Part shown: positions 1-64,000 of the stretch, one piece after another | Position numbering within the stretch: the first letter of the stretch is position 1 | Layout: every line of letters starts with the position of its first letter | Assembly (NCBI RefSeq): GCF_039962115.1 | Contig: NZ_JAMPKJ010000014.1 | Location: 1 to 64,000, forward strand | Reading direction: 5' to 3' | Source of the DNA: Funiculus sociatus GB2-C1 | GTDB taxonomy: Bacteria; Cyanobacteriota; Cyanobacteriia; Cyanobacteriales; FACHB-T130 | DNA length: 64,000 nucleotides | Made by a program: the position numbers and the translations under genes | Notes under the pieces: model-generated | Told to the model about the DNA's origin: nothing | The model's database searches: none | The model's input: only the letters and a program-made list of their open reading frames with translations

Positions 1-114
<114 letters not shown>

Positions 115-156
115 GAAAGCTGAAAGATGGGGGATGAACTATTCTCCCTGTCTTCT

Positions 157-189
157 AAATCCCCTGCCGATGAGCAGGGGATTTTTTTT
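157..189 (+). terminator. Rho-independent terminator of psbD
   Basis: A GC-rich stem (AATCCCCTGC pairing with GCAGGGGATT, loop CGATGA) is followed by a run of T. It closes the psbD transcript. A second short stem, ACACACAA with TTGTGTGT, lies at about 201-223. Confidence 0.9.
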
Positions 190-315
190 CTCGCTTGCTA
201 CACACAATCCGCTTTTGTGTGTGCTATCTTAAATGAGGGTGATGAATTCGCAAGCGATAAACACCCTAATCCTTTTGAGACATCCAACCGCTAAGGTAGA
301 TAGGAGGTGATGCCC

Positions 316-387
316 ATGAGTGATAGTAGTAAATTTATGGGTCATCAGGTTAGCGTCAACCGGCTGTGCGCCGGGGCTGTTCTCTAA
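316..387 (+). CDS. 23-residue small ORF with an extended Shine-Dalgarno
   Basis: The ORF runs from ATG at 316 to TAA at 385-387 and would encode a 23-residue peptide starting MSDSSKFMGHQ and ending CAGAVL. It is preceded at 302-311 by AGGAGGTGAT, complementary to ten bases of the 16S rRNA 3' end and spaced about eight bases from this ATG. An in-frame ATG at 310 sits too close to the SD to be the likely start. I do not recognise the peptide. It has no membrane segment and one cysteine. The ORF opens a terminator-closed unit, so it could be a true small protein, a leader peptide or part of a dual-function RNA. Confidence 0.5.
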   Translation: MSDSSKFMGHQVSVNRLCAGAVL

Positions 388-488
388 GAGCCAGTTTTAA
401 TCCCCTTGTGGGATTAGAGCAGCGAAAGAGCTAGGCTGGCTAGGAGAATCTTCCGGCAGTCTGGTGCTAAACTGAAGACCCGACTAGA

Positions 489-552
489 CCGCTCTCACAT
501 TAAGTGTAATGGTTAATCCCAAATCACTTCCCGTGAGAGCGGATAGTTTTTT
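489..552 (+). terminator. Rho-independent terminator of the small-ORF unit
   Basis: CCGCTCTCAC at 489-498 pairs perfectly with GTGAGAGCGG at 533-542. An inner AAGTG/CACTT pairing extends the hairpin, and a T-rich tail follows. Confidence 0.8.
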
Positions 553-559
553 AAGGGGC

Positions 560-1073
560 TAGGAATTAGGTAGGCAGCAATTTGACTTCTCTTCCACTCA
601 GCGCTCTTAAAGGCGTAGTTGGTCACAAAGGCGGAAATGCCAGAAGGCATCATTCAGCTATTAGGCTTGACGAAAGAGAGGAAAAAGATAAGATGCACCG
701 GGAAAATTAAAGATTTTACAGAAGCTAGAACCTGCATCTAGCAGCATATGCAAAGCAGTTTGTAAGTTATTGGAAGTAAGCGAAAGCGGCGAGACATCAT
801 CGCACCCGACTTTAGAGAGCGTCGCACCCGACCATACACAAACACAGGGGATAAATCTATAGACTACGCATGATGGTGATAGTTTTACGGAAAAAGATTT
901 TGCTCTAGAACAAGCTATTAAAAAGTTAGAATAAATCTTGCAAAAAAAGAAGTAAAATTCTAACATTAGGCGTGGTATAGGCATTTCATCATAAAGGGGA
1001 TGATGTTAGGCTAATACCTGTGCTACGATTACATGAAAAATGAAAGAAGGGTGTCAATCTTTCTGCATAAGGT
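560..1073. other. Gap without a convincing gene; decayed sequence
   Basis: No ORF here has a believable start and composition. An 11-bp direct repeat, TCGCACCCGAC, lies at 800-810 and 822-832. Around 880-935 a short frame reads like a helical C-terminus ending KKLE before a stop, with other stops just upstream, so it may be a gene remnant. The end of the gap should hold the promoter of the porin gene; I see no clear -35/-10 pair. Confidence 0.4.
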
Positions 1074-1091
1074 GTGAGGAAAAGAGGAAAG

Positions 1092-3188
1092 ATGGCTAAG
1101 TTAACGTGGAAGTCTCTGCTAGTAAGCCCAGCCGTTTTGGGAGCAGCCTTGGTAGTTTCATCGGCAGCGATCGCAGCCGAAACTCCAGTGGTTATGGAAG
1201 CGATTCAGTCGCAAACGACAGAGGAGAAAGTAAAGGTATCGCAGCCAGTGGCAGTGGCAGCTGCGCCGGAAGTAGCAGCAGAAAGCCAGTTGCCTGTGTT
1301 TTCACAGACATCTGCTGATGTGAAATTGCCAGAAGAGATGGCAGCTTCCCTCAGCCAAGCGACGACGGCTAACATTGAAGCGTCTGTCCCCGCGACACCC
1401 GTGAAGGTGGAAACGCCGAAATCAGCCGAAGCTTTGAGTTCTGTACCTGTAACACCATCTGGAGTAGAAATACCAAACCAGGTGGCAAGAAGCGAGAGTC
1501 AGCAAGCTCTAGAAGCATTGCCTAGCACTTCTGTCCCGGCAATGCCAGCGACAGACTCAAGACTGGCGCAAACACCGTCTGGAGCGTCAACGGTAGATAA
1601 CAGCACCGTTTTAGACCAAATCAACCGCTACAGCCGGGAAGGGAATAACTCTCAGAGTCAAGTAACTAACGTTTCCCAGCTGCGGGACGTACAACCGACA
1701 GATTGGGCGTATGAAGCGCTGAGAAGCCTAGTAGAGCGCTACGGTTGTATCGCAGGTTATCCAGATGGCACCTATCGCGGCAACCGCGCTATGAGCCGCT
1801 ATGAGTTTGCTGCTGGTTTGAATTCCTGTTTGCTGCAAATTGAAAAATTGATTGCTGCATCCACAGCAGATTTCGTCACCAAAGAAGATTTGTCCACACT
1901 ACAGCGGCTAATCGATGAATTTGGGGCGGAACTAGCAACCTTGCGGACACGGGTAGACAACCTGGAAGCCCGCACCAAATTCCTAGAAGAAAATCAGTTC
2001 TCCACCACAACCAAACTGGTTGGGGAAGCGATCTTCGCAGTTACGGACAGCTTCGGTGAAGGTGTTGACGATAACACCGTCTTCGGCGACAGGGTGCGCT
2101 TAGACTTCCAAACCAGCTTTACGGGTTCAGATATCTTGCACACCCGTCTTGCTGCTGGAAACCTCAATGCCTTCAACGTAGCCGAGAATGGGCGAACATT
2201 TGAGGGCACCCAGACCTTTAACCTTGGCTATGGCGATGGCAACAACGACGTCGGCATAGACTGGCTGGCGTATGAATTCAACTATGGCGGTTCCAAAGTT
2301 TACATTGCCGCCACCGGAGGAATTCATGCCGACTACGTTCCCGTTTTGAATCCTTACTTCTATGACGGAGACGGGGGTAACGGTTCACTCTCAACCTTTG
2401 CACAACAAAGTCCCATCTATCGCATCGGTGGTGGTGCGGGTGCCGGGATCAGACTTGGTGTAGGAAGAGCGCCGCTGCTTGGCCCCACGTCACTAACTGT
2501 TGGTTATCTAGCAGATAATGCGAATAGTCCTAGTGATAAACAGGGTCTATTCAACGGTGACTACTCGGCTATAGCTCAGTTAAACTTCACCTTAAATGAT
2601 CGCGTCGGCTTGGCTGCAACTTACGTCCACGGTTACCACAACCGGGGTGATGGAATATTCGACATTGGCGGAAGTCCTCGCTCGATTGGTAATAACCCAA
2701 TCATAGGTAGTGGTGCGGCTAACGATCCACAAGAGGCATTTGGGACGGGCGCTCGCTTTCCATTAGTACAGGCGAGGGATACCGCGCTGATAACTAACTC
2801 CTATGGTCTTTCGAGTGCTTTGCGAGTGAGTGACAGATTCTCCGTGAGCGGCTTCGTTGGTAAGACTGATATTAGCGCCGTTGAGAATAGTACCAGAGGA
2901 GAGGTTTGGTACTACGGATTAGGCGTTGCTTTCCCGGATTTGGGTAAGCGTGGGAACGTACTAGGACTTTTTGCAGGCGTGCAACCATACCTTGCAGGTC
3001 TGGAAGTTCAAGGCAGCCCAGTAGGCATTAAGAGCGATCGCTCGTATCATTTTGAAGGATTCTACAAGTACCAGCTGACCGAGAACATCTCAGTTACTCC
3101 TGGTGTCATCTGGCTGACCAATCCTAACCAAAACGATGACAACAATGACGCTGTGATCGGTACCCTGAGAACTACATTCACCTTCTAG
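1092..3188 (+). CDS. SLH-domain OprB-family porin (SomA-like)
   Basis: This encodes an outer-membrane beta-barrel protein of the cyanobacterial SLH porin type, which lets small solutes or inorganic ions cross the outer membrane. From ATG 1092 (AG-rich SD just upstream; an in-frame GTG at 1074 is less likely) it has 698 residues. It starts with a signal peptide (about 1-30), followed by a Pro/Ala/Val/Glu-rich low-complexity region (30-185), one SLH domain (about 192-245, with DWAYEALRSLVERYGC and GYPDGTYRGNRAMSRYEFA), a coiled coil (260-305) and a barrel ending in Phe. The SLH domain is expected to bind peptidoglycan-linked polymers. The linker is longer than I expect for this family. Monocistronic, with its own terminator. 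Confidence 0.92.
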   Translation: MAKLTWKSLLVSPAVLGAALVVSSAAIAAETPVVMEAIQSQTTEEKVKVSQPVAVAAAPEVAAESQLPVFSQTSADVKLPEEMAASLSQATTANIEASVPATPVKVETPKSAEALSSVPVTPSGVEIPNQVARSESQQALEALPSTSVPAMPATDSRLAQTPSGASTVDNSTVLDQINRYSREGNNSQSQVTNVSQLRDVQPTDWAYEALRSLVERYGCIAGYPDGTYRGNRAMSRYEFAAGLNSCLLQIEKLIAASTADFVTKEDLSTLQRLIDEFGAELATLRTRVDNLEARTKFLEENQFSTTTKLVGEAIFAVTDSFGEGVDDNTVFGDRVRLDFQTSFTGSDILHTRLAAGNLNAFNVAENGRTFEGTQTFNLGYGDGNNDVGIDWLAYEFNYGGSKVYIAATGGIHADYVPVLNPYFYDGDGGNGSLSTFAQQSPIYRIGGGAGAGIRLGVGRAPLLGPTSLTVGYLADNANSPSDKQGLFNGDYSAIAQLNFTLNDRVGLAATYVHGYHNRGDGIFDIGGSPRSIGNNPIIGSGAANDPQEAFGTGARFPLVQARDTALITNSYGLSSALRVSDRFSVSGFVGKTDISAVENSTRGEVWYYGLGVAFPDLGKRGNVLGLFAGVQPYLAGLEVQGSPVGIKSDRSYHFEGFYKYQLTENISVTPGVIWLTNPNQNDDNNDAVIGTLRTTFTF

Positions 3189-3238
3189 GCAATAATAGGC
3201 AACCAAAAAAGCCTAAGCGTCTCGAAGTCAAATTATTT

Positions 3239-3267
3239 AGCCCCGTCTTCAGCGGGGCTTTTTTTAT
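3239..3267 (+). terminator. Rho-independent terminator of the porin gene
   Basis: AGCCCCG and CGGGGCT form a stem around a short loop and are followed by seven T. Confidence 0.9.
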
Positions 3268-3296
3268 TTCTCATTCTCTGGCTGAGCCTGAGAATG

Positions 3297-3330
3297 CCTT
3301 CTGCGTTAGCGAAGCGGCGCTTTACGCGCC
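3297..3330. repeat. Short dispersed palindromic element
   Basis: The stretch carries the GCGTTAGCGAAGC-type palindromic motif common in intergenic DNA of filamentous cyanobacteria, followed by a GCGC-rich dyad. It looks like repeat DNA rather than a coding region. A possible -10 box (TATAAT, 3450-3455) for the following gene lies downstream, without a clear -35. Confidence 0.4.
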
Positions 3331-3490
3331 GGTGGAGCCTCACTCTGTACTTGAGGCTCAGCCTAGTAACGAGTAGAAGAGCGATCATATCAATAGCAAT
3401 TTATCGAGCAAGCGGCATTAAACCACCAAACCCCAGTGGAGAACCGGGGTATAATAGAGTTAACGATCCCTCACACACAATCTCAAGCTT

Positions 3491-3928
3491 GTGGAACTTT
3501 CCTGCAAAACTGAATATGCACTTCTAGCTCTATTAGAACTAGCTAGTCACTATCAGAACAGCGAACCGCTGCAAATTCGGCAGATTGCGGCTTGCCAAAA
3601 TATACCTGACCGATATTTAGAACAACTACTGGCGACGTTAAGACGTGGTGGTTTAGTGCGTAGCCAACGCGGGGCAAAGGGTGGTTATTTGCTGGCGCGA
3701 GAACCTTGGAAAATTACGCTTTTAGAAATTGTGAATTGTCTAGAAGGATTGGAACCCAAACCAACTGAGAACCATGCCAATCCCAAAACGGTAGAGAGTG
3801 CGGTAGTTACGGAAATATGGCAAGAAGTGCATCAGAAAGCTAACTCAGTTTTGCAAGGATACACGCTTCAAGATTTGGCTCAGAAGCGAGATTCCAGGCG
3901 ACAGTTAGACATAATGTATTACATCTAA
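3491..3928 (+). CDS. Rrf2-family transcriptional regulator
   Basis: A 145-residue protein with the Rrf2 winged helix: KTEYALLALLELA at the N-terminus, then a recognition region with IPDRYLEQLLATLRRGGLVRS and the wing RGAKGGYLLAR. GTG at 3491 is the only start that keeps the N-terminal helix intact. The three-cysteine cluster that binds Fe-S in IscR/NsrR is absent. Cysteines occur singly near residues 5, 34 and 83. It therefore resembles CymR-type members that sense cysteine metabolism through partner proteins. A cysteine synthase gene follows about 800 bp downstream, which fits such a role but does not prove it. Confidence 0.88.
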   Translation: MELSCKTEYALLALLELASHYQNSEPLQIRQIAACQNIPDRYLEQLLATLRRGGLVRSQRGAKGGYLLAREPWKITLLEIVNCLEGLEPKPTENHANPKTVESAVVTEIWQEVHQKANSVLQGYTLQDLAQKRDSRRQLDIMYYI

Positions 3929-3959
3929 TACCGATAATACCAACTCACTTACCCACTTA

Positions 3960-4017
3960 CCCGCCTGGAGCTCAAGTTCCAGGCTAATAGCGAAAGTCCC
4001 TTAAAATGGACTCGATT
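3960..4017 (+). repeat. Hairpin repeat unit, copy 1 (direct)
   Basis: The unit has a CCTGGA/TTCCAGG hairpin followed by GCTAATAGCGAAAGTCC and a dyad around TTAAAA. It matches the units at 4531-4577 (inverted) and 4607-4664 (direct). The hairpin arms differ between copies while pairing is kept. Confidence 0.7.
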
Positions 4018-4040
4018 CCCAAAAAAGAGGAAGACTATTA

Positions 4041-4289
4041 ATGGCTCTGTGGCGACTTTATGATCATCTTGTTGGGTGGACAAAAACTCGTCAACCTCTG
4101 ATTACTTGTGAAAGAGAATCCTTATACAGTTATGTCCTTGGGAAAGGTGACATACTGGTTTCTATTATTCATGCCATTCGTGGAATAGAAAATTATATTG
4201 ATCTGGTAGCTTTTATTCCACCCACAGTTTCAATTGCTGATTTTGTTGAAAACATTAAGGGGAGTAGCAGTCATCAGTTGAATGAATGA
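4041..4289 (+). CDS. Small hypothetical protein
   Basis: An 82-residue ORF with a plausible SD (AGAGGAAG, about 9 bp before the ATG). It begins MALWRLYDHLVGWTKTRQ and has a moderately hydrophobic middle. I recognise no domain. It lies between copies of a hairpin repeat and is followed by decayed coding sequence, so it may be a fragment or a repeat-associated passenger. A real gene is possible but unproven. Confidence 0.4.
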   Translation: MALWRLYDHLVGWTKTRQPLITCERESLYSYVLGKGDILVSIIHAIRGIENYIDLVAFIPPTVSIADFVENIKGSSSHQLNE

Positions 4290-4323
4290 TAGCCAACCGA
4301 ATTCCCGATCATCATTGGGATAG

Positions 4324-4491
4324 CAATGCGGATATGGACTGTTTTCGCTGGGTAGTCAACAACTCGATAAAGCTATAGCCTACGTTAGAAACAAAAAAGT
4401 ATATTATTTACCCAAAACTACTATCGTGTCTTTGAAACGAGACAGTGAACAAGAGGATGACTCGGTAAAAAAAGAAGCAAGTAAAAGGTGA
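4324..4491 (+). pseudogene. Open frame without a start, probable gene remnant
   Basis: This frame is open from stop to stop and would give 55 residues ending DSVKKEASKR, with a coherent helical/charged composition (contains QLDKAIAYVRNKKVYYLP). No ATG or GTG begins it, and the preceding sequence in other frames is broken. It lies inside the repeat-rich patch. I cannot assign a family. Confidence 0.3.
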
Positions 4492-4530
4492 ACAAATGAA
4501 TTTGATCATAATTAATCGAATTGTTGAAGT

Positions 4531-4577
4531 AGTCCGTTTTAACGGAGCACTATTAGTCTGGTTAATTTTCAGGCGGG
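4531..4577 (-). repeat. Hairpin repeat unit, copy 2 (inverted, degenerate)
   Basis: Read on the minus strand, this matches the 3960-4017 unit: the conserved end near CCCGCCTG, a worn hairpin, then CTAATAG-type sequence and a TTAAAA-centred dyad. Together with the direct copy 30 bp away it could form a large foldback. Confidence 0.55.
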
Positions 4578-4606
4578 ATGGCGGCAAAGTGAAGTGGATT
4601 CATCAA

Positions 4607-4664
4607 CCACCTGCAAATGAATTTGCACGCTAATAGCTAAAGTCCTTTAAAACGGACTAGATTA
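4607..4664 (+). repeat. Hairpin repeat unit, copy 3 (direct)
   Basis: Same layout as copy 1, but with a TGCAAAT/ATTTGCA hairpin, followed by GCTAATAGCTAAAGTCC and the TTAAAA dyad. It lies just upstream of the cysteine synthase gene. Confidence 0.7.
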
Positions 4665-4729
4665 TTTGGCATTGCTGTATCCTTACAAGATCACGGCTTA
4701 CCACTGACAAAAAACAACTACTTAAACCT

Positions 4730-5692
4730 ATGCGGATTGCACAAAACATTACAGAATTAGTCGGTCGGACTCCTTTAGTTCAGCTGAATCGTATCCCCCA
4801 ATCAGAAGGCTGTTTGGCTCGGATTGTGGTGAAATTGGAGGGAATGAACCCCGCTGCCTCGGTGAAAGACCGCATTGGGGCGAGCATGATTAATGTGGCA
4901 GAACAGCAGGGTCTGATCCATCCAGGCAAAACAATCTTGGTAGAACCGACTTCCGGAAATACTGGCATTGCTCTGGCGATGGCATCAGCGGCGAAGGGCT
5001 ACCAGCTGATTTTGACAATGCCAGACACTATGAGTACAGAACGACGGGCGATGTTGCGGGCTTATGGGGCGCAATTGGAACTGACTCCGGGCATTGAAGG
5101 GATGAGCGGCTGTATCAGGAGAGCGCAGGATATTGTAGACAATACACCCAATGCGTATATGTTGCAGCAGTTTAGCAACCCAGCCAACGTCCAGATTCAC
5201 CGGGAAACCACAGCCGAGGAAATTTGGGAAGATACAGAGGGGCAGGTGGATATCCTGGTAGCTGGAATTGGCACTGGCGGGACGCTGACAGGTGTGGCGG
5301 AAGTGATAAAGGCACGCAAGCCGAGTTTTAAAGCGATCGCAGTCGAACCGATCAACAGCCCAGTTTTGTCTGGCGGTCGCCCTGGCCCTCATAAAATTCA
5401 GGGGATCGGTGCTGGGTTTATTCCCCAAGTCCTCAACGTGAAAATGATCGATGAGGTGATTACTGTGACAGATGACGATGCGATCGCCTACGGTCGTCGT
5501 CTCGCCCGTGAAGAAGGTCTGCTTTCCGGCATCTCCACAGGTGCAGCCCTAGCTGCTGCCATTCGCGTCGCCCAACGTCCCGAAAATGAAGGACGACTGA
5601 TTGTTGTGGTTCAGCCTAGCTTTGGAGAACGCTACTTAAGTACACCCCTATTCCAAGATCCAGAACCGCGTGTGCCAGCTGTGGTGAGTTAA
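4730..5692 (+). CDS. cysK: Cysteine synthase (O-acetylserine sulfhydrylase)
   Basis: This PLP enzyme makes cysteine from O-acetylserine and sulfide in the cytoplasm. At 320 residues it has the normal length. Visible motifs are [12 protein letters not shown] at the start, the PLP lysine in ASVKDR (about residues 42-47), the substrate loop [10 protein letters not shown] (about 74-83) and the glycine-rich phosphate-binding [10 protein letters not shown] (about 182-191). No regulatory C-terminal domain is present, so it is not a cystathionine beta-synthase. It follows the Rrf2 regulator gene across a repeat patch. Paralogue assignment (cysK versus cysM) rests on general resemblance. Confidence 0.93.
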
Positions 5693-5717
5693 CGCTAAAG
5701 TAGCGATTAGCGGTCAA

Positions 5718-5821
5718 ATACTAATTGCTAGTGGCTAATAGCTAAGAACAAACAGTGGTGGGTAATCAGAAAGAATCTAGCCAATTACCAATTAGCTATT
5801 AGCCATTAGCCATTAGTAACT
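5718..5821. repeat. STRR-type heptamer foldback (TAATAGC/TTAGCCA)
   Basis: Units of about 7 bp such as GGCTAAT and AGCTAAG are followed, after a spacer, by complementary ATTAGCC units. The foldback lies directly before the start codon of the J-domain gene. Confidence 0.7.
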
Positions 5822-5832
5822 GTACTATTTCC

Positions 5833-6585
5833 ATGACAGATTCTAATTACTACGACACCCTCGACGTTAGCCCCAGTGCCACAGGGGCAGAAATCAAGCA
5901 AGCCTATAGGCGTCTAGTAAAGCTGTTTCATCCAGATAGCCATTGCGAAACAGCTAATCATGAGCAGATTGTCCGGATTAATGCCGCTTATGAGGTACTG
6001 GGCGACCCGCACCAAAGGCGATCTTACGACCAGCAGTTGCAGCAACGCTCTAGGCAAGAGCAATATGTTGCTAAACAACACCAGCAGCAAAGTCGCTACC
6101 AGACGACCTACCAAAGGACTTCGTATCGACAACCCCCAGCAAATAACGCCCAGAAACGATCCTACGGGTATCGGCATTTCCAAGACGCTGACGAGCAACT
6201 ACAGCAATGGCTAAGCCAAGTCTATGTGCCAGTCAACCGCCTGCTGTGTCGCATTCTCAATCCTCTAGCAGAGCAACTAGATCAACTTTCAGCCGATCCT
6301 TTTGATGATGAATTAATGGAAGCATTTCAGGCTTACCTGCAAGACTGTCGCAACTACCTCAAACAAGCTCAGCTGGTTTTTCGTTCTCTACCCAATCCTG
6401 CCAACGTTGCGGGGGCAGCTGTTCACCTCTACTACTGTCTTAATCAAGTGGCGGATGGCATTGAGGAGTTAGAGTTGTTTACGCTCAACTACGATGATGG
6501 CTACCTACACACTGGTCAAGAACTTTTTAGAATTGCTACTGGTTTGCACTGCGAAGCTCAATATGCTGTCAAGGACATTGGGTAG
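5833..6585 (+). CDS. J-domain (DnaJ-like) protein
   Basis: A 250-residue co-chaperone expected to stimulate an Hsp70 (DnaK) ATPase. The N-terminal J domain (about 1-68) has YYDTLDVSPSATGAEIKQAYRR, the invariant HPD at 33-35 and YEVLGDPHQRRSYDQ. A Gln/Arg-rich linker follows (about 70-110), then a helical domain of about 140 residues that I do not recognise. The zinc-finger and Gly/Phe regions of classical DnaJ are missing, so it is a type III J protein whose C-terminus probably selects the client. The STRR foldback just upstream leaves little room for a separate promoter. Confidence 0.9.
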   Translation: MTDSNYYDTLDVSPSATGAEIKQAYRRLVKLFHPDSHCETANHEQIVRINAAYEVLGDPHQRRSYDQQLQQRSRQEQYVAKQHQQQSRYQTTYQRTSYRQPPANNAQKRSYGYRHFQDADEQLQQWLSQVYVPVNRLLCRILNPLAEQLDQLSADPFDDELMEAFQAYLQDCRNYLKQAQLVFRSLPNPANVAGAAVHLYYCLNQVADGIEELELFTLNYDDGYLHTGQELFRIATGLHCEAQYAVKDIG

Positions 6586-6840
6586 ATAAAAATTGAAGAA
6601 TTGGTCATCTCATGTCCGCTTGAATACTTATGTTATGCGTATGGTTGGGAATTGGTAATGGGTGGCTCAGCGTATTATCTATTCCCCACCGACGATAGCA
6701 GTTCTAAACAAATTGTAAAATTTCCTTCAATAAGAATCGCCTCGCCACAACATATTTAGGATTTATGTAGAGTTAAAAACCCAAATAAAACCACTATTTT
6801 TAAGGGAATTCTATTGGAACATAATATTATTTTTTTCTTT

Positions 6841-7533
6841 TTAATCGTCATCTTTGGGTTTCCAACTTAGAGACTCTGTCCAAGGAACTTTGCTAACTAT
6901 GAATTCGCAAGATAAAATGTGATTAACAAGTCTACCTACCTCAATGGTAGTATTAGCTACCCTCAGCACCAGCTTCAGAGAAAATTGCAGCGTCCGGTTT
7001 CTGGTCATAAAGTCGCTGTACAGCTTTTTTTGAGTATCTTTGCCTTTTCGGAGCTTTGATAGGTCAAACAAAGGCGCACTAATTTTCAAGGTGGGGTTTG
7101 TTGCGTCACCTTTGAGGACATCTTCTACAGTCAGCTTTTCTGTGAGGATATTTCCAGCAGCAATAACCCGAAAAACTTGACGCTCAGATAGGTCGAGTTG
7201 CATAGTGGGTGTTATGCGAATTACTCGCCGCGATTGCCCTTGAAAATCCGTTAGCGTACTGCGATCCCAATCTATTTCTATAAAATCTTGCTGAGATTTA
7301 TTTTTGATGCTGATTGACAGCTCTTTCAAATCTTCTAGTAAATATCGCTTTTTAAGTTTAAATTGAATTTCAAGGATATCTTTTAGGTTTTGTTCTTCCA
7401 ATTGTGTATTCAGTAATTCTTGATTCAACTGAATTGTAACTTGAGTTATATTTAAAGACTTTACCATCCGGTACAAGACATAAGTAACGCAGATGATATA
7501 AACTGTTACAAGTAGTAAATTGCGATCGTCCAA
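6841..7533 (-). CDS. Membrane-anchored hypothetical protein
   Basis: A 230-residue protein with one N-terminal membrane segment (about residues 5-21), a coiled-coil-like charged stretch (about 30-75) and a mainly beta C-terminal domain ending in an acidic tail. The only start that keeps the membrane anchor is TTG at 7533, with no clear SD. I do not recognise the family. It lies upstream of, and on the same strand as, the next minus-strand genes, but has about 110 bp between it and corA. A signal-anchored surface or thylakoid role is possible, without evidence. Confidence 0.6.
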   Translation of the reverse strand: MDDRNLLLVTVYIICVTYVLYRMVKSLNITQVTIQLNQELLNTQLEEQNLKDILEIQFKLKKRYLLEDLKELSISIKNKSQQDFIEIDWDRSTLTDFQGQSRRVIRITPTMQLDLSERQVFRVIAAGNILTEKLTVEDVLKGDATNPTLKISAPLFDLSKLRKGKDTQKKLYSDFMTRNRTLQFSLKLVLRVANTTIEVGRLVNHILSCEFIVSKVPWTESLSWKPKDDD

Positions 7534-7641
7534 GATTAGTAATTGGTGTAATAGTAAGAGTTAAGACTGAGGAGGTTAGGAGCTGAAATTTATTAATTCC
7601 GGACTCAAAACTCTCCTTTAAACATTTCGTAAAAGATGCGA

Positions 7642-8805
7642 TTATTCATCCTTAATGGTGGAGAAGTTCTGGAACCAGCCGCGCCGCCAGAAAAAGTAGA
7701 TTAAACCAGAAGCGATCGCTATCATCAACGCCAAACAAAGCGGATAGCCGAAATACCAGTCTAGTTCTGGCATATTCCAGGGAGATTTTTCTGTATTGAA
7801 GTTCATTCCATATATTCCGGCAACAAAAGTTAGGGGAATGAAAATACTAGAAATTACAGTTAAAAGCTTCATAACTTCATTCATTCTGTTACCAACCGAA
7901 GACATATAAACATCCATTAAACCAGAGGATAGTTCTCGGTAAGTTTCCACCATATCCATCACCTGAACCGCATGATCGTAACAGTCTCGCAAGTAAATTC
8001 GCACTTCCTCGCTAACCAGACTATTGCCATCTCGAATTAGAGTATTAATGGCATCACGCTGAGGCCAAATAGCGCGCCGCAGTGCCAATAATTCGCGTCT
8101 AATTTGATAAATTTTGTCTAAAGTCTTGCGTGTGGGATTGGCGATAACTTCTTCCTCTAAGTCTTCAATTCTCTCACCATAATCTTCCAGAACAGGGAAA
8201 AATCCATCGATAATGGCATCCAACAGTGCGTAAGTTAAATAATCGGCACCGCGCTTGCGAATAGTACCCTTATTGTGACGAATGCGATCGCGCACTGGCG
8301 TAAAGCAATCACGCTGCGGTTCTTCCTGCACAGTGAGCAAATAATGTTTTCCCAATACTAAACTAACTTGTTCGCTATAGAAGCTATTCCCACTTTCCTT
8401 GGGCATCACCATCCGGGCAATAATTACCACATGGTCTTCATAGTCCTCCACTTTGGGACGCTGCGGCACATTTACCACGTCTTCTAAAACAAGCGGATGT
8501 AAATCAAAAACCTTCCCCAACTGTTGTAAAATTTCTTCACTGCCTAATCCTAGAACATCCACCCAAGAAACCGACGCGGTATCCAAATATTCAGCACACT
8601 CTTCTGGGGACTGTAATGCTAGGCAAGTCCGGTTAGTCTCGTTGTAGTCAATTAAGATAATTTTGGGCAGTGGCGCATTTTTATCAATAACGATTGTCCC
8701 CGGTAAAGCACCGGGTTTGTCGTAAAAGTATTCAAACAAATCCTCCTCATCATCTTGATTCGGCTGTGTCGCGAAGTTACGTAGTTGGGGGCGTTTTTGT
8801 GTCAT
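7642..8805 (-). CDS. corA: CorA-family magnesium/cobalt transporter
   Basis: A 387-residue inner-membrane channel for Mg2+ (and Co2+ or Ni2+). It has a large cytoplasmic N-terminal funnel, long helices (DAIIDGFFPVLEDYGERIEDLE) and two C-terminal membrane helices. The signature YGMN pore motif lies near residue 337 in VAGIYGMNFN, with the second helix after it and a basic end. Length and order are normal. The ATG at 8805 follows an AT-rich leader. Confidence 0.95.
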   Translation of the reverse strand: MTQKRPQLRNFATQPNQDDEEDLFEYFYDKPGALPGTIVIDKNAPLPKIILIDYNETNRTCLALQSPEECAEYLDTASVSWVDVLGLGSEEILQQLGKVFDLHPLVLEDVVNVPQRPKVEDYEDHVVIIARMVMPKESGNSFYSEQVSLVLGKHYLLTVQEEPQRDCFTPVRDRIRHNKGTIRKRGADYLTYALLDAIIDGFFPVLEDYGERIEDLEEEVIANPTRKTLDKIYQIRRELLALRRAIWPQRDAINTLIRDGNSLVSEEVRIYLRDCYDHAVQVMDMVETYRELSSGLMDVYMSSVGNRMNEVMKLLTVISSIFIPLTFVAGIYGMNFNTEKSPWNMPELDWYFGYPLCLALMIAIASGLIYFFWRRGWFQNFSTIKDE

Positions 8806-8908
8806 GCAGATTTATCTCAAATTGAGGATTTTATTTGCACTATTTCATCTAAGTTTACTCAAATTCTGATAAAATTAATCAAGTAAAAAGCATATTATTC
8901 AGACTAAT

Positions 8909-10195
8909 TTACTTTTTTGATGCCATATTTGAACTCAAAGCTTGCCCTCCTGGATCGTCTTTGTTGGGAAGCTGGGTGGCGATGAATGGGGAAAACGGCA
9001 TTAAACGGTCAAGATTACTCTGTACAGCCTGCTGGACTTTTTCCACTAAGAAATTTACAGTCCCAGACCGATCCTGTTGATAATCCTGAAAGTATTCTTT
9101 AAGATTTACTGGGTCGCCGATCCAGATTGCTGCTATTTTATGACCTTTGGGCGGCGGTTGGTCAATGTCGAACACCTCCCTTTCCAGCCGCGTGAGGGTG
9201 TCCAGAAAGCGTTCTGGAGTCGGGGCAGCAGCTACATAACCATCATAGATGGCATCGAAGTTTAAAAGGCGCTTCGCGGCTTTTTGGATGGACGAGGCAT
9301 TCCAGAAATCATCGGCTTCTAAAGTTTCAGCCTTAGACTGTAGGACGTACTCAATTTTATAGACACGCTCCCGGTTCAGTTCGTTGGGAGAGGATGAGAT
9401 CGCGAGTTTTTCTTCGCAGGAGTGGAGGACGAAAGCTTTAAGGTTGGAAATACGCTGATTCCAAGGCTCTTGAGCATTTTCGGGAGTGTAAATACCATAT
9501 TCCTGTTCGCAGTTTACCAAGACTTGCTCTGCCACAACGCGCAGCCGCTCGTATAAGCTAGATGCTTTTTTTACCTGTAGGGCTTGCTCCAGTCGGTTCA
9601 GGATAGCGTCAATCGCCGGATTCATGTCCTGGGTGTAACGATATTTGATACTTATGGGTACAACGTAGAAGTCGGGCGGAGTTGAGCCACGCTTAACCAA
9701 CTTAGCGATCGCTTGTAGAGCAATTTGCACTGCTCCTACCCGGAAAGGCATCACCGTGTCATTCTGCAACGACCAGCCCCCCTCTGGAAAGATTACCAGA
9801 TGGCATTTCGGTTGGCTAAGCAGTTCCAGGGTTTGGGCAATACTGGCGCGATCCGCAACCCCACGCCGGATAGAATAGACCCCAGCTTGCTGAAGAAAGC
9901 AACCTTGCAGCCCTTTGAACCCCTCAAAAGCAGCTAAGTAGTTGAAGGCTTCACCTAGCGTTGCTGATAGCAGAAACATCGACGCCGGATCGTCGAAGTT
10001 AGAGTGATTGGGTAATAGAAGCAGCCTTTGATCTCGCAAGTTTTCCAGCTTCTCCAAGCAATCTTGGCTAATCTCCACATCCAACTGAAAGCGCCAGCGT
10101 ACTAATGGAGGCGCAATAGTCTGCAAGAGGCGGACAAAAATCCGGTTGAGTCGAGGCGGGTAGAACTCAGCTATTTTCTGTTTAGGAGTAGACAT
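8909..10195 (-). CDS. PlsC-family 1-acyl-glycerol-3-phosphate acyltransferase-like protein
   Basis: A 428-residue protein with the PlsC acyltransferase domain near the N-terminus. It has the catalytic NHSNFDD (NHX4D), a hydrophobic acceptor region and FPEGGWS (the EGxx block). The C-terminal half (about 250-428) is an alpha-helical extension not present in short PlsC proteins. It probably acylates a lysophospholipid or a related acceptor at the membrane. ATG 10195 is preferred; a TTG at 10249 would add 18 residues but has no SD. A related acyltransferase of another subfamily is encoded at 48420-49304. Confidence 0.8.
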   Translation of the reverse strand: MSTPKQKIAEFYPPRLNRIFVRLLQTIAPPLVRWRFQLDVEISQDCLEKLENLRDQRLLLLPNHSNFDDPASMFLLSATLGEAFNYLAAFEGFKGLQGCFLQQAGVYSIRRGVADRASIAQTLELLSQPKCHLVIFPEGGWSLQNDTVMPFRVGAVQIALQAIAKLVKRGSTPPDFYVVPISIKYRYTQDMNPAIDAILNRLEQALQVKKASSLYERLRVVAEQVLVNCEQEYGIYTPENAQEPWNQRISNLKAFVLHSCEEKLAISSSPNELNRERVYKIEYVLQSKAETLEADDFWNASSIQKAAKRLLNFDAIYDGYVAAAPTPERFLDTLTRLEREVFDIDQPPPKGHKIAAIWIGDPVNLKEYFQDYQQDRSGTVNFLVEKVQQAVQSNLDRLMPFSPFIATQLPNKDDPGGQALSSNMASKK

Positions 10196-10393
10196 AATCT
10201 GCCAAGGGTTCCTAACCGATGCAATATTATTCAGTTTAGGTGGCGTCAACCGCTTGGCTTTCTGTTTAGGCCAGTTTCTCGATCAGTACACACTGGGCAA
10301 ACTTAGATATAGTTCGATTTCATCAAGAGCGATCGCAAAACACCCTGTGTATCCTCGTGACCAAACTTCCGCCTGGTCACGAAAGATTTGTGA

Positions 10394-11959
10394 CTACTGT
10401 CTGGGCGATATTGGCTGGATGATTTGAAGCGCCTCAGCGAGAAGGGCAGCAGCTTTATCCTTTTGCTGCCTTGCTGCATATTGACTAGCAATATCACTCA
10501 GTGCATTAACTTTGTAAGGCTTGCCCTGAATGTTTTGAGCAACCTTAAGGGCTTTGTCAAATTGTCCCCCTTTTGCATAACTGCTGACAATTACAGGCAA
10601 CATCCAGTCTATGTCCTTTTCCTCATTAGAGATATTAGTGCTAGACATAATATCCTTAATAGTTTGGGCAATCTGAATAGCCCGGTCAGGTTGCCCTGCC
10701 TCGGCGTAATTAACCGCAATCTCAGATAGAATCATGGTTTTGTCAAACTTACGCTCAATAGTTTGGGCGACTTTTAAAGCCTGGTCAAGTTGTCCAGCTT
10801 CGGCATAACTGCGAACGATTTCACTCAAAGCCCCAGCTTTGTGGTTAGCATCACTTATTGTTTGGGCGACTTGCAGTGCCGACTCAAATTGTCCCTTCCG
10901 GGCATAGTGTCCAGCGATTCTAGACAGCGCTCCAGCTTTCTCTTGGACATCTTTGATAGTTTGTGCAATTCGCAGAGCTTGCTCATATTGCCCTGAATTT
11001 GCGTAAAAATGAGCCAGGCTAGATAACGATATGGATTTAAAAGCAGGTTCTCCGGTTTGCAGCATTGACTGAAGTTGTCCAAAAATTTCAGTCGCTTTCG
11101 CCTTCTCGTTAACTGCTGCATACTGCACCGCAATCTCACCCAAAGCATGGAATTTGAAATCCGGGTTAGACATAGTTTTCGCAACGGGCAAGGCTTGATC
11201 GAGAGCTTTGATTGCTTGATCAGTTTGTCCCACTTGTGCGTAACCACGAGCAATCCCAACCAGTACGTTACTTTTACCCTCGTTGGTATTATTGATAGTT
11301 GGTGCAACTTTCATTGCCTGATTCAGTAACTCAATGGCTTGGGCGTTTTGTCCTGCTTTCGCATATTCGACAGCGCTGCGAGCTAAAGCAAAGGCTTGAG
11401 CGTGAGCATCCTTGAGAGATTGAGCAACTTTCACGATTTCGGTTAAAAGTGCAGAACTCTTATCAACTTGTCCGGTATCGGCAAAGTGGTGGGCAATTAA
11501 CGAAAGCCCATATATCTTAAATACCTCATTCTCATTGTCTAATCCTCTGACGGTTTGAAGCGCGAGGTCATATTGTCCTTCCTGTACATACCGATTTTGG
11601 ATGTCTGCTAAGTTTTCCACAACATCGTTGTGACTAAGACAGTTTTTTGCTGCATTGGCAACCCGAATTGCTTGGTCTAGTAACTCTTTGGCTTTAGCCT
11701 GCTGTCCTGCTTTTGCATACTGACCAGCAATTGCTGCTATCGGCTCCGATTTGTCGCAGTCATTAGAAATGGCTTGAACCAGAGGAAGAGCTTGGGCTAA
11801 GAGTTCCTCCGCTTTATCGCTTTGTCCTATTGCTGCGTATTCGCCAGCTATCCTAGTTAATATCCCAAGTTTAGAAACATCACTTTCTGGCGCGGTCGCC
11901 GCATTCACAGGCAAGATTAAGGTTAGCAGTGCTGCTGTCACCAGGATTTTGAGCTTCAC
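10394..11959 (-). CDS. Exported helical (TPR-like) repeat protein
   Basis: A 521-residue protein with a signal peptide (about 1-20, ending VNAATA) and then about a dozen degenerate repeats of 34-40 residues of the pattern A-x-x-Y-A-x-x-G-Q-x-x-x-A-x-x-x-A-x-x-I. These look like TPR or TPR-related helical hairpins and would form a periplasmic or surface protein-binding solenoid. The start is GTG at 11959. No partner gene is obvious. It is not linked to the acyltransferase gene, which is about 200 bp downstream. Confidence 0.8.
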   Translation of the reverse strand: MKLKILVTAALLTLILPVNAATAPESDVSKLGILTRIAGEYAAIGQSDKAEELLAQALPLVQAISNDCDKSEPIAAIAGQYAKAGQQAKAKELLDQAIRVANAAKNCLSHNDVVENLADIQNRYVQEGQYDLALQTVRGLDNENEVFKIYGLSLIAHHFADTGQVDKSSALLTEIVKVAQSLKDAHAQAFALARSAVEYAKAGQNAQAIELLNQAMKVAPTINNTNEGKSNVLVGIARGYAQVGQTDQAIKALDQALPVAKTMSNPDFKFHALGEIAVQYAAVNEKAKATEIFGQLQSMLQTGEPAFKSISLSSLAHFYANSGQYEQALRIAQTIKDVQEKAGALSRIAGHYARKGQFESALQVAQTISDANHKAGALSEIVRSYAEAGQLDQALKVAQTIERKFDKTMILSEIAVNYAEAGQPDRAIQIAQTIKDIMSSTNISNEEKDIDWMLPVIVSSYAKGGQFDKALKVAQNIQGKPYKVNALSDIASQYAARQQKDKAAALLAEALQIIQPISPRQ

Positions 11960-12003
11960 TTTTGGTTTACCTCCGGTTTGAAATAGTCCGTCTTTTAGGA
12001 AAG

Positions 12004-12590
12004 CTAAAGTTTAGGAGCGCCCAACAATGGGATTTGGTGCCATCTTACGCAAATGGGCCTCCCAAAACACATGAACGCGGCATTAGGCATTAGTTCCAGT
12101 AAAACTTTCAAAAGCCTCGCCTGCTGAATTCTGAAGGGGTAAATGCTTCCAGAAGCTTCCCCTGGTTCGGAATAATATCTTTGGCTGCGATTTAATAGAC
12201 TTATTGCATTCATGTTTTTGAAATAAATTTCCGGCTTAAAACTTAAAATCGTTTTAACGGGTTGAAACATTTACCCAGGAATCATGACGATGACTTTAGC
12301 TATAAACCTGGAACTTTAGTTCACAGCTAAATGAATGCAAGGAGTTTAATGTAATTTTCCAATACTGTAACAATTTATTAGACTTCCGCAATACGCGATC
12401 GCGCCAAAAAAGCAGTAGGGGCAAGGTTTCCCCGCCCCTGCAAAATTTCTTATAAAGAGCGATCGCGCCAAAAAAAAGCAGCCTGTCCCCAAAGACAAAC
12501 CGCGTTTATATTAAGCCCGCGCAGGCGGGCTAAGTTTTGTCTAGCCGCGACTAAGCGCTAACGCGCAGGCTCCGCCAACAGTCGTTCGGG
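12004..12590. other. Gap with repeat and hairpin sequence, no convincing gene
   Basis: An 88-codon minus-strand frame (12004-12270) has no SD or recognisable product. Two copies of GCGATCGCGCCAAAAAA lie near 12396 and 12461. A perfect stem AGCCCGC/GCGGGCT at 12514-12531 sits just downstream of groEL and may end its transcript, although no clear T-run follows. A GCGTTAGCGC-type dispersed palindrome lies at about 12554-12576. Confidence 0.4.
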
Positions 12591-14332
<1,742 letters not shown>

Positions 14333-14514
14333 TGCGGATCACCCCTCATCCCCAGTGCAACTAACCTACATACGATGGATCTAAACGGCGACCCAGAATA
14401 CTTTTTGTTACTTGTTGTGACAAATTTGGCGATTTTAACTTACCCGAAGCGGATCTGATCGCATAACGGTAAAGCCAATTTCTGTCGTCACCTAGTTGAC
14501 AAGGAGGGAACTTT

Positions 14515-15579
14515 ATGAATTCAAAAAAGAAAAAATCAGCTCAAGTTCAGCATATCTGCCCAATTTGTTGTATTGTCCCGCCGCATATGCTCCAGGAGGT
14601 TTCCCAAAATGGCAACCCTGAGCAGCGTGCTTGGGCATTTCAAACCTTATTGGTGTCGGAACGGATTCGCGGACAGCGGGACGTATTGAGCAAAATCCCA
14701 GTAGGAGCAACGCCAGCAGGCGAGAAGTGCCGCACCATCTTTGATGCCAAAAATGGTAATGAACTACCGGGAACCATAGTGCGCGGCGAGGGTGATCCCC
14801 CAACCGACGATCCAGCGGTGACAGAAGCATACGATGGCGCTGGTGCGACCTACGATTTGTTTTGTGAGTTATTTGAACGAAATTCCATCGACGATCGCGG
14901 TCTGCGTTTGGACTCCACGGTGCATTTCGGCACGAATTATGATAATGCCTTTTGGGACGGCAACCAAATGGTCTACGGTGATGGGGATGGGGAGCTATTT
15001 GAGCGCTTTACCAAAGCGATTGATGTGATCGCCCATGAGCTAACTCACGGCGTGACTCAGTATGAAGCTGGTCTAATTTATTACGGCGAGTCCGGGGCAT
15101 TGAATGAGTCTTTTTCGGATGTCTTTGGTTCGCTGGTGAAACAGAAGATTCTCAATCAAACAGCAGAGGAAGCTGACTGGATAATTGGGGAAGGACTGTT
15201 TACAGCCAATGTCAAAGGTGCGGGTATTCGCTCGATGAAGTCACCAGGAACAGCATACGACGATCCAGTGCTAGGCAAAGATCCCCAACCTGGTCATGTG
15301 AAAGATTTATACAAGGGTACGGACGATAACGGGGGTGTACACATCAACTCAGGTATTCCCAATCGCGCGTTTTACTTAGCAGCAATGGAAATTGGCGGCT
15401 ACGCTTGGGAGAAAGCAGGTAAAATTTGGTACATTGCTTTATGCGATCGCCTGCGTTCTAGAGCAAATTTCAAACGCGCTGCGAAGACCCTCATCAAAGT
15501 CGCTGGCGAACTCTACGGCGAAGGTTCTAAAGAGCAGAATGCAGTCAAAACAGGCTGGAAGGAAGTAGGAGTAATCTAA
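14515..15579 (+). CDS. Protealysin-like M4 metalloprotease
   Basis: A 354-residue zinc metalloprotease of the thermolysin family (M4). It has the zinc motif HELTH, the third ligand and helix in GALNESFSDVFG, and the active-site DNGGVHINSG. It lacks a signal peptide and the long FTP/PepSY propeptide. Instead there is a short N-terminal part with CIVPPHMLQ, the proline-containing motif of the protealysin propeptide. Such enzymes are made in the cytoplasm and removed autocatalytically from a short propeptide. Cysteines in HICPICC may affect latency (inference). The start is supported by AAGGAGGG about 10 bp upstream. The gene faces the probable inhibitor gene at 15614-15913. Confidence 0.93.
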   Translation: MNSKKKKSAQVQHICPICCIVPPHMLQEVSQNGNPEQRAWAFQTLLVSERIRGQRDVLSKIPVGATPAGEKCRTIFDAKNGNELPGTIVRGEGDPPTDDPAVTEAYDGAGATYDLFCELFERNSIDDRGLRLDSTVHFGTNYDNAFWDGNQMVYGDGDGELFERFTKAIDVIAHELTHGVTQYEAGLIYYGESGALNESFSDVFGSLVKQKILNQTAEEADWIIGEGLFTANVKGAGIRSMKSPGTAYDDPVLGKDPQPGHVKDLYKGTDDNGGVHINSGIPNRAFYLAAMEIGGYAWEKAGKIWYIALCDRLRSRANFKRAAKTLIKVAGELYGEGSKEQNAVKTGWKEVGVI

Positions 15580-15582
15580 AAC

Positions 15583-15622
15583 CAAAAGTAAAAGTAAAAG
15601 TTATTTTTTACTTTTACTTTTG
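15583..15622. terminator. Foldback between convergent genes (AAAAGT units), likely bidirectional terminator
   Basis: Units of AAAAGT run into TTATTTTTT and then complementary ACTTTT units. The right arm overlaps the last codons of the minus-strand gene. Both strands carry T-rich tails. Confidence 0.6.
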
Positions 15623-15913
15623 TCGTGCAGCTGCCATTAGCCATTCTAAAAGCGGTCTTAAGGTTCCCGGTGCTGCTTGTTCGCTAAAGCTGACAGTATG
15701 GTGGTTACTATCTTCTTCCACTGTTAGCTGATACACAAAGCGATCGTACTGGGAATTAGTAGAAGTTATCTTCGCAGGTAAGTTAAAAAAATTAGATGCG
15801 TCAACCAGTAGGCGCAGCTGATTTGCCTCGTTAGTAGGCAGACTATCAGTGTCAATGACTTTTGACAGGCGCATCCCGGCAAAACCGCCAGTCCGTTCAA
15901 AAGAAATTCGCAT
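15614..15913 (-). CDS. Emfourin-like inhibitor of protealysin-type proteases
   Basis: A 99-residue cytoplasmic protein opening MRISFERTGGFAGMRL, with an acidic segment (DTDSLPTNEANQLRLLVDA) and NFFNLP. I recognise this as the emfourin (protealysin-associated M4 inhibitor) pattern. Emfourin inhibits protealysin-like M4 proteases and is usually encoded next to them. Here the two genes are convergent and overlap only through the foldback between them, not in an operon. The family call rests on motif memory and the partner gene. The inhibitory role is inferred. Confidence 0.78.
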   Translation of the reverse strand: MRISFERTGGFAGMRLSKVIDTDSLPTNEANQLRLLVDASNFFNLPAKITSTNSQYDRFVYQLTVEEDSNHHTVSFSEQAAPGTLRPLLEWLMAAARQK

Positions 15914-15979
15914 ACTTTCTTCTACCTAGTAACAATAATTCCATTTTGCTTTGAGCTTATAGAATTATGCGGGCAGAAT

Positions 15980-16004
15980 GTAGAGACGTATACAACGTCT
16001 CTAC
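15980..16004. repeat. Dispersed palindromic element (GTAGAGACGT type)
   Basis: GTAGAGACGT and ACGTCTCTAC form an inverted repeat around a 5-bp centre. Such GTAGAGAC palindromes are common intergenic elements in cyanobacteria. This one may also end the fabG transcript. Confidence 0.6.
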
Positions 16005-16017
16005 CGGAGATACGGTT

Positions 16018-16893
<876 letters not shown>

Positions 16894-16933
16894 TTACGAT
16901 AATCGAGAAAGAGTAGAAAACTGATTTTGTAAT

Positions 16934-17251
16934 ATGGCGACCAAAAAGCAGTTCAGCAGTTTCCAAGAATTACTGTCTAGTTCCCAAAAGCTGATATTAG
17001 TAGATTTTTATGCTACCTGGTGCGGTCCATGTCAGATGATGGCTTCGATTTTGGATCAGGTGAACGCCCGCATGAGCGATCGCGTGCAAGTTGTAAAAGT
17101 TGATACGGATAACTATCCAGATTTGGCTACTAACTATCAGGTTCACGCCCTGCCGACGCTGGTACTCTTTAAAAATGGTCAGCAAGTGGATCGCATTGAG
17201 GGTGTGCTGCCTGCCGAACAGCTGATTCAACGCTTAGCCCCTTTCGTTTAA
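16934..17251 (+). CDS. trxA: Thioredoxin
   Basis: A 105-residue dithiol oxidoreductase with the WCGPC active site (about residues 30-34), the cis-proline in ALPTLVLF and the usual thioredoxin length. It supplies reducing equivalents to cytoplasmic enzymes and is likely reduced by ferredoxin- or NADPH-thioredoxin reductase. It is divergent from fabG with about 150 bp between, which holds both promoters. Confidence 0.93.
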   Translation: MATKKQFSSFQELLSSSQKLILVDFYATWCGPCQMMASILDQVNARMSDRVQVVKVDTDNYPDLATNYQVHALPTLVLFKNGQQVDRIEGVLPAEQLIQRLAPFV

Positions 17252-17401
17252 GACTACATCACAAACGGCCGAATCTGAAGCCGCATACCCTATAGCGCGA
17301 TCGCCATTTTCTGAGTTTGGCAATTTGCGATCGCAAAAATTCGGAGATTTGGGATTTTTGGAGGAAACCATAACGGTTCTCATTTGAATTAAACACAAAA
17401 C

Positions 17402-17435
17402 TTAACCTCCTACCCTTTGGTGGGTAGAAGGTTAA
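17402..17435. terminator. Strong hairpin terminator, probably bidirectional
   Basis: TTAACCTCCTACCC pairs with GGGTAGAAGGTTAA, one mismatch each side, with A/T-rich flanks. It lies between the thioredoxin gene and the convergent psb29 gene. Confidence 0.8.
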
Positions 17436-17577
17436 ATTTGTCTGATGTTAGAAATATGGCTCTAAAAAGTAAAAATTGAGTTCCCCTACAATCAGGGAGG
17501 TTAGAGCCTATCAATCCTTTTTACCAGGCAAGAGCCTGGTAAGGAGACTTTTCGAGACTTCCGCCTCGAATTGAGCC

Positions 17578-18282
17578 TTAAGGACTATTTGGAGGAGCCG
17601 CCACAACGCCTTTTTCTGCGGAACGTTCCCGTTTTTTTCGTTCCGCTACGAGGGCATCTTCCATGACCAGACGTATCTGGGCCATTTTTTCCAGATTGCT
17701 GCGGTAGAACTCCAAATCTTTGAGCAATTTGTCTTCTGGGAGGCTCAAGCCGAGACAAATGTGCCTAAGTGCCTCAATTCGCTGTTTTTCGTCTTTAACC
17801 AGATCTGGGTCTGCTAATTCCAGCAGCGTATATAGACCAATCCCAAACAAACGGCTGTACTTAAATTGAGTATGGTTAGCGATCGCCTTTACAGCTGCAT
17901 CGTGTAACTCTGAAGCACCCCTAGTATCCGCCGTTGGGTTTAACCAAGCAACTATTTCTTTACCTGGAAGCCGCTTAGCTAATTCCTCCAGCCGCTGGGC
18001 ATCTTGCTTGTACTGTTCCGTCTTGTCCCCTACTGCCTGACACAAGGCATCAAAAATGGGTTCTTTATCCCTTTCTGGTCGATAGCCTTGCATGAAGCGG
18101 TTAAAGGACGTTACCACCCCCAGTCCATATATGGGGTCATAGCGAAAGTCCACATTGACTGAAAGCAAGTGCATTTCCACCATCAACTCTTCCACAACCC
18201 GCCGATAGATGGAGTTTATGGGGCGGGTGTGGAGACTATAAAAAGTTCTTTTAGTGTCTGATACAGTGCGGACGTTATTCAC
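17578..18282 (-). CDS. psb29: Psb29/Thf1 photosystem II biogenesis protein
   Basis: A 234-residue helical protein beginning with NNVRTVSDTKRTFYSLHTRP and containing IYRRVVEELMVEMHLLSVN, the signature of Psb29 (Thf1). It supports photosystem II repair and FtsH protease function at the thylakoid. The C-terminal helix is charged and ends in a short Pro-rich tail, which is typical. The start is GTG at 18282. Not in an operon. Confidence 0.93.
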   Translation of the reverse strand: MNNVRTVSDTKRTFYSLHTRPINSIYRRVVEELMVEMHLLSVNVDFRYDPIYGLGVVTSFNRFMQGYRPERDKEPIFDALCQAVGDKTEQYKQDAQRLEELAKRLPGKEIVAWLNPTADTRGASELHDAAVKAIANHTQFKYSRLFGIGLYTLLELADPDLVKDEKQRIEALRHICLGLSLPEDKLLKDLEFYRSNLEKMAQIRLVMEDALVAERKKRERSAEKGVVAAPPNSP

Positions 18283-18389
18283 CGGGAATTTTTAAGGGAA
18301 ACTTAACCCTATTGTCTCCTTTAAGGACACGTTTGCCAAGCTCATGTTTTACAGATCCACTGGGCAAGCTAAAATGCGGGATCGCTGGG

Positions 18390-18452
18390 ATGACTAATGG
18401 CTAATTGTTTATTGTCATTAGCTATTAGTCATTAGTCATTAGTCATTAGCCA
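18390..18452. repeat. STRR foldback (ATTAGTC heptamers)
   Basis: GACTAATGGCTAAT is followed by four or more ATTAGTC units. The array ends 7 bp before the start codon of the CpcT-like gene. Confidence 0.75.
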
Positions 18453-18459
18453 TTTTATT

Positions 18460-19071
18460 ATGACCTTCTCCCCCGAACTAACTCTCCTCGCTAGCTACCT
18501 GGCTGGGGAATTTGATAACCGAGAACAAGCGATAAAAGATCCTGCGTGGTATGTACACCTACGCCTTTGGCTGCGACCAGTACACTTATTTACAGATGAC
18601 AGCCTCACCCTATTTGCAGAGCAAGCCAACATCCTTAAACTGGATCAACCCTATCGTCCCCGGATTCTGCGCCTGCGCCAAAGCGACACCTCAGAAGGGT
18701 GTTTGGTGCAATATTATATGCTCAAAGATCCAGATCGCATCCGGGGTGCTGGACAGAATCCATCGTTGCTGAAGACACTTACACCGGAGCAAATGGATTT
18801 TTTACCAGGCTGTACCCTAACTGTCACTCAGCAACACTTAGCCCAAAATAGTTATAAATTTTCCGCTGTACCTGCACCTGATACCCGGTGCTGCTTTACC
18901 TATCTAGGGCAAACTTACCAAGTTGCTCTGGGATTTGAGGCAACTCAGGAGGAATTTAGAAGCTTTGACAAGGGGATAGACCCCCAAACAGGCAAAGCCA
19001 TCTGGGGGGCGCTCCTTGGCCCCTACATTTTCAGCAAGCGGCAAGATTTTTCTACTGAGCTACCGAGCTGA
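18460..19071 (+). CDS. CpcT/CpeT-family phycobiliprotein lyase
   Basis: A 203-residue protein of the T-type lyases, which attach phycocyanobilin or a related bilin to a cysteine of phycobiliprotein beta subunits. Visible family features are the N-terminal ELTLLASYLAGEFDNREQA, the PYRPRILRL strand and a C-terminal TGKAIWGALLGPYIFSKRQDF. The fold is expected to be a 10-stranded barrel. CpcT and CpeT cannot be told apart without alignment. No phycobilisome genes lie next to it. The STRR immediately upstream may carry its leader. Confidence 0.9.
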   Translation: MTFSPELTLLASYLAGEFDNREQAIKDPAWYVHLRLWLRPVHLFTDDSLTLFAEQANILKLDQPYRPRILRLRQSDTSEGCLVQYYMLKDPDRIRGAGQNPSLLKTLTPEQMDFLPGCTLTVTQQHLAQNSYKFSAVPAPDTRCCFTYLGQTYQVALGFEATQEEFRSFDKGIDPQTGKAIWGALLGPYIFSKRQDFSTELPS

Positions 19072-19101
19072 AGTCCCTTGTCAGTAGGCGTTTAAAAATC
19101 T

Positions 19102-19152
19102 GAAAGTTTGAAAATCCTCAAAACGTTCCCACGTTTCAAGTTTTCAACTTTC
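19102..19152. repeat. Inverted repeat of GAAAGTTTGAAAA type
   Basis: The left units GAAAGTTTGAAAATC pair with TTTTCAACTTTC across an AACGTTCCCACGTT centre. It lies between the convergent CpcT-like and STAS genes and probably ends both. Confidence 0.6.
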
Positions 19153-19179
19153 CAACTCTTAAAGTAGCTAATAACTGCC

Positions 19180-19548
19180 TCAGCTGACCATGCTGCGAGG
19201 TACTCCTTCAAGAGCCTCTTCTTCAGTTTCAAAAATTTCAAAAACCGAATCCATCATGGTGACTTCAAACACCAGCTTGGCTTCTGGATGAACGTTACAA
19301 ATGCGGAAACTACCTTTGACTTTATCAGCATCCCGCATCCCTGCCACCAGCGACGTTAGTCCAGAGCTGTCGATAAAATTAACCTGACCGAGATTAACAA
19401 CGACGTGGCGACTGAGTTTAGAAATACATTCCTGCAACTTCAGGCGAAACTGCCATGCGGTTGTAATATCTAGGCGTCCAGTGGGTGCCAAGACGATGAC
19501 TGTAGTTCCGTCTTGAGTCGTATGTGTTCTCTGATCGATGTGAATCAC
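19180..19548 (-). CDS. STAS-domain protein (anti-anti-sigma type)
   Basis: A 122-residue single STAS domain. It has the phosphorylatable Ser in FIDSSGLTSLV and the strands typical of SpoIIAA/RsbV. Such proteins bind an anti-sigma kinase or a related partner. GTG 19548, preceded by AAGGAGG, is preferred over a TTG 3 bp upstream. A close paralogue is encoded at 19791-20210. No anti-sigma kinase or phosphatase gene is nearby, so the partner is unknown. Confidence 0.88.
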   Translation of the reverse strand: MIHIDQRTHTTQDGTTVIVLAPTGRLDITTAWQFRLKLQECISKLSRHVVVNLGQVNFIDSSGLTSLVAGMRDADKVKGSFRICNVHPEAKLVFEVTMMDSVFEIFETEEEALEGVPRSMVS

Positions 19549-19700
19549 CAAGACCTCCTTGCTCCGGAAGCTCCATCTTTAATACCTACAGAGGAGCTGC
19601 ATTATAGTGCGATCGCTCGCATGAATTGAACTTTCAGTAGTCTAACTCTAACTCATATATAACAGGTAGCAAAAGCCTATTTTGTATGATTTTGAGAATA

Positions 19701-19789
19701 GTGGCTGGGGACTGGGGGCTGGGGACTGGGGACAAGGGACTAGGGACTAGGTAAGAAACCTTCTAATTCCCAATCCCCAATCCCCAATC
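19701..19789. repeat. STRR foldback with G-quadruplex motif (GGGGACT units)
   Basis: At 19705-19732 four G-tracts of four to five G, spaced by ACT or CT, meet a classical G4 rule. After a spacer, CCCCAAT units follow and pair with the G-rich arm apart from one recurrent mismatch. Confidence 0.8.
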
Positions 19790-19790
19790 T

Positions 19791-20210
19791 TTATTCCTTA
19801 CCTTCAGCGTCGGGTAGCAATGGGCCGCTTCCTTTGGTGGAAAGGATTTTCGGCGTGGCATTTGGGTTTTCCAAGCAATCTAAGCAGTCGTCATAGATTT
19901 CCAACACCGAATCCATCATAGTAATTTCAAACACCACCTTGGCTTCTGGTAGCGGATGACAAAGGCGGAAACTTCCTTTCACTTTATCTGCGTATCGCAT
20001 TCCAGCTACCAGCGAGGTGAGTCCAGAGCTATCAATGAACTCTACCCCTTGGAGATTCACGACCACATGACGACTGAGGTTTAAGATACACTCCTGCAAA
20101 TAAACGCGAAACTGCAAAGCCGTTCTGATGTCCAGCCGTCCAGTGGGTGCCAAAACGATGATTGTAGTACCGTCCTGGGTCGTATGTGTTTTCTGGTTGA
20201 TGTGAAACAC
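19791..20210 (-). CDS. STAS-domain protein, paralogue with C-terminal extension
   Basis: A 139-residue STAS protein sharing most of its first 110 residues with the neighbour at 19180-19548, including ATGRLDIRTALQF-like and FIDSSGLTSLVAGMR. It adds a 25-residue C-terminal tail with TPKILSTKG. The start is GTG at 20210. The tandem duplication is separated by the G-rich STRR. Both keep the serine switch, so both are probably functional. Confidence 0.88.
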   Translation of the reverse strand: MFHINQKTHTTQDGTTIIVLAPTGRLDIRTALQFRVYLQECILNLSRHVVVNLQGVEFIDSSGLTSLVAGMRYADKVKGSFRLCHPLPEAKVVFEITMMDSVLEIYDDCLDCLENPNATPKILSTKGSGPLLPDAEGKE

Positions 20211-20282
20211 TGACCCTCACCTCAGATATAGCCAAAATAGCCCACTTGTGCTATTTAAGTGGATATTTTCCCATAGTCTAAC

Positions 20283-21326
20283 TCAGGTCTGGGACGCTTT
20301 ATCTGGTGTCCAGTTTGCCCAATCTTGCGGCTTCAAGAAAGTTTCATAAAGCTCAGCTTCTGGGGTGTTCGGTTCTGGTTGATAGCCATATTCCCAACGT
20401 ACCAGTGGCGGTAAAGACATCAAAATTGACTCAGTACGTCCGTTAGTCTGAAGTCCAAAAATTGTGCCTCGGTCATAGACGAGGTTAAATTCTACGTAGC
20501 GACCGCGACGATATAGTTGGAAGTTACGCTGGCGATCGCTATACTCCATTGACTGCCGCCGCTCGACAATGGGAACATAAGCTGGTAGAAATGCCTGACC
20601 GCATTGCTGCACAAAGGCAAATATCTTTTCCCAGTTGCGCGGCTCTGGCGTACCAACTTTGTTGCTATAATCTGCGGCTGGCCCTTGGGCATCCGGGCCG
20701 CGATACAAAACGCCTTGACCATCTTGATAGTCAAAAAATATACCACCTACTCCCCGCGTTTCTTGCCGATGCTTCAGATAAAAATATTCGTCGCACCACC
20801 GTTTAAAGGTCGGGTAATACTCTGGGTGGTGGGCATCACAGGCTTGCTTCATGGTGCGGTGGAAATGGGCGACATCTTCCGCAAATGGATAATAAGGTGT
20901 TAAATCGATACCGCCACCAAACCACCATACAGGGCCTGCCTCAAAGTAGCGATAATTCAGGTGAACGGTTGGAATGTAGGGATTGCGAGGATGTAACACC
21001 ATCGAAGTGCCAGTAGCATAAAAGCCGTGTCCAGCAGCTTCTGGACGTTGCACTAAAATCGATGGCGGTAACTGGTGTCCCCAGACTTCAGAAAAATTAA
21101 CTCCGCCCTGTTCAAATACTTCACCCTCGCGGATTACGCGAGAACGACCGCCGCCGCCTTCTTCTCGTTCCCAGGCATCTTGTTGGAAAGTTGCGCCTCC
21201 ATCCAGCTGTTCCAAACCCTGACAAATTTGGTCTTGCAGCTGTTGCATAAACTGGCTGACTCTAGCTTTTGAGTCATCTGGGGGGAGAAGGTTGCTAGAT
21301 GTTGTTTCTGTAGTCGAAACTGTCAT
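20283..21326 (-). CDS. hemF: Oxygen-dependent coproporphyrinogen III oxidase
   Basis: A 347-residue enzyme of haem and chlorophyll synthesis that oxidatively decarboxylates coproporphyrinogen III. Visible motifs are [38 protein letters not shown], the [14 protein letters not shown] loop and [17 protein letters not shown]. Length is normal. The N-terminal 20 residues are low-complexity. Confidence 0.96.
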
Positions 21327-21770
21327 AATCTCAATTCAATGTTGTTCAAAAAAGCGATGGACAAGGTAAAAACTATTGACTATATCGGGAGGGGAGTTCG
21401 CCTGAGTTCACAAGCAGGCAAGCGGGGCGATGTCCCAAGAGACGAACCCTGAAAGGAGTTCGCTCTCTACAATGGTGCAATGGTGCTACTCATGCTTTTG
21501 ACAAGCATACGCAATTTTGGCGATCGCTGTGTCAGCCCTAAAATTAGTCAGCTCTAGCAGCCTGATATAGCTTCAAAGCAACCCACTCCATGTTATTTCT
21601 GGCAAACAGCCTATCTTAAATCAGATGGGCATAAACTTAACCAGCATATTTATACAAATTTAGATAAAGGAGCTACAGGTTGCTCTGGAAATATCCTACA
21701 GAGGGATGCTAGACGCAAATAATTTATTCTAGGATAATAAGTTACCTTGGAGACTCGCTGCGGGGGTGTT
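21327..21770. other. Gap without a gene
   Basis: No coding signal is seen apart from shadows. Two GGAGTTCGC copies (21388 and 21457 region) flank a CG-rich stretch that may fold. The stretch must hold the divergent promoters of hemF and the SRPBCC gene. Confidence 0.35.
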
Positions 21771-22262
21771 GTGATTCTCAATTTTTCCTTCAAGTTCATC
21801 GTTGGTCGAAAAGGTTTTTCCTTCCGCTTTTCTCTGGCTCGGACGTATCGCGTTGTAAGTTCCGCCTCCGTGGATGTCTTATGGGAAAAATTAATTAACT
21901 TAGGCGATGTATCTTGGCATCCTCTTCTTACCAGCACTAATGTTCCTAGGGGGCTGATTGCTAAACCGGGTTTGATCTATAACGCAGTTACCCGCTTGAT
22001 GCCAATTCCAATTAGGGTTTTTGTTGAGCGCGTTCGTCCCTGCGAGTTACTCAGCGCGAGAGTTTTAGCGATTCCAGGGGTAGAGAAACGAGTGACTTAC
22101 CAGGTGGAATCTACTGTCTGCGGTACGTATGTTTCTTATTCAGTCACCTTGCGCGGTTGGTTATCGCCCTTAATTTGGTGGATGATTCGGTCTTCTTCAG
22201 CCCGCGTAGCCGCTGAATTAGCCTCCGCAGCTGAACAGGTGAGTTTACAAGCGCAAGGGTGA
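21771..22262 (+). CDS. SRPBCC-fold (START/polyketide-cyclase-like) protein
   Basis: About 163 residues, with the START/Bet v 1 helix-grip fold: the RTYRVVSSASVDVLWEKLINLGDVSWHP segment, a beta sheet (LSARVLAIPGVEKRVTYQVES) and a C-terminal long helix with Trp residues (LSPLIWWMIR). It is likely to bind a hydrophobic ligand or modulate a lipid or pigment. GTG 21771 has a G-rich upstream stretch; a TTG at 21747 is possible. The gene is upstream of mrp with about 170 bp between. Confidence 0.75.
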   Translation: MILNFSFKFIVGRKGFSFRFSLARTYRVVSSASVDVLWEKLINLGDVSWHPLLTSTNVPRGLIAKPGLIYNAVTRLMPIPIRVFVERVRPCELLSARVLAIPGVEKRVTYQVESTVCGTYVSYSVTLRGWLSPLIWWMIRSSSARVAAELASAAEQVSLQAQG

Positions 22263-22431
22263 AACCAGGGGAGGGGGGAATTATCAATTCCGAATCTTAA
22301 ATTCAAAATTGGAACAGAGCAACTGTATAGCGCGATCGCGCACTCGCAACCGTTAAGATGCTTTATTGTGGGAGAATCCGCTTCAGCGATCGCTTGCCAG
22401 TTGCAAGTGGGATAAGGAATATAAGTGTCCT

Positions 22432-23496
22432 ATGCTCGATGCTAGTTCAGTTTTAGAAGTATTGCGACCAGTGCAAGATCCCGAACTCCGCAAGAGTTTG
22501 GTTGAATTGAACATGATTCGCAATGTGTCCATTGATAACGGTAAAGTCAGTTTTACTCTGGTACTGACGACACCCGCCTGTCCCCTACGCCAGTTCATTG
22601 TCGAGGAATGCGAACAGGCGCTGAAAAAGAATCTACCAGAAGTAACAGATGTGGTGGTGGATGTCACCGCCGAAACCCCCCAACAAAAATCTCTTCCGGA
22701 TCGCACAGGGATTGCTGGTGTAAAAAATATTGTGGCAATTTCTAGCGGTAAGGGTGGTGTGGGCAAAAGTACCGTTGCGGTAAACGTAGCGGTGGCTTTA
22801 GCACATATGGGTGCAAAAGTTGGTTTAATTGATGCGGATATTTACGGGCCCAATGACCCAACAATGTTGGGACTATCGGATGCTCAGATGACGGTAAGGC
22901 AAAGCCCCTCTGGCGAGGTGCTGGAACCTGCTTTCAACTACGGTGTCAAATTAGTTTCAATGGGGTTTTTGATTGACAAAGATCAGCCTGTGATCTGGCG
23001 AGGGCCGATGCTTAATGGCATCATTCGCCAGTTTCTCTACCAAGCGGAGTGGGGCGAACTCGATTATCTGATTGTCGATATGCCCCCTGGTACTGGTGAT
23101 GCTCAGTTGACTTTAGCGCAGGCGGTGCCAATGGCTGGGGTGGTGATTGTCACTACACCGCAGACAGTGGCTTTGTTAGACTCGCGCAAGGGCTTGAAGA
23201 TGTTCCAGCAGTTGGGAGTAAAAGTGTTGGGGATGGTGGAAAATATGAGCTATTTTATTCCACCAGATATGCCAGACAAAAAGTATGACATCTTTGGTTC
23301 TGGAGGCGGGGAAAAGACAGCACAGGAACTGGGTGTCCCCTTACTGGGTTGTGTACCTTTAGAAATGCCTGTGCGGGAAGGAGGCGATGCGGGAGTGCCG
23401 ATAGTGGTTGATAAACCAGAGTCAGCATCTGCGAAAGCGCTGTTTGCGATCGCATCTCAAATAGCGGCTAAAGTCTCCATTGCAGCCCTAGCATAA
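22432..23496 (+). CDS. mrp: Mrp/NBP35-type Fe-S carrier P-loop ATPase
   Basis: A 354-residue protein made of an N-terminal MIP18-like (DUF59) domain (LEVLRPVQDPELRKSL) and a ParA-like ATPase with the deviant Walker A GKGGVGKS and VDMPPGTGD. It is thought to carry or transfer Fe-S clusters. ATG 22432 is preceded by AAGGA at long spacing; an in-frame ATG at 22366 would add residues with no family resemblance. The gene after it, rodA, is separated by a foldback. Confidence 0.92.
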   Translation: MLDASSVLEVLRPVQDPELRKSLVELNMIRNVSIDNGKVSFTLVLTTPACPLRQFIVEECEQALKKNLPEVTDVVVDVTAETPQQKSLPDRTGIAGVKNIVAISSGKGGVGKSTVAVNVAVALAHMGAKVGLIDADIYGPNDPTMLGLSDAQMTVRQSPSGEVLEPAFNYGVKLVSMGFLIDKDQPVIWRGPMLNGIIRQFLYQAEWGELDYLIVDMPPGTGDAQLTLAQAVPMAGVVIVTTPQTVALLDSRKGLKMFQQLGVKVLGMVENMSYFIPPDMPDKKYDIFGSGGGEKTAQELGVPLLGCVPLEMPVREGGDAGVPIVVDKPESASAKALFAIASQIAAKVSIAALA

Positions 23497-23567
23497 GGCA
23501 AAAGACAAAAGGCAAAAGTAAAAAATATTCTTTCTTTTGCCTTTTAATTTTTAAATTTTTACTTCTT
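23495..23567. repeat. STRR foldback (GGCAAAA units)
   Basis: GGCAAAA and GACAAAA units are followed by TTTTGCC and T-rich units. The array follows the mrp stop immediately and ends 6 bp before the rodA start. Confidence 0.65.
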
Positions 23568-23572
23568 TAGCA

Positions 23573-24826
23573 ATGTTGCACAAGTCACTGACTGGTTTTC
23601 GTTGGAGATCGATGCTGGCACCTTGGCAAGAGGTAGACTGGCTGCTATTGTTTCTTACCGTTGGTCTTACCATTCTTGGGGGTGTGATGATCCGCAGCGC
23701 GGAACTCCACCTGGGGCTAACAGATTGGTGGTGGCACTGGCTGATGGGCGCGATTGGTTTGGTAGTGGCGATGTTTATTGCGCGATCGCGTTACGAAAAC
23801 CTGCTCCAGTGGCACTGGGTTATCTACGCCATCACTAATCTCTCCCTGATCGCGGTGATGATCATCGGTACTAGCGCTAAAGGCGCTCAACGATGGATTA
23901 CTGTCGGCAGCTTCAACATCCAACCTTCGGAATTTGCGAAATTAGGAGTAATTATTACCCTAGCTGCTCTGCTGCACGCTCGTCCCGCCAATACCATTCC
24001 AGCGGTTTTGAGAGCTTTGGCAATAACTGGGGTTCCTTGGGCTTTAGTATTTTTGCAGCCAGACTTGGGAACCTCCCTGGTGTTTGGCGCGATCGTGCTG
24101 GGGATGCTCTATTGGGGTAATGCCAATCCCGGTTGGTTGGTGTTGCTCGCTTCTCCGGTGATGTCCGCCATCCTCTTTAACGTGTTTATGCCTGGGTGGT
24201 TCGTTTGGACGGCACTGATGGGGATAATTGCTTGGCGCACCTTACCCTGGCCCATGTCCGGTGCGATTGGAGCGATCGCAGTCAACCTGATCGGCGGCGA
24301 ATTAGGAAAGATATTTTGGGGCTTATTAAAAGACTATCAAAAAGACCGACTCATCCTCTTCCTTGACCCAGACAAAGACCCCCTCGGCGGCGGCTATCAC
24401 CTGATCCAATCTCGCATCGCCATCGGTGCAGGTGAATTTTGGGGACGAGGATTGCACAAAGGAACCCAAACCCAACTCAACTTCATCCCGGAACAGCATA
24501 CCGACTTCATCTTCTCAGCTATAGGAGAGGAACTGGGTTTGGTAGGGGGCTTCTGTTTGCTATTGGTATTTTGGTTAGTCTGTCTGCGCTTGGTGATTAT
24601 TGCCCAAAATGCTAAAGATAACTTTGGCTCTCTCCTCGCTATTGGTGTCTTATCGATGATTGTGTTTCAGGTGGTGGTTAACTTGGGCATGACTATGGGA
24701 TTAGCACCAGTGACAGGTATTCCCCTTCCTTGGGTTAGTTACGGTCGTTCGGCGATGCTGAAAAACTTCCTGGCTATTGGGATTGTAGAATCTGTGGCAA
24801 ATTATCGTCACCGACTGAAGTTTTAG
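23573..24826 (+). CDS. rodA: Rod shape-determining SEDS protein RodA
   Basis: A 417-residue polytopic membrane glycosyltransferase of the SEDS family, which polymerises lipid II during cell elongation. It has about ten membrane helices, QPSEFAKLG, FLQPDLGTSLVFG and the C-terminal PVTGIPLPWVSYGRSAML loop. The motif order and RodA-type length favour RodA over FtsW. A start at the ATG 23612 (MLAPWQEVDW) is possible. Confidence 0.93.
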   Translation: MLHKSLTGFRWRSMLAPWQEVDWLLLFLTVGLTILGGVMIRSAELHLGLTDWWWHWLMGAIGLVVAMFIARSRYENLLQWHWVIYAITNLSLIAVMIIGTSAKGAQRWITVGSFNIQPSEFAKLGVIITLAALLHARPANTIPAVLRALAITGVPWALVFLQPDLGTSLVFGAIVLGMLYWGNANPGWLVLLASPVMSAILFNVFMPGWFVWTALMGIIAWRTLPWPMSGAIGAIAVNLIGGELGKIFWGLLKDYQKDRLILFLDPDKDPLGGGYHLIQSRIAIGAGEFWGRGLHKGTQTQLNFIPEQHTDFIFSAIGEELGLVGGFCLLLVFWLVCLRLVIIAQNAKDNFGSLLAIGVLSMIVFQVVVNLGMTMGLAPVTGIPLPWVSYGRSAMLKNFLAIGIVESVANYRHRLKF

Positions 24827-24898
24827 TTATTAGTCATTTGAATTATGGCTAATAGATAATATAAAGTTTCTCAGTTTGGTGGAGTAGATCAACGTTTG

Positions 24899-24927
24899 GT
24901 AGGGACATGGCAATGCCATGTCCCTAC
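24899..24927. repeat. Perfect palindromic element GTAGGGACATGGCA
   Basis: GTAGGGACATGGCA, one base, and its exact reverse complement. It is a common intergenic repeat of cyanobacteria, between rodA and ndhS. Confidence 0.85.
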
Positions 24928-25035
24928 AGATGTATGGCACTCAACCCTTGAATTGCTGAACAAGTAGCCATGAGTCCATGATTAAATGAACACTTGTATT
25001 AAGCTAATAAATGAAAACTTAATTGAGAAGGAATT

Positions 25036-25233
25036 ATGATTTTACCTGGAACGGCTGTACGAGTGAAGAATATCGACGATACCTACTACGGTTTTCAAGG
25101 GCTAGTTCAACGAGTTACCGATAATAAAGCAGCGGTACTGTTTGAAGGCGGCAATTGGGATAAGCTAATTACCTTCCAGCTATCAGAATTAGAAATTCTA
25201 GAGCCAACAGCGGGACGCAAAAAGGCAAAATAG
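25036..25233 (+). CDS. ndhS: NDH-1 subunit S (ferredoxin-docking)
   Basis: A 65-residue protein with an SH3-like fold: [38 protein letters not shown] and a lysine-rich tail. NdhS sits at the ferredoxin-binding site of the NDH-1 photosynthetic complex. Length is that of known NdhS. AGAAGGAATT precedes the ATG. Confidence 0.9.
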
Positions 25234-25235
25234 TA

Positions 25236-25293
25236 AATGGCTAATTGCTAATGGCTAATAGCTAATAGCAATTTTCCAATTAGCCATTAGTAA
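25236..25293. repeat. STRR foldback (GGCTAAT units)
   Basis: GGCTAATTGCTAAT and TAATAGC units are followed by complementary TTAGCCATTAG. The array ends 14 bp before the next ATG. Confidence 0.7.
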
Positions 25294-25306
25294 TGAATAA
25301 TTGATT

Positions 25307-25975
25307 ATGCGTCTTCCCTTACCCCAATTTGCTGCGGGCGATCGCTCGCCCAACCATATTGCTGAAGTGATTGAGACGGCAACGACTGAATTCCTGGCAC
25401 AGTGTCTCGATCCCGAAGACTTGAGCTTCCCAGTCATGCCCCCTTTTGGCAGCTGGGTCAAGTCTACTGATGAAGAATCGGGCAATTTAGTCTATGCTAT
25501 CGTTTATCATGCCACCACCAGCCCAATAGATTCTATCCACCGGGCGCGGGCATTAGGACTGTCACTAGAGGAACTGCGAGAGCAACAACCTCAAATATTT
25601 GCCATGCTCAAAACCGAGTTTCGCGCTGCGATAGTTGGGTTTGAGGCACAAGGACAGGGAAATAATGGTTACAAACGTGTCGGCGGAATAACTTATCAAT
25701 ACCTGCCACCTCGTCCGCCGCAAATACATCAAGCGGTTTATCGCTGCGAACCGGAAGAAATTATTCACTTTAGCGAACAGCTGGATTTTTTGCGAACCTT
25801 ATTGCAGGTGAATGGTGCGCCTGTAGAGGCGCTAGCAGGAGCGGCAATTAGAGAAATTTATCAATTACGCAAAGGCGATCGTGATTGGTTAATAAAAGCA
25901 GGACGCACTCTGAGCCTTCTTCTCAAAGACGATTACGACAGATTGAGGTATATTTTGAGCCAAATTAATCTTTAG
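25307..25975 (+). CDS. HAS-barrel domain protein
   Basis: A 222-residue protein whose first 85 residues (LPQFAAGDRSPNHIAEVIETAT, then SWVKSTDEESGNLVYAIVYHATTSPID) look like the HAS-barrel found at the N-terminus of HerA-type ATPases, here without an ATPase. A helical C-terminal part (RRALGLSLEEL-like, then AGAAIREIYQLRKGD) follows. Probably a nucleotide- or complex-binding adaptor in cyanobacteria. Function unknown. Confidence 0.75.
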   Translation: MRLPLPQFAAGDRSPNHIAEVIETATTEFLAQCLDPEDLSFPVMPPFGSWVKSTDEESGNLVYAIVYHATTSPIDSIHRARALGLSLEELREQQPQIFAMLKTEFRAAIVGFEAQGQGNNGYKRVGGITYQYLPPRPPQIHQAVYRCEPEEIIHFSEQLDFLRTLLQVNGAPVEALAGAAIREIYQLRKGDRDWLIKAGRTLSLLLKDDYDRLRYILSQINL

Positions 25976-26007
25976 GAAGTTTAGATTTTGGGTTTCTAAT
26001 TCGTAAT

Positions 26008-26062
26008 AAAAGGAAAGAGGAAAAAGTCAAGGATTTTTTTTGCCTTTGCCTTTTGCCTATTT
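26008..26062. repeat. Foldback with AAAAGG and CCTTTTG units
   Basis: AAAAGGAAAGAGG on the left is complemented by CCTTTGCCTTTTGCC on the right, across a T-run. It is short and imperfect, and may end the HAS-barrel transcript. Confidence 0.45.
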
Positions 26063-26188
26063 CTATAGAGATAGGGCGCAAAAAACCCTTTTTCTGTAAG
26101 ATAACTCAAGCAATACAACTCTACTTTAAGCAGCGTTGGGGCTTGCTTTTGAGCATGTCGGTTAAAAATCATCCCTAAGCTACCTCCT

Positions 26189-28324
26189 ATGGAATCAATT
26201 TCAGAAGTTTTAGAGCAACCGATAGTTCCATTTGCAATTTTGCTAGTGGTCATCTTGACCGTACCTATGCTGTTCGAGCGGTGGTTGCGGCTGCCAGGAT
26301 TGGTTGGTTTGTTGGCAGCAGGTGTTGTACTTGGCCCGAACGGGTTAAAACTGCTGGAAACCGAATCAGAGACGATGAACCTGCTCTCAGACATAGGGTT
26401 AGTTTACTTGATGTTTGTGGCAGGGCTAGAAGTTGATATTGAGCAATTTCGCAAAACCAAAAATCGCTCGATTGGTTTTGGTACCTATACCTTCCTAATA
26501 CCCCTGATTATGGGGACAACCGTGGGGCGTATCTTCAACTTTGACTGGAATGCTTCAATTTTGATTGGCTCTTTGTTTGCCTCTCATACCCTCTTGGCTT
26601 ATCCAATTGTTAGTCGTCTGGGTGTTGTGGGAAACGAAGCCGTCACTGTCACCATTGGCGCGACAATTTTCACCGATGTTGGCGCGTTACTGGTATTAGC
26701 TGTTTGTGTGGGCATTCATGCGGGTGACTTTACGCCTACTAAGCTGTTCACCCTGTTGGCATCCTTAATTGTTTACTCTGCGGTGGTGTTGTTTGGCTTT
26801 GATTGGGCTGGAAAACAGTTTTTTCGACGTTCTGGGAATGATGAGGGCAATCAATTTTTATTTGTATTGTTAGCGCTATTTCTGGCATCGTTGGGCGCAC
26901 AGTTGATTGGGGTAGAAAAAATTGTCGGAGCCTTTTTAGCTGGTCTGGCAGTGAATGATGTTTTGGGGGAAGGGCCAGTAAAGGAAAAGGTGCTTTTTGT
27001 CGGTAGCGTCTTATTTATCCCGATTTTCTTCGTGGATATGGGGCTACTGATAGATATTCCGGCTTTTATTAAAACGCTCTCTTCTATCTGGTTAACTGTA
27101 GCGATTGTGGCGGGTTTGATTGGAAGTAAGTTTTTGGCAGCTTTGTTTGCCAAACTAACGTACCGCTACAACTGGCGCGAGATGCTAACGATGTGGTCAC
27201 TGTCGCTACCGCAGGTTGCTGCTACTTTGGCAGCGACGCTGGTGGGGTATCGGGCGCTCAATCCGGCGGGTGAGAGGTTGCTGACAGAAGGTGTTTTAAA
27301 CAGCGTGCTAGTTTTGATGCTGGTGACGGCAACGTTAGGCCCCCTGATTACCAGTCGGGTAGCGCCTGGGTTGAGTGTACCGGAAACGGAAGCGATCGCA
27401 ACTAACACAACTGGACTAGATGGCATACCTGCATCGCCAGACCAACCTTTTACAGTGGTTGTACCTGTCTACAATCCGGAAACCGAGAGGAATTTAATGG
27501 AAATGGCAGCGCTACTGGCGCGGCATGAAGCGGGAAGGATTGTACCGTTAGCGATTACCACAGCGCACGCCCACATGGACGCACCGCAGTTGGAAGGGGC
27601 ATTCCAGCAAGGTGAGATGCTACTTGAGAGAGCCACAGGATTAGCCGTTGAACTAGGTGTGACAGCGGTACCATTGCTCCGCCTTGATGACAACGTTGCT
27701 CAGGGAATTAGCCGCGCCAGTCGGGAACAAAAAGCGAGTTTAATTGTGATGGGCTGGGGTAGACGCACCGGCTTAAGGGCGCGTTTGTTCGGCAATGTGA
27801 TTGATAGCGTCCTGTGGTCGTCTCACTGTCCAGTTGCGGTGACGCGGTTGCAGGGTCCGCCGTCACAAATTCGGCGGATTTTGGTTCCAGTGGAAAACTT
27901 GACGGGGCAAGCGATACAACCGTTGCGGTTTGCCCAAATTCTGGCTGAGGCAAATCAGGCTCAGGTGACGTTGTTAAACGTCTGCAATAGTAGAACAACG
28001 CCAGCGAAGATAGCGTGGAACCAGTCGCAACTGTCTCTGCTAGTCTCAAAGTGGGCACCTGGAAGTAACAACATCAACGTTGAAATTATCAAGAATGACA
28101 ATGTGGCGCAAGGAATTCTAAATGCTTCTAGGTCGGTTGATTTGATTGTATTGCGATCGCTTCGTCGCCGCACCGCTGGCGGTCTGGAAATCAGCGATGT
28201 TACTACACAGTTAGTTCAGCAACTAAATTGCTCTGTAGTACTGCTAGGGGAGCCACAACGAACCCAAACTGGTGTTGTTCTACCCAGGACTTCCAGCGTT
28301 TCCATGCCCCGGATTTCAATTTAA
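26189..28324 (+). CDS. CPA2-family cation:proton antiporter with two Usp domains
   Basis: A 711-residue inner-membrane protein. Its first about 400 residues carry 11-13 membrane helices of the Kef/NapA type, with GVVLGPNGLKLL and FMFVAGLEVDIEQF-like segments. From residue about 420 a cytoplasmic Usp domain (VVVPVYNP) begins and a second from about 560 (ILVPVENLTGQA), each with the alternating strand-helix pattern. Usp pairs often bind ATP or sense stress, so they may regulate K+/H+ exchange. The KTN (TrkA-N) domain of classical Kef is absent. Confidence 0.92.
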   Translation: MESISEVLEQPIVPFAILLVVILTVPMLFERWLRLPGLVGLLAAGVVLGPNGLKLLETESETMNLLSDIGLVYLMFVAGLEVDIEQFRKTKNRSIGFGTYTFLIPLIMGTTVGRIFNFDWNASILIGSLFASHTLLAYPIVSRLGVVGNEAVTVTIGATIFTDVGALLVLAVCVGIHAGDFTPTKLFTLLASLIVYSAVVLFGFDWAGKQFFRRSGNDEGNQFLFVLLALFLASLGAQLIGVEKIVGAFLAGLAVNDVLGEGPVKEKVLFVGSVLFIPIFFVDMGLLIDIPAFIKTLSSIWLTVAIVAGLIGSKFLAALFAKLTYRYNWREMLTMWSLSLPQVAATLAATLVGYRALNPAGERLLTEGVLNSVLVLMLVTATLGPLITSRVAPGLSVPETEAIATNTTGLDGIPASPDQPFTVVVPVYNPETERNLMEMAALLARHEAGRIVPLAITTAHAHMDAPQLEGAFQQGEMLLERATGLAVELGVTAVPLLRLDDNVAQGISRASREQKASLIVMGWGRRTGLRARLFGNVIDSVLWSSHCPVAVTRLQGPPSQIRRILVPVENLTGQAIQPLRFAQILAEANQAQVTLLNVCNSRTTPAKIAWNQSQLSLLVSKWAPGSNNINVEIIKNDNVAQGILNASRSVDLIVLRSLRRRTAGGLEISDVTTQLVQQLNCSVVLLGEPQRTQTGVVLPRTSSVSMPRISI

Positions 28325-28409
28325 CTAAGGTCAGGATGGCTAATTGGTAATTGTTAAAAGCCATCCTGATCTTAGCTTTCAGGAGCATCCCGTCGAGTGC
28401 AAATATACA

Positions 28410-28516
28410 CCTAGAAGAAAGCCGCGCCTCAATACTCCACAAACGAAGCCTAACGAAAGCGGGGTTCCTATTAGCCTACGTTGGCTTTCGCTTTAGAGGC
28501 GCGGCTTTCTTCTAGG
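28410..28516. repeat. Large perfect foldback element (21-bp arms)
   Basis: Arms at 28410-28430 and 28496-28516 are perfect reverse complements, with a nested CGAAAGC/GCTTTCG stem inside. It lies between convergent genes and could be a non-autonomous mobile element or a terminator. Confidence 0.8.
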
Positions 28517-28585
28517 CTTGGTACGCGAAAGCCACGCCTTGAGTCGTCAGGCATTTTTACCAGCATGGGGATGCCTGTTCGCTTT

Positions 28586-29044
28586 TTAACTATTTCCTCT
28601 CCTTTTTAAGTCTTCTTCCCAGGCTTCTAGTTGCTTTTTTTTCTGCTCTAGGTCTTGTTCCAATGTTTGAATTTGTTCCCGACGCGCTTCCATTTCTAAA
28701 TTTTTGCGGGCTAATTCCTGACTTTGTAAAGTGAGGTCTTGCCGCCAGTGTTCAGCACGTTCGGCTTCCTGCTGTAAAAAGGTGGGAGTAATGCTACTTG
28801 TTAGGTACTGCTGCACTAATTCCAAAACCCAATCTTTCGCTTTTTCAATACTATGAATCTGCTGATTTTCACTTACCTCTACTAAAACTAACCAACCTTC
28901 CTTCGGGGATTCGATATCGACGGCGGGAATTACATATTCTTTATCAATCACTGCCCAGGTATTCTCAGAGGTTTGTTTGGCAAGGATTCGCAGTTCTACC
29001 CCGCCTGACAATTCATTTTTTTGCACTTCGGCAAAATATCGCAT
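28586..29044 (-). CDS. Small coiled-coil hypothetical protein
   Basis: A 152-residue protein with an N-terminal mixed alpha/beta part (MRYFAEVQKNELSGGVELRIL and KEGWLVLVEVS) and a C-terminal coiled coil (about 95-148, from QEAERAEHWRQD). It has no membrane segment or catalytic motif. I recognise the overall plan as a conserved cyanobacterial unknown. ATG 29044. Confidence 0.65.
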   Translation of the reverse strand: MRYFAEVQKNELSGGVELRILAKQTSENTWAVIDKEYVIPAVDIESPKEGWLVLVEVSENQQIHSIEKAKDWVLELVQQYLTSSITPTFLQQEAERAEHWRQDLTLQSQELARKNLEMEARREQIQTLEQDLEQKKKQLEAWEEDLKRRGNS

Positions 29045-29107
29045 TGCTATCTTGTCTTTAAACGAACACGTCTGGGCACCCTAAGTTTACGGGCGTATTA
29101 TATCGTA

Positions 29108-29150
29108 AATAACACTTTTATTCCTATATCGCAGGGAATAAAGTGTTATT
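29108..29150. terminator. Inverted repeat between coiled-coil gene and valS
   Basis: AATAACACTTTTATTCC and GGAATAAAGTGTTATT pair with one bulge. It lies beyond the valS stop on the minus strand and may end the valS transcript, although the T-run is weak. Confidence 0.5.
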
Positions 29151-29185
29151 GAAGCCGGGATACACCACTGTGTCCCTAGAGACTT

Positions 29186-32100
29186 TTAGAGCCGCTCCAG
29201 TCGCTCACGCAGAATTTCTGCCTGTTTCTCAGCTTCGGCTAGTGAGTCCCGCGCCTTTTGCACCACGTCAGGTGCGGCTTTCTCGACAAAATTGGCATTG
29301 CCTAAACGCCCGGAAAGGGATTTGGCTTCGGCTTCAACTTTGCTCAAGTTTTTATCTAGTTTGGCACGTAGTGCGTCCACATCGACGACTCCGGCAAGGG
29401 GAATTAAAACTTGGATTGTGCCAACGACACCAGCGATCGCTTTTGGCATAGCACTTTCTTCACTGTTCTCCTGTTCTGGTGGTCTTAAATCGGTTTCTGG
29501 GGGATGCGTGTAGCCAAGTTGTTTTGATGCTGTATCATTTTTGTCAATTTTGCCTTTGGCAATAATTTGTGTAACCTTTGACACTACAAAAAGACAAAGA
29601 AGCACCACAAATAAAAATGGCAGCAAAAACAAAAATGGTAACAAAATCGGGGCATTGGCACTAGATTTTTCCTTGACAGATGCCGCGAGATTTGGTTCCG
29701 TAGAAGACGAGAGGGCAGACTTTACCTCTGCGGATGAATCCGGCTTTAATATTTCGGTAGATGACGGGGTATCTTTTGCGCCCTTGATGGTTAATTTCTC
29801 TACCTTTGCCAAGTCTTGAATATAAGACTCCCCTAAGTTTAGGATATGCCGTTCCTTGTCGCTTTGGGTCTGCAAAATTACTGGAACCTTCACCCCAGGC
29901 TTGATGTCAGCTTCTGCCCGAAGATTGCGAATGGTGCGGATAGTGCCGAATAGCAATTCAAATTGCTGTTCTTTATCTGGGTCGATGAGTGCGGGATCTG
30001 CTTCGGGATAAGATTGTAACGCCAAAGCTTTGCCTTCACCAGCTTGAGTGAGAGTATGCCAAATTTCTTCAGTGATGTGAGGCATGAAGGGATGGAGTAA
30101 TTTTAGAATCCCTTCCAGCACATAGGCAAGCGTCTGCTGGGCAACTAGCCGCGATGCTGCTGGTGCTTCCGGACGCAGGCGAGGTTTTACCAGTTCAATG
30201 TACCAGTCGCAGAAGTCACCCCAAATAAATTCGTAAAGTCCTTTGGCAGCTTCCCCTAGTCCGTAGTTGTCGATGTATTGACTACTTTGCTGCACTACTT
30301 GATGGTAGCGGGAGAGAATCCAGCGATCGCATAATTCCAATGCCTCTGTTGCGGGGTTCCCCAGCTGTTGCGGCGTTCGACCATCCAGATTCATCATCAC
30401 AAACCGGGCAGCATTCCACAGCTTGTTAGTGAAATTGCGCGATGCTTCCACCGATGCCGATTCATCCGTCTTGCGATTGTATTCTAGGCGGATATCTTGA
30501 CCTGCACCAACCACTTCCTTAATCAGAGAATAGCGCAAAGCATCAGTGCCGTATTTGTCAATCAGCAACAGCGGATCGATACCATTGTTGGCAGACTTAG
30601 ACATCTTCTTGCCATTCTCATCCAGTACCAAACCGTGGATGTAAACGTCCTTGAAGGGCATTTGACCTGTGAAATGTCCAGCCATCATCGTCATTCTGGC
30701 AACCCAGAAGAAGATGATGTCAAAGCCAGTAACGAGGGTAGCGGTCGGGTAGTAAGTTGTCAAATCCTGGGTTTGTTCCGGCCAACCTAGAGTAGAAAAA
30801 GGCCACAATCCAGAAGAGAACCAGGTATCTAGCACATCTGGATCTTGTTCTAGTTTGACATTTTCGCCAAATTTTGCAACCGCTTTTTCTTTTGCTTCTG
30901 TCTCGTTTTGCGCCACCACAAACGGCGTGTTGTCGGTAATTTCACCACCAGTTTCGCTGACTGCATACCAGGCAGGAATTTGGTGTCCCCACCAAAGTTG
31001 GCGAGAGATGCACCAATCTTGTAGTTTGACTAGCCAATCCCGATAAACCTTAGTCCAACGCTGGGGAATAAACTCTGGGGAACTTTTATCGTCTAAGAAT
31101 TGTAACGCCCGGTCAGCGAGGGGGCGAATTTTGACAAACCACTGAGTAGAGAGGAGGGGTTCGACCGGGACTTTACCGCGATCGCTATAAGGAACCGTAT
31201 GCTTATAATCCTCTATCTTGACCAAAAACCCGTCTGATTCCAGTCGCTGCACCACATTTTTCCGGGCAACAAAGCGGTCTTGTCCCTGGAACTCCCCAGC
31301 ATTTTCGTTTAAAGTGCCGTCCTTATTCATGATGTTGATAAACGGCAAATTGTGGCGCTTACCCATCGCAAAGTCGTTGGGGTCGTGGGCTGGTGTCACC
31401 TTCACGCAACCAGTCCCAAAGGCAGGATCGACCAATTCATCGGCAATAATCGGAATTTCCCGCTGCATAATTGGCAGCATCAGCGTCTTCCCAATCAAAT
31501 CTTTGTAGCGGTCATCATTGGGATTCACTGCCACCGCCGTATCTCCCAGCATCGTCTCCGGTCGAGTTGTCGCCACCTCCATAAAGCCAGAACCATCCGT
31601 GAGGGGATAGCGGAAGTGCCACAGATTACCGTTAACTTCCTTGTTTTCCACCTCCAAGTCAGAAACCGCAGACTGAGTTCCAGGACACCAGTTCACCAGG
31701 TAATTGCCGCGATAGATCAACCCTTCCTCATACATTCGGGTAAAGGCTTCCAGTACCGCTTTAGATAAGCCTTCATCCAGCGTGAAGCGTTCCCGCGACC
31801 AATCTACCGAAACGCCCAAACTCCGCAGTTGGTTAACAATCTTACCCCCAGATTCAGTTTTCCACTGCCAAGCTTTTTCGAGGAATGCTTCGCGCCCTAA
31901 CTCAAAGCGAGTTTTACCTTCTTTTTTAAGTTGCTTTTCCAGAATCGTTTGCACTGCAATACTCGCGTGGTCGGTTCCCGGTACCCACAAGGTATTGCGC
32001 CCTTTCATTCGGTGGTAGCGGACGAGGGTATCAATCAGGATACTCTCGAAGGCGTGTCCCATGTGCAAGCTACCCGTGACGTTGGGCGGGGGAATGACGA

Positions 32101-32230
32101 TGCAGTAGGGTTCGCCAGGATGATTGGGGTCTGCTTGGAAGATGTGGTTTTCTTCCCAGAATTTTTGCCACTTGGTGTCGGTGGTTTTGGCGTCGTATTG
32201 GCTGGCGAGGGTGGGGATTGTTGCGGTCAT
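29186..32230 (-). CDS. valS: Valyl-tRNA synthetase with membrane-segment insertion
   Basis: A 1014-residue class I aminoacyl-tRNA synthetase charging tRNA-Val in the cytoplasm. It shows the HIGH-type [14 protein letters not shown], the editing domain ([15 protein letters not shown], then [15 protein letters not shown]) and KMSKS in [10 protein letters not shown]. The anticodon-binding domain follows, then at residues about 815-922 an insertion rich in Ser, Glu and Lys with a hydrophobic segment at about 860-882, and finally the C-terminal tRNA-binding coiled coil. The insertion adds about 110 residues to the family's usual plan. Membrane attachment of other cyanobacterial synthetases by appended CAAD domains is known. 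Here I do not see the CAAD consensus. Confidence 0.96.
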
Positions 32231-32710
32231 GCTGGGAAGACTAAATGAAGAGGGGTTTAACTAAATTTTGCCATACGGTAGGGGGGGTAAGAAGAATGAA
32301 CTGCTTTGGCGGAGCCTGCGCGGTTTATTTCTCCAAAAAATCCTTGCTTTTAGGTTTTACCATTTTGCACCATGACTTTTAAGTAGTATTGCCAGACTTG
32401 TTATTAGCTCAGAAATTATCAAAATTTCTAAATTCATAATCTCAACGCTTAATTAGTTATGGTCAATCATTGAGGATATATCGAGGCTTTTGGTGCAGTT
32501 GGAAATCGAAGAGTTATACAAGAATGACTCTGCTGGTAAAAGTATTTCTGTTCCCTTGTGTTGGCGATAGGAGTTTATCTTTACCCCATCAAATTTTAGC
32601 AATTCTGCTTTTGTTTGGTTGCGTATTTCTTGGCGATGAGCCAAGTTACCCGGAACAATTATATGTTTACCAAACATATTTTAAGTGTGAATCGGTCTTT
32701 AAGGTCAACT
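32231..32710. other. Gap without a convincing gene
   Basis: The 480 bp after the valS start hold no ORF with a good start. A 102-codon frame (32470-32778) has no family resemblance and runs into the repeat at 32711. A GC-rich stretch lies at about 32295-32320, close to the valS promoter region. Confidence 0.4.
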
Positions 32711-32792
32711 TCACCAAGGTTTTAGCTCTGCTTGTAAGCTATATTTACTTACCTTTCAACTACTTTTTTGGCATATAAGGTGCTGAAGATCC
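32711..32792. repeat. Diverged direct repeat, left copy (A)
   Basis: This stretch matches 41004-41095 over about 80 bp, including CAACTACTTTTTTGGCATAT and TTTAGCT(C/T)TGCTT. The pair brackets the histidine-kinase genes. Confidence 0.6.
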
Positions 32793-32861
32793 AATAATGA
32801 CAATTTTAGTTTATTTGATGCGATCACGTCTTGGAGACAGAGGTTTGACACTTCCGGCTAG

Positions 32862-32981
32862 CTGAAAGCTAAAGAATCTACTCAAGCCATTCCGATGATT
32901 TTTCTGAGCGCGCTTTGCGAAACGGCGGATAAAGTCAGAAAGTGGAGTTCTATTGCTCTGGATTACGGCCCTCCAGTATGA
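32862..32981 (+). pseudogene. Decayed response-regulator receiver fragment
   Basis: The frame reads LKAKESTQAIPMIFLSALCE and then TADKV, very close to [20 protein letters not shown] and TVDKI of the receiver in the gene at 39249-40829. It loses similarity after Val-Arg and stops at 32981. There is no start codon and no aspartate-bearing N-terminal half, so only the central part of a receiver remains. Confidence 0.75.
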
Positions 32982-33234
32982 ATGCGATCACTTGTATATG
33001 CTAGTAGGCGCGATCGCTTATATCGTCAAGGGCTGTCTTGATACTTTTAGCAAAACTTTACTATTTGGCAGTGGTTGGTTGGCAAATACTAACTTCTATT
33101 TCTAAATGTTTAGCTTTATTTAGCTTTGGAAAAATTGGTGATTGGCTGGGAAATATAAATAAAGCTAGGTAAAATCCGGTACGCATCCATCTACTCTTAC
33201 GTCAGTTCGCACTATCTATTACTTCTACAAAATA
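32982..33234. other. Upstream region of the large kinase gene
   Basis: AT-rich sequence without a gene. Two HIP1 or near-HIP1 sites occur early in it. The kinase start at 33235 has no clear SD. Confidence 0.35.
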
Positions 33235-36200
33235 ATGCTTACTCTTCCCACCTACGAACTTACTCAAGTTTTGCATGAAGGTATATCTACAATTATTTAT
33301 CGCGCTTCCAGACAGTTAGATAAAGCTTCCGTAATTGTTAAAGCCCTTAAAGCAGAGTATCCCACTCTGGAAGAGCTGAGTCGGTTAAGACATGAATATA
33401 AAATTTTAGAAAATGCAGTAGATATAGAAGGAATTGTTAAGCCCCTAGCTTTAGAAAATTATAACAACGGTTTAGCGCTAATTTTGCCAGATTTTGGGGC
33501 AGAATCGCTGAAAAAATATTTAAGCGATCGCTCTCTGGAAGTAACTAAATTCCTAAATATAGCCATACAGCTAGCATCCACCTTAGCACAACTGCATCAA
33601 GCCCAAATTATTCATAAAGATATTAAGCCTGACAATATTGTAATTAACCCGCAAACCGGGCTAGTTAAATTCATCGACTTCAGCATTGCATCCAGCCTAG
33701 AGAGAGAAAATCAAACGCTTGGCAACCCCAACTTACTAGAAGGCACACTCGCCTATATGTCGCCAGAGCAAACTGGCAGAATGAATCGGTCAATTGACTA
33801 TCGCACCGACTTTTATTCCTTGGGCGTTACGTTTTATGAAATGCTAACGGGTAAATTGCCTTTTGAAGCGCTTGAACCGCTGGAATTAGTACATTGCCAT
33901 ATTGCTAAAGTTCCAGTTCCACCTCATCAGGTCAATTCACAAATTCCTGAAGCTATTTCAAATCTGGTAATAAAATTATTAGCTAAAACTGCTGAAGAAC
34001 GCTATCAAAGTGCGGAGGGATTAAAATTTGACTTAGAAACTTGCTTGCTAAAACTGCAAACTACTGGAACGATTTCTAATTTTATACCCGGTAGTGCAGA
34101 TAAAGCAGCTCAATTACTGATACCACAAAAACTTTATGGTCGTGAAGCAGAAGTTACTACCCTTCTGAAAACATTCGATCGCGTTGCTGCTGGCACGACG
34201 GAAATAATGCTGGTATCGGGTTACTCCGGCATTGGTAAAACTGTTTTGGTGAATGAAGTTCACAAACCTATTGTACGGCAACGTGGCTATTTTATTGCCG
34301 GAAAGTTTGACCAGTTTAAACGGAATATTCCTTATGCTTCTTTAATTCAAGCTTTCCAATCGTTAATTCTGCAACTGCTAACCGAAGGCGAAATAGAAAT
34401 CCAAGCTTGGAAAGAAAAATTGCTATCCGCTTTAGGCGATAACGGACAAGTTATTATCGATGTTATCCCTGAAGTCGAATTAATTATCGGCAAGCAGCCA
34501 CTCGTACCGGAACTAGGAGCAACAGAGTCTCAAAACCGTTTTAGTCGGGTTTTTAAACAATTTATTAGCGTGTTTACAACAGAAAAACACCCTCTTGTTG
34601 TGTTTCTGGATGACTTGCAGTGGGCGGATTCGGCATCGCTGAAATTAATCGAACTATTGATAACCGATAGCGATAGCAAGTATTTATTGCTCATTGGCGC
34701 GTATCGAGATAACGAAGTTTTTCCCACCCATCCGACTGTCCAGACAATTGAAAAAATTCAAAAAACAGCTGCGTCGGTAAATAATATCGTACTCAGCCCG
34801 TTACAACTCGTTCATGTTGAAGAATTAATCGCCGATACTTTAAATGAATTTATTTGTTCGGGATCGCTATCTGTAGAAACACAAAATTTAGCGTCTCTAC
34901 TTTTAAACAAAACCCAAGGCAATCCCTTCTTTTTAACTCAACTCCTCAAAACTCTTTATCAAGAAAATTTACTAGGTTATGACTTACACTCAAGTGAGTG
35001 GCAGTGGAATATTGAGCAAATTCTGGCAATTGGCATCACTGATTATAATGTTGTTGAGTTGATTGCTAGAAATATTCGTAAACTGCCGGATGAGACACAG
35101 AAAGTATTAAAACTAGCAGCTTGTATTGGCAACAGTTTTAATTTAGAAGTTTTGAGCGTTGTCAATGAAGAAACCACCTTAGTTACTGCTGTACAGTTGT
35201 GGTCTGCACTTCAGGCAGGTTTGATTTTACCCCTAAGCAATGATTACAAAATCCCTCTAGTATTTAATCAGGAGGAATTCGGCGGGATTACCTTAACAGA
35301 TGTCAAGGTTGATTACAAGTTTTTACATGACCGCGTGCAGCAAGCGGCTTATTCTCTAATCCCAGATGAAGAGAAAAAACAGACTCACCTGAAAATTGGT
35401 CAATTACTACTGCAAAATACAACGCCTCAAGAACGAAAAGAAAATATTTTCGCACTGGTTAACCAACTCAATTATGGTACTGGCTTACTAACTTCTGAGC
35501 CGGAAAAATACGAACTATCTCAACTCAATCTTATCGCTGGTCAAAGAGCCAAAGCAGCAACAGCCCACGATTCCGCCGTTAAATATTTGCAGGTGGGTTT
35601 ATCTCTTCTGGTAAGAGATAGCTGGGAAAGCCAATATGAATTGACATTAGCACTGCATGAGGAAGCAGCAGAAGCAGCTTTTTTGGGCGGTAATTTTGAA
35701 GGAATGCAGAGATTCGTTGAGATAGTACAGAACTCTGCCAAAACGCTGTTAGACAAAATTAAAGTGTATGAAGTCCAGATTCAAGCTTATGTTTCGCAGA
35801 ACAAGCTACTAGAAGCAGTTAATACAGCGTTAGAAGTTTTAAAGCTGTTAGGGGTGGAGTTTCCCCAAGAGCCGAAACCGTCAGATATTGGGCAAGCACT
35901 AGGGGAAACTGCGGCAATTTTGAATAGGAAGCCAATTGAGCAATTAATTGACCTGCCTCAAATGACTGAGCCTTATAAACTAGCAGCGATGAGACTTATG
36001 TCAAGTATCTTTGCTCCTGCATACGTTGCTGCACCAGAACTGGTTCCCTTGACGGTGTGCAAACAAATAGCTTTATCCATCAAATATGGTAATGCTTCCG
36101 TGTCTCCCTTTGTTTATGCCAATTATGGTCTTCTTCTTTGTGGCATTGTCGGAGATATTGATTCAGGTTATCAGTTCGGCCAATTGGCTTTAACTCTAGT

Positions 36201-39200
36201 GTCAAAGTTAAATGCTAAAGAAATCAAAGCTAAGACAATTGCCATAGTAAATATATTTATCCAACCTTGGAAAGAGCATCTTAGAGAAACGTTAGAACCT
36301 TTCGTGTCAGCTTACGATAGCGGAATGGAGACGGGAGATTTAGAATGGGCTGCCTTCGGTCTACTAGAGTACTCCTATTTCGCTTACTTTAGCGGCAAAG
36401 AACTGGCTGTCCTTGAAAGAGAGATGGCAAGAAACAGAGATGCTATTCATAAAATCAAGCAAGAAACAGCACTTTATTATATAGAAATATATTGGCAGGC
36501 CGTCTTAAATCTGCTTGGAAAGAGTGAAAATCTATGTCGTCTAAAGGGTGAAGCCTGCGATGAGCAGATAAGGTTGCCATTGCATCAACAAGCAAAGGAC
36601 ACAGTGGGAGTTGCCTACATATATTGGAACAAACTTTTACTTAGTTACTGGTTTGAAAATTACTCGGAAGCAATTGAAAATACTGCCATAGCAGAGAAGT
36701 ATTTGGAGGCGGTAGTAGGATTACCCCTCGTTCCTCTCTTCCATTTTTACGATTCTTTAGTATGGCTAGCCGTGTATACCAATAGCTCGCAGTCTAAACA
36801 ACAGGAAATTCTCAAACGGGTACAAGCGAATCAAGAAAAAATGCAGAAATGGGCGCATCATGCCCCAATGAATCATCTGCACAAATTTTATTTAGTAGAG
36901 GCAGAACGGCATCGGGTTTTAGGAGAAAAAGTAGAAGCGATAGAGAATTACGATCGCGCCATTGCCCTCGCTAAAGAAAACGAGTATATCAACGAGGAAG
37001 CACTCGCTTATGAACTCGCCGCCAAATTTTATCTGTCATGGGGTAAAGAAAAAATTGCCCGCACCTACATGACCGATGCTTATTATGCCTATATGCGTTG
37101 GGGGGCTATTGCTAAAGTCAAGGATTTAGAGTCAAGATACCCGCAATTAATAGCGCGATCACTTGTCACAGAAACCCCCTTTAACTTCGACTTAACTGGA
37201 ACAATTACCAGTCTAACCACCACAGGTAGCCAGGCAGAAATTCTGGACATGGCTTCAGTAATAAAAGCGTCTCAAGCCATTTCCGGTGAAATTGTCTTAG
37301 AAAACCTGCTAGAAAAATTAATGAAAATATTGATAGAAAATGCAGGTGCTGAAACTGGCTTGCTCATTTTATCAAAGCAGGGTCAATTCTTTATAGAAGC
37401 AGCCGGAAATAAAGAGCAAGTACAAGTGCTGCGATCGCTTCCTGTATCAACCAGCCAGCAGCTACCTGTCTCAGTAATAAACTACGTCACCAGAACTCAA
37501 AAAGATGTCGTTTTAAACGATGCCGTTCAGGAGAAAATATTTAACACCGATCCTTATATCATCCAAAATAATCCAAAATCTCTCCTGTGTGTCCCCATCA
37601 TCTATCAAGGCAAGTTAACTGCGATTCTTTATCTAGAAAATAATCTAATTGCCGGTGCATTTACGCCGAAACGTATAGAAGTTCTACGGATATTATCCTC
37701 GCAGGCGGCAATTTCAATTGAGCATGCTCGTTTGTACACCGATTTAGAAGTAGCCAACGCGAGTTTAGAAGCGAAAGTAGAAGAACGAACCCAAGAGTTA
37801 CAGGAAAAAAATGTGCGCTTGCAAACAGCAGAAACAGTCGCACAATCTGCCAACCGTGCCAAAAGTGATTTCCTCGCGAGTATGAGCCACGAACTCCGCA
37901 CACCACTTAATGGCATATTGGGTTATGCTCAAATCCTCAAACGCGATAAAACTATAACTGACTCGCAAAAAGATGGTTTAAATATCATTCACCAGTGCGG
38001 CGAACACTTGCTGAACTTGATTAATGAAGTTCTAGATTTATCCAAAATCGAAGCTAGAAAGATGGAACTCCATCCGACAGAATTTCATTTTACAGAATTT
38101 CTAGAAGGCCTAGCTGAAATCTGCCGCATTAAGGCGCGACAAAAAGGCATTTCATTAATTTATGAACCGATTACATTACTTCCTACCGGAGTCCGAGCGG
38201 ATGAACAAAGGCTGCGGCAAGTATTAATTAACTTACTAGGAAATGCCGTAAAATTCACTCAAACTGGCGGAGTTGCTTTTAAGGTAGGTTATCACGAAGG
38301 CAAGATTCGGTTTCAAGTGGAAGATACGGGATTGGGGATGGCACCAGAACAATTAGAAGAAATATTTTTGCCCTTCCATCAGGTCGGAGACCACAACCTC
38401 AAAACTGAGGGAACTGGATTGGGATTGGCAATTAGCCGTCAATTAGTTGAGTTGATGGGTGGCGAAATTAAAGTAAAAACTACCTTGGGTAAAGGTAGCA
38501 TTTTCTTCTTTGATTTAGACTTGCCGGAAGCCTCTGACTGGGCCGATAATAGGAAAGAGTACAAACTAAATATACAAGGTTTCAAAGGCTATAAGCGTAA
38601 ACTTATCATAGCAGATGATAAAAAAGAAAATCGCTCACTATTGGTCAAAATGTTATCGCCTTTAGGGTTTGAGATAGTGGAAGCAACAGATGGTCAAGAC
38701 TGTCTAAATAAGGCTGAGGAATTGAATCCTGATTGCATCTTAATGGACTTGATGATGCCTCAGTTGAATGGTTTTGAAGCTACCCGAAGGATTAAGCGAT
38801 CGCCAGAACTAAAAGATGTGGTAGTGATTGGCACTTCCGCCAGCGTTTTTGAGTTCGATCAGGACAAAAGCAAGGAGGCGGGTTGCAACGATTTTCTACC
38901 CAAACCTATTCGAGTAGAAGACCTGTTAGATAAGTTAAACGTTCACTTAAACTTGGAGTGGGTTTATGAGGAAAGCAATAGTGAAAATGCAACTATGCAC
39001 GCAGAAGAAAATTCTCAGGATACTAGACTCAAAACTCAGCATCCGCTTGTAGCCCCTCCTACAGAAGAGATTGCTGCTTTGTTGGATTTAGTAATGATGG
39101 GCGATCTCAATAGTATTGTCGAAAGAGCGGTTAACCTGGAAAAAAAAGATGTGATGTTTGCGCCTTTTGCCAGGGAAATACAGGAATTAGCTAAAGGTTT

Positions 39201-39252
39201 TCAGGTTAAGAAAATACGCGATCTCCTTAAAAATGTAGGAATAAATAAATGA
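33235..39252 (+). CDS. Ser/Thr kinase-ATPase-GAF-histidine kinase-receiver multidomain protein
   Basis: A 2005-residue signalling protein. In order: a Ser/Thr kinase domain (1 to about 270, HKDIKPDN, DFS instead of DFG, APE-like SPEQ); an AAA/NTPase (about 295-560, Walker A GYSGIGKT, DDLQWAD); a helical repeat region (about 650-1320); a GAF domain (about 1345-1500); a short coiled coil; HisKA with SHELRTPLN (His near 1551); HATPase_c (about 1655-1770, DTGLGM, GTGLGLAIS); and a receiver (about 1787-1905, phosphoacceptor in LMDLMMP). It is a trifunctional kinase family known in cyanobacteria. The gene overlaps the next one by ATGA, so both are probably translated together. Confidence 0.93.
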   Translation: MLTLPTYELTQVLHEGISTIIYRASRQLDKASVIVKALKAEYPTLEELSRLRHEYKILENAVDIEGIVKPLALENYNNGLALILPDFGAESLKKYLSDRSLEVTKFLNIAIQLASTLAQLHQAQIIHKDIKPDNIVINPQTGLVKFIDFSIASSLERENQTLGNPNLLEGTLAYMSPEQTGRMNRSIDYRTDFYSLGVTFYEMLTGKLPFEALEPLELVHCHIAKVPVPPHQVNSQIPEAISNLVIKLLAKTAEERYQSAEGLKFDLETCLLKLQTTGTISNFIPGSADKAAQLLIPQKLYGREAEVTTLLKTFDRVAAGTTEIMLVSGYSGIGKTVLVNEVHKPIVRQRGYFIAGKFDQFKRNIPYASLIQAFQSLILQLLTEGEIEIQAWKEKLLSALGDNGQVIIDVIPEVELIIGKQPLVPELGATESQNRFSRVFKQFISVFTTEKHPLVVFLDDLQWADSASLKLIELLITDSDSKYLLLIGAYRDNEVFPTHPTVQTIEKIQKTAASVNNIVLSPLQLVHVEELIADTLNEFICSGSLSVETQNLASLLLNKTQGNPFFLTQLLKTLYQENLLGYDLHSSEWQWNIEQILAIGITDYNVVELIARNIRKLPDETQKVLKLAACIGNSFNLEVLSVVNEETTLVTAVQLWSALQAGLILPLSNDYKIPLVFNQEEFGGITLTDVKVDYKFLHDRVQQAAYSLIPDEEKKQTHLKIGQLLLQNTTPQERKENIFALVNQLNYGTGLLTSEPEKYELSQLNLIAGQRAKAATAHDSAVKYLQVGLSLLVRDSWESQYELTLALHEEAAEAAFLGGNFEGMQRFVEIVQNSAKTLLDKIKVYEVQIQAYVSQNKLLEAVNTALEVLKLLGVEFPQEPKPSDIGQALGETAAILNRKPIEQLIDLPQMTEPYKLAAMRLMSSIFAPAYVAAPELVPLTVCKQIALSIKYGNASVSPFVYANYGLLLCGIVGDIDSGYQFGQLALTLVSKLNAKEIKAKTIAIVNIFIQPWKEHLRETLEPFVSAYDSGMETGDLEWAAFGLLEYSYFAYFSGKELAVLEREMARNRDAIHKIKQETALYYIEIYWQAVLNLLGKSENLCRLKGEACDEQIRLPLHQQAKDTVGVAYIYWNKLLLSYWFENYSEAIENTAIAEKYLEAVVGLPLVPLFHFYDSLVWLAVYTNSSQSKQQEILKRVQANQEKMQKWAHHAPMNHLHKFYLVEAERHRVLGEKVEAIENYDRAIALAKENEYINEEALAYELAAKFYLSWGKEKIARTYMTDAYYAYMRWGAIAKVKDLESRYPQLIARSLVTETPFNFDLTGTITSLTTTGSQAEILDMASVIKASQAISGEIVLENLLEKLMKILIENAGAETGLLILSKQGQFFIEAAGNKEQVQVLRSLPVSTSQQLPVSVINYVTRTQKDVVLNDAVQEKIFNTDPYIIQNNPKSLLCVPIIYQGKLTAILYLENNLIAGAFTPKRIEVLRILSSQAAISIEHARLYTDLEVANASLEAKVEERTQELQEKNVRLQTAETVAQSANRAKSDFLASMSHELRTPLNGILGYAQILKRDKTITDSQKDGLNIIHQCGEHLLNLINEVLDLSKIEARKMELHPTEFHFTEFLEGLAEICRIKARQKGISLIYEPITLLPTGVRADEQRLRQVLINLLGNAVKFTQTGGVAFKVGYHEGKIRFQVEDTGLGMAPEQLEEIFLPFHQVGDHNLKTEGTGLGLAISRQLVELMGGEIKVKTTLGKGSIFFFDLDLPEASDWADNRKEYKLNIQGFKGYKRKLIIADDKKENRSLLVKMLSPLGFEIVEATDGQDCLNKAEELNPDCILMDLMMPQLNGFEATRRIKRSPELKDVVVIGTSASVFEFDQDKSKEAGCNDFLPKPIRVEDLLDKLNVHLNLEWVYEESNSENATMHAEENSQDTRLKTQHPLVAPPTEEIAALLDLVMMGDLNSIVERAVNLEKKDVMFAPFAREIQELAKGFQVKKIRDLLKNVGINK

Positions 39253-40829
39253 AAAGCACAAATACTAATAACGGCGTAATTTTAATCGTTGATGACAACC
39301 CAACTAATTTAAAAGTCCTGTTCAAGTTTCTGGCTGACTCTGGCTTCAAAGTTTTGGTAGCTGAGGATGGCGAAGATGCGATCGCGCAGGTGGATTATGC
39401 ACTGCCAGACCTCATCTTATTGGATGTACTCATGCCTGGAATGGATGGCTTTGAAACTTGCCGCCACTTGAAAGCTAAGGAATCAACGAAAGAAATTCCC
39501 ATAATTTTTATGACGGCGCTTTCTGAAACGGTGGATAAAATTACAGGCTTGAGTCTTGGAGCCGTAGACTATATTACTAAACCACTTCAGCATGAAGAGG
39601 TTTTAGCCCGTCTCAAGGTTCATTTAAGCTTGCGAAATCTAACTAAAAAGTTACAAGATCAAAACGTGCGTCTTGAAGAGGAGATTGAAGAGCGTGCAAA
39701 GGTAGAGGCAGCTCTCTTAACGCTCACTTCTGAATTAGAAATACGAGTTGCAGAAAGAACGGCTGAACTTTTCCAATCAAATCAGCTGTTGACGGGGTCG
39801 AATGAGCAGCTGAAACAAGAAATCCAAGAACGCATCACTACGGAAACTGCATTGCAGAAATCAGAAGCACGTTATCGAGAACAAGCCAATCAGCTAGAAC
39901 TTGCCTTTCGCAAACTTAAAGAAACTCAAAGCCAATTAGTTCACAGTGAAAAAATGTCCAGCTTGGGACAATTGGTTGCAGGGGTGGCACATGAAATTAA
40001 TAATCCTGTCAACTTTATCTACGGCAATCTTACCCACGCGCATCATTATAGCCAAGACATTCTCGGACTCTTGAAGCTCTATATTAAGTATCTTCCATCA
40101 CCGCCGCCGGAGATTCAGGAGTACGTTGAGGCTATAGATTTGGAGTTTTTGATTGAAGATTTGCCCAAATTGCTAGCTTCGATGAAGGTGGGAGCCGATC
40201 GCATCCGGGAGATTATTCAGTCGTTGCGACATTTTTCCCGTGTGGATGAAGCCCAAATGAAGCCAGTGGATATTCATGCTGGGCTGGATAGCACGCTGTT
40301 GATTTTGCACAATCGGTTTAAACCTAGTGCTAACCATCCAGGTATTCAGCTTGTCAAAGAATATAGCAAGCTGCCACCAGTAGAGTGTTATGCAGGGCAG
40401 CTCAACCAGGTGTTTATGAATTTGATTGCCAATGCAATTGATGCGTTGGAGGACTATGACAAAAACCGATCGCCCGAAGAAGTTTACTGTTCCCTGAGCT
40501 TAATTCGTATTCGCACGGAAGTAACCGATAGTAACTTCGTGACTATTCGGATTGGGGATAATGGCCCTGGTATAGCACCTGAAGTACGCGATCGCCTATT
40601 CGACCCGTTCTTTACAACGAAACCCCCAGGTAGAGGTACTGGTTTGGGCTTGTCTATTAGCTACCAAATTGTCGCCTCCAAACACGGTGGTCAGATAATG
40701 TGTATTTCAGCGCCGGGACAGGGAGCCGAGTTTATAATTAAAATTCCGATTCGACGACAGCCTCTGGAATCGGCTTGCCAATTAGGTAAGTTGGAAAAAA
40801 AAAGCATAATTTCGGCTAGTCTCCGGTAA
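39249..40829 (+). CDS. Receiver-histidine kinase hybrid protein
   Basis: A 526-residue protein with an N-terminal receiver (about 10-125, phosphoacceptor in ILLDVLMPG, Lys in DYITKPLQ), a long coiled coil (about 130-235), a HisKA helix with [19 protein letters not shown] and an HATPase_c domain ([33 protein letters not shown]). It overlaps the upstream kinase gene by 4 bp and is likely its partner, perhaps receiving phosphate from it. No DNA-binding output is present. Confidence 0.93.
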
Positions 40830-40846
40830 GTGTCTGTCTACCGAAA

Positions 40847-40870
40847 TCTGCGGGGCTAAAGCCCCGCAGA
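40847..40870 (+). terminator. Hairpin after the kinase pair
   Basis: TCTGCGGGGC and GCCCCGCAGA form a perfect 10-bp stem with a TAAA loop, shortly after the stop codon. The following AAATT gives only a weak U-tract. Confidence 0.65.
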
Positions 40871-41003
40871 AAATTACGCAATTTCAAGTAACTTTGCGCT
40901 CAGATCCCAGTGCTTTTTAGCTTTGTTCTCATCGCTAACTTGGTCAGATTTTTGCACAAAAGACTGACAACCTGGTTTCTGGGGATTTCCCCAACTCCAA
41001 TAT

Positions 41004-41095
41004 ACACCAGGCTTTAGCTTTGCTTATAAGCAGCATTTCCTTACCTTTTTTACCTATTCAACTACTTTTTTGGCATATTAGGTAATCAAGAGCCA
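41004..41095. repeat. Diverged direct repeat, right copy (B)
   Basis: This matches 32711-32792 with about a dozen differences and small indels. The rest of the 40871-41241 gap holds no gene. Confidence 0.6.
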
Positions 41096-41241
41096 GAATT
41101 ATTTTTCGTTCTCCAGCTTTTGCATTATCGGCTAAGACTAATAAATAATTTTTTTCTAGTTTAAATGTATAATTTGTTACAGACGAATAGCCAAGAGGAT
41201 GTGGCGATCTAAGGTATAAGGTAGGCGATCGCTGCCGCGAC

Positions 41242-41451
41242 TCACTCGCCTATTCGCAGTAATCCATGCCGGACACCATAAAACAGCCGATTTAGTAATG
41301 TTTGTTCTTGTTCGTCCAGCCAATCCTTAGCTAGTAGGACATACTTCAGCTGATACTGGTTAATACGAGTAATCCGCCGCGAGACAAATATCTGAGCAAC
41401 GATATCTTCAATAGTGACTTCGATAGGAAAAAACTCAATCGGCATAATCAT
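41242..41451 (-). CDS. Small conserved-type hypothetical protein
   Basis: A 69-residue ORF starting MIMPIEFFPIEVTIEDIV with a basic, helical middle (FVSRRITRINQYQLKYVL) and EQEQTLLNRLFYGV. I recall similar short cyanobacterial proteins but not a function. ATG at 41451. The composition looks coding. Confidence 0.5.
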   Translation of the reverse strand: MIMPIEFFPIEVTIEDIVAQIFVSRRITRINQYQLKYVLLAKDWLDEQEQTLLNRLFYGVRHGLLRIGE

Positions 41452-41585
41452 AGAAGAAATTTGATATTACCAATTTCAACTTTTTCCGTAGAATCCTAAG
41501 CGATCGCAATCTATAAAATCAGGTGACAAAGCTCTAACAACTCTGTGATCCCTGTCATTGCGCGAGTGAAAACCTAAGCGATGCC

Positions 41586-42698
41586 TCAAATTTTGACAAA
41601 CCACCGTTGGCGATACATCGCGTAGCAAATCGCCCACCAGAACAACAATGTTAGTACGGCAAACACCAGGGAAGCATTCATCGGACTTGCCCAAGGCAAA
41701 AATAAATGTTCGTAGATCCAGGTGTAAGTGCTGGGTGCGTTTTCGGCAGTTCCGATTTTAGTTTTGACGAGAATTTTAATCAGCAGAACGGAAGCGACGA
41801 AGACGAAGATAGCATTCAACCCCATCACTTCAAACGGTTTCCCCCAGCGGCGATTTCGGACTTCAATTAATTCATAACAGGCTGCTAGTAATAGCAACGC
41901 CCAACCAGAACTGAAGAGGACGTAGGAACTCGTCCACAACCTCTTGTTGATGGGAAATACCAAACCCCACGCCCAACCTACACCCAAGCAACCGATACCA
42001 AACAGTACCAAACCGATACTGGTGCGCCTCTGGACAGGTTGGAGACGTAACCAGTCACCTGTAAAGTAGCCAATGAGGACGGTGACAATTGCTGGGAGAG
42101 TGCTGAATAAACCTTCGGGATCTCCCATCGTTTTAAAAGCGTCGCCTGGATGCAGATGCTTTGTACCAATTATCAAGCGATCGATATAAGAGGCGAAGTT
42201 TCCTTCCGGCGATGATAAGTTTCCAGCCCCATAACCGGGAACGGGAATAAAAGACATCGCTACCCAGTACCCAATGAGTAATAGTAGCGCGATCGCCCAC
42301 TGTCCTTTTCGCGGTACGTTGATAACTATCAAAGCGGCAAATAGGTAGGCTAAGCTAATGCGCTGCAACACTCCCATGATCCGGATGGTGTCCCAGTTGT
42401 AAGTCCAGAAACCATTCAGCAACAAACCGAGGACAAACAGAATTGCCACCCGGCGGAAAATTCGCCTGTACACGGCGGCGGTGGGACGGTTCCCTTCGTT
42501 GTACTTGGAAAGGGAAAAGATCATTGCCACACCAACTATAAATAAGAAGAAGGGAAAAACTAAGTCTGTCGGCGTGCAACCGTGCCATTTGGCGTGTTCC
42601 AAAAACGGATAAACTTGGTCGGCGACTCCCGCTTTATTGACGAGGATCATGCCTGCGATCGCTATCCCGCGAAATACATCGAGTGAAGTTAAGCGCAT
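41586..42698 (-). CDS. Heparan-alpha-glucosaminide N-acetyltransferase-like membrane protein (DUF5009)
   Basis: A 370-residue membrane protein with about ten helices and the family start LTSLDVFRGIAIAGMILVN. It has FLFIVGVAMIFSLS, GVLQRISLAYLFAALIV and a closing helix. Family members move acetyl groups across a membrane to amino sugars. The substrate here is unknown. Length is normal. Confidence 0.85.
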   Translation of the reverse strand: MRLTSLDVFRGIAIAGMILVNKAGVADQVYPFLEHAKWHGCTPTDLVFPFFLFIVGVAMIFSLSKYNEGNRPTAAVYRRIFRRVAILFVLGLLLNGFWTYNWDTIRIMGVLQRISLAYLFAALIVINVPRKGQWAIALLLLIGYWVAMSFIPVPGYGAGNLSSPEGNFASYIDRLIIGTKHLHPGDAFKTMGDPEGLFSTLPAIVTVLIGYFTGDWLRLQPVQRRTSIGLVLFGIGCLGVGWAWGLVFPINKRLWTSSYVLFSSGWALLLLAACYELIEVRNRRWGKPFEVMGLNAIFVFVASVLLIKILVKTKIGTAENAPSTYTWIYEHLFLPWASPMNASLVFAVLTLLFWWAICYAMYRQRWFVKI

Positions 42699-42909
42699 AG
42701 TTAATTTACAGAAGTGTTCCAGTTGCTAAACGAAAGGTTGAGTAATTTTCATCCCTCTGTAGGAATAAGACAATCACTGTGATGATTAAGTTAGCATCGC
42801 GGGGTAGAAAATCAAAACGATTAATATTAAAGTAAACAGAGTGCAATGGTAGTTCTTGCTCTTCAACCACAGAGTAAGCAGAAATTTTTTGCCTTTTTAG
42901 AGGATTAAT

Positions 42910-43338
42910 ATGAATCCAGAAGATTTTATGAAAATAGCGCTGGAAGAAGCAAAGATTGGAGATGCTCCTTACGGTGCAGTTATCGTTAAAGATAATCAAA
43001 TAGTCATTCAAGCCCACAATACTGTAAAGACGGATAGCGATCCAACTGCCCACGCAGAAGTTAACGCGATTCGCGGTTTAACAACCAAAATTAAGAATCC
43101 TTCTTTAGAAGGTTATACGTTATATACAACTTGCGAACCATGCCCAATGTGTACGGCAACTTGTATTTGGGCAGGAATATCGGAAATAGTAATTGGGGCT
43201 TCGATTCAAGATTTGATTGATGCTGGTGTTTCTCAAATAAATCTCAGCAGTGAAGAAATTATTGCGAAGGGCTTTAAGAAAATAAAAGTTACGAAAGGTC
43301 TTTTGAAGGAGGAATCTCTGCAATTATTTAAGCGTTAA
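42910..43338 (+). CDS. Nucleoside/nucleobase deaminase (CDA superfamily)
   Basis: A 142-residue zinc deaminase with HAEVNAIR (zinc ligand and catalytic Glu) and TCEPCPMC (two Cys ligands). The N-terminal [16 protein letters not shown] and the C-terminal region suggest a guanine-deaminase-like or nucleoside deaminase rather than TadA, but the substrate is not certain. The ATG follows AGAGGA at suitable distance. Confidence 0.88.
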
Positions 43339-43370
43339 TTCGGCTCATCAAGCTGCGGTAAAAATAAATT

Positions 43371-43545
43371 GGCGAAAATTGCGGATCGAGTGCGACCGCG
43401 CAATTTTAAGCTGCTTAAAATATTGGTTACGTGGTTTTTCACTTTCCCTTCAGAAATATAAAAAGTTTGGGCAATTTTTCAATAATGGCACCAGCGCCAA
43501 TTAAACGCAAAACTTCCCTTTCTCTGGGTGTTCTTTCATCCCAAA
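43371..43545 (-). pseudogene. Frameshifted LuxR-type HTH remnant
   Basis: On the minus strand, a segment reading ERTPREREVLRLIGAGA is followed, one frame over, by [20 protein letters not shown] and then [11 protein letters not shown]. Together they make a LuxR/NarL DNA-binding domain. The break is in an A-run, where one added A would restore GAA AAA ATT. No receiver domain remains upstream. Confidence 0.8.
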
Positions 43546-43583
43546 GAAAGGGGAGCCATTAGTCGGTTGTTAGTTGTTAGAAG

Positions 43584-43712
43584 CTGTTTGTAAATAAATT
43601 TTAAGATGCCTGAACTACTCTCTGTGGCTAGATCCTCCCTAATCCTCGTTAAAAAGCAGGGAACCGCGTCAAAAGCCTGAAGTCCGGGATCTACACCTTT
43701 GCTTACAAACAG
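43584..43712. mobile_element. MITE-like element with 10-bp terminal inverted repeats
   Basis: CTGTTTGTAA at 43584-43593 and TTACAAACAG at 43703-43712 bound a 129-bp non-coding segment. TTGTTAGA copies lie just outside both ends and could be a target duplication, offset by one or two bases. Confidence 0.5.
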
Positions 43713-43937
43713 ATTGTTAGAGATGCGATGGACTTTACTTGTGCTTGTCTAGCACAAAATTCAGTAGAAAAATCGGCAACCTTTACGGCTTTTATATTAC
43801 TAAGTCAATTCGTAGTTACCCGGAATAAAGATGTATTAATTAATAAATTCATATGTAATTAATATAGCTTTACTATAACTTTAATGAAAGCTTTGATTTT
43901 TGCTTTTATTATCAGTTGAGATACAAAGGAAAAAACA
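43713..43937. other. Upstream region of the PEP-CTERM gene
   Basis: AT-rich sequence without an ORF of note. It probably contains the promoter of the next gene. AAAGGAAAAAAC forms the SD just before the ATG. Confidence 0.35.
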
Positions 43938-44663
43938 ATGAAAAAACTCTTGACATTAGCAGCTTTAACGCTCTTTATTCCGTTATTTCATGCGAAAGCC
44001 GAAGCAGCCACTATGATTAAGGTTTCGCAAGAATCAAGGGCAGGAGCCGGTGACTTTAACAGCAACATTTTAGGATATATCAAAGCCTTCAGTACCGCCA
44101 AGACAGCAGTTGAGTATTATAAGTACAGTTCGCACTACTACGGTGGATTGTCTAATGATGCCTCACCAGAGTTAACTGCTAAGCAATCTCACCTTTTCTT
44201 TGTAGATGCTGCCGATGGGCTATCACTATTCACTGTTCATGATAAGCCGGGTAATGTAATTGGTGGCGCAGCAAAAATGCGTTTCGATTTGTTGGGGGAT
44301 ACCGCCTCATTAAAGATGGTGGACGATCCGGGGGAAGCGATTGCATCTGCTGACGGCACTGTCTTCATCGCAGATCACGCCTGGTCGCCCTGCTGCACTG
44401 ATGGTTTAGCTATAGGTTCCCTGGATGGCAACTGGGAAATGAAGGTGCAATTCAATGGCTGGTACAGAGGGTTGAACGGATGGAAAGCTTATTCATCGTC
44501 GTCCAAATCGTCAACTATTTCGCTGGCGATGCAAAATTATCGGAGAGTTCAATTAAACGTAGTACCCGCTTCTATCCCTGAGCCTTCTAGCATTGCCTCT
44601 ATAGTTTTTGCTGGTTTTCTGGCACTAGCTGTACTTGGTCGCCAACCCAAGGACATTTTGTAA
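43938..44663 (+). CDS. PEP-CTERM sorting-domain protein
   Basis: A 241-residue secreted protein with a signal peptide (about 1-23, ending EAA) and a C-terminal PEP-CTERM tripartite tail: PEPSS, a hydrophobic helix (IASIVFAGFLALAVLG) and a basic end. Such proteins are handled by exosortase and attached to the cell surface or released. The middle part (about 25-215), with WYRGLNGWKAYSS, matches no enzyme I know. Confidence 0.88.
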   Translation: MKKLLTLAALTLFIPLFHAKAEAATMIKVSQESRAGAGDFNSNILGYIKAFSTAKTAVEYYKYSSHYYGGLSNDASPELTAKQSHLFFVDAADGLSLFTVHDKPGNVIGGAAKMRFDLLGDTASLKMVDDPGEAIASADGTVFIADHAWSPCCTDGLAIGSLDGNWEMKVQFNGWYRGLNGWKAYSSSSKSSTISLAMQNYRRVQLNVVPASIPEPSSIASIVFAGFLALAVLGRQPKDIL

Positions 44664-44774
44664 AAGATTATCCGTGACGAAAGTCATGGTTGGGTTTAGG
44701 ACTTTCCTCGGATGCAATCGAGAATATTTTTTGTTTACTATAGAGAGAACGAACCGGAAAAAGGATAGACCACG

Positions 44775-45197
44775 GTGAAACTTAAACTGATTTCGATGTT
44801 AGCTGGAGCGGTTGTATTTTTCGTTCCCTTCACTTCAAGTGCAGCTTTTGCCCAAACCAATTCGCCAAGCGCCCCGGCATCTAGCGGATTGATGGGTATC
44901 GAATTAACTCCGCAACAAAAAACTAAAATCGAACAGATTCGCAGTAATACTCGATCCCAAATTGAAAATATTCTGACGGCAGAGCAAAAAAATAAATTTA
45001 AAGCTGCTGTGGGACAAGGTCAGGATATGCGTAGGGCTTTCGCGGCGATGAATTTATCTGACCAGCAGAAAACTCAACTGCAAGGTATTTTTCAGTCGGC
45101 AGCATCGCAGTTTTCCGCAACGCTTACTCAAGAACAGCGGCAGACAATCATGGAGAATATGCGATCGCGTCAGCAGCCGCAACAAAACCCGAAATAA
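44775..45197 (+). CDS. Periplasmic Spy/CpxP-like helical protein
   Basis: A 140-residue protein with a signal peptide (about 1-26, ending AFAQ), an ELTPQQKTKIEQI motif and a second copy in LSDQQKTQLQGIF, followed by LTQEQRQTIMENM and a Gln-rich tail. The LTPxQ-like repeats resemble Spy/CpxP and related helical periplasmic proteins. A role as a chaperone or metal/stress sensor is inference. The start is GTG at 44775. Confidence 0.7.
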   Translation: MKLKLISMLAGAVVFFVPFTSSAAFAQTNSPSAPASSGLMGIELTPQQKTKIEQIRSNTRSQIENILTAEQKNKFKAAVGQGQDMRRAFAAMNLSDQQKTQLQGIFQSAASQFSATLTQEQRQTIMENMRSRQQPQQNPK

Positions 45198-45269
45198 GTT
45201 TCATCAGCATCAAATAAAACATTATGAACTTGTCTGTTGTTAAAGTCGATTTTTTCCCTCAGATTTAAT

Positions 45270-45401
45270 ATGCTGGGGCGGAATGTTCCGCAAATTGTGG
45301 AAATTGAGAAATTGCGATCGCTTCCAGAAACCTCTTTTGGTTGCACCTTAGCTGATTTTCTCGACTCCCATCACCTGTGCAACCATTACTGGGGAAGCTG
45401 A
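45270..45401 (+). pseudogene. Coq4-like fragment
   Basis: A 43-codon open frame reads VEIEKLRSLPETSFGCTLAD then FLDSHHL. It resembles the N-terminal signature of Coq4-type proteins (KLxSLPEGSLGxxxxxFLD). It stops after 43 codons. In another frame behind it lies a second short coding-like piece (LTFGNVQALSGVELG). The family call rests on a short motif. Confidence 0.5.
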
Positions 45402-45490
45402 CTTTCGGCAATGTGCAAGCCTTGTCTGGCGTTGAATTAGGTGCAAATGCGGGGCAGCCATTGTGTCTGCCTCAGCAGCCATCAAGGATT

Positions 45491-46132
45491 TTATATTAGG
45501 GTGTTCATCACATTTTTAATGCCATTATTAAATTTATTTTTTCCCCCATTAGCGGGGTGTCGAACTTTCTGAAAAGCCAATCCTATTTTTGCGAGAGTTT
45601 TTTCAGCTTCGTTTCCGACAGCAACAAGACTATTTATATCAAATAATATAATTAATTCTTTTAAGAAATACTCCCCAATGTTTATTTCTTCTGTAGTGGG
45701 CGTTCGATTAGATTGCTGATTTCCAACTTTAAAAGGATGAAAAGGGAAGGCATTCCAAAGTAAAGGGATTTGCTGATACTTTACCAAGGTTTCCCAAACA
45801 ATGGTTGCACTCTGCTCTTTATAAACTCGATCAAATTCATTAGTTTTCCGGTAGCCCCTGGATTCGCCAAATAATCTAATTTCATCAAATCCATTTAATA
45901 GAATAAATTCGCTGGTAAAAGGAACACCTGTTAAACGACATCCTCTATGCCCTGGAGCTTCTCCAACTAACAAAAATTGCGGGTTTCTTTCTGCTAGATG
46001 TTTCAAGTATAAAAATAAATTATCTCTTCTGACTTCATTTACCAAAAAGTCATACGAATACTGATTAAATACATTATTGCCAGATTTAAAGTTAGATAGC
46101 TCTTTGATAAATTTGTGAAATTTATCTTTCAT
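45491..46132 (-). CDS. Uracil-DNA glycosylase-superfamily protein
   Basis: A 213-residue protein of the UDG fold, with LLVGEAPGHRGC followed by GVPFTSE (GEAPG motif), a central VGNEAEKTL and a C-terminal VRHPANGG in place of the HPS motif. Such enzymes remove deaminated bases from DNA. The subfamily cannot be named with certainty, because the usual Fe-S cysteines of family 4 are not apparent. ATG 46132 is preferred; a TTG at 46201 would add 23 hydrophobic residues. Confidence 0.75.
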   Translation of the reverse strand: MKDKFHKFIKELSNFKSGNNVFNQYSYDFLVNEVRRDNLFLYLKHLAERNPQFLLVGEAPGHRGCRLTGVPFTSEFILLNGFDEIRLFGESRGYRKTNEFDRVYKEQSATIVWETLVKYQQIPLLWNAFPFHPFKVGNQQSNRTPTTEEINIGEYFLKELIILFDINSLVAVGNEAEKTLAKIGLAFQKVRHPANGGKNKFNNGIKNVMNTLI

Positions 46133-46270
46133 TTTATTGGGCGTTATCAAAGAATTAGCATCAGATTTGAAGAGAAAAAAGAGAGAATAAATCGGAAGCA
46201 ACCTATAGTAACTTTGGTAGTCAACCCCTCCCCCCGCATTCTAAGTGTAGTCGAATCAGCTAAGATAGCA

Positions 46271-46392
46271 AGGCAAACGTGAACCGTAACAGGATAGGGA
46301 AACTCCGGTGTAATTCCGGGGCTGTGCCGCAGCTGTGAGCGATTTTTGTCCTTGGCTATGACGAATCGTTAGCCAGAATGCCTACCTGTTGC
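46271..46392 (+). promoter_or_regulatory. Cobalamin riboswitch
   Basis: Upstream of cbiX, the B12-box sequence GGGGCTGTGCCGCAGCTGTG follows the AACTCCGGTGTAATTCC element, with GCCTACCTGTTGCGAGG closing. This is the adenosylcobalamin riboswitch architecture. It ends about 50 bp before the cbiX start and is expected to repress cbiX when cobalamin is abundant. Confidence 0.93.
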
Positions 46393-46441
46393 GAGGCGCA
46401 TTCTATATTCCTGCGTTGCACGGGAAAAAAGTTGTAAATCC

Positions 46442-47422
46442 ATGCCTACTATCAATTCAACCACTCTGATTACTCAGTCCTTGGAATTATCGCCACTACC
46501 GCTACACCGCCCCTTATTGATGATTGGTCATGGGACAAAAGATAATGACGGACGGCAGAGTTTGCTGGATTTTGCGGCAGCATATCAAGCTTTAGACACC
46601 TCTAGACCTGTTCTTCCTTGTTTTCTAGAACTCACTGGCCCGACAATTCAGGAGGGGGTAGATCGGTGTGTGGAGGAGGGTTACACGGAAATTTCGGTGT
46701 TGCCGATTTTGCTATTTGCCGCGCGACACAATAAGTTTGATGTGACCAATGAGTTAGACCGGGCAAGGGCTAGACATCCCCAGTTAAAGTTTTACTATGG
46801 GCGACATTTTGGGATTACGCCTGGGATTTTGGATTTGTGGCGATCGCGTCTTGCTGAACTAGACCAACCTCAATGGAACCGTTCAGACACCGTACTGCTG
46901 TTTGTCGGTCGCGGTTCCAGCGATCCCGATGCTAATGGCGACGTTTATAAACTTGCCCGGATTGTGTGGGAAGGTAGCGGTTATCAGACTGTGGAAACTT
47001 GCTTTATCGGCATTACCCACCCACGTCTAGAAGAAGGTTTCCGTCGCGCCAGACTCTACCAGCCTAAACGAATTATTGTCCTGCCTTATTTTCTGTTTAC
47101 AGGAGTCCTGGTTAAAAAGATATTTGAAATTACTGCCCAGCAGCAAGAACAATATCCCGACATTTCCATGACTTGTCTGCCAGAAATGGGCATTCACCCG
47201 CAGTTGTTGTCTGTATTGCGAGAACGGGAAATCGAAACCCAGCTGGGACAAGTGCAGATGAATTGTGAAATGTGCAAATTCCGACTAGCAGCAGTTGGGA
47301 ACGGTAACGGACACACTCACGATCATCACCACCATGACCACAGTCACGACCATTCCCACGCCGCCGCCGATCCCTATGCGAATTTAGAGCGTTACCATGA
47401 GAAGATTTGGCAAGCGCCTTGA
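46442..47422 (+). CDS. cbiX: Sirohydrochlorin cobaltochelatase CbiX (long form)
   Basis: A 326-residue chelatase that inserts Co2+ into sirohydrochlorin in the anaerobic-type branch of cobalamin synthesis. It has two CbiX halves: the first with [29 protein letters not shown] and YGRHFG; the second with [15 protein letters not shown] and [16 protein letters not shown]-terminal His-rich cluster ([16 protein letters not shown]) and a CEMC motif just before it suggest metal storage and a possible Fe-S cluster. It is controlled by the cobalamin riboswitch upstream. Confidence 0.94.
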
Positions 47423-47427
47423 ACAAA

Positions 47428-47498
47428 TGGGTAATAGGTAGTAGGTAATAGGTAATAGGGCTAGATTTTCCTACCAATTACCCATTACCGTTTACCTA
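47428..47498. repeat. STRR foldback (GGTAATA units)
   Basis: Four GGTAATA or GGTAGTA units are followed by the complementary TACCAATTACCCATTACC. The array lies between cbiX and sipA and ends 6 bp before the sipA start. Confidence 0.75.
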
Positions 47499-47504
47499 AA
47501 ACTT

Positions 47505-47816
47505 ATGTCTAAAGAATTTTCAATTGGTGAGCGAGTCCGGGTGGTAGCATTGCCACCATACGTCAAAACAGCGGAACCGATGCCAATGCTGCGTCCTCCT
47601 GATGTGATTCAGCTTGGGGAAGAAGGCATCGTTATGGATCGTCGTCCGGGAGGATATTGGGGTGTCCGGTTTTCGACGGGAGCTTTTTTGATGGATAGCC
47701 AGTATATTGAGGCTGTGTCCGTGACAACTGAATCAATCCAGTCAGGGGAAGAGGTGACGGATAGGACAGCGCACACCACATCACCTGAACAAAAGTATTT
47801 TGTTGACCCCAGCTGA
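47505..47816 (+). CDS. sipA: NblS-interacting regulator SipA (DUF3148)
   Basis: A 103-residue protein that in Synechococcus binds the histidine kinase NblS and activates it. The family hallmark is FSIGERVRVVALPPYVKTAE, then DVIQLGEEGIVMDRRPGGYWG and FLMDSQYIEAV. It folds as an SH3-like barrel. The C-terminal 30 residues are poorly conserved. Neighbouring genes give no further link to NblS. Confidence 0.9.
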   Translation: MSKEFSIGERVRVVALPPYVKTAEPMPMLRPPDVIQLGEEGIVMDRRPGGYWGVRFSTGAFLMDSQYIEAVSVTTESIQSGEEVTDRTAHTTSPEQKYFVDPS

Positions 47817-48012
47817 GTAGAAGGATGCGATCGCACTCCTTGTATGCTGCTATAGGTAGCTACTCGCACTCTATTTTTTGTAGCGTTCTGTGCGATGACG
47901 GTTCGTTTTTTGGTAGAGTGCGATCGCTCATTCCCCGAAAGTCAATAATCCCCAGCAGTAATCAAATCTATTTCAAAATATAGCTGACCCCTGCTGCCAA
48001 ATGTACCGTGAA

Positions 48013-48276
48013 TCATATTCTGCCTGTGGCTCCCGTCTCACTCAAACAAAACATAAAATGGATCGCATTTGGATGTTTTTGACGTGCTTTTTGACTAGCG
48101 GCTTCTTTATCAGCATCAATGAAATAATCGCCACTGTCTGGTTCAACCGCAATATACCAGCCATAGTGTTCCTCGATTAAATTGGGGCGCACTCGCTCAA
48201 AAATTATCCGACAACGCTTATGAAAAGCTTCATTTTCAGCTTTGCGTCTGTGTTTTTTTGGAGTTGCTTCAGTCAT
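48013..48276 (-). CDS. Small hypothetical protein
   Basis: An 87-residue protein (from ATG 48276; in-frame starts at 48288 ATG and 48297 TTG are possible) with a basic N-terminus (TEATPKKHRRKAENEAFHKR) and an acidic centre (YIAVEPDSGDYFIDADKEAAS). I recognise no family. The composition is coding-like. Confidence 0.5.
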   Translation of the reverse strand: MTEATPKKHRRKAENEAFHKRCRIIFERVRPNLIEEHYGWYIAVEPDSGDYFIDADKEAASQKARQKHPNAIHFMFCLSETGATGRI

Positions 48277-48419
48277 AGTATTAAACATCTGTTCCAATTA
48301 CTTTTATTTTAACCAAAAAAGTTGAAAAACTATGGTTATGAATTGAAGAGTTTTAGGAAGAAAGGAAAGCGATAGCACTCTTTTCTTCCTTTAGTTCGTG
48401 TCTTTGTGGCTAATTTATT

Positions 48420-49304
48420 TTAACTACTTGCCCTAACACTGAGAATTAAACTATCGAGTTCCAACTGCATATGAAAACAGACTTTTTCATAGCAATCATT
48501 TACATAATCCCGACAAAGAGCTGCGTCACGACCATAACGCTCAAATACAATTGGCGCACATACGCGAGTATGAATTTGTATTGGTAGGGGAAAATTTGGT
48601 AAAGGGCCAATTCCCAAAACCCAAGGCAACCCCAAATAAATCGGAAAAACACCCGTATCCAAATCTAATTTCCAGGGAAAACCCCATTCATGTAGTTGGC
48701 GTACCTGGTCATAAAAATCTGCCAAAACAATCAGAGTATCGTGAGCGCCATAAGAAATAATTGGTACAATTGGCACCTCTTCCCGTAGCGCCAATTTAAT
48801 AAATCCCTTACGCCCTGCAAAATGAATGCGATCGCGCATATAGTAGGGACGAAACAAATCTTCAGCACCTCCGGGATAGACCAGAACAGAAGCATCTCGC
48901 TGAAGGGCAGCGATCGCCATCTTCGGATGAGCAATAACTGCCCCTACCCCTGAGCCAGGGATGGCGAAAATAGGAGACTTCCAAGCCGCCGGGTGCATTA
49001 GCCCGTAAATCAGGCGCTCGTAACCAAACCTCCGAAACCAGTCATACATGAACATAGACGTATCGGGTGAAGCCAAGCCGCCATTATGGGAACCGACAAT
49101 CAGCATTTTTCCCGACTGGAGCATGTGATGCCAGCCATCAGTTTGAACCCGAAAATAGTAGCGGTAAAACCATTCCCAAATCGGCATCCAAGATTTAATT
49201 GCATCGGGACTTCGCTCTTCTAAAGACCAACCATCAAATCGATCGTGAGATGCTTTACCCGTATTCAGCAAACTGTTTGTAAAAGTTTCAAAATAATCAA
49301 ACAA
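48420..49304 (-). CDS. LPLAT/DGAT-type acyltransferase, possibly Slr2103-like
   Basis: A 294-residue protein with the HNGGLASPD motif (HX4D type), YPGGAEDLF and GRKGFIKLALREEVPIVPIISYG. This combination is typical of the plant-type DGAT2/hemolysin-like acyltransferases. In Synechocystis, a related enzyme (Slr2103) makes acyl plastoquinol, phytyl esters or triacylglycerol. Identity with that enzyme is only suggested. The start is TTG at 49304. Confidence 0.75.
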   Translation of the reverse strand: MFDYFETFTNSLLNTGKASHDRFDGWSLEERSPDAIKSWMPIWEWFYRYYFRVQTDGWHHMLQSGKMLIVGSHNGGLASPDTSMFMYDWFRRFGYERLIYGLMHPAAWKSPIFAIPGSGVGAVIAHPKMAIAALQRDASVLVYPGGAEDLFRPYYMRDRIHFAGRKGFIKLALREEVPIVPIISYGAHDTLIVLADFYDQVRQLHEWGFPWKLDLDTGVFPIYLGLPWVLGIGPLPNFPLPIQIHTRVCAPIVFERYGRDAALCRDYVNDCYEKVCFHMQLELDSLILSVRASS

Positions 49305-49327
49305 TGGTTCTCAACCGCCTTAAACAT

Positions 49328-49447
49328 AGGGAGTGGGGATTGGGGACTGGGGGCTGGAGGCTAGGTAGTGAGGGCTGGGGACTAGGGACTGGGTAAGATT
49401 CTCCCCAATCCCCAATCCCCAATCCCCAATTCCCAATTCCCAATTCC
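49328..49447. repeat. STRR foldback with G-rich arm (GGGGATT/GGGGACT units)
   Basis: The G-rich left arm holds several tracts of three to five G, then CCCCAAT and CCCAATT units. It lies between the acyltransferase start and the pentapeptide gene stop, so it may act on either. Confidence 0.75.
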
Positions 49448-49448
49448 T

Positions 49449-51206
49449 TCATTTTCGCGGAAGGTCGGGCCAAAGGAGAGCGATCGCTAGCCGTACTGAT
49501 TCCCCCACCATCGAAAAACGAGCTGCCTTTGCCGCCATTTCCTCCCAGCGTAGCAACTGCTGCTGGAACATCGGGTCAAGACGCGCCCGCTTCACAATTG
49601 CCTGACTAATAACTGACTTTTGGATTTCCTCTGTCGAGATCCCCTGAGTTTTAAGGAAATTCAAAAGCCGCTGTACGCTGTCCACAAACTGGTCTGGCGT
49701 TTGGGAGAGGATAATCATTTGGATTTGCTTGACCACTTCTTGATACATCCGCAGCCGCTGATCTGGTGAGGGTGGCGGTGGCGTTGGTTGTGGTGGCTGT
49801 ACTGTTTCTATCACATTTTCTGAGCGAGGCTTGATTTGCAGCAGATCCAATATGGCTTGGCGAGAAGAAGCGACCCGCCCAAGCATTTCCGGGTACAACT
49901 CGCCAACCCGTTGAGCAAGAGTTTTGGCATTCACAAAATGGCTGGATACCAGCCGCAGCAGATACCGAGCCTCTAATTGTTCGTAAGACTTAATACTCAG
50001 TTCTAAGTCAGGACAATCGAGTTGTACCTGAGCCAGCGTAAAGACCAGCGCTTCCCAGTTAGGAGATTCTTGCAAAAAAACTTCTATTGTGGTGGAGCCA
50101 TTAGTATCATTTTTGCCATGTTCGGGATCTTGCTTGCCTAGTTCCCCCGGCTGGAAATCGCGACCCACAGGAAAGCGATCGCTTGGTTTTTTAGTAGTGT
50201 AATTGAACCGGGTAAAAACATAACGACAATCAACCTTGGAAAAATCTACATCCTCAATGTGCCAATTACTGATGCAACAGCCAGTCATGTGTGCCTGATC
50301 GAGATTGGTGCGAATTAGATGACTCTCCAAAAGACAGGCATCGACCAAATTAGCCTCACTTAAAGTGGCATCACTCAAATAAGCACCGCTCAAATCTGCC
50401 CGTTGCAGATCCGCAGAGCGTAAATTTGCCTCGCTCAAATCGGCACGTAACAGATACACATCTTGCAAGATAGCTCGTAATAAATAAGCTTTTCTTAAAG
50501 TTGCCTTGAGTAAATAAGCCCCAGTCAGATTCACCCGACTCAAATCAGCACCGTTAAGAATTGCTTCGCTCAAATCTGCCCCCGCCAGAATTGACCGATG
50601 CAAGTTTGCGTCACTCAAATTTGCCCCTCGCAGGTAAGCGGCGGTAAGGTCAGCTTCCGTTAAATTGGTGCCAACCAACTTCGCCTCTCGTAAATTTGCT
50701 TCTTCCAGATGAGCTTCCCGGAGATTTGCGCCACTGAGGTTAGCGCTAATTAAACTAGCGCGACGCAGATTTGCCTCCATCAACTCCGCCCCAATTAAAT
50801 TAGTGCTGTTGAGTTTGGCGGATTCTAGATTAATCTGATCCAGCTTAGCTCCCTCAAGGTTAGCACCGCTCAAGTCTGCCTCTTGGAGAACTGCCCAGTT
50901 GAGGTCTGCTTCTTGCAGGGTTGCTAAACGCAAGTCTACTTTGCCCAATTTTGCACGGCTCAAAGTTGCAGAATTGAGATTGGCAGCCTTGAGGATAGCG
51001 CTACGCATATCAGCTTGGCGCAGACTTGCCCCGATGAGTTTGGCGTTAGTTAAAGTTGCCCAGCTGAGGTTAGCACCAGTCAAGTCAGCCCCAGTCAAGT
51101 CTATATCCCGCAGATTGACCCCACTGAGGCTAGCTCCACTGAGGTCAACATGGGAAAAATCGCGCTCTCCTTGTTTATATCGGTCGAGAAAATTATGTAA
51201 TTGCAT
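49449..51206 (-). CDS. Pentapeptide-repeat protein with helical C-terminal domains
   Basis: A 585-residue protein. Residues about 15-330 form a long run of pentapeptide repeats A(D/N)LxxA, with LSGANLREAHLEEANLREAK as a clean example, predicting a quadrilateral beta-helix. A region with the Pro-rich PPQPTPPPPSP links to a helical C-terminal part (about 480-585). Cyanobacteria carry many such proteins, often at membranes. Function unknown. No N-terminal signal is seen. Confidence 0.9.
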   Translation of the reverse strand: MQLHNFLDRYKQGERDFSHVDLSGASLSGVNLRDIDLTGADLTGANLSWATLTNAKLIGASLRQADMRSAILKAANLNSATLSRAKLGKVDLRLATLQEADLNWAVLQEADLSGANLEGAKLDQINLESAKLNSTNLIGAELMEANLRRASLISANLSGANLREAHLEEANLREAKLVGTNLTEADLTAAYLRGANLSDANLHRSILAGADLSEAILNGADLSRVNLTGAYLLKATLRKAYLLRAILQDVYLLRADLSEANLRSADLQRADLSGAYLSDATLSEANLVDACLLESHLIRTNLDQAHMTGCCISNWHIEDVDFSKVDCRYVFTRFNYTTKKPSDRFPVGRDFQPGELGKQDPEHGKNDTNGSTTIEVFLQESPNWEALVFTLAQVQLDCPDLELSIKSYEQLEARYLLRLVSSHFVNAKTLAQRVGELYPEMLGRVASSRQAILDLLQIKPRSENVIETVQPPQPTPPPPSPDQRLRMYQEVVKQIQMIILSQTPDQFVDSVQRLLNFLKTQGISTEEIQKSVISQAIVKRARLDPMFQQQLLRWEEMAAKAARFSMVGESVRLAIALLWPDLPRK

Positions 51207-51421
51207 GGGGCGGTTGCCAGAAAGCGATTAGCCGCTAGGAATAAGCTAACAACTCCACTTAAAGCGCCTGTGGTTAATTATTCCTCAGTCTACCCAGATA
51301 CAGCTAAACACAGAATGAAGGCTGTTACCCGCTCATGGCAATTTTTTCGTTCCTGGGCTGCGGCCAGGGAATGTTAAAAGTGGGGCGAAGAGCCTCACCG
51401 ATAGTGCAAGCGTTCTTTGTC
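51207..51421. other. Leader region of the pentapeptide gene
   Basis: No gene here. A stem with CTGG/CCAG arms at about 51354-51371 may act as a terminator or attenuator. Confidence 0.3.
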
Positions 51422-51592
51422 ATTGCAGCCTGGAAGGATATGGCGAGAAAAAATTTCTCCTTATCCCTAGTCCCTAGCCCCTAGTCCCTAGCCCCCAGTC
51501 CGATTGCAGCCTGGAAGGATATGGCGAGAAAAAATTTCTCCTTGTCCCCAGCCCCCAGTCCCCAGTCCCTACTCCCTAGCCCCCAGTCCCTT
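51422..51592. repeat. Tandem duplication of an 81-bp unit with STRR content
   Basis: The unit beginning ATTGCAGCCTGGAAGGATAT is repeated at 51503. Each copy has an AGAAAAAAATTTCT dyad followed by C-rich heptamers of the CCCTAGT or CCCCAGT kind. It runs up to the stop of the next minus-strand gene. Confidence 0.85.
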
Positions 51593-53122
51593 TTACGGCA
51601 ACCATCGGGGCTGTAAGCCTGGTAAAGGTAGCTGTTCGGGTTGCATCTGGGTGCGGGGTTCTCCTGGTTTTGAGGAGGTTAGGGGAAGCAGCCAGAGGTT
51701 ACTGGTAGCGATCGCTTGCCCTTCATCTGTTCTCAAACCATCCGCTGTGGGGGGTATTCCGGGGGAGGTGACAACTTGATCGAATAGCAGCGCTAACCCA
51801 TCTGGTGACAAACTCATGTGAATGTCGCGCTGGGTGGGCAATAGCAACAGCGGCTTCACGGCATTTGCATCCAGAGGACTTGTGGAATTTTTGATGTCAA
51901 TTGCGGCAATGTAAGGCTGTTCTTGGTAATCTGTTCCAGTGAGTAGCTGTGTTAGCAGACAGTAGAGTATCTCCTTTTGGGGAGCAAATTCGCAACCCAG
52001 AATTGAGCCGTTTGTCCGCAGGAGTTCTTTCTGTACGCCAGAGTTAGTGACCAGAAAAAGCGATCGCGTGTAATCTGTGTTGAATTTAACGAAAGTGCCT
52101 GCCGATCCATCTCTGGCGAACCCTAGCACTAAACCAAATTTCGGCAGAAAATCCAACGGCTTTGCGGCTGGGGTGAGTGGCAGAATGGCGATACCTTCCC
52201 CTTGAGCGATCGCTACTGTCTCACTATCCGGCGCTATCAAAAATTCTCCTCCCGGTTGGTTTTTCAAAGGTTGTGGCGGAGCATCTTTTCGCACTACCCA
52301 CAGTCCAAATTCTGCGGGATTTTTGCTGTTCACTCGCTGCACAACAATTGTTTCCCCATCCGCAGACAAGTCAAATTTGAGATTTTGGTAATCTTTGTTA
52401 TCTAAAACCACGTTCAGTCTGCCGGCTGGCGGTGATTGTTCGTTGGATTTTCCGGAATCAGAACTTATTCCCGTGGTTACGTTGTAAATTTGTTGTTCCG
52501 ACAAGCCTGGTTTATTATTCCTCGAATCGGTGGCAGAAAACAATATTTTTTCGCCATCTGGGTATGGCTTAAAGTCCATTACTACCAGGTCTTTAGGTGT
52601 CAGAACTATTTTTTTATTTTGAGTAAAGTTGTAGAGGATTAATTGCCCTTGTTCTTCCTTATCAATTCCCAGATAAACCATAGCGCGATCGCGGGTGCGA
52701 AACTCTCCCGTAAACGGTTGCATTTCCCTTCCTACACGACTCGTTCCTATACGCTCGGTTGCCCCCTCTAAGCTTACTTTATAAGCTGTGTCATAAGGCG
52801 CTGGGGAAGTTAAGGTATAAGACATTTTCCGCCCTGCCCAGCTGAATTTACCCGGCAAAGATGGCTCAATACGCAGATTTGCTTCCACACTGCCACGATC
52901 CATTGGGCGGCTAAAGGTGAGGATAAAGGAAGGATCATCAGCACCTACTTGTTTTCTCTGCCAGCTGAAATCTCGCACACGAGGCCCGGTGACTAAAAGG
53001 CAATTGGTGCCACTGCCGCAGGCATTGCCACCCCACAACATTAGCCCTATTACCAGACTCAGCACTAGCATTAGCGCTAAGGCAAGGCGATCAATTGGTT
53101 GAAGAAATTGTTTGGAAGTCAT
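51593..53122 (-). CDS. Membrane-anchored Ig-like/beta-propeller protein
   Basis: A 509-residue protein with one N-terminal membrane segment (about 12-30), an Ig-like domain of the SbsA or bacterial adhesin kind (about 55-150, with LTFSRPMDRGSVEANLRIEP) and a region of TolB/WD40-like blades (about 160-480, with DGEKILFSATDSRNNK and SPDGLALLF). It likely sits in the periplasm, anchored in the inner membrane. I cannot name a ligand. It is separated from the YcgQ-like gene by a strong hairpin. Confidence 0.78.
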   Translation of the reverse strand: MTSKQFLQPIDRLALALMLVLSLVIGLMLWGGNACGSGTNCLLVTGPRVRDFSWQRKQVGADDPSFILTFSRPMDRGSVEANLRIEPSLPGKFSWAGRKMSYTLTSPAPYDTAYKVSLEGATERIGTSRVGREMQPFTGEFRTRDRAMVYLGIDKEEQGQLILYNFTQNKKIVLTPKDLVVMDFKPYPDGEKILFSATDSRNNKPGLSEQQIYNVTTGISSDSGKSNEQSPPAGRLNVVLDNKDYQNLKFDLSADGETIVVQRVNSKNPAEFGLWVVRKDAPPQPLKNQPGGEFLIAPDSETVAIAQGEGIAILPLTPAAKPLDFLPKFGLVLGFARDGSAGTFVKFNTDYTRSLFLVTNSGVQKELLRTNGSILGCEFAPQKEILYCLLTQLLTGTDYQEQPYIAAIDIKNSTSPLDANAVKPLLLLPTQRDIHMSLSPDGLALLFDQVVTSPGIPPTADGLRTDEGQAIATSNLWLLPLTSSKPGEPRTQMQPEQLPLPGLQPRWLP

Positions 53123-53167
53123 TGGTCAGTTGTCAGTTGTCATCTTAAGAGTTGTCCAGTTATCAAG

Positions 53168-53215
53168 TTGAAACGTTATCAGGTTCTAGCCGCTTAGTAA
53201 CCTGATAACGTTCAA
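53168..53215. terminator. Long inverted repeat, probable terminator of the YcgQ-like gene
   Basis: TTGAAACGTTATCAGGTT and AACCTGATAACGTTCAA pair apart from one bulge. It follows the stop of the YcgQ-like gene on the minus strand. Confidence 0.65.
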
Positions 53216-53245
53216 ACGCCAATAGACAACAAACAATCCAAATAG

Positions 53246-54028
53246 TTAATAATCATAGGGATTCTTTGGCGGGTCTATTTTTTTAAGTGAATTGGCTTTG
53301 ATGGTGAGTTGGCGTTTACCTTGGAAGGTTTCGGTAATCATCTCACCTTCAACTTCTAACCAAGTGTCGGGGATATAGGCATTGCGATTTTCAATTAATT
53401 TTACGGGCAACCCTACTGGATAAGCATCTGCTGCACAGCAGGTAATTATAAATCGGGATATTAACAGGTATTCTGGCGGTAGTTCTGGTGGATGAACCAC
53501 GAATCCTTGAACTTTAGCTTTCTGACCTGTGTAGGCGTCGGGTTCGGGGTTGAAGTTCAGCGTCCGCACCCAGTCAATTAGCGATCGTTGTTCAGGTCGT
53601 ACTGAGGAAGTAAATGCTTTGGGATGCGATCTGGTAAAGCTAATTGATTCAGTAACACCCCGTTCTAGTGCTGTTGTAGAGGTAAACACGCGGGGGGCAA
53701 TTACTAAACCCAATATGGCTGTCACTAGCAGCAAAATGCTACTCCATCCAGGGGGAAACAAGGTGATATGCTGAAGAACCGCTACAGTCCGATTTCGCTC
53801 CCTACCATTAAACAGTTCTTGGAGCAGTTGTACAGCTTTCAATACCGCCAAGATTAACAAAGATATACCAGTGACAATCACCAGCCAGAAATAATCTTCG
53901 TGAATCAGTAAGTATAATTCCCCTGTGATCCGGTATTTTAGCAGCAATATTCCCCACGCCAAGAGTGCCAAGACATCCAAGCTAGGGATGATAAATTTTT
54001 GGGAAATAAGCTTTGGTTGATTGGTCAT
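53246..54028 (-). CDS. TIGR03943/YcgQ-like protein
   Basis: A 260-residue protein with membrane helices near the N-terminus (about 15-35, 45-65, 95-115) and a C-terminal soluble domain with FIITCCAADAYPVGLPV. Members are encoded beside a UPF0718 permease and, in Bacillus, belong to the Zur regulon. The Cys pair could bind metal. It is upstream of the permease's neighbour on the same strand, across an STRR. The downstream gene in the transcript is this one, if the pair is co-transcribed. Confidence 0.85.
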   Translation of the reverse strand: MTNQPKLISQKFIIPSLDVLALLAWGILLLKYRITGELYLLIHEDYFWLVIVTGISLLILAVLKAVQLLQELFNGRERNRTVAVLQHITLFPPGWSSILLLVTAILGLVIAPRVFTSTTALERGVTESISFTRSHPKAFTSSVRPEQRSLIDWVRTLNFNPEPDAYTGQKAKVQGFVVHPPELPPEYLLISRFIITCCAADAYPVGLPVKLIENRNAYIPDTWLEVEGEMITETFQGKRQLTIKANSLKKIDPPKNPYDY

Positions 54029-54034
54029 TGGTCA

Positions 54035-54167
54035 AGGGGGGACTAGGGATTGGGGATTGGGGACTGGGGATTGAGGATTGGGAGTAGAGGATTGGGGAAT
54101 TGGGAAAAAGTCTTACCTAGTTCCTAGTTCCTAGTCCCTAGTCCCTAGTCCCCAGCCCCCAGTTCCC
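54035..54167. repeat. STRR foldback with G-quadruplex motif
   Basis: On the left are GGGGATT, GGGACTA and GGGGACT units giving several tracts of three to six G; on the right CCTAGTT, CCCTAGT and CCCCAGC units. It lies between the permease stop and the YcgQ-like start, within the presumed operon. Confidence 0.75.
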
Positions 54168-54172
54168 TGACA

Positions 54173-55183
54173 TCAGAAAAAGTAGGTATAAAACAAGGTA
54201 AAGATGAAAGTCAGCTGGGCTGCGAGTCCAAAGAGATAGAATACTGCTCTGGGTTTGAGAATTGATAACATCAATCCGATGCCTTTGAGGTCAATCATCG
54301 GGCCAAATACCAGAAAAGCTAGTAAAGATCCGCTGGTAAAAGCTGAGGCAAAGGAGAGGGCAAAAAAGGAATCTACGGTTGAACAAATCGACACCAGTGC
54401 AGCCAATACCATCATGGCGACGATGGAGGTAATTGGCCCTTGACCAAGACTTAGGATAAGTTCGCGGGGTGCGAGTACCTGAATAGCCGCTGCGATCGCA
54501 CTTCCCAAAATTAACACGCCTCCCAGTTCCCGCAGCTCCTGCACTGTATTATCTAGCAACATCCGCAGCTTGTAGGGTAGCGGTTTTGTGCTTATATTAC
54601 CCGCCATTGTGTTGCCAAGAGCAACGGCATCCATTTGCACCGGCCCAGACTGTCCCAGCCAAAACGTTCCCGATTGTAGCAAGGTGGGAGTGTTATCTTC
54701 CTGTCTTGATTTTGATTGGGGACGGGGTATGGCGCAAGCGATCGCTGGTTGCAGGATTGGTTTCAAATTACTCTGAATGCTGAATACGGAAGCAATGATG
54801 GTTGCGATCGCTAACGAAAATACTACCCGCAACACGACAATTTCCGGCTGATCTCGGAATGCCACCCACGTAGACCAGATCACAATCGGATTGATTGTTG
54901 GCGCTGCCAGCAAAAACCCAATCGCTACTGGTGATGGCACCCCTTGCATCAGCAACCGCCGCGCTACTGGCACATTACCGCACTCGCACACTGGAAACAA
55001 GAAGCCTACACAGCTGCCCACAAAAGCCCCTAAAATTGGGTTCTTCGGCATGGCACCAATCAGCTTCCGCTCATCGATAAACAACAGCAGTATACCGGAG
55101 AGCAAAACCCCCACTAGCAAGAAAGGCATTGCCTCTACTAGCAAACTTAAAAACAAGGTGAAAGCGTTGTGCAGTTGATTCAT
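54173..55183 (-). CDS. UPF0718/YcgR-YraQ permease
   Basis: A 336-residue membrane protein with about eight to ten helices. Near the N-terminus it has GFLFPVCECGNVPVARRLL, with the CxCG metal-like motif that marks the family, and GFLLAAPTINPIVI. These permeases are thought to move an oxyanion or metal, together with a YcgQ-type partner, which follows here. The substrate is unknown. ATG at 55183. Confidence 0.88.
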   Translation of the reverse strand: MNQLHNAFTLFLSLLVEAMPFLLVGVLLSGILLLFIDERKLIGAMPKNPILGAFVGSCVGFLFPVCECGNVPVARRLLMQGVPSPVAIGFLLAAPTINPIVIWSTWVAFRDQPEIVVLRVVFSLAIATIIASVFSIQSNLKPILQPAIACAIPRPQSKSRQEDNTPTLLQSGTFWLGQSGPVQMDAVALGNTMAGNISTKPLPYKLRMLLDNTVQELRELGGVLILGSAIAAAIQVLAPRELILSLGQGPITSIVAMMVLAALVSICSTVDSFFALSFASAFTSGSLLAFLVFGPMIDLKGIGLMLSILKPRAVFYLFGLAAQLTFIFTLFYTYFF

Positions 55184-55475
55184 GCGGTTGGTCGTGAGTA
55201 GCCTTTTCTAGCTTTTTGCGGCTGCCAAGCCATTTTAGCGGTAATTACTGTTGATTTGATGAATGTGGTATTCGACGAGGTATTGTTGCAATTGTTTCAA
55301 TTGTTGCTTTCAACATCCCAAACGTATAAGTATTTTCCTCAAACAAAGAGAAATGCTGGTTCTCTAGATTACAAATTTATAGGTAATTTTGAGTAATTTC
55401 AGCATTTTTGCTGATGATGTATTTCTGATTACACTGTAAATTTACTCAAGACAGTAAGATATTTATAAAACATTT
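55184..55475. other. Divergent promoter region
   Basis: AT-rich intergenic stretch between the permease gene and the GGDEF gene, without a gene or a recognisable motif. Confidence 0.3.
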
Positions 55476-56573
55476 ATGAATCAGGCTCAAGCTTTAAGAC
55501 TGGATATCAGTTATGTAGCGCAACCTGACATGAATGCCCTTGGAGCACCGCCCTTGTCACTCCAGGTAAGCGATCGCTATTTATCTTTACAATCCACGCT
55601 TCAGGAACTATCACTGCACGATGGTCAGGTTGAAACCGATAAAATCGGCAGGGAGGTGGCTGGGGCTTTCAAAGCTAATCCTCTCCTTCCAGGGATCATC
55701 TTAAACCAGCAAGGTCGTTTGGCTGGGATGATTTCCCGGCGGCGATTTTTAGAATTCATGAGTCGTCCCTACGGGTTAGAATTGTTTTCTCAGCGACCGA
55801 TTGAGTGTTTATACCGAGCTGCTCAAACGGAGATGTTAACTTTTCCAGGGGAAACACCGATCGTGACGGCGGCCCGTCGGTCTTTAGATCGACGCCCTGA
55901 GTTACTTGATGAACCGATTGTGGTAGAGGTAGCACCGCAAGTTTACCGTTTATTGGATGTACATCAATTACTGCTAGCTCAGGCGCAAATTCATGAATTG
56001 GCAACCCAGCTGGTGACTCAACTCTACAACCAGCTGGCAATTACAAACCAACAGTTACTACACCTGGCAAGTTCTGATAGCTTAACTGGGGTTGCCAACC
56101 GTCGCCGTTTTGATGAGTATTTCCTTTGTTGCTGGCAACAGATGCAGGAAAATAGTTCTGGGCTATGCCTGATTCTGTGCGATGTTGACTTTTTCAAAAA
56201 GTATAACGATAGCTACGGTCATCAAGCAGGTGATGACTGTTTACGGCAGGTAGCTGCTGCCATAGAGCAAACGGTGAAGCATCCGGAAGATTTGGTAGCA
56301 CGTTATGGTGGGGAAGAATTTGCTGTAATTATGCCCCACACGCCGCTTGCTAGTGCGGTTCATGTTGCAGAATCTATTCAAGAGGCAGTCAAAGCTTTGA
56401 AAATTCCCCATGCTTGTTCAGAGGTTAGCGAGTACGTGACCGTCAGTTTAGGTGTTGCGATCGGTTTTCCTAGTCCAGCTTTCTCACCATCAATGCTGGT
56501 TACGGCAGCTGACGAGATGCTGTACAAAGCAAAGCAGGCTGGACGCGATCGCGTTAGCGTATGCAGCTTTTAG
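55476..56573 (+). CDS. Diguanylate cyclase with CBS-like sensory module
   Basis: A 365-residue protein. Residues 25-180 form a CBS-pair-like module (LQSTLQELSLHDGQVE, GMISRRRFLEFMSRPYGLEL, PELLDEPIVVEV) shared with the next two genes. A helical linker leads to a GGDEF domain (about 195-363, RYGGEEFAVI), the complete catalytic signature for c-di-GMP synthesis. No RxxD-type inhibitory site is obvious. The module probably binds a nucleotide or small ligand and controls dimerisation (inference). Confidence 0.9.
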   Translation: MNQAQALRLDISYVAQPDMNALGAPPLSLQVSDRYLSLQSTLQELSLHDGQVETDKIGREVAGAFKANPLLPGIILNQQGRLAGMISRRRFLEFMSRPYGLELFSQRPIECLYRAAQTEMLTFPGETPIVTAARRSLDRRPELLDEPIVVEVAPQVYRLLDVHQLLLAQAQIHELATQLVTQLYNQLAITNQQLLHLASSDSLTGVANRRRFDEYFLCCWQQMQENSSGLCLILCDVDFFKKYNDSYGHQAGDDCLRQVAAAIEQTVKHPEDLVARYGGEEFAVIMPHTPLASAVHVAESIQEAVKALKIPHACSEVSEYVTVSLGVAIGFPSPAFSPSMLVTAADEMLYKAKQAGRDRVSVCSF

Positions 56574-56869
56574 TATTTCCAGGCGTTATTTAAGCCATCG
56601 GCAATTTATTAAATGAAAAAAATATTTTATTTAATAAATATATATTTAAACTTTAAATTCCTTCAGAAAAAATTTTATATTTTAGTCCACCAAAATTAAA
56701 TTATCTAATTGATTTATAAGTTAAGATTTGATTAAAATAAACTTTAGACTAGATTAAAAGTAAATAAATATTGTAGGAAGAATCTTTATTATATAAATTA
56801 GCAAAATTGAGTGCTACAGTAAAAATACGATATTATTAAAAAAGTTGAAATAACTAACTCAGGGATATT

Positions 56870-58366
56870 ATGGTTAGTTTGCAAAAGTCCAAGGCCGAAT
56901 TATCAATATTACCGGAATTGGCTACCAAAAAGCTGAGTTTGGAGTCAACTCTTCAAGAGCTGTCACTATACGATTTTCAAATAGAAGCCTCATGCCAGGG
57001 CAAAGAAGTTGCTCAGAGGTTTGAAGTTAACAAGCTATTGCCGGGAGTCATTTTGACCACAGAAAATAAATTTGTGGGGATGATTTCGCGGGGACGATTT
57101 TTAGAACAAATGAGCCGCCCTTATGGGCTGGAACTATTTTTAAAACGCTCTCTAAAATCTCTATATGAGTTTGCTGCAACAAATTTTTTAAAATTACCAG
57201 GCGATACGTTAATTGTGACGGCAGCAAAATTGTCTTTGCAGCGTCCACCTGAGTTACTAAATGAACCGATTGTAGTAGAGTTGGCGAATGGAGTGTATCG
57301 GTTAATAGACGTGCATCAATTACTGGTAGCTCAGTCTCAGATTCACGAACTGACAACTCAGCTTTTGGATGAGCAAACCCAAGCCCAAATGTTGCAAGCA
57401 GAAAAAATGGCGACTTTGGGGCGGATGGTTGCTGAAATTGCCCATGAAATTAAAAATCCGGTTAACTGCATTAATGGTAATTCCGCATTCATGTCAACTT
57501 ACTGTCAAGATTTGATGCAGTTAGTGGCAGCTTATGAAGCAGAACCAAATATATCAGCTAAAATTGTTGATCTCAAAGAAGAAATTGAACTAGATTTTCT
57601 TTTGGAAGATTTGCCAAAGTTAATAGAAAGTATGAAAGTGAGCGCGGAGCGATTGACGAAAATCGTTAGCGGTCTACAAAACTTTTCTCACTTGGATGAA
57701 AATAAGCGTCAAACCGTTGATTTACACGAATGTATTGAAAGTACCCTACTAATTTTAAATAATCCCCTAAAAAATGGCATTGAAGTAATTAAAAATTATG
57801 GAGATTTGCCGCTTGTAAGTTGTTACTCAGGACAACTGAGTCAGGTGTTTATGAATATTATCAGCAATGCAATCGATGCTTTAGGTGAAGCAAAAAGTAA
57901 GGAAAACGCTCATCCCAATTTCCTTCCAGCAAAAGATTGGCACCCCCAGATCCAAATTACAACTGAAGTTTTAGAAACCAAAGATTCTGAATGGGTAGTA
58001 ATTAAGATTTCGGATAATGGGCCTGGAATTAAGCCGGAGATTCAAAAGCGGATTTTCGAGACGTTTTTTACGACAAAGCCAGTAGGTAAGGGGACAGGGC
58101 TGGGGTTGGCTATAAGTAATCAAATTGTTACGCAAAAGCATGGAGGTAAATTATTTGTGCGATCGCCTCGCTGGAATGCGGCTAATAGCCCCTCCCCGTC
58201 TCGGTTGTACGCTGCTAATAGCGTCTCCTCCCATAGTGTAGGGGAGGACGTTAGCAAAGTGGCTGCAAAGATAGCGACCTTAGAGCATCTAAACAGCGCA
58301 ATGGGCATGGAAGATTCACAACCAAGCTTCGGCACGGAATTTGAGATCCTGCTGCCGCTTGTTTAA
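56870..58366 (+). CDS. Histidine kinase with CBS-like sensory module
   Basis: A 498-residue protein with the same N-terminal module (about 20-165: LSLYDFQIEASCQGKEVAQR, GMISRGRFLEQMSRPYGLEL, PELLNEPIVVEL), a HisKA helix with AEIAHEIKNPVNCINGN and an HATPase_c domain with SDNGPGIKPE and GKGTGLGLAISN. Near residues 430-485 a low-complexity insertion, encoded by repeat-like DNA, separates the last two strands of the catalytic domain. Kinase motifs are intact. No receiver is present, so phosphate goes to a separate protein. Confidence 0.9.
   Translation: MVSLQKSKAELSILPELATKKLSLESTLQELSLYDFQIEASCQGKEVAQRFEVNKLLPGVILTTENKFVGMISRGRFLEQMSRPYGLELFLKRSLKSLYEFAATNFLKLPGDTLIVTAAKLSLQRPPELLNEPIVVELANGVYRLIDVHQLLVAQSQIHELTTQLLDEQTQAQMLQAEKMATLGRMVAEIAHEIKNPVNCINGNSAFMSTYCQDLMQLVAAYEAEPNISAKIVDLKEEIELDFLLEDLPKLIESMKVSAERLTKIVSGLQNFSHLDENKRQTVDLHECIESTLLILNNPLKNGIEVIKNYGDLPLVSCYSGQLSQVFMNIISNAIDALGEAKSKENAHPNFLPAKDWHPQIQITTEVLETKDSEWVVIKISDNGPGIKPEIQKRIFETFFTTKPVGKGTGLGLAISNQIVTQKHGGKLFVRSPRWNAANSPSPSRLYAANSVSSHSVGEDVSKVAAKIATLEHLNSAMGMEDSQPSFGTEFEILLPLV
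58160..58265 (+). repeat. Translated repeat inside a kinase gene
   Basis: The stretch has two GCTAATAGC copies at about 58177 and 58220 and an imperfect CTCCTCCC/GGGGAGGA stem. It codes for Ser/Ala-rich sequence in the kinase. Confidence 0.5.
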
Positions 58367-58582
58367 TCGGCAGTAGCGCCAAACAATATGTAAGACAGGC
58401 ATATAAGCCTGACCTCATGCAACGCCGCAGGTTGTAACTAACGCACCAAAAAATAATTGTAGAGAAAATATTCCCCGAAAGTAGTAGTTGGAATCAGCCC
58501 CAAGTACAGGTGAAAGGCTGCTGGAGATGATAATGTATGTTAATAGCTGAATCCAGCTTCTCTACTGCATTTTGGGCGTTGT

Positions 58583-60052
58583 GTGTTGGTATCAAATGGA
58601 TTTATCTCACCTCCATCCTTGTCTCAGGGGAGCGCTCGCGATCTCTCTACACAATCAGCCCTGAGAGAGTTACCCCTGTACAATTTTCAAGTTAAAACCA
58701 CCTGCCAGGGTGTAGATGTCGCCCGCATTTTTGAGAAGCATCCCCTGCTGCCTGGAGCAATCTTGATAGAACAGGGTAAGTTTGCAGGTATGGTTTCCCG
58801 GCGACGGCTCTTGGAGTGCCTGCTTCGTCCTCATCGGCTAGAGTTATTTTTGCACAAACCCCTGCAAGTTATCTACAGGTATGATCGCTCTGAGGTTTTA
58901 GTGCTTCCCGATAGTACGCCAATTCTGACAGCAACGCAGCAGGCACTGAAGCGATCGCCTGAACTGCGAGCAGAACCAATCGTGGTACAAGTGGGAGCAT
59001 CTGACTATCGTTTGTTAGATGTTCAGGAATTGAACCTTGTTTCCTGGCAAATTCGAGGAATAGAAACTCAAGTACGATACGAACGCATCCAAGCGCAGAT
59101 GATCCAAAGTGAAAAAATGGCTAGTTTGGGGCGTTTGGTGGATGGATTAGTACACGAAATTTTAGATCCAGTAAGCTTTATTTGGGGAAACTTAACTTAT
59201 GTCTCAACCTACAGCGATAATTTACTAGAATTGCTGTCTGCTTATGCAGCGTATTTTACTGCTCCGCCTGAAGAAATTGCTGACCTAAAAGAAGATATTG
59301 AGTTAGATTTTATCCAACAAGATTTTCCCAGAGCAATTGGCAGCATCCGCTCAGGAGCAGAACGCTTAAAAAAATTGGTATCTGGGTTGCAAAATTTTTG
59401 CCATATTGATGATGTTTATCCTAAGCCTGCTGATTTACACGCTAATTTAGATAGTATTCTTTTGTTGTTAAAAAGTCGTCTGACCAGCGAGATTGAGATT
59501 GTCAGAAATTATGGACATTTACCTCCAGTCCAATGTTACATTGGGCAACTGAACCAGGTTTTTATGAATATTCTCACAAATGCCATTGATGCGTTGATTG
59601 AGCAGGCAGTGCGAGAGAAGTATTCCCAAGAGTTTAAAGGGGGAATGCCAGCAGCAGATGCCATACAAAAGCCTCGTATTGAAATCACTACAAAGGTGTT
59701 TTCTCGGACTTTTACTAATCCTAATCCGGGAATCTGCGATCTTCGCTGGGTTTCTATTTTGATTGCTGATAATGGGCCGGGAATGTCTCCGGAATTACAG
59801 CAGCAAATTCTTGAATCTTTTTCTGTGCAAAAACGTGCTACTAAAGAAACCAGTTTATCGCTAAGTTATGAAATCGTGACAGCAAAGCACGGAGGAGAAT
59901 TTAAAATGCGTTCGCGTAGCGTCTCCCAAGAAAAATCCCCTACCGTTAGCGATCGCCTATACGAAGCTGAATCAGAAATATCCGGAAATGAAAGCGTAGA
60001 ATCCCCTGTAAGCAGTGGTACTGAATTTGAGATTCTGCTGCCCTTAGTGTAA
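58583..60052 (+). CDS. Histidine-kinase-like protein with degenerate ATP lid
   Basis: A 489-residue third paralogue with the shared module (about 25-165: RELPLYNFQVKTTCQGVDVA, MVSRRRLLECLLRPHRLEL). The helix LVDGLVHEILDPVSFIWGNL keeps the phosphoaccepting His, but has Asp where the others have Asn. The catalytic domain keeps ADNGPGMSPE, but the G2 box GTGLGLAIS is replaced by KETSLSLSYE, and FFTTKP by FSVQKR. ATP binding should be impaired. It also carries Ser-rich insertion sequence (about 440-480). The start is uncertain: GTG at 58583 or TTG at 58586, without a good SD. Confidence 0.85.
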   Translation: MLVSNGFISPPSLSQGSARDLSTQSALRELPLYNFQVKTTCQGVDVARIFEKHPLLPGAILIEQGKFAGMVSRRRLLECLLRPHRLELFLHKPLQVIYRYDRSEVLVLPDSTPILTATQQALKRSPELRAEPIVVQVGASDYRLLDVQELNLVSWQIRGIETQVRYERIQAQMIQSEKMASLGRLVDGLVHEILDPVSFIWGNLTYVSTYSDNLLELLSAYAAYFTAPPEEIADLKEDIELDFIQQDFPRAIGSIRSGAERLKKLVSGLQNFCHIDDVYPKPADLHANLDSILLLLKSRLTSEIEIVRNYGHLPPVQCYIGQLNQVFMNILTNAIDALIEQAVREKYSQEFKGGMPAADAIQKPRIEITTKVFSRTFTNPNPGICDLRWVSILIADNGPGMSPELQQQILESFSVQKRATKETSLSLSYEIVTAKHGGEFKMRSRSVSQEKSPTVSDRLYEAESEISGNESVESPVSSGTEFEILLPLV

Positions 60053-60487
60053 CTTCCTAGGTTGGACTACCAGGTGCTGCTTTGTTTACCGCGCTCGTGG
60101 TGCGTGGCGTTTGAGGCTTCCATACTCTACCATTTTAACTAAACCTTACTCAGCAACTATAATTATTTGTTGGGTTGCGCTGTCGTACCGCTACGCCCAA
60201 GTAAGCTACAACCCCACGTACAATTATTTTAATTTATTACATAAACTATACTTGTAGTAGTTTTTCTGAATTATCCTAATACTAAAATATAAATAAACAA
60301 CTACAGTTTTTGGCGCTTATATTATAAGTTTTTTCAGGTTTTTGGGAAGCCTTTGTAATAAATCTCAATTTTTCCACTCAGGCAAATCACTTCCTTAAAA
60401 TTATTTACTTCTGGATATTGGCAGTAGACAAAACTAGAGGTAAAAGTTTGCCAATTTAAGACATTGTCAATCAAAAATAAGGCATAT
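60053..60487. other. AT-rich gap without a gene
   Basis: 435 bp separate the third kinase paralogue from the PAS/GAF sensor. No ORF fits. There is no recognisable repeat, only short palindromic GCGCTCGTGGTGCG-like sequence near 60090. The promoter of the sensor gene should lie here. Confidence 0.35.
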
Positions 60488-63400
60488 ATGCAGCCAACTC
60501 AAGACATCTTGCTTTATAACTTAATTAACGCTGCTTCCGGCTTTATTGTCGTTAAAGATAACCAGGGACGCTGGTTGATGGCAAATAACTACACAATAGA
60601 GCTATTTCGGTTATCAGGAGTAGATTATCAAGGTAAGACAAGCTTAGAACTAGCTGCATACACTGATGACAAAAGTCGCGCCGCTATTTTAGCTTGTGCT
60701 GCCTGCGATGAGAAAGTTTGGCGTGAAGGAACTGTCAGCCATAGCGAACAAGTGATTCAAGATGGCGATGGGGAGATAAAGGTATTTGATATCAAAAAAA
60801 CCCCGCTTTTCAACCCAGATGGTAGTCGCCAAAAGCTATTGGTGAATGGAAACGACATTACTCGCGCCAAGCTTGCAGAACAAGCTTCTCAAGAGCGCGA
60901 ACATCGGCTCCTACGCCAACAGACAGCACTTTTGGAACTGGCAAGTCGGAAATATGGGGAACTACAAGCGGCGTTGCGGGAAATTACAGAGGTGGCAGCG
61001 CGGACTCTTGGTGTAGAGCGGGTGAGCGTTTGGTTTTACAATCAAGATTGTTCCCAGATTTGCTGCGCTGACTTGTATGAATTGGGGAATAACTGCCATT
61101 CAAACGGGATGAAATTGGCGGCGGCGGACTATCCTAATTACTTCGCTGCGATCAAACAAAAGCGCGTCATTGCAGCTAGCGATGCTCGTAACGATCGGCG
61201 TACATCTGAGTTGGGATCTTATCTGGAGCTGGGCATTACGTCCATGTTGGATGCGCCGATTTCTGGATATGGGGTAATCTGCCATGAACAGACGGGGACG
61301 GTTCGGGAGTGGGCGTTAGATGAGCAGAATTTTGCTTGCGCGATCGCGCAAATGGTGGTTTTGGCAATTGAAGAATGCGATCGCCAACGAACTGAGTTAG
61401 CACTACGGGAGAGCGAAGTACGCTACCGCAACATTGTTGAGGATCAAACTGAACTAATTGTCAGGATTTCACCTGATGGAAAGTTGACCTTGGTCAACGA
61501 GGCTTGCTGTCGCTATTTTGGCAAGCAGCGCCAGGAAATGATTGGTGATGACTTTCTGCAATACATTTTAGAAGAAGACAGAGAAAGGGTAGCAAAGCAT
61601 TTCGCCGCTTTGAGTCGAGAAAAACCAGTGGCGATGATTGAACACAAAGTCATACTTTCTAATGGTGAAATTCGCACTCAGCAGTGGAGCGATCGCGCCA
61701 TATTTGACCAGCAGGGATTGGTGGAGTTCCAGTCAGTAGGACGAGATATTACCGAGCGCAAGCAAACTGAAGAAGCATTAAAACAAAGCGAAGAAAAATA
61801 CAAAGTTCTGTTTCAGACATTTCCTATAGGAATTTCCATTACAGATAAAACTGGAAATATTATTGAAGCCAATAAAGCATCTGAAAATATTTTATGTATA
61901 TCTTCTGTAGAACATACAAATCGAACTTATGACTGCGAGAAATGGAAAATTATTCGTCCTGATGGTACACCAATGCCAACAAACGAATTCGCTAGTGTGA
62001 AACCACTAACTGAAAATCGAACTGTTAAAAATATAGAAATGGGGGTTGTAAAAAATAATAAAGAAATTACCTGGATCAATGTTACGGCTACTCCTATTAT
62101 TCTAAAAAATTATGGAGTTGCTATCGCCTATTCTGACATCACTGAGCGCAAAGCTATGGAGCAGGCTTTGCGGGAAAGTGAAGAAGGTTTGCGATCGCTT
62201 CTCAATAGTGCACCTTTGTTACTTTGGACATCTGACATCAATGGACTGTGTAACTTTTTCAATCAAGGTTGGCTGGACTTTACCGGACGCACCTTAGAAG
62301 AGGAACTAGGCAATGGTTGGGTTGAAAACTTACATCCGGAAGATAGAGAATTACGTCTGGATACGTACCTGTCAGCTTTTGCGGCACGTCAGTGCTTTTT
62401 GATAGAATATCGCCTAAAACGTGCAGATGGAAAGTATCGCTGGGTTGTGGATAAAGGTGTTCCTCGCTTTAGGAATGGAGGCTTCGAGGGTTATATTGGC
62501 TCGTGTTTTGACATTACGGAACGCAAGCAGGTAGAAGAATTTTTGAGAGCAAGCGAAGCTAAAAATCGCGCCCTTCTCGATGCTCTACCAGATTTAATGA
62601 TGCGCGTTAGTAAGAAAGGCAAAATTTTGGAATGTAAAGCAGCGAAAGACATTTTTATGTTAATCGTTCCAGAGGCATTGGTTGGTAAAACCCTATGGGA
62701 TTTTTTGCCGCCAGAGGTAGCACAAGAAGGGATGAGTTATATAGAGCGATCGCTCTCGTCTGGCGAAATTCAAACTTGGGAATGTCAGATTATCATTAAC
62801 GACAGTGTGCGCGAATGTGAAGCTAGAATCGTCACCTGTTCCCAAGGTCGGGAAGAGGAAGTTTTAGCTATTATCCGCGATATCACCGAACGCAAGCAAG
62901 TAGAAGAAGCGTTACACCGACGCGAACAAGAATTTAGAGCGTTAGCTGAAAACGCCCCTGATATTATTACCCGGTTTGATAAACAACTGCGTCATCTCTA
63001 CGTAAACCCAGCAGCTAGAAAGGCTTCTGGGCTTTCTCCCCAGGAATTCATTGGGAAAACTAATCGGGAGTTGGGTATGCCTGATGATATAGTATTTTTC
63101 TGGGAAAAAGCGATGTGGGAAGTCTGGGAAACAGGCTGCGAAAGTAAGATAGAATTTGAATTTTTAACACCAGATGGTTTAGCACATTATCAATCTAGAA
63201 TAGCACCAGAATTTTCGGCAGATGGTTGTGTAGAATCCCTATTATGTGTTACTCGCGATATTAGCGATCGCATTGCTGCGGAAGAAGCACTAAAGAAATC
63301 AGAACAGAAACTTTCTCTCCACGTCCAGCAAACCCCGCTAGCTGTAATCGAATGGAATATTAATTTTGAAATTGTGGAATGGAACCCCGCCGCCGAAGCA

Positions 63401-64000
63401 ATTTTTGGTTATAAGAAAGGTGAAATTATCGGTAGTTCCTGTGAAATAATTGTGTCTGACAATGCCAGGGAACAAGTCGATAAAATTTATACTAATTTGC
63501 TCACAGGTAAGGGTGGTAATCGCAGCACTAACGAGAATATAACCAAAGATGGTAGAGCTATTATTTGTGATTGGTACAACACGCCTTTAGTGGCTCCCAA
63601 TGGAGAAGTGATGGGCTTTGCCTCCCTAGCTCTGGATATCACAAATCGCGTGCGAGCAGAAGCAGCACTGCGCCAACAGACACAGCGAGAACGACTGGTA
63701 GCAGCTATTACCCAACGAATTCGCCAATCGCTGAATTTGGAGGAGATTCTTAACACCGCAGTCACAGAGGTGCGGCAATTACTGGAATGCGATCGCGTTT
63801 TCATTTATCGCATTTGCTCTGGAAAAAGGGGGAATGCGATCGCAGAAGCAGTGGTTCCTGAGTTGCCTAGTCTTCTAGGACAAACTTTTGATGAGGACGT
63901 TTTTTCACAAAGCTGCTACGAACGTTATAAAAACGGACAGGTTCGCGTAATCGACAACCTGGAGAATGAGGTAGAACCTTGCTTGGTGGCATTTTTGCAA
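60488..64000 (+). CDS. Multi-PAS/GAF sensor protein, 5' part
   Basis: The frame is open from ATG 60488 (AAGG, short spacing) to the window end, 1171 codons without a stop. In order: PAS (about 8-125), GAF (about 145-300), then six more PAS domains starting near residues 311, 436, 567, 691, 814 and 941, most ending in an I(T/S)(E/D)RK-type PAC tail, and a second GAF (from about 1077) with LNLEEILNTAVTEVRQLLEC. The output domain lies outside; a histidine kinase or GGDEF/EAL is usual. It may detect redox, light or small ligands. Confidence 0.9.
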   Translation, partial: MQPTQDILLYNLINAASGFIVVKDNQGRWLMANNYTIELFRLSGVDYQGKTSLELAAYTDDKSRAAILACAACDEKVWREGTVSHSEQVIQDGDGEIKVFDIKKTPLFNPDGSRQKLLVNGNDITRAKLAEQASQEREHRLLRQQTALLELASRKYGELQAALREITEVAARTLGVERVSVWFYNQDCSQICCADLYELGNNCHSNGMKLAAADYPNYFAAIKQKRVIAASDARNDRRTSELGSYLELGITSMLDAPISGYGVICHEQTGTVREWALDEQNFACAIAQMVVLAIEECDRQRTELALRESEVRYRNIVEDQTELIVRISPDGKLTLVNEACCRYFGKQRQEMIGDDFLQYILEEDRERVAKHFAALSREKPVAMIEHKVILSNGEIRTQQWSDRAIFDQQGLVEFQSVGRDITERKQTEEALKQSEEKYKVLFQTFPIGISITDKTGNIIEANKASENILCISSVEHTNRTYDCEKWKIIRPDGTPMPTNEFASVKPLTENRTVKNIEMGVVKNNKEITWINVTATPIILKNYGVAIAYSDITERKAMEQALRESEEGLRSLLNSAPLLLWTSDINGLCNFFNQGWLDFTGRTLEEELGNGWVENLHPEDRELRLDTYLSAFAARQCFLIEYRLKRADGKYRWVVDKGVPRFRNGGFEGYIGSCFDITERKQVEEFLRASEAKNRALLDALPDLMMRVSKKGKILECKAAKDIFMLIVPEALVGKTLWDFLPPEVAQEGMSYIERSLSSGEIQTWECQIIINDSVRECEARIVTCSQGREEEVLAIIRDITERKQVEEALHRREQEFRALAENAPDIITRFDKQLRHLYVNPAARKASGLSPQEFIGKTNRELGMPDDIVFFWEKAMWEVWETGCESKIEFEFLTPDGLAHYQSRIAPEFSADGCVESLLCVTRDISDRIAAEEALKKSEQKLSLHVQQTPLAVIEWNINFEIVEWNPAAEAIFGYKKGEIIGSSCEIIVSDNAREQVDKIYTNLLTGKGGNRSTNENITKDGRAIICDWYNTPLVAPNGEVMGFASLALDITNRVRAEAALRQQTQRERLVAAITQRIRQSLNLEEILNTAVTEVRQLLECDRVFIYRICSGKRGNAIAEAVVPELPSLLGQTFDEDVFSQSCYERYKNGQVRVIDNLENEVEPCLVAFLQ

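Follow-up and report, generated by a model that had tools for sequence, protein, structure and literature searches.

The valyl-tRNA synthetase (ValRS) gene was located on the minus strand of the window, which here means the whole stretch of 64,000 nucleotides that was analysed. The equivalog profiles NF004349 and TIGR00422 matched the predicted protein far above their cut-offs (NF004349: 1222.6 bits against a cut-off of 704), and Pfam analysis revealed tRNA-synt_1, Anticodon_1 and Val_tRNA-synt_C in the open reading frame of an otherwise complete ValRS. Since the equivalog profile and the catalytic, anticodon and arm domains were all present, the protein could be assigned as a valine--tRNA ligase. 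No other full-length ValRS match was present in the whole genome. The features of the gene are as follows.

29186..32230, minus strand: ValRS gene (valS), 1014 aa, single copy (ORF, equivalog profiles, Pfam domains)
29876..30328, minus strand: anticodon-binding domain, Anticodon_1, residues 635-785 (PF08264, 157.2 bits)
29444..29785, minus strand: insert at the 820 site, residues 816-929, 114 aa (flank-anchored comparison with relatives)
29654..29785, minus strand: N-side insert linker, residues 816-859, rich in Ser/Glu/Lys/Pro (sequence; AF2 pLDDT block means 23-27 for residues 821-860, no structure in the model)
29579..29653, minus strand: putative membrane segment, residues 860-884 (KD19 3.03; LPF..LLP.L pattern also in loci L010/L011 and L216)
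29609..29646, minus strand: 18-bp tandem repeat, 2.1 copies (TRF and repeat search; LLPFLF encoded twice in frame)
29444..29578, minus strand: C-side insert linker, residues 885-929, Lys-rich at its start, then Pro/Glu-rich (sequence; AF2 pLDDT block means 23-40)
29189..29383, minus strand: C-terminal coiled-coil tRNA-binding arm, Val_tRNA-synt_C, residues 950-1014 (PF10458, 67.6 bits)

The first-pass annotation of this DNA had described about 110 extra residues at 29460-29790, between the anticodon-binding domain and the C-terminal coiled coil, and had proposed an alignment with other cyanobacterial ValRS proteins. The alignment placed the insert at residues 816-929, a few bases away from that estimate, and the Pfam domains (635-785 and 950-1014) lay on its two sides as described. 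The 820 site held 114 residues in the window ValRS against 8-20 in relatives without a long insert and, in 81 of the 105 parsed loci (duplicates included), exactly 9, which leaves a net excess of roughly 105 residues. The hydrophobic stretch, earlier estimated at about 23 residues, was a run of 25 residues (860-884) without D/E/K/R/H/N/Q. Its KD19 of 3.03 was not reached by any of 10,000 shuffles of the insert, and outside it no 19-mer of the protein exceeded a KD19 of 2.13. Proline occurred at positions 2, 6 and 12 of the run, and the first 15 residues of the C-side linker contained four K/R and two D/E. Genome G060, of the same species, and Trichocoleus sp. FACHB-40, whose ValRS was 97% identical to that of the window across the C-terminal 404 aa, both have the same insert with few differences; an assembly error is thus unlikely.

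Relationship of the insert to the CAAD domain

According to the main text of PMC4893482, the ValRS of Anabaena is anchored to thylakoids by a CAAD domain, the removal of which makes the enzyme soluble while affecting catalysis little. In the same paper, subunits of the ATP synthase are reported to co-purify by way of CAAD, and the points at which CAAD is inserted are placed on the side of the synthetase that faces away from the tRNA. The window insert occupies a class I synthetase CAAD insertion point described there, the 820 site. A ValRS with CAAD (PF14159) at 820 shares with the window protein the enzyme and the insertion site; both inserts consist of a hydrophobic segment flanked by flexible linkers, and both are limited to some lineages. 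In contrast, no sequence similarity between the two could be detected, and a single 25-residue run stands in the window insert against two helices in CAAD.

The lack of the CAAD consensus had been noted in the first-pass annotation, and the profile search that it suggested bore this out, with no significant CAAD match across the insert. Searched with the HMMER filters on, neither the whole window ValRS nor its insert gave a PF14159 match up to an E of 10. Two further CAAD profiles, one made from 75 CAAD inserts of position 820 (CAAD820) and the other from 35 of position 750 (CAAD750), were run without filters. Each of them recognised every sequence of the opposite set, with at least 53.9 and at least 49.7 bits, whereas the window insert received 3.3 bits from the CAAD820 profile and -1.8 bits from the CAAD750 profile, within its shuffle controls. 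The six non-CAAD inserts of the window, L068, L010, L011, L019 and L021 scored 0.6-4.9 bits (CAAD820) and -1.8 to 0.6 bits (CAAD750); the 95% points of 200 block shuffles per insert, 1.7-6.4 bits, were all above the scores of the six. The inserts of L216, L227 and L232 received -0.8 to 5.1 bits. By direct reading, the GxxY/FxxWF-type second-helix motif present in most CAAD inserts examined was absent from the window insert, which thus lacks their GYxxWF-type second helix and has an additional Pro-rich core, LPFxxLLPxL with two prolines, for which no counterpart was seen in CAAD. KD19 ranged over 1.47-2.84 in the 75 CAAD820 inserts and 1.91-2.94 in the 35 CAAD750 inserts; one further CAAD insert, that of L225 in another order, reached 3.18, above the value of the window.

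These results bear on the possibility that the insert is an eroded CAAD, in which a domain at the 820 site lost one helix and diverged beyond recognition, persisting either as a tether or as a mere relic. The shared site would agree with such a history. A CAAD/no-CAAD difference with shared linker ends could also be observed at the 750 site, where the CAAD inserts of G159/G085 (L174, L176), two genomes from the family of G044, share both of their ends with a 30-residue piece in G044 (L036); this piece is most easily taken as the linker scars of a lost CAAD, insertion into an existing linker being the alternative. Against erosion stand the shuffle-level scores of the six inserts and the equally low values of L216, L227 and L232, when true CAADs from the other site are recognised so readily, as well as the two-Pro core. 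Overall, erosion appears unlikely for the window insert.

CAAD itself was not missing from the window genome. It was found above the cut-off in just two short ORFs of 156 and 159 aa, neither of them ValRS. These resemble the stand-alone CAAD proteins CurT/CURT1 and, unlike the insert, are separate genes outside any synthetase. In all nine genomes with a non-CAAD insert described below, the only ORFs with a CAAD match (E up to 0.001) were 153-232 aa long, too short for a class I synthetase.

Distribution of the inserts and the ValRS tree

The distribution was evaluated in three sets. Among the named records, the best 80 loci by likeness to the C-terminal 404 aa of the window protein, among the matches listed, carried an insert at 820 in 69 cases (67 CAAD and 2 non-CAAD) and none in 11; the two non-CAAD loci of these best 80 were L082 (Trichocoleus FACHB-40) and L133 (Coleofasciculaceae SM2_1_6). 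The order survey covered 166 genomes, with the ValRS C-terminus found in 159 and a reading obtained for 152 (150 from ORF length and two from loci); G075, G080, G084, G132, G137, G150 and G158 were matched and left unread. A non-CAAD insert at 820 was present in 6 of the 152 (the window genome G000, G060, G003, G004, G025 and G051), so most cyanobacterial ValRS proteins do not carry it. The first-pass annotation had named two outcomes that would refute its reading, the presence of the insert in most of these proteins and a significant CAAD match over the whole insert, and neither of them occurred. CAAD at 820 was found in eight genomes of this survey, all of family f33. In the class survey of 145 genomes (140 matched; 13 of the 145 shared with the order set), the fetched long ORFs included 41 with an 820 insert, of which 38, from other orders, were CAAD and three non-CAAD (G170, G238 and G249), and two with CAAD at 750. 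ORF length served as the first sieve, and genomes with ORFs below about 965 aa, most of which were not retrieved, were taken as insert-free. The class-survey genomes G242, G260, G265 and G269, with short ORFs, were left out, and neither the masked G176 nor G205, where a stop falls within the region, was counted as an insert carrier. Together, the two surveys yielded 55 genomes with an 820 insert, 46 with CAAD and nine without.

Within the family of the window genome, G001 had no 820 insert. Another member, G002, showed no ValRS match in a genome 99% complete, just matches at the level of IleRS or other synthetases, which may be an assembly gap or a real absence.

The non-CAAD hydrophobic inserts differ from one another, and the nine genomes fell into four groups on the ValRS tree, the backbones of F and S being not statistically separable. 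Group F (Trichocoleus-like) consists of the window genome, G060, G003 and G004. Group F2 is G170 alone (locus L216), the one genome sampled of another order. Group S is the Coleofasciculaceae pair G025 and G051, and group T includes G238 (L227) and G249 (L232), with the segment RPVIVMLVLLTxxYFxLDSLVY. Within group F, the window and L010 were 87% identical in the core, 44% in the segment and 40% in the linkers. The motif [IL][FL]LPF[LI]xLLP[FL]L was kept between genera g1 and g4 despite the 44% segment identity, and the same LPF..LLP motif recurs in G170, where the segment reads IFLPFILLLPFLVLV as compared with IFLPFLLLLPLLFLV in L010.

Tree rows were chosen by hand (27 and 25 of the 80 named loci in the two trees; 47 rows in the topology tests), leaving out the duplicates L067-L071 and L073 and fragments below 880 aa or 860 aa, respectively. 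In the tree of 101 rows built without the inserts, F stood among order members that are insert-free or have CAAD at other places, T inside a group whose ten other rows all carry CAAD at 820, and F2 in a group mixing CAAD820 and insert-free rows. The placement of S differed between the two quick trees. Two of these positions are what erosion of CAAD would produce, namely the mixed surroundings of G170 and, above all, the nesting of G238/G249 among CAAD820 rows, for which CAAD was probably the earlier state; the insert of L227/L232 is possibly half a CAAD. G238 and G249 belong to family f56, and the ten other f56 members in the class survey all have CAAD at 820. For the window clade, a tree that unites F and all CAAD820 rows in a single clade was rejected (p-AU 1.65e-05, 47 rows), which counts against erosion there, although repeated loss would also give that result.

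A clade of F with S was not rejected (p-AU 0.259, 47 rows), and forcing F and F2 into one clade cost 63.6 log units with a borderline p-AU of 0.041. Profile comparison of the F and S insert types found no relation; in pairwise shuffles, 12 of 2000 was obtained for the pairs L010-L021 and L011-L021. The segments of the window and L216 scored 72 against each other, compared with a maximum of 51 in 2000 shuffles and at most 57 for the remaining hydrophobic segments, pooled from all loci that had been retrieved (144 in total), and the L010-L216 score of 68 compared with 50 for such other segments. The score of 57 against the window segment came from a stretch that resembles helix 1 of ABC sugar permeases. 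Due to this stretch, the likeness between the window and G170 segments is graded as suggestive, and not as proof, of a common origin.

Constraint and origin of the insert DNA

Selection on the gene was estimated from dN/dS. The ValRS core showed strong purifying selection in four pairs (0.057-0.128). The segment and the linkers gave 0.757 and 0.581 for window-L010, 0.355 and 0.323 for L010-L011, and 0.238 and 0.633 for L019-L021, and the window-L082 pair had too few changes to define a segment value. In neutral simulations to the same identity, a KD19 at least as high as observed was retained in 566 of 4000 runs from the window to L010 and in 17 of 4000 in the opposite direction; the corresponding 1350 of 4000 and 367 of 4000 for the S and T types were unremarkable. 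The segment is under weak or mixed constraint, which perhaps maintains its hydrophobicity but not its exact sequence.

The short A-rich repeats mentioned in the first-pass annotation could be traced to a single tandem of 18 bp and 2.1 copies, T-rich on the coding strand. The accompanying proposal, that the segment came from an STRR-like array read in frame, was rejected. STRR (short tandemly repeated repeats) is the name for cyanobacterial arrays of this kind; they and the insert both contain short tandem repeats, but the insert has a period of 18 and two copies and not a period of 7, and a heptanucleotide array or significant repeat copies elsewhere were both absent. The suggested repeat comparison of the insert DNA with the genome was carried out and gave no significant second copy (next best E 0.16). 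STRR-like arrays with a period of 7 or its multiples are common elsewhere in the window, at 18414-18454, 19705-19748, 47426-47459, 49329-49444, 51464-51590 and 54038-54168, and a 9-bp GCCCATGCC array of 8.8 copies lies at 12600-12678. The 820 linkers of L018, L022, L062, L155 and L175 carry small additions of Gly and Lys, similar to PLLKGGDGG or PPLGKGG, which gave the impression of a dispersed repeat read in frame.

Searches for a donor protein in Pfam and PDB sequences and with a segment profile gave just weak matches. On 60 relatives, the LPF..LLP segment profile picked up three ValRS proteins and, at E 0.005-0.1, another 14 weak matches; the highest-ranking of the 14, in G002, lay in T-rich DNA with in-frame stops and was taken as chance. 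The lack of a donor and of a second copy, the T-rich strand and the in-frame duplication would fit growth of the insert from linker DNA.

Such growth is also the basis of a neutral explanation, in which linker expansion and a T-rich slippage duplication made the hydrophobic stretch by accident, with no membrane and no role involved. The fast divergence of the linkers (40% identity from the window to L010), the segment dN/dS of 0.757 in that pair, the 58% T of the segment's coding strand with its 18-bp duplication, and the failure of the donor and genome searches are all compatible with it. On the other hand, hydrophobic inserts recur in four groups at a known anchor site and persist in two genera, and the hydrophobicity of the window segment exceeds that of the 110 measured CAAD inserts, L225 being the one further CAAD insert that is higher. 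In addition, carrying 25 apolar residues in a free stretch should presumably come at a cost to an enzyme that is both essential and soluble. A purely neutral insert is hence considered quite improbable.

A putative membrane tether at the 820 site

The reading that we prefer, with a probability of roughly 0.6, is that the 820 insert is a membrane tether which serves ValRS in the way that CAAD does elsewhere, although it cannot be recognised as a CAAD. It is read as a tether since CAAD, at the same point, tethers the Anabaena enzyme (main text of PMC4893482). The data themselves show the insert, where it lies, how hydrophobic it is, that it does not resemble CAAD and that different non-CAAD hydrophobic inserts recur at this site; from these we infer membrane binding, a thylakoid location, the topology and the replacement of CAAD function. 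Support for the tether comes, besides the Anabaena precedent, from the many CAADs at this position, the high KD19, the recurrence in four groups, the short ORFs to which the CAADs found in all nine genomes are confined, the conserved LPF..LLP motif and the flanking Lys/Arg. It is weakened by the limited constraint on the segment, the higher KD19 of the L225 CAAD, the single AF2 helix, the poor match to a single span and the lack of an insert in G001. The window protein is an uncommon ValRS variant, probably membrane-tethered and likely functional. The first-pass annotation had proposed an independent or eroded anchor; an insert with no CAAD signal at the site of CAAD is in line with it, and for the window lineage an independent or replaced anchor is favoured over extreme erosion.

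In the proposed arrangement, a long flexible linker would leave the surface loop that lies between the anticodon domain and the tRNA arm. A hydrophobic stretch of about 25-29 residues, prolines included, would then enter a membrane, which the analogy to CAAD suggests to be most likely that of the thylakoid, and the second linker would return to the arm. The segment is expected to dip in and return (monotopic), since the ValRS body and the arm should both remain cytoplasmic to grip the tRNA; a single span would place the arm (950-1014), which is C-terminal to the insert, across the membrane. The flanking charges point the same way. Lys/Arg occurred on both flanks in eight of the nine non-CAAD segments, the N flank of L216 having none, and this pattern, together with the proline in the middle of the F segment, favours a dip-and-return path. 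Judged from these sequence features, the arm position and the charge pattern would be a poor match to a simple single span. Caveolin, oleosin and PglC have membrane anchors of the monotopic or re-entrant type, with a proline at the centre. Their apolar segment, central Pro and cytoplasmic flanks are what the window segment would need, and the comparison is an analogy of expected topology only.

The AF2 model of the full window ValRS (11 rows) was poor, with a mean pLDDT of 45.3, and was kept out of the topology evidence. It placed a single helix at 870-891 in the insert (block means 30-45, nearly all below 50) with no re-entrant hairpin, and helices at 951-977 and 987-1013 in the tRNA arm (block means 70-87). 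The CAAD control L083 was modelled with two helices, 235-259 and 265-284.

A wider and more tentative proposal, which we would place somewhat short of even odds, treats the 820 site as a socket. Selection would keep the tethering and not CAAD as such, and the socket would have received or exchanged CAAD and a minimum of three unrelated anchors of a single segment each, the LPF..LLP anchor having reached two distant ValRS backbones by transfer or convergence. The survey results suggest that some lineages may have swapped or independently gained a different membrane tie of ValRS. There is no settled explanation for the attachment of some cyanobacterial synthetases to thylakoids. The ATP synthase link of Anabaena runs through CAAD itself (main text of PMC4893482), so that non-CAAD anchors separate location from partners; if ValRS reaches the thylakoids with these anchors too, it would be the location that matters, and not the partners of CAAD. 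Moreover, counts of membrane-bound synthetases based on PF14159 may be too low, since non-CAAD anchors are missed by profile searches.

Among the titles and abstract openings listed from PMC, which leave many subscription papers outside, no description of a non-CAAD synthetase anchor at the 820 site or of a split ValRS was found, and the main text of PMC4893482 contained no mention of a split, single-transmembrane or degenerate CAAD. Interrupted or divided ValRS genes were encountered at several loci. L212 (G205:C71:9023-13000) has one in-frame stop before the tRNA arm, giving ORFs of 965 and 132 aa in the same frame, and at L255 (G254:C1:1719500-1724200) ValRS is spread over ORFs of 650 and 570 aa, which match overlapping parts of the window protein (residues 7-579 and 346-1011). 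In family f28, ValRS is encoded by two adjacent genes at L193 (G121:C1:4451000-4459000), L194 (G136:C8:53000-61000) and L195 (G162:C13:1-8000). The first gene ends after a 750-site CAAD (127-146 bits), and the second, an ORF of 171-182 aa with its own ATG, encodes the remainder including the tRNA arm; the spacing from stop to ATG is 75 and 96 nt, or an ATGA overlap in L195. Judged by this gene layout, the split ValRS of f28 is a natural synthetase fission at the membrane anchor.
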